Of a stretch of DNA of 16,403 nucleotides, positions 1-16,403 are shown piece by piece. Position 1 is the stretch's first letter. Every line of letters starts with the position of its first letter. The DNA is from Candidatus Micrarchaeum sp. (GTDB lineage Archaea > SpSt-1190 > DYHY01), in assembly GCA_020723935.1 (NCBI GenBank), contig DYHY01000015.1:11298-27700 (forward strand). The letters are read 5' to 3'. The position numbers and the translations under genes are program-made. The notes under the pieces are model-generated. The model was not told where the DNA came from and searched no databases. It saw nothing but the letters and a program-made list of their open reading frames with translations.

Positions 1-55
1 CTGCATTCCGTTCCGATATTTAACTATTGGCGGTGAAAACGGGGTTTCCGGGGGG
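1..55 (-). promoter_or_regulatory. Duplicated pilin promoter block, left copy
   Basis: These 55 bases are identical to 705-759. Read on the minus strand they contain the same TATA-like element GTTAAATA (17-24) that precedes the pilin gene at 696. In the right copy the ATG lies 9 bases past the edge of the block, so the equivalent start codon here would fall just outside the left edge of the window. I infer that this is the promoter of a second, leftward gene, probably a tandem pilin paralogue. The identity is seen directly; the downstream gene is not visible. Confidence 0.7.
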
Positions 56-213
56 TTCAGGGAAGCCGCCTTGCCGTGCCCCTTCAGGCCGGTCAACAGG
101 AGCCTCGGAGGTTCCCTGCAGAGGACCAGGTCGGCCGGTCAGCCTAACAGCTGCCGATCAGGGGCCCTCCGCCGAGGACCTGTCAGTCCTCTTGAGAAGG
201 TCATTGGGAGGTT
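56..213. other. Intergenic region after the pilin gene
   Basis: This 158-bp stretch lies between the pilin stop codon and the left promoter copy. It holds no convincing gene. The only structure I see is an inverted repeat at 174-191. An inverted relic of the minisatellite unit (AGGGAAGCC) lies at 59-67, next to the promoter block. I see no T-rich archaeal terminator on the minus strand. Confidence 0.5.
174..191. repeat. Small inverted repeat downstream of the pilin
   Basis: GAGGAC (174-179) and GTCCTC (186-191) form a perfect 6-bp stem with a 6-base loop, 22 bases beyond the pilin stop codon. It could be a 3' stem of the pilin transcript. No T-run follows on the minus strand, so a terminator role is weakly supported, and a 6-bp stem can occur by chance. 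Confidence 0.3.
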
Positions 214-696
214 CTAGCAGGAACCGACCAACGGCTTGATCCCGGTGAAGATGTAGACGGTCCCGTACGTCGGGTCGGTGTAGTTGAACTGCAGGTCCGC
301 GACGCTCACAAGGAACGAGCCGGCGCCGGCGGTCGCGCAGAGCGTGCCGGACGTGGAGTTAGCGAGGAGGTAGAAGTTCGTCGTGCTCTCGCCAGGCGAG
401 AGGGTTACCGAGGAGCCCAGGCGCAGGCTCGAGGGGCTCGCGCTCTGGTTCTGGAGCTTCACCGCGAAGTTCTTGTTGTTCCTGAGAATCCCCCAGGTGC
501 CGGTGGAATTGGCGAAGTAGCGCACGATCGCGATGTCGGCTGCCTGCCAGTACATTGCGGAATCCTTCTCCGAGATCCCCTTGGATATGGTGGGGAACCC
601 GCCGAGCACCCCGACCACCGCGAGGGCTACGATGACAACTACGGCCAAAATCACCAGATATTCCGTGGACGCTTGCGCGCTCCGCTTTCCTTCCAT
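214..696 (-). CDS. Class III signal peptide type IV pilin (probable major pilin)
   Basis: This 160-residue prepilin is probably the main structural subunit of the pilus. Its N-terminus is short and basic (MEGKRSA), followed by Q8-A-S-T-E12-Y, the archaeal class III motif Q-x-S-x-E. Processing would fall between A7 and Q8, by an EppA-like prepilin peptidase as known for this class. A hydrophobic helix spans about 14-33, then a polar C-terminal domain. C120 and the last residue, C160, could form a disulfide closing the C-terminal loop. N-glycosylation sequons lie at N63, N83, N113 and N138. It is separated from the tadC genes and has its own promoter and near-zero leader, consistent with higher expression than the assembly genes. 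Major rather than minor status is inferred from position and promoter. Confidence 0.9.
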   Translation of the reverse strand: MEGKRSAQASTEYLVILAVVVIVALAVVGVLGGFPTISKGISEKDSAMYWQAADIAIVRYFANSTGTWGILRNNKNFAVKLQNQSASPSSLRLGSSVTLSPGESTTNFYLLANSTSGTLCATAGAGSFLVSVADLQFNYTDPTYGTVYIFTGIKPLVGSC

Positions 697-704
697 AGGG
701 CGGT

Positions 705-759
705 CTGCATTCCGTTCCGATATTTAACTATTGGCGGTGAAAACGGGGTTTCCGGGGGG
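705..759 (-). promoter_or_regulatory. Pilin promoter, right copy of the 55-bp duplicate
   Basis: On the minus strand the TATA-like element GTTAAATA covers 728-721, about 28 bases before the pilin ATG at 696. Archaeal transcription usually starts some 22-27 bases after the TATA centre, so the mRNA should be leaderless or nearly so. No Shine-Dalgarno sequence is needed for this gene. The whole block is identical to 1-55. Confidence 0.75.
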
Positions 760-861
760 CTTCCCGGGGGGCTTCCCAGGGGGCTTCCCGGGGGGCTTCC
801 CAGGGGGCTTCCCAGGGGGCTTCCCAGGGGGCTTCCCGGGGGGCTTCCCAGGGGGCTCCTG
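754..861. repeat. 12-bp G-rich minisatellite (about nine units)
   Basis: The unit is RGGGGGCTTCCC, starting at 754, 766, 778, 790, 802, 814, 826, 838 and 850. The first eight units differ only at the first base (order G, G, A, G, A, A, A, G); the ninth begins with A and is degenerate at its end. The array begins inside the duplicated promoter block and stops one base before the tadC2 stop codon, so it fills the space between tadC2 and the pilin promoter. The plus strand has nine runs of 5-6 G separated by 6-7 bases, which fits a G-quadruplex pattern. Each unit also contains the self-complementary core GGGCTTCCC/GGGAAGCCC, so hairpins compete. Confidence 0.9.
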
Positions 862-862
862 C

Positions 863-1867
863 CTAGACGGCGAGGAAGGACCCTAAGACGTAGTTCTGCA
901 CGACGTAGAAGACGGCGAGGGTCGCGGCGACGACGAACGGGGCGTATTTCAGGCCGCTCATCGCCCGCCCCTCCTGGATGACCCCGACGAGGACCGCCGA
1001 GAGTATCCCGTTGGCGATGACTATGAAATAGGATATGCGCGAGAGGAACTCCTTGCTCAAGGACACGCTCACCGCGAAGCCGCCTAGGGCCGCCGAGCCC
1101 GCTTCCGCCGTCGCGGCCGTGCCGGTCTGGAGGGCCGTTATCATGTCTATGAACCGCAGGGAGATCGCGAGGAGGACGGGCGTGCCTATTATCACGACGA
1201 AGAGGACGAAGAGGACGTACATCTTGGTGCTCGTGACGAGCTCGGCCTTCAGCTCCTGGCCCTTCCTTATGTCCTCGGCGGTGCTCTCCAGGAGCCGCGC
1301 CAGCTTCCCGCCGCTCTTGAGGCTCGCCGCGAAGAGCGAGACGACGCGCTCCAGGACGGCGGAATCAATGCGGCGCGATATTTCCTTCATCGCGTCCGTT
1401 ATGTTCTCCGTCCCGAGGGACTTGGTTGTCGCGTATTTTATCTCCTCCTCCAAGATCCCGAACTCGGGGCGGACGGCCGTTCGCAGGGCAACGACAGGGG
1501 TCATGCCGGAGCGGATGTTCGCCGCGACCAGCTGGAGATGGTCGGGAAGGATGCGCTCGACGCGCTTGCGCCTGTCCTCAACCCTCACGTAGACTGAGAC
1601 GTACATGAGGACGAGCCCTATCGCGAGGCCCGTCGAGAAGGCCGCGGCGAGGAACGGGGAGGAGAGCTTCAGAAGCCAGTATCCCGCCGCGAGGAAGGCG
1701 AGGCCGGCGAGGAGCGAGAGGACGATCGTGCGCCCCCACCACGCCTGCGGCTCGTCGGTCATCCCCGCGTGGAGGAGGGTCCGCCTGAACGTCTCGCGTG
1801 TGCCTTTCGGCACAAGGGATCCCAGGAGATAGTAGACGAAATTGCTGTCGCGCTCCGTCCTTGCCAT
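863..1867 (-). CDS. TadC-like pilus assembly platform protein 2 (T2SSF domain)
   Basis: This 334-residue inner membrane platform protein belongs to the GspF/TadC family. It probably couples ATP hydrolysis by the neighbouring TadA to pilin extraction and assembly. The first about 45 residues are cytoplasmic, with two hydrophobic segments at about 47-65 and 71-95. A T2SSF-type cytoplasmic helical bundle covers about 105-210, including the typical stretch LPDHLQLVAANIRSGMT (107-123). Further membrane segments lie at about 214-240, 278-297 and 308-333. It follows tadC1 after 19 bases, with a G-rich run that could act as a ribosome binding site. Bacterial Tad systems also use two such proteins, TadB and TadC. 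Its stop codon abuts the minisatellite. Confidence 0.85.
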   Translation of the reverse strand: MARTERDSNFVYYLLGSLVPKGTRETFRRTLLHAGMTDEPQAWWGRTIVLSLLAGLAFLAAGYWLLKLSSPFLAAAFSTGLAIGLVLMYVSVYVRVEDRRKRVERILPDHLQLVAANIRSGMTPVVALRTAVRPEFGILEEEIKYATTKSLGTENITDAMKEISRRIDSAVLERVVSLFAASLKSGGKLARLLESTAEDIRKGQELKAELVTSTKMYVLFVLFVVIIGTPVLLAISLRFIDMITALQTGTAATAEAGSAALGGFAVSVSLSKEFLSRISYFIVIANGILSAVLVGVIQEGRAMSGLKYAPFVVAATLAVFYVVQNYVLGSFLAV

Positions 1868-1886
1868 TGTTCGTTCCGCCCCCCGC

Positions 1887-2804
1887 TCAGAGCGAGTGGA
1901 CCGCCGGCCTCCTCACCTTGATGAACCCTATTATCACGAGCTCCACCACGATGCACGCTCCTATTATCAGGATGAACACGGACTCCGTTATCCTCATCCC
2001 GGAGAAGGCGGACATGATGATGAGTATCGTCGTCCCGAGGCCCGGGACCGCGACCGCGAAGACCATGTAGACCATTGACCAGAGGTTGAGCTCCTGGGTG
2101 TAGGCCTTGATCTGGTCGCGCTGGTTCTTCTCCAGGACCACGAGGACGCTCTCGAGGGCCTTCTGCGCCCCGCTCCCGGCGCGCAGGGCGGTTATCACCT
2201 GCCAGAGCGCCTTCTTGAGGAACTCGGATTCCGTGTGCAGGGCGAGCTTCTCTAGGGCCTTGTCCTCGGGCATCCCTGCGTTTATGTCCTGCACGACCGC
2301 CCGGAACTCGTCGGAGACCGAGCCGTAGTCGGCGCGGCTCACGTTCACCATCCCGTCGAAGAGGGAGACGCCGGAGTCTATCTGGAGGAGCAGGTCCTTG
2401 AGCGCGAAGACGAGGTCCTTGTCCAATGTCTCGGCGCTCTTCCTGAGGAGCATCTTGGGATAGTAGAGGAAGAAGGCCATCAGGGCGATCACCATCACGG
2501 CGGGCGGGAGGAGGCCGATCTTTGCGAAGGCGAGCATCCCGGCGGACGTCCAGAGCGCCTTGGCGCCGATCAGCCCGCGGGACGTCCCGACGAAGACGAG
2601 AGCCGCGAACGCGGCGAGGGAAAGGAGCAGGGTGTTCACGATCGCGGCGCTCATGTATTCGCCCGCATCCATCCCGCTCTCCTCAATGTCGTACTTGAGG
2701 CCCGGGACGAGACCCGCGAGGAAGTAGGCGAGGCCTATCACGGGCCGCATCATCCTCGCGGAGGGCTTCTGCCTGACCAGGAAGAACACGGGGTCTGTTC
2801 GCAT
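1887..2804 (-). CDS. TadC-like pilus assembly platform protein 1 (T2SSF domain)
   Basis: This 305-residue membrane protein is the first of two GspF/TadC-like platform proteins. Hydrophobic segments lie at about 52-72, 88-115, 243-265 and 274-295. The cytoplasmic T2SSF-type domain spans about 127-240. It opens with LDKDLVFALKDLLLQIDSG (127-145) and contains a long amphipathic helical stretch after SEFLKKALWQVITALRAGSG (193-212). The ATG lies 3 bases after the ATPase stop codon, so the two are almost certainly co-transcribed and probably translationally coupled. It is only distantly similar to the following tadC2, which suggests an old division of labour, perhaps as a heteromeric platform. Confidence 0.85.
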   Translation of the reverse strand: MRTDPVFFLVRQKPSARMMRPVIGLAYFLAGLVPGLKYDIEESGMDAGEYMSAAIVNTLLLSLAAFAALVFVGTSRGLIGAKALWTSAGMLAFAKIGLLPPAVMVIALMAFFLYYPKMLLRKSAETLDKDLVFALKDLLLQIDSGVSLFDGMVNVSRADYGSVSDEFRAVVQDINAGMPEDKALEKLALHTESEFLKKALWQVITALRAGSGAQKALESVLVVLEKNQRDQIKAYTQELNLWSMVYMVFAVAVPGLGTTILIIMSAFSGMRITESVFILIIGACIVVELVIIGFIKVRRPAVHSL

Positions 2805-2807
2805 ACC

Positions 2808-4736
2808 CTAGGAATTGACCAGCCCCCTCACGTCGGACATCGAGCTCTTCTCGCGCCTTATGAGCGAGAGGAGCTCGGGGGTGTTCTTGTAGAACAGGCT
2901 CATCACGGAGCCGACGTCGTCCACGTCGCTTGCTCCGTTACGCAGCATCCAGGAGAGGACCTCCTCGCGCATCTTGAGGTCGTCGTTGAGCTCCCCAATC
3001 GTCATGCCCGTGTGGAGGTTGAGCTCCGAGAGGACGCGCGTGCTCTCCTCCTTCTTCTCGAACGCGTCGCCCCGCGCGCGCCAGCGGTAGAGGACGTTGA
3101 GGGAGAGGTTGCTCTCCTCGCCCGCGGCGGGGACGACCTCGGCTATCTCGTAGGTGCGCCTTATACCTTGCCGCCTGTCCCGGTACTGGACGACGATGAG
3201 GGGCAGGGCCTCCATCTCGGCGGCCGGCACGGAGATGGGGGGCTTGGTGAGCCTCCTCAGGACCTGCGCCGAATTGTCCGCGTGCAGGGTGGAGTAGACG
3301 GCGTGGCCCGTGTGCATCGCCTCGAACATCACCTCGGCCTCCCGCTGGCGCCGCACTTCGCCGAGGAATATCCTGTCCGGGCGCATGCGCAGGGCGGAGA
3401 CCATGAGGTCAAGCATCGACACCTCGCCCTTGCCCTCCGGGTTCTCGCCGCGCGTCGTCAAGGGGATCCAGTTCCACGCGAGGTACAAGGGCATCGAGAG
3501 CTCGCGGGTGTCCTCTATTGTGATTATCCTGTTCGTCGGCGGGACGAGGGCGCAGAGGGTGTTGAGGGTGCTCGTCTTCCCCGTCGCGGTGCCCCCGGCT
3601 ATGAGTATGTTCATCTCGTACTGTATCGCCTGCCAGAGGAAGGCGGCCATCTCGAGGGACATCGTCCTGCTCGCGGGCGAGATGAAGTTCGTGATCGTCC
3701 AGGGGTTGCGCGCGAAGCGCCGGATCGTTATCGTGTTGCCGCTCGTCGAGATCGGGAAGAGGGTCGCCGACACGCGGTCGCCCGTGGTGAGCGCCGCGTC
3801 CATTATCGGGTTGAGGTTCGTGATGTCCCTGCCGCTCTTCCGCCCTATCTGCGCGGCGTAGTTGTAGACCTCGGCCTCCGTGCGCATGTGCACGCTCGTC
3901 TTGAGCCAGCCCCATTTCCTGTGGTAGACCGATACCGGGAAGGATGCGCCGTTGATCCCGACCTCCTCGAGGGCGTCGTCGGCGAGGAGGAGCTCGATGT
4001 CCCCGAGGCCGTACATCCTGTGGAGGAGCGTGCCCGCGAGGATCTTCTTGTACTCCTCGGAGAGCTCCGGAAACTCCTGAATTATGCGCGCGTAGGCCGA
4101 GACGTAGAACTTCTCCTTGAGCGTCGCTAGCTTCTTTTGGTCCGTTATCTCCTCGACCTGCACGGGGCTCTCGCGGGCGAGCTCGTCTCGCACGAACTCA
4201 AGGAACGCGTCGGTGTAGGGGCCTATCTGCGGGGTCTCGATGGAGTAAACGGGCCTTATCTCGCCGGGGACCGAGAGGATTGTGACCGTCGCGGGGACTC
4301 CGGATGCGACGACGCTGTATGCTTCCACCGCGGCGCCGTTGAGCTTCGTCACCTTCCTCTTCTCAAGGTCTGAGAGGAGGCGCGCGCGTATCCGCGAGAA
4401 GACGCCCGTAGGGTAAATGAGCTCAACTATCCCCTTCTCCTGGAGGATCTTTGCCACGCGCTCCAGGCGGGCGGGATCGGCGCCCAGCTTCGCGGCGACC
4501 CTGTCCACCTCCTCAACATAGTCCTTGACGAACGAGAGGTTCCTGCAGAACAAGTCGACCTTGGTCTCGATGACTGGAGTAGTTGTCGGCACCTGCTTGA
4601 GGCTTTCGAGGAGGCTCGCCTCGGCCTTGGCCTCCTCGGCGCGCTCGCGCTCGAGGAAGGGCTCGTGCACCTCGCTCCTTACGTTCTCAAGGAAGCTCTT
4701 TTTGTTGCCGCTTGCCGCCGTCGGCTGGTCGGGCAC
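2808..4736 (-). CDS. tadA: TadA/VirB11-like secretion ATPase (type IV pilus assembly motor)
   Basis: This 642-residue cytoplasmic ATPase belongs to the GspE/TadA/VirB11 family and would form a hexameric motor driving pilin assembly. It has an N-terminal extension to about residue 110, a PAS-like N-terminal domain to about 340, and a RecA-like C-terminal domain. Walker A is GGTATGKTS (381-389), the Asp box IITIEDTREL (404-413), the Walker B region DRIFLGEVR (454-462) with E460, and the His box MHTGH to STLHA (474-486). All key residues are present. The start is taken as GTG at 4736, which lies 26 bases after a TATA-like element. A tail of about 130 residues beyond the core resembles other archaeal pilus ATPases. 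No second ATPase or ArlH-like protein is seen, so it is not an archaellum cluster. Confidence 0.93.
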   Translation of the reverse strand: MPDQPTAASGNKKSFLENVRSEVHEPFLERERAEEAKAEASLLESLKQVPTTTPVIETKVDLFCRNLSFVKDYVEEVDRVAAKLGADPARLERVAKILQEKGIVELIYPTGVFSRIRARLLSDLEKRKVTKLNGAAVEAYSVVASGVPATVTILSVPGEIRPVYSIETPQIGPYTDAFLEFVRDELARESPVQVEEITDQKKLATLKEKFYVSAYARIIQEFPELSEEYKKILAGTLLHRMYGLGDIELLLADDALEEVGINGASFPVSVYHRKWGWLKTSVHMRTEAEVYNYAAQIGRKSGRDITNLNPIMDAALTTGDRVSATLFPISTSGNTITIRRFARNPWTITNFISPASRTMSLEMAAFLWQAIQYEMNILIAGGTATGKTSTLNTLCALVPPTNRIITIEDTRELSMPLYLAWNWIPLTTRGENPEGKGEVSMLDLMVSALRMRPDRIFLGEVRRQREAEVMFEAMHTGHAVYSTLHADNSAQVLRRLTKPPISVPAAEMEALPLIVVQYRDRRQGIRRTYEIAEVVPAAGEESNLSLNVLYRWRARGDAFEKKEESTRVLSELNLHTGMTIGELNDDLKMREEVLSWMLRNGASDVDDVGSVMSLFYKNTPELLSLIRREKSSMSDVRGLVNS

Positions 4737-4756
4737 GGGAAAGGCCCGGTTTTGCG

Positions 4757-4767
4757 CCTATTTATCC
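4757..4767 (-). promoter_or_regulatory. TATA box for tadA
   Basis: The minus strand reads GGATAAATAGG, centred about 26 bases before the GTG start at 4736, which predicts a leaderless mRNA. It lies directly after the TAA stop (4770-4768) of the preceding small gene, so transcription of the ATPase/tadC unit can start here or come from read-through of that gene. Confidence 0.6.
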
Positions 4768-5223
4768 TTAATCCCCGAAAAGCGAGTTGTAGACCTCGGC
4801 GAGCTTTCTCTGGTAGGGGAACTTGGCGCAGGCGAGGTTGACGCGCGTGAAAACGGACGGATCGGACGGGGAGGGGATGAAGGCCGCGGTTATCGCCTCC
4901 TGGTTGCCCTCGCGCCTGTCGCGGAACCTGGCCGCGCTCGCGAGGCCCGTCTCGGCCAGCTCCTCGGTGATGACGCAGTCGAAGCGCTCGACGAGCCTTA
5001 TCGGGGGGAAGACAGTGCGCATGACGGAGCCGACGCCCGCGAGGCGCCCGTAGTTCAGGCGCAGGAGCGCGTCGTCGATTATCCTCCTCATCTCGGCGGC
5101 CTGGATGCCGTCGAGGGCGGCGGTCGCCGTGCCACGGTCAAGGATCCTTGGCCGGGCGGGCAACCCTTCCGCCTTGAGGTCCGCCGCTTCCGGCTCCGAT
5201 TTCGATTCGACTTCTTCCGACAT
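4768..5223 (-). CDS. Small soluble protein of unknown function, upstream of tadA
   Basis: This 151-residue protein is not one I recognise. The start is placed at ATG 5223 because a TATA-like element lies about 35 bases upstream; the frame stays open further upstream, but that part overlaps the preceding gene's coding frame. The N-terminus is acidic and probably disordered (MSEEVESKSEPEAAD). A compact domain follows from about residue 28, with a helical stretch containing AAEMRRIIDDALLRLNYGR and later the basic stretch RFRDRREGN. It has no signal peptide, no membrane segment and only two cysteines. Its place directly before the ATPase suggests a cytoplasmic accessory or regulator of the pilus motor, but that is inferred only from position. 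Confidence 0.7.
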   Translation of the reverse strand: MSEEVESKSEPEAADLKAEGLPARPRILDRGTATAALDGIQAAEMRRIIDDALLRLNYGRLAGVGSVMRTVFPPIRLVERFDCVITEELAETGLASAARFRDRREGNQEAITAAFIPSPSDPSVFTRVNLACAKFPYQRKLAEVYNSLFGD

Positions 5224-5342
5224 CTTGGGGAAGGTTGTACGGCCCTTACAACCCTTTTTATCTGTTTGGTTGAGCGTTTTTTCCCGGGGCGTTGCGCGTT
5301 TGCGTGCAAGGGACGGAAGGGGGGCTGCGCCGGCTATGCGCG
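5224..5342 (-). other. Intergenic promoter region between the glycosyltransferase and small gene
   Basis: This 119-bp gap separates the upstream surface-protein operon from the motor operon. It contains the promoter at 5252-5264 and a run of A residues on the minus strand just before it. No T-rich archaeal terminator is seen on the minus strand, so read-through from the upstream operon cannot be excluded. Confidence 0.5.
5252..5264 (-). promoter_or_regulatory. TATA box for the small gene and motor operon
   Basis: The minus strand reads CAGATAAAAAGGG, an A/T-rich island in GC-rich sequence with the form of an archaeal TATA box. Its centre is about 35 bases before ATG 5223, predicting a leader of roughly 5-12 bases. 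It would drive the unknown small gene and, by read-through, tadA and the two tadC genes. Confidence 0.6.
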
Positions 5343-7219
5343 CTACCGCTGCCCGGCGCGCGTCAGCCTGTACACCCCGGCGTCGCCCACCGTCAGGTAG
5401 CCGGACCTTATCTTCCCCCACTCCTGAAGCTCGAAGCCCTGCCCCCGCGCCCAGTTCCTGTCGAACTCGTTGCGCTGGGGGAAGACCTCCGGCAACATGA
5501 GATACGCCGGATAAGTCGAGAGGATGCGCTCGAGTATTTCGGGCTTTTCCATGTAAGGTATGACGACCGCGTTGCAGAGGAAGGCGGGGCCGATCTTCGT
5601 GTAGTCGGATGCGAGGAACACCGCGTTCACCTCGATGGGCTGGCCGGAATAGCCATAGAGCTCGCAGCCCCTCGAGCCGGGCACAACGGTCAGGCGGGCG
5701 AACTCTCCCGGCGGAAGGCGCGCGAAGAGGAGGTCGGCGCGCGCGGGAAGGATCGGGAATCCCTCCCCAACCCGCGCCTCGGTGGGCGTGGCGGCAGGCC
5801 ATTTGAGGGCGGAGAACCTCGCATACCACCTAGCGTCCTGCGGGAAGGGCCCGGCGCGCGAGGGCGAAGAACGCGAGGAGGATCAGGAGGGCGAGCCCGG
5901 CCGCGGCGGCGATCGCGCGCCCCTTCTTGGGCGAGGAAAGGAGCGCTTCCGTCCCGATTACGGAAAGGAGGATGAGTGGCAAGACCAGGGCGGAGAGAAG
6001 CCATGTCTTGCTCGAGCCCCAGTTCTCCATCGGCAGGAGGAGGGCGAAGAACAGCAGCGGCCCGACGGACAGGGAAAGGGCGGGGCGGCGGTCCTTCCCC
6101 GCAAGGATGGCGCCGAGGAGGGCGAGGGCGAGGAGCGGCGCCCCGAAGGCCTTGATCATCAGGAGGGGCAGGAGGATGAAGACGGGATACGGATAGCCGG
6201 GCGTGCGCACGATCCCCCCTTGGAAGTTGAGGAGGCTGTTGAACCTGAAGCAGAGCGGTCCGAGGCACTGGAGGTACATCGGATCGTCCAGGGACGGGGA
6301 GATGACCGTCGTCTCGTGGACGAACGGGCTTCCCAGGAGGACGGAGTGTATCGCCGCCCAGAGGAAGGAGACCAGGGCGAAGGACGCGATGGCGCGCGCG
6401 GCCGCCTTGGGTTTCAGGCCGATGAGGACTGCGGGGAGGAATATCAGGACCGTCTCGTGCCTCACACCCACCATCGCCGAGCCTGCGAGGCCCGCAAGAG
6501 AGGGGGCGCGGGAGAGGAGGAAGAAAATCAGCAGCGCGACGTAGAGGGGGAGGAGGACGTACATAAGGACGTGGCGGTCCGCTCCGTTGTACATGAGGTT
6601 GGAGAGCGCCAGGGGGAAAACCGCGAGGGAGACTGCGACGGATGCCGGGGAGCGCGCGAGGAAGCGCCTCGCGCAGAGGAGCATGAGGAACGCGGAGGAG
6701 ACAAGAGAGAGATAGGAGTATCTGCGCGCCGAACGTCCCGAACAGGGAGATGAACGGGGCGGCGAGGACCGTGCGCCCCTCGGGCTGGTCGATGTCTATG
6801 GGGGCGAGAGAGTCCAAGAAGCGCAGGGCGTCTGGGAGGGGCCGCGCCGATTTGGCCCATGTCGCGGACGCGAAGTCGAAGGATATCCCGAAGGGGAAGC
6901 CTGCCGCCGAGGATGCCGCGTCCACGCCGTTGTCCTGCGGCGGGCGCGCGGAGAAGAGGAAGAGGACGAAGAGCGCCGCGAAGAGGAAGGCGCCGGAAGG
7001 GAAGGAGATGCCGGCCTTCTTCTTCCCGTCCTTCCCGGAGGGGGCGAGGAAGGCCAGGGCGAGGGCGGCGGCGAGGGCGAAGCCCCCCGCGGCCATCATC
7101 ACCGAGCGCTGGAAATAGGTGAAGTTGGACGCCGACCCGCCGAGGAACGCGGCGGTCGAGGCGAGGATCACGGCCGCCCCCGCGTTCCTCCTTAGAAAGT
7201 CCGGCACAGTCATCCCCAC
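5343..7219 (-). CDS. GT-C-like membrane glycosyltransferase, reading frame broken twice
   Basis: Joining three reading frames gives a protein of about 620 residues with roughly a dozen hydrophobic segments and a soluble C-terminal domain of about 165 residues. This is the layout of GT-C (PMT/ArnT-like) enzymes that use polyprenyl-linked sugars. Part 1 (7219 to about 6722) has three hydrophobic helices and a loop with LAPIDIDQPEGR. Part 2 (about 6720-5839) is almost all membrane helices. Part 3 (about 5837-5343) is soluble. Each junction needs one base skipped. I see no WWDYG motif, so it is not an AglB-type oligosaccharyltransferase. GTG 7219 and ATG 7213 are both possible starts; GAGGAG just before 7213 favours the ATG. 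The break may be assembly error or real decay. Glycosylation of the neighbouring surface proteins is an inferred role. Confidence 0.7.
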
Positions 7220-7222
7220 TCC

Positions 7223-8113
7223 TCAGCCCCTCGCGAGCACGAGCTGCGGGACGGCAGAGTCCCTGCCAGTGAGGTTCGCGATCGTGACGCTCCCGGGGAG
7301 ATAGATGGCCGTCGCGTTCGTGTAGTTCACGGTCACGGAAAGGGACGAGGCGACGGAGACGCCGGAGGATGCTACCCTCACCGCGAGCTGCCCGGCGGAT
7401 TTCGTCACGTTCAGCGCGTCCGGGGAGGTGGAATTCACCGCGAAGCGCAGGGTCCCGGCGTAGGAGACGCACCCCTGCGTGCAGCCCGCGACGGCCTGCG
7501 GCCCGCCGGTGCCGTTGGTCACGTTCAAGCGGACCTCGATGTCGGTCCCTGCGCACGGGAGCGTGCAGGTCGTCCAGCTCCACTGCGTGTCGTTCATCGC
7601 CTGCGTGCCGTCGTAGAGGAGCGAGAGGAAGTAGGCGACCGTCGCAGGGGGCGTGAGGACGGTGAGCCCGCGCTTCATCGGGTCGCCGTAGGAATAGTTC
7701 ACCGCGGCGCCGCTCGCGTAGGCATAGGGGTTCGCGAGGAGCTCGGAGACGTCCAGAGTGGCGTCCAGGTTGAGCTTGGCCGAAAGGGAGTCCTCGAAGA
7801 ACGCCTTGTAGCCTGAGAGCTCCGCGGAGGGCGAGGAATAGTCGGAGGGGAGGGAATCCTGGAACGAGACGGTCGTGTTCTTGGCAGAGCGCGAGACGGA
7901 TGCCGAAAGCCCGTAGAGCTCTGCGATGTTCCCGGCGGCGTTCCCGGAAAGTGTCCCCGCGCGCAGGGTGCGCCTGGCGAGGACGAAGGAGCGCTCGGAG
8001 GATGCGAGGAAGTCGGACGTGAGGAGGACTGCCGAGAGGAGCCCGAGGAAGAGCAGGGAGAAGGCTATCGTGAAGAGGACTGAGCGCCGCCCACCCCCCC
8101 GCTTCGCCATCAT
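7223..8113 (-). CDS. Pilin-like membrane-anchored surface protein (296 aa)
   Basis: The start is ATG 8113, which overlaps the preceding stop codon in an ATGATG/TGA junction; the frame is open further upstream but that part lies over the preceding gene. The N-terminus is basic (MMAKRGGGRR) followed by one hydrophobic helix (about 11-32) and an extracellular domain rich in N-glycosylation sequons. Cysteine pairs occur in TTCTLPCAG and GCTQGC and could be disulfides. Unlike its neighbours it has no acidic residue just inside the helix, so processing by prepilin peptidase is doubtful; it may stay a type II anchored protein. No family recognised. Its place last in a row of pilin-like genes suggests a minor pilin or a base or tip component. 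Confidence 0.8.
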   Translation of the reverse strand: MMAKRGGGRRSVLFTIAFSLLFLGLLSAVLLTSDFLASSERSFVLARRTLRAGTLSGNAAGNIAELYGLSASVSRSAKNTTVSFQDSLPSDYSSPSAELSGYKAFFEDSLSAKLNLDATLDVSELLANPYAYASGAAVNYSYGDPMKRGLTVLTPPATVAYFLSLLYDGTQAMNDTQWSWTTCTLPCAGTDIEVRLNVTNGTGGPQAVAGCTQGCVSYAGTLRFAVNSTSPDALNVTKSAGQLAVRVASSGVSVASSLSVTVNYTNATAIYLPGSVTIANLTGRDSAVPQLVLARG

Positions 8114-8541
8114 TTGAAGCAGAACCTCCCGACCGCGACGGCGCGCGTGGAGACGCCGCTGCCGTTGTCGATCACGAGGCCGCGCCTCGCAAAGACGCTC
8201 CTTCCGGCGTCGCACTGGCAGAGCGCCTTCCTCTCGCTTGCGAGGCGGCTCCCGTCCTCGCGGTCGACCGATATCTCCCAGCACAGCGAGGGCGGGGCGA
8301 CCGAGAGGGAACGGCCGATCGCCGAGGAGTTGGCGAGCGCCCTTTCCAGCGTCCCGTCGGCTTCCAGGGCCGCGAGCGAGCTCTCGGAGAGGAGGACGAG
8401 GTTCCCCTCGGAGAAGGAGGTGGGCCTGGCGGCCGACAAGGCCGACATTATCGAGAAGGACAGGATGCCGACGACAACTAGAGCGAGGAACGAGTCAAGG
8501 GTGAAGAATATCGCCCGCCTCCCGCCGCGGCTCGCAGTCAT
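8110..8541 (-). CDS. Minor pilin-like protein, non-canonical signal (143 aa)
   Basis: A basic N-terminus (MTASRGGRR) leads into AIFFTLDSFLALVVVGIL, a pilin-type hydrophobic helix with D16 near its start in place of the conserved Glu. There is no Q-x-S-x-E motif, so it is a divergent prepilin or pseudopilin. The C-terminal domain is small and polar, with four cysteines (LCWEIS, LCQCDAG and the final FCFK) that could form two disulfides. It has ATGA overlaps with both neighbours (8538-8541 and 8110-8113), which implies tight translational coupling and matched amounts. Confidence 0.82.
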   Translation of the reverse strand: MTASRGGRRAIFFTLDSFLALVVVGILSFSIMSALSAARPTSFSEGNLVLLSESSLAALEADGTLERALANSSAIGRSLSVAPPSLCWEISVDREDGSRLASERKALCQCDAGRSVFARRGLVIDNGSGVSTRAVAVGRFCFK

Positions 8542-9080
8542 TCGTAGGCCCCCAGCCAGATCATCAGGCTCGCCAGGGCGGACGATCCCTCGCTTGACAC
8601 GAACTGCGACGAGATGGTCGACGTGAGGTTGGCCGCGGGGCGCGCGAGGCCCGCGACAGGGACGTCCGTCCCGTTGGCAAGCGAGAGGTAGAAGTAGAAG
8701 TTGTAGCCGGGCTTTGAGATCCCGAGCATCCCCTTGAGCGCGGCGTAGTTCGTAGCGTTCGCGGCGGAGAGCGCGGAGACCTTTCCCGGATCAAGGACCC
8801 AGGGGGAGGACGCCAGGCCCACCGCGCGCACCTGCGAGCCCTCGGGGAGGCTCATGTTGTAGAGCGTCCAGTTGGACGGCTCCCCGGGCGCGGCGACGAG
8901 GGAAAGGAGCGCCGTCTGCGCGTCCTCCTGAAGGGCGGCGCGGCTCTCAAGGATCCCTATTGTCGAGGGGACTGTGGAGTTGAAAAGGAGGAACGTCCCT
9001 ATCAGGAATGAGAACACGACCATCGCGAACAGGGCGTCGAGGGCGAAGAGCTGCCCCTTCTTTTCAGTCCTGCGAGACAT
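8538..9080 (-). CDS. Minor pilin-like protein (180 aa)
   Basis: The N-terminus MSRRTEKKG is followed by Q10-LFALD15-ALFAMVV and a hydrophobic helix to about residue 33. The Gln and an acidic residue remain, but their spacing differs by one from the canonical Q-x-S-x-E class III signal, and the Ser is replaced by Phe. It is probably a divergent minor pilin. The extracellular part has sequons (NWT, NMS, NAT, NGT, NLT) and no cysteine. It starts inside the last 17 bases of the preceding gene and ends in an ATGA overlap with the next. Confidence 0.83.
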   Translation of the reverse strand: MSRRTEKKGQLFALDALFAMVVFSFLIGTFLLFNSTVPSTIGILESRAALQEDAQTALLSLVAAPGEPSNWTLYNMSLPEGSQVRAVGLASSPWVLDPGKVSALSAANATNYAALKGMLGISKPGYNFYFYLSLANGTDVPVAGLARPAANLTSTISSQFVSSEGSSALASLMIWLGAYE

Positions 9081-9501
9081 AGACTATCCCTCCGTTGTTC
9101 GTGATGTTAGTCCACCTGCCAGGGGAGATCAAGACGATCTCCCCTCCGGAGGAGCCGTTGAACCCCGAGAAGATGAGGGGGGCGGCGACCGTCTCGCTGT
9201 AGGCTGTCCAGTTGATCTCGGCGCGCCTGCCGACGACGCGCAGGGTGTAATTGGCGGACGCCGAGAGGGAGGGGAGGAGCCATATGCGCGCGGAGGCCCC
9301 CGGGCCCGCGAGGTGCACGAAGTTCGCGTTCCTCGCAAAGTCCCCCGCGACCTCCTTGGCCCCGTCCCGCAGGCGCAGCTCGGCCCAGTCGCGCCCCTTC
9401 TCGAAGTAGAGGCCGAAGAGGACAAGGAATATCAGGAGCATCCCCGCCCAGACGGCGAGGAAGTCAACGCTCACCTGGCCGCCGCGGCGCCGCCCCGTCA
9501 T
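9064..9501 (-). CDS. Class III signal peptide minor pilin (145 aa)
   Basis: The N-terminus MTGRRRGG is followed by Q9-V-S-V-D13-F, matching Q-x-S-x-E/D, then a hydrophobic helix to about residue 31. Cleavage before Q9 by an EppA-like peptidase is expected. The mature domain is about 110 residues, lacks cysteines and ends close to a sequon-rich stretch (NITNN). Start ATG 9501 overlaps the stop of the giant surface protein gene as ATGA. As the first small gene after the adhesin-like gene it is the best candidate partner linking that protein to a pilus. Confidence 0.85.
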   Translation of the reverse strand: MTGRRRGGQVSVDFLAVWAGMLLIFLVLFGLYFEKGRDWAELRLRDGAKEVAGDFARNANFVHLAGPGASARIWLLPSLSASANYTLRVVGRRAEINWTAYSETVAAPLIFSGFNGSSGGEIVLISPGRWTNITNNGGIVYVSQD

Positions 9502-12500
9502 GATACGCTGAACCCCTTCCTGCTCGCCACCGTCGGCCCGCCGCTGGAGTTTGCCCGCACCTCGAAGTAGTGGGAGCCAGCCGGGAGGGCCGACGTGTTG
9601 TACGTGAAGTTGTAGTTCCCGAGGCCCTTGTCCTGTACCGTCGAGACGGGGATGCTGGCGGAATCGACGAGGACGCTCATGTTCTGGTCGTGCGCCAGGT
9701 CCGCTATCCCCTCACCCATCTGGCTGTAGACGGTGAAGTTGACCGAGACGTTCTCGCCAGCGGAATAGAGGACCGGGGAGAAGCCTATCAGGACCGACCA
9801 GACGTTGGATCCGCCGCTCCCGACGTCGAAAGCGTTCGTGCCCGACACGCCCGAGGAGGCGGCCTTCGCCGTCCAGGTCCCGGTGACGGCTCCGAAGGGC
9901 AGGAGATAGCTCCCGTTGTAGACGCCCGCCGGGACCTGCGGGGCCGTGACGAAAGAGTAGCCCTGGAGGGCGCCGGAGGGCTTCCAGAAGCTCACGTTGA
10001 GGTCCGAGGACGTGAGGGCGTCGCTTGCGTTGTATATCTTGGCCCGGTAGTAGACGGTCCCGCAGGCGGAGACCGGGGAGGGGCTCTCCGAAACGGCGGG
10101 GCTGTAGACGGAAAACTCCTGCACGTCGGTCGCGTTCCATGCTCCTGTCGTGTCGTTGTACCAGATGCGCCAGTAGACGGGCGAGGGCGCAGAGTCGTTC
10201 CTCCAGCTGAAGTTGGAATACGTCCACGCTCCGCCCGTCCCCAGGTAGACGACAAAGCCCGTGTAGTTCGTCCAGGCGCCGGTCTCGTTGGTGGAGAGGA
10301 CTGCGTAGCCAAGAGACGTGTCGTTCCCCTCGGCGTAGAGCTTGACAGTGTCGCCTGCGTAGACGCTCGTCACGTTCCTCCCGGCGTTCCTCCACTGGGG
10401 CGGGGAGCTCGCCACCGTCGAGACGAGGGGGGAAAAGACGCTCCCGAACATCGTCACGTTCGCGTACGCGTAGTTTGCCGAAGTTTCCACGCCCGAGGAC
10501 GAGGAGAACGAGGGGGGATTCGTCCACCAGCTCCCGTTGTGCTTGGCGAGGACGACGCTGGGCTCCGAATACCCCCCGAGGTCCGAGTCAAGGTAGGAAA
10601 CGTTGAGGAAGACCCAGGCGCCCGCCGAGAGGTTCGTGACGTTCACGTACCTCGAAGCGTTTGCGAAGCTCCCGGGGTCGGCGGGCGGGGACGCCACCTC
10701 GCGCGCGGAGAAGTTCCCCGAATAAGTAAGGCTGAACGTCGTCGGGCGGGCCATGCCCACCGTGTTGTTCACGAACGAGTTTCCGGGCGATCCGGCCACG
10801 TACAAGTCCCAGCCGGTGTTGTTGTAGAGGGCGTTCCCGTACAGGGCGTTCCCGGTCCCTGAGGATCCGAGGAGGGCGCCGTGCAGCGAGTTGTTGCCCA
10901 GGATGTTGTAGCTGAGATTGCTGTAGTTGGCGCCCGAGAGCTCCGTGCCGGAGAGGCCGTTGTAGGACGCATTGTTCCCGCGGAATGTCCCGTTGGCGGA
11001 AGCTGTGTAGTAGAAGCCCCGCCGGATGTTGCGCGTCGCGTTGTTGTAGCTGGCGTTTATCAGGTCCGACGCGTCGAAGCGGAAGCCGTTCTCCGTGTTG
11101 TTCGCCGCCGTGTTGTTGAGGAACGTGTTGTTGTCCGAGCCGTCCACGGCGAAGCCGCCCATCCTGTTGTAGGAGGCGTTGTTCCAGAGGAAGAGGTTGC
11201 CTGTGGAGGCGCCGGTCAGCCAGAAGCCGTCCTCGGTGTTGTTGTGCGCGGTGTTGTTCCTGAAGTAGTTGTCCGTCGAGGAGCCGAGGACTATCCCGTC
11301 GAAGGCGTTGTAGCTCGCCGTGCTGTCGGAGACGTTGGAGAGGGCCGAGGAGCTCAGGTATATCCCGTAGCCGGCGTTACCGGAGGCGTTGACCGCGGTC
11401 GCGTTGGCGCCTGACGAGCCGTATATCGAGATGCCGTCGTTGGTGTTCGAGAAGGACGTGTCGGAGAAAAGGGTGCTTGCGTCCGAGGCTGCCGTGAGCG
11501 TGATGCCGTCGTAGAAGTCCCTGACGCGGCAGTTCCTTATCGTGTTCCCGCTCTTCCCGACGAGCCTTATCCCGTAGTCCGTCCCGGAGTCGTCGCCGGA
11601 GATCTGGTTGCCCAGGCAGTCGAAGGTCTTGGAGCTGAAGCCGGCCGGGTTGTTGATGCAGCTCCCGACCACCCCCGAGATCGGGGCGGTCAGGTTGACG
11701 ATCGGGCAGGAGGGATCGTTGAGCTTTCCGGCGCAGGTGGCGCAGGAGCTGCAGCCGCAGTCATAGCTCCCCACCTGCACATAGGTGGAGTTGACCGCCG
11801 TCCCCAGGGCGAACCCGTCGTAGGGCTGCACCGAGCAGATCCAGCGGTCGGCGAGGGAGAGGTTCCCTGAAAGGACCGTGGAGACGACGGAGTTCGTGCC
11901 GTTCGTGAGGGCCATCTGCGAGTAGAGCGACGTCTGGTTCGTCCCGTTCTTGAACCAGCTGACGATCGCGACCGGGGCGGGGTCGAAGTCGTCCGTGAGA
12001 GTGGCGTTGCACGTGAGGTTGTCCCCCGTCGTCGGGGACGCGGGGGAGACTGTCGGCGTCGAGGTGGACGGCGCGGAATGGACGAAGTAGGGCCGGCCGG
12101 CGGCTCCGGAGCCCGACGAATAGGGCGAGCATTCCGAATTCCCGGCGTCGCAGGCGAAGGCGAACCAGGAGTAGTTGCCTGCCTCTCCGGTCGTGTCGTG
12201 CGTGCAGGAGGCCTGGCTGCTGCTCGCCGCAGACGAGCTCTTGCATATCTGCTGGTGCCAGGGATCGCAGTCCCCCTTCTGGGCGAACGGATAGTCGCAG
12301 ACAAGGAGGCGCCAGTTCCCCCCTCCGAAGGTCGTGGCCGTCCCGGTGAAGGCGACGCTCGTCCCGGCGAGGGTGGGGGCTGCCTGGTCGCTCCCCCCGT
12401 CCGAGGGCCCGGCGGTGAAATTGAGGGGCGCCTCGTTTATCACGTCGTGGTATTTCACGACGTAGTTGGCCACAGTCGAGTTGAAGACGGAGGAATAGTT

Positions 12501-14705
12501 CCACTTGATGTCGGATGTGGAGCCGTTGTATATCCCGAAGGTGTAGTTGCTCAGGAACGCCCAGGTGGCGAGGAGCTGGTCCGTCCCCCAGCCGTAATAG
12601 TCGACCGCATCCATCCCGTACGCGACCGTCTGGCCGGCTCCCGAGCCGGTGCCGTCATCGAGGCCCTGGGCCGAGAGGGTGAGCGTGTTGTTCGTGCCGT
12701 TGTTGATCGACCCCAGCCGGTAGACCATCACGTCGTCCGCTGCGGTCACGCCCCTGTCTACCGAGACCGCGATGCGCGAGTGGTTCCAGTAGTTCTTCTC
12801 CAGGCCCGTCCCGACTCTTATGGAGTACGTCGTGTAGCCCGTGTTTATCATGCAGGCCGCCCCGCAGTTCGTGCAGACCCAGGTCGCGTTGCATCTCATG
12901 ACGCAGAGCTCGTTCCCGGCGCACGTCCCGGCGGAGTTCGTGGTCGCGGTCATGCCCCTGATGACCTCCGTGCTCGTCGTGTCCCCGTCGGCGTCCCCTA
13001 TGTAGAGGCTGTTGAAGGCGGCCCGGCCGTCGTGGTTCGTCGAATAGGTCTCGCGGCAGTCCTGCCCGCCGGTGCAGTTCCAGACCATGAACTCGTTGTT
13101 GTTGGTCGTCGTCGAGGCGGTGGCGGCGGTTGCGACGAGAGCGTTCTTGCCCGTCTGGTTGAGGTCGGCTATCGCCACGTTGGCGACGGCGGAATAGTAG
13201 TCGTTGGAAAGCCTCTGGTCCTCGGCGCACTTGGCGGTGTCGTTGCCGTATTTCACGACTATCGACCCGTAGCCCACGGCCAGGGTGAAGTTCATGTCCG
13301 CCGTCCCGTTGTAGATGGCGATGTCGTTGTAAGTCGCGTAGCGGGGCATCGTCCAGTTGTACTGCGCCCATGTGCCCGCGGCGCCCCCCGACCATCCGTA
13401 CTCGTCCATGCCGTTGGCCTGCACGATCGCGACGGCCTTGGAGGAGTTGTAGAACCTCACACGCGAGAGGGCGCTCGCCGTCGGCTTGGTGTCGTTTGAC
13501 CATGCGGCGCCGGTGTAGCGGATTATCTGGCCGTTGTTCGTCACGGCGAAGGCGAGGGTCGAGTTCCAGACGTCGATCGAGAGGAAGGGGCTCGCCGTCA
13601 GGGGGCTCACCTGGGCGACCCATGTCGTCCCGTTCCAGAGGGCGATGTTCCCGGCCGAGCCTACCGCCTGGGCGTAGGTGCCGTTCATTATACTCACCCC
13701 GTAGAATATGGCGCTCGGCGTCGCCATCGTCGACCACTGGGAGCCGTTCCAGCGCCAGATGTTTGTCACGGCGTTCGCGTTCCCCACCGCAGCCATCGCG
13801 AATGTCTTGTTGTAGACGTAGATGTGGTTGACGTTCACGGCCGCCGGAGCCGGAGTGCGGAACCACTGGTCCGGCGTCCCGTTCCAGTAGGCGAGGAACC
13901 CGTTCTGCCCGCCCGTGAAGCAGAAGGCCTCGCCGCTCTTGGCGCAGTCTATGTCCAGGGTGTTGTTCGTCGTGTTGAGGGACTCCCAGTTCCAGGCCGC
14001 CCCGTCCCAGCGGAAGGCTGCGCCCCCCATACCGACGATGAATGCGAGGTCGTAGTCATGGATCGTGGCCCCGGTGAAATTGTAGACGGTTCCGTTCTCC
14101 GAGACGTTCTGGGCGTACCAGCCGAAGTCGTTCGTCCCGCAGCGGAAGACCCTGACCTCCTGGCGGCCGGCGTTGGCCGAGAAGGTCGACTGCCCGACGA
14201 CCCACTCATTCACCCCGTCTCCGGAATTGTCGACGTCGCCGAAAGCCTGCTTGTCCCCGACGGCCACCCCGCCGTAGGGGAGGTCGAAGCTCTCCGAAGC
14301 GACGTATCTGCAGCCGAGGGAGTTACAGGCGTACGTCGTGAGCTCCGTCTGGCCGATGGTGTTCGACGCCGCCGCGTAGACGCTCGTCTCGTTGAGGCCG
14401 TCCGCGTCCAGGTCAGCCACCTGCACGCCGTAGACGGCGCGACCGAACTCCTTGCCCAGGGTCGCGTTCTCCGCGCATGCGCTGCCGGCCGCGCAGGTCT
14501 GCAGGAAGATCAGCTCATTCCCCGCCGCCCGGGTGTTGGTGCCAAGGAGTATCCGCTTGTACGCGAAGGAGGGGGCTAGCTGGACGGCGAGCAGGAGGGC
14601 CGCGAGGGCGACGAGCAGGAGGATCGCGCAGGCTGGCCGGGCGCGCCTCCCGCAGTTCCTACGGTTCCTACGGCGTCCTGCCGAATATCCCGCGGGATAT
14701 TTCAT
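9498..14705 (-). CDS. Giant secreted surface protein with beta-propeller and NosD-type beta-helix, putative pilus adhesin
   Basis: This 1735-residue protein has a basic N-terminus and a hydrophobic signal segment (about 26-47). In order: Ca-loop or FG-GAP-like motifs (DLDADGLNE at 98-106, DVDNSGDGVNE at 157-167); a propeller-like region (205-490) with W/Y-x-G motifs every 38-47 residues; further DxDxD loops (about 510-585); a Cys cluster (601-618); Ig-like regions (about 767-980); a Cys-rich linker (983-1000); a 12-rung beta-helix (1045-1317); and beta-rich, Ig-like domains to the end. I count about 80 N-x-S/T sequons. There is no C-terminal anchor, so retention by partners or by the uncleaved N-terminal helix is needed. 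It overlaps the upstream gene by 38 bases and the next by 4. Adhesion or tip function is inferred. Confidence 0.85.
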   Translation of the reverse strand: MKYPAGYSAGRRRNRRNCGRRARPACAILLLVALAALLLAVQLAPSFAYKRILLGTNTRAAGNELIFLQTCAAGSACAENATLGKEFGRAVYGVQVADLDADGLNETSVYAAASNTIGQTELTTYACNSLGCRYVASESFDLPYGGVAVGDKQAFGDVDNSGDGVNEWVVGQSTFSANAGRQEVRVFRCGTNDFGWYAQNVSENGTVYNFTGATIHDYDLAFIVGMGGAAFRWDGAAWNWESLNTTNNTLDIDCAKSGEAFCFTGGQNGFLAYWNGTPDQWFRTPAPAAVNVNHIYVYNKTFAMAAVGNANAVTNIWRWNGSQWSTMATPSAIFYGVSIMNGTYAQAVGSAGNIALWNGTTWVAQVSPLTASPFLSIDVWNSTLAFAVTNNGQIIRYTGAAWSNDTKPTASALSRVRFYNSSKAVAIVQANGMDEYGWSGGAAGTWAQYNWTMPRYATYNDIAIYNGTADMNFTLAVGYGSIVVKYGNDTAKCAEDQRLSNDYYSAVANVAIADLNQTGKNALVATAATASTTTNNNEFMVWNCTGGQDCRETYSTNHDGRAAFNSLYIGDADGDTTSTEVIRGMTATTNSAGTCAGNELCVMRCNATWVCTNCGAACMINTGYTTYSIRVGTGLEKNYWNHSRIAVSVDRGVTAADDVMVYRLGSINNGTNNTLTLSAQGLDDGTGSGAGQTVAYGMDAVDYYGWGTDQLLATWAFLSNYTFGIYNGSTSDIKWNYSSVFNSTVANYVVKYHDVINEAPLNFTAGPSDGGSDQAAPTLAGTSVAFTGTATTFGGGNWRLLVCDYPFAQKGDCDPWHQQICKSSSAASSSQASCTHDTTGEAGNYSWFAFACDAGNSECSPYSSGSGAAGRPYFVHSAPSTSTPTVSPASPTTGDNLTCNATLTDDFDPAPVAIVSWFKNGTNQTSLYSQMALTNGTNSVVSTVLSGNLSLADRWICSVQPYDGFALGTAVNSTYVQVGSYDCGCSSCATCAGKLNDPSCPIVNLTAPISGVVGSCINNPAGFSSKTFDCLGNQISGDDSGTDYGIRLVGKSGNTIRNCRVRDFYDGITLTAASDASTLFSDTSFSNTNDGISIYGSSGANATAVNASGNAGYGIYLSSSALSNVSDSTASYNAFDGIVLGSSTDNYFRNNTAHNNTEDGFWLTGASTGNLFLWNNASYNRMGGFAVDGSDNNTFLNNTAANNTENGFRFDASDLINASYNNATRNIRRGFYYTASANGTFRGNNASYNGLSGTELSGANYSNLSYNILGNNSLHGALLGSSGTGNALYGNALYNNTGWDLYVAGSPGNSFVNNTVGMARPTTFSLTYSGNFSAREVASPPADPGSFANASRYVNVTNLSAGAWVFLNVSYLDSDLGGYSEPSVVLAKHNGSWWTNPPSFSSSSGVETSANYAYANVTMFGSVFSPLVSTVASSPPQWRNAGRNVTSVYAGDTVKLYAEGNDTSLGYAVLSTNETGAWTNYTGFVVYLGTGGAWTYSNFSWRNDSAPSPVYWRIWYNDTTGAWNATDVQEFSVYSPAVSESPSPVSACGTVYYRAKIYNASDALTSSDLNVSFWKPSGALQGYSFVTAPQVPAGVYNGSYLLPFGAVTGTWTAKAASSGVSGTNAFDVGSGGSNVWSVLIGFSPVLYSAGENVSVNFTVYSQMGEGIADLAHDQNMSVLVDSASIPVSTVQDKGLGNYNFTYNTSALPAGSHYFEVRANSSGGPTVASRKGFSVS
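10755..11573 (-). repeat. Protein repeat: 12-rung right-handed beta-helix (NosD/PbH1 type)
   Basis: In the giant protein each rung starts with G-[IFTA]-x-[LVFY] and ends with an N-rich turn such as NNT or YN. Rungs begin at residues 1045, 1067, 1091, 1114, 1137, 1160, 1184, 1207, 1230, 1253, 1276 and 1300, a spacing of 22-24. This is the signature of PbH1/NosD-like parallel beta-helices, which in secreted proteins often bind or act on polysaccharides. Asparagines stacked at turns also create many of the sequons. At DNA level the units are diverged, so this is an old repeat rather than a recent expansion. Confidence 0.85.
13236..14093 (-). repeat. Protein repeat: WNG-type beta-propeller region
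   Basis: In the giant protein residues 205-490 carry seven [W/Y]-x-G motifs (around 235, 276, 321, 359, 399, 440 and 487), each at the end of a strand such as IWRWNGSQW or IALWNGTTW and mostly followed by a Trp a few residues later. The 38-47 residue spacing fits one blade each, which suggests a seven-bladed propeller. The fold is inferred from periodicity only. Confidence 0.6.
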
Positions 14706-15429
14706 TGAGTTCCTCCTTCCTCCTCTCCCGCCCTGCGTCCGTGGCGCGGGATTTCTTCTGCAATTCCCTGAAAGCGACGAAGAGCAGACCCAGGGAAACG
14801 GCGCCGTAGCCTGCGGCGGAAAAGAGTGGGCCGGCCAGCTCGGCCGATATCTCGGAGCTGCCGAACCCCGGGACGGGGCCTGAGAAGCCCGAGACGCGGG
14901 TGCCCTTCCCGGAGAAGAACACTGCGGCCCGCCCGTCCTGCGGGAACGAAACGGAGCGTATGGACACCTTGCGGACGCCGGGCGCGCCGCCTGAGGACAC
15001 AGAATATTCCGGCCCTTCCGCGGAGAACTCGACGGAACCTCCCGAGACCGTCGCGAGCTCCTCGTAGGCCTCCGAGCCGTCCTGCGCGAACTGCACGAAG
15101 GCGACCGTCAGCGGACTTTCCGAGGGGGAGAGCGAGAAGGTCACCGAATAGTTCAGCCCGGCGAAGGCCGTGAATTCCGGGGATTTCGCGAAGAGGCCGC
15201 GCTCGTTCTCCCCGAAGGAGAGGGCAGGGGCCCTTGTTATCAGGAATCCGGCTTCCTGCGACATGAAAACGTCGCTCCCCCCGGCGACGGCGTCCTCGTC
15301 AAGGCCGTCGGGCTGCAGGCGCACGTGCCAGCCGCCGGCAAGCGATGCCTGCGCCGAGGCCGGGGAGGATGTGAGGAGGACGGCTGCCGCCATCGCCGCG
15401 AAGAGGACCAGGACAAGGGGACGCGCCAT
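14668..15429 (-). CDS. Type I membrane protein with a secreted beta-rich domain
   Basis: A clear signal peptide (about 1-26, ending SSPASA) precedes an extracellular domain of about 170 residues rich in Ser, Gly and aromatic strands. One membrane segment (about 198-221) follows, then a charged cytoplasmic tail of about 32 residues containing QKKSR and GRERRKEE. There is no pilin signal, no cysteine and only one sequon (NYS). It starts 3 bases after the preceding stop codon and its last 38 bases overlap the giant protein gene, so their translation is probably coupled. No family recognised. It could anchor the giant protein, which lacks a C-terminal anchor, to the membrane; that is inferred. 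Confidence 0.8.
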   Translation of the reverse strand: MARPLVLVLFAAMAAAVLLTSSPASAQASLAGGWHVRLQPDGLDEDAVAGGSDVFMSQEAGFLITRAPALSFGENERGLFAKSPEFTAFAGLNYSVTFSLSPSESPLTVAFVQFAQDGSEAYEELATVSGGSVEFSAEGPEYSVSSGGAPGVRKVSIRSVSFPQDGRAAVFFSGKGTRVSGFSGPVPGFGSSEISAELAGPLFSAAGYGAVSLGLLFVAFRELQKKSRATDAGRERRKEELNEISRGIFGRTP

Positions 15430-15432
15430 CGC

Positions 15433-16403
15433 TCAGCAACCCCCCACCGAGAACTGCTGCGAGCGCATTGAGGCCGGCGAGGAGTCGGTGACGTTGACCG
15501 AATACGTCCCGCCCGGGAGGCCCGCCGGGCTCCAGACGTAGGAGAACCCGCCAGTTGCGTTCGCCGTCACGGGGGCCGATGCGATCTGAGAGCCCGTCGA
15601 GTTGTAGACGTAGAGCGTGAGGGCTGCTCCGGCCGGCCAGGCGGAGCCCTGGAAGGTAGCGTTCGCCGGGCCGTCGAAGATGAGCTTGGGGACGTCGTAG
15701 CTGGAATTCTTGAACGTCTCGATCGTCACGTAGGAGACGTTCACGGTCGACCCGTCCTGCGCCGAGACGTGCACTGTGAGCGGGACTGTTATCGTCTCCC
15801 CGTTGCTTGCGGCGAAGGTCACCGAGCCCGAATAGGGCCCGAGGGCCTGCGAGGATGCGTAGATCAAGAGCGTCGCGTTCTGCGAGGAGCCGGAAGGAAG
15901 GGGGAAGTCCAGGGCGCTCGTGTTCCCGACGGACACCTCCGCCGCATTCCAGGAGAGCGTTCCGTCGACCGTGAGGGCGGCCTCCCCGAAGTTCGTCACG
16001 GTCATGTTCTCCTGGACGCTTGATGCGCCGTACATTTCCGCGTAGATAGAGGCGGGGGAGACCTGCACGACCGCCGGTCCTATCTGCACGCTCCCCTCGA
16101 AAGCCGTGACTGTGAGCCAGTAGCCGCCGGGTGTGCCGGGCCAGGAGCCGAAGACCGTCTCGCCGGCCCGCGCGTTCACGTCGCTCAGGCCCCCGGGCGT
16201 GCCGATGGCCAGGTTGATGGAGTGGCCCGAGATTGAGGAGCGGGTGAGGTTCGCGGCGTCGGGTATCGTAACGTAGACGACCTTCGTGGAGTTGACGCCC
16301 TCGGAATACACCTCGTCGGCCGATTTCGCCAGGTTCTCCACCGCCGATTTGGCCTGGGAGAGGGAAAGGGATGCCTGGGTGTCTATCATCTTCTGCTGGG
16401 AGA
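15433..16403 (-). CDS. Class III pilin-like surface protein, 5' end beyond the window
   Basis: The frame is open to the right edge; the last visible residues before the first in-window Met are SQQK. The visible 322 residues begin with an amphipathic stretch followed by LAKSADEVYSEG and a strand KVVYVTIPDAANL. This pattern is typical of archaeal proteins whose class III signal and hydrophobic helix lie just upstream. I therefore treat the Met at 16389 as internal. Two Ig-like modules follow (about residues 105-205 and 228-305 counted from that Met), and the protein ends in Cys. It heads the surface-protein operon seen here, with its stop codon 3 bases before the next start. Confidence 0.8.
   Translation of the reverse strand, partial: SQQKMIDTQASLSLSQAKSAVENLAKSADEVYSEGVNSTKVVYVTIPDAANLTRSSISGHSINLAIGTPGGLSDVNARAGETVFGSWPGTPGGYWLTVTAFEGSVQIGPAVVQVSPASIYAEMYGASSVQENMTVTNFGEAALTVDGTLSWNAAEVSVGNTSALDFPLPSGSSQNATLLIYASSQALGPYSGSVTFAASNGETITVPLTVHVSAQDGSTVNVSYVTIETFKNSSYDVPKLIFDGPANATFQGSAWPAGAALTLYVYNSTGSQIASAPVTANATGGFSYVWSPAGLPGGTYSVNVTDSSPASMRSQQFSVGGC

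Follow-up and report, generated by a model that had tools for sequence, protein, structure and literature searches.

A five-pilin cassette beside a TadA/TadC motor in DPANN archaea and its proposed exchangeable head

What does a secreted protein of 1735 residues do among a series of pilin-like genes next to a pilus motor? This question is raised by a stretch of 16,403 nucleotides of Candidatus Micrarchaeum sp. (hereafter the window), which forms the right end of contig DYHY01000015.1, its last base being the contig end (27,700), in a 1.14-Mb, 91%-complete archaeal genome. A preliminary description of this DNA compared the run with the bacterial operons that encode PilY1 together with minor pilins, and suggested a tip-adhesin complex built by the same logic from unrelated parts. 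Here, we have analyzed the genes of the window and their relatives in other archaea. The features, in window coordinates, are as follows.

15433..16401, minus strand: P1, class III minor pilin with Ig-like ectodomain, 322 aa, N-terminus lost at the contig end
14668..15429, minus strand: P0002, 253 aa, signal-like N-terminus and C-terminal TM segment as read from the sequence
9498..14705, minus strand: P0003, putative giant secreted head protein, 1735 aa, with signal-like N-terminus, repeats, beta-helix and Ig-like domains
9498..10106, minus strand: C-terminal module of P0003, ~200 aa (residues ~1534-1735), proposed dock
9064..9501, minus strand: P2, small class III pilin-like protein (QVSVDF, by inspection)
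8538..9080, minus strand: P3, pilin-like protein (KGQxxxxxD)
8110..8541, minus strand: P4, pilin-like protein, small here and giant in most relatives
7223..8110, minus strand: P5, pilin-like protein without an N-terminal acidic residue
5690-7219, minus strand: multi-TM gene that separates P5 from the ATPase, broken by a frameshift at a short TC tract near 6700
2808..4736, minus strand: P0010, TadA/ArlI-type secretion ATPase (PF00437, 6e-32)
1887..2804, minus strand: P0011, TadC-like platform protein 1 (one PF00482)
863..1867, minus strand: P0012, TadC-like platform protein 2 (one PF00482)
214..696, minus strand: P0013, class III type pilin (AQASTEYL), probable major pilin

The genes follow one another on the minus strand in the order P1, P0002, P0003, P2, P3, P4 and P5, mostly in overlapping frames; the junctions measure 3 nt (P1/P0002), -38 (P0002/P0003), -4 (P0003/P2), -17 (P2/P3), -4 (P3/P4) and -1 (P4/P5). 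Thus, the compact run described earlier was borne out in its gene content and overlaps, but P1 is cut by the contig end, the propeller assigned to the giant is unproven, and the start given for a 353-aa open reading frame had been called too early: P5 likely starts at 8110, as judged from its homologues and its coupling to the P4 stop.

Downstream of P5, on the same strand, the frameshifted multi-TM gene is followed by the TadA-like P0010, the TadC-like P0011 and P0012, and the class III-type pilin P0013. The statement that the pilin-like set adjoins a TadA/TadC motor stands, since PF00437 and two PF00482 domains were found in the same run. Among NCBIfam models, P0010 matched FlaI (3e-78) and TadA (2e-50), both under the equivalog cut-offs. 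The multi-TM gene appears glycosyltransferase-like by eye and gave no match in a Pfam search, and its frameshift may be an assembly error, decay or slippage. Homologues of P0013 occupy the same position in the loci L067, L072 and L131. To the left of the window (L021:9401-11993), several similar class III pilin copies stand in a row, one of them with a masked stretch, which suggests a multi-gene major pilin array. The sole match to prepilin peptidase (Peptidase_A24) in this genome lies on contig C20.

On the basis of gene content and the spread of the P3 family (see below), the window appears to belong to the clade-1 or Epd-like archaeal pili. According to Makarova et al. (2016; PMC4858521), clade-1 pili comprise a pair of TadC proteins, five or more minor pilins and large proteins containing DUF2341; Denise et al. 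(2019; PMC6668835) regard Epd-like pili as the origin of bacterial Tad systems. The window shares with such systems a TadA-like ATPase, two single-T2SSF-domain TadC genes, no fewer than five class III minor pilins and a large predicted adhesin. It differs in that DUF2341 is absent and that the large protein, a beta-helix/propeller-like head ending in a conserved C-terminal module of its own, is encoded separately.

We then consider the pilin-like proteins themselves. A class III-type N-terminus (basic residue and glycine, hydrophobic helix, acidic residue) was found in P2, P3 and P4, and in P5 without the acid. Among relatives, an acidic residue stands seven places after the basic one in 33 of 40 P3 and 35 of 36 P4 sequences, and none of 38 relatives of P5 has D or E in the N-terminal stretch. 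In bacteria, GspK is without the N-terminal acidic residue and sits at the very tip. The AF2 model of P3 (pLDDT 90) consists of a long helix (residues 4-63) and a four-stranded sheet; against PDB folds it gave weak general matches, with Z at most 7.3 and no solved pilin among the best. Its globular domain was best aligned to PAS/CACHE-type sensor domains, at a Z (7.3) below the trustworthy level. It should be noted that the labels P1 and P2 rest on position beside P3, because the P1 and P2 profiles also match major pilins.

P1 was first described as a class III-like surface protein. The signal that this implies is absent from the truncated window gene, whose 322 aa are a minimum size, but it is visible in the orthologues of L067, L184 and L229. 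P1 of L067 begins with the class III motif AQSSLELL and is 31% identical to the window P1 (E 2e-22); the corresponding values for L184 are 28% and 3e-20, and across these three proteins the similarity spans most of the length. Profile search of P1 gave sub-threshold MG2 and choice-of-anchor D matches. The C-terminus of P1 was also compared with that of the giant, and the similarity was not significant (score 46, within shuffles). P0002 had no relative among 247 archaeal genomes and no Pfam or NCBIfam family and, as far as sequence comparison goes, is an orphan membrane protein.

The giant P0003 contains a beta-helix (PF13229, 2e-35; PF05048, 1e-22), three clear Ca-loop-like motifs (residues ~98, 157 and 571), a repeat region with self-similarity of z about 7 and Ig-like domains at the C-terminus. 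Ca-loops, a beta-helix and a propeller had been assigned to it; the first two were found, but the propeller, although plausible, is suggested by repeats and by eye, and Pfam gave no propeller profile match at E<=0.5. The AF2 prediction for residues 46-768, from the single sequence without relatives, had a pLDDT of 31. When the whole protein was searched against 61 genomes, matches outside its own genome were confined to the beta-helix and Ig-like parts, with none in the N-terminal 800 residues, and profile and PDB sequence searches with the head and the C-terminal module returned nothing convincing. Two candidate families were rejected: PilC/PilY1, as P0003 had no match to PF05567 or IPR008707 (Pfam, E<=0.5) and its conserved C-terminus is Ig/MG2-like, and the DUF2341 adhesins, as PF10102 was absent in Pfam.

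To examine gene order in related genomes, a survey that the preliminary description had proposed, we fetched 80 relatives with the ATPase as query and then labelled their genes with P1-P5 profiles. The order P1-P2-P3-P4-P5 beside TadA-TadC-TadC was conserved in MAGs of Micrarchaeota, Diapherotrites, Aenigmatarchaeota and Woesearchaeota. This five-pilin cassette was found in dozens of archaeal loci, chiefly DPANN, and a recurrence of this extent is more than chance. A KaiC/FlaH-type ATPase adjoins the cassette in relatives. The P3 family was present in 230 of 394 sampled archaeal genomes and reaches a Thermococcus-like locus (L227), in which DUF2341 is found on P5. The genome of the window has a second cassette (L053, contig C20:28553-35334, the contig of the prepilin peptidase match), in which P4 has 659 aa and a free giant is absent; the ATPase frame of this cassette contains one TGA. 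Another kind of pilus locus was seen in class-mates (L061-L065). It comprises an ATPase, two TadC, a Cys-rich protein and a class III protein; in contigs that extend far enough, these are joined by a large secreted protein, which has DUF2341 in L061, and a further pilin-like protein.

With few exceptions, a cassette encodes a single outsized ectodomain, and the position of this part varies. In 23 cassettes with a large P4 (593-1472 aa), P1 was always the pilin alone, with 175 aa or less, whereas in 14 cassettes with a small P4, P1 had at least 322 aa in 13, the truncated window P1 included; the exception (L068) has no large part at all. A Fisher test of the pattern gave 4e-9, on rows that are related and not independent. 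The tally was hand-cleaned, with a P4 cut-off of >=590 aa and with L069, L089, L141 and the window P1 relabelled by hand. Nine P4 giants were scanned, and a vWA domain was found in seven, LVIVD propeller repeats in four and a LamG-type lectin domain in one; one P1 giant also carries vWA. On the P3 tree, the head variants need about seven changes, and at least two per variant are forced by supported branches. The nearest cassette to the window on this tree, L229, has a P1 of 691 aa and no separate head; this suggests that the head was split off or joined recently.

These fusions bear on two other readings of the locus. First, the cassette might be a type II secretion-like pseudopilus and the giant the substrate that it exports, such as a beta-helix protein acting on polysaccharides. 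Substrates can be encoded beside their export machinery, the operon holds several pilins, and many carbohydrate-active enzymes have the beta-helix fold that is seen in the giant. However, a released substrate has no need of the pilin fusion found in relatives, P0003 already has a signal-like N-terminus, there is no sign of an outer membrane, and genes for probable major pilins are part of the same run; we consider this reading quite improbable. Second, instead of a tip head, the giant could be a structural or scaffold component, positioned at the base of the pilus or where it leaves the S-layer, or else an accessory distributed along the filament. This would fit the placement of minor pilins near the pilus base by Makarova et al., made by analogy with the archaellum (PMC4858521). 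On the other hand, vWA, propeller and lectin-like ectodomains, and their variability, suit binding heads, and modular pilins are modelled at tips (PMC8179133), which leaves the scaffold with only a slim chance of being right.

In three cassettes, a separate secreted protein is present between P1 and P2: the window (1735 aa), L067 (569 aa; Micrarchaeota MAG NC_groundwater_1741) and L184 (732 aa; genome G085, of a different family), which are three divergent lineages. The N-terminal parts of these free heads differ, with one Ig-like domain shared by P0003 and L184, and the C-terminal modules are homologous: P0003 matched L067 at a blastp E of 2e-14 (Smith-Waterman z 23) and L184 at 2e-12. The L067 match was missed by the default filters of phmmer and was recovered by blastp and phmmer --max. 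In the genomes searched, strong full-length module matches (E<1e-10) came solely from the P1-P2 slot of the window, L067 and L184; weaker matches, to single domains, were obtained for instance with P1 giants next to P2-P3 in L214-L217. The docking role of the module is a guess, because it belongs to a broad Ig/MG2-like class. MG2-like matches were also seen in a 12,373-aa open frame in the genome of L067 (G061 contig C12 around 109-138 kb; L186, L187), which would encode a surface protein of extreme size.

The shared module and its slot also bear on whether P0003 is instead an S-layer or general surface glycoprotein that is expressed along with the pilus and covers the cell, not the pilus tip. 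P0003 is large and, with 81 N-x-S/T sequons, is probably glycosylated; archaeal surface proteins often contain beta-helix and Ig-like domains, which gave matches in unrelated contexts, and S-layer-like proteins are present in archaeal pilus loci (PMC4858521). Nevertheless, the slot between P1 and P2 is fixed in three lineages together with the C-terminal module, no C-terminal TM segment or anchor was seen in P0003, and in relatives the large part is fused straight to a pilin. A surface coat thus seems unlikely, though it deserves more weight than the secretion and scaffold readings.

Comparison with bacterial tips clarifies how far the PilY1 analogy carries. In PilC/PilY1 proteins, the carrier part at the C-terminus is conserved and the head at the N-terminus varies (PMC8179133), and PilY1 caps the minor pilins of the tip (PMC10191384). 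Like PilC/PilY1 with FimU/PilVWXE of bacterial T4aP, the large non-pilin protein of the window is encoded with minor pilins, P2-P5 lying directly downstream in overlapping frames; it also has a conserved C-terminal part and a variable N-terminal head, and P4 heads of relatives join vWA with a propeller. Unlike PilC/PilY1, the conserved part of P0003 is Ig/MG2-like, and any propeller lies in the variable part. The P4 and P1 giants resemble modular pilins such as S. sanguinis PilB and PilC (PMC8179133) in that vWA, lectin-like and other modules are grafted on a pilin, whereas the window head is encoded separately with its own signal-like sequence.

Thus, the proposal of PilY1 logic with unrelated parts holds in several respects: the cassette stands by TadA/TadC, a free head with a shared module occurs in three lineages, and vWA and propeller fusions are found elsewhere. 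Independent occurrence of the giant and the pilin genes had been named as evidence against the idea, and this objection applies in part: most cassettes have no separate giant, and the head is not conserved. The suggestion that such a complex is undescribed in archaea does not stand, since a PilY-like tip adhesin role was already proposed for archaeal DUF2341 proteins (Makarova et al., 2016; PMC4858521). The words DPANN and Micrarchaeum are absent from the main text of that paper, as is DPANN from Denise et al. (2019; PMC6668835), and in the open-access literature we found no description of a DPANN cassette, of head swapping or of a free head with a conserved dock. The new elements here are an architecture in which heads are swapped and a free head whose conserved C-terminus may serve as a dock. 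The analogy is partly supported: it is better grounded than before, and its novelty is below what was claimed.

Taken together, we lean towards the window being an Epd-like or clade-1-type archaeal type IV pilus locus whose P1-P5 tip complex displays one exchangeable head, here P0003. P1-P5 would form an initiation or tip complex, and P5, which is without the acidic residue, may cap it from the outermost position, the place of GspK in bacteria. This complex would carry one large exchangeable head, fused to P4 or P1 in most relatives; in the window, the head would be P0003, secreted as a separate protein and attached through the conserved Ig-like module at its C-terminus. The variable N-terminal head, with its beta-helix and probable propeller, might bind a surface or a partner cell, which would make the tip adhesive. 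A broader proposal is tentative, and we rate its chance at somewhat under even: an archaeal non-pilin tip effector, unrelated to PilY1, could dock via its C-terminal Ig-like module on a five-pilin complex with a GspK-like P5, and DPANN and other archaea could fill this slot with a free head or with a P1 or P4 fusion, so that modules recognizing hosts or surfaces are interchanged.

Little is known about how archaea of small size, which often depend on a host, select and retain their partners, and direct data on archaeal pilus tips are sparse. The cassette, with a single exchangeable head for each pilus, would provide named genes to test. Our results suggest that the design of a carrier bearing a head, as in bacterial PilY1 and modular pilins, has also evolved from unrelated components, and that five small pilins with different large heads may give archaeal pili an exchangeable grappling or sensing tip.
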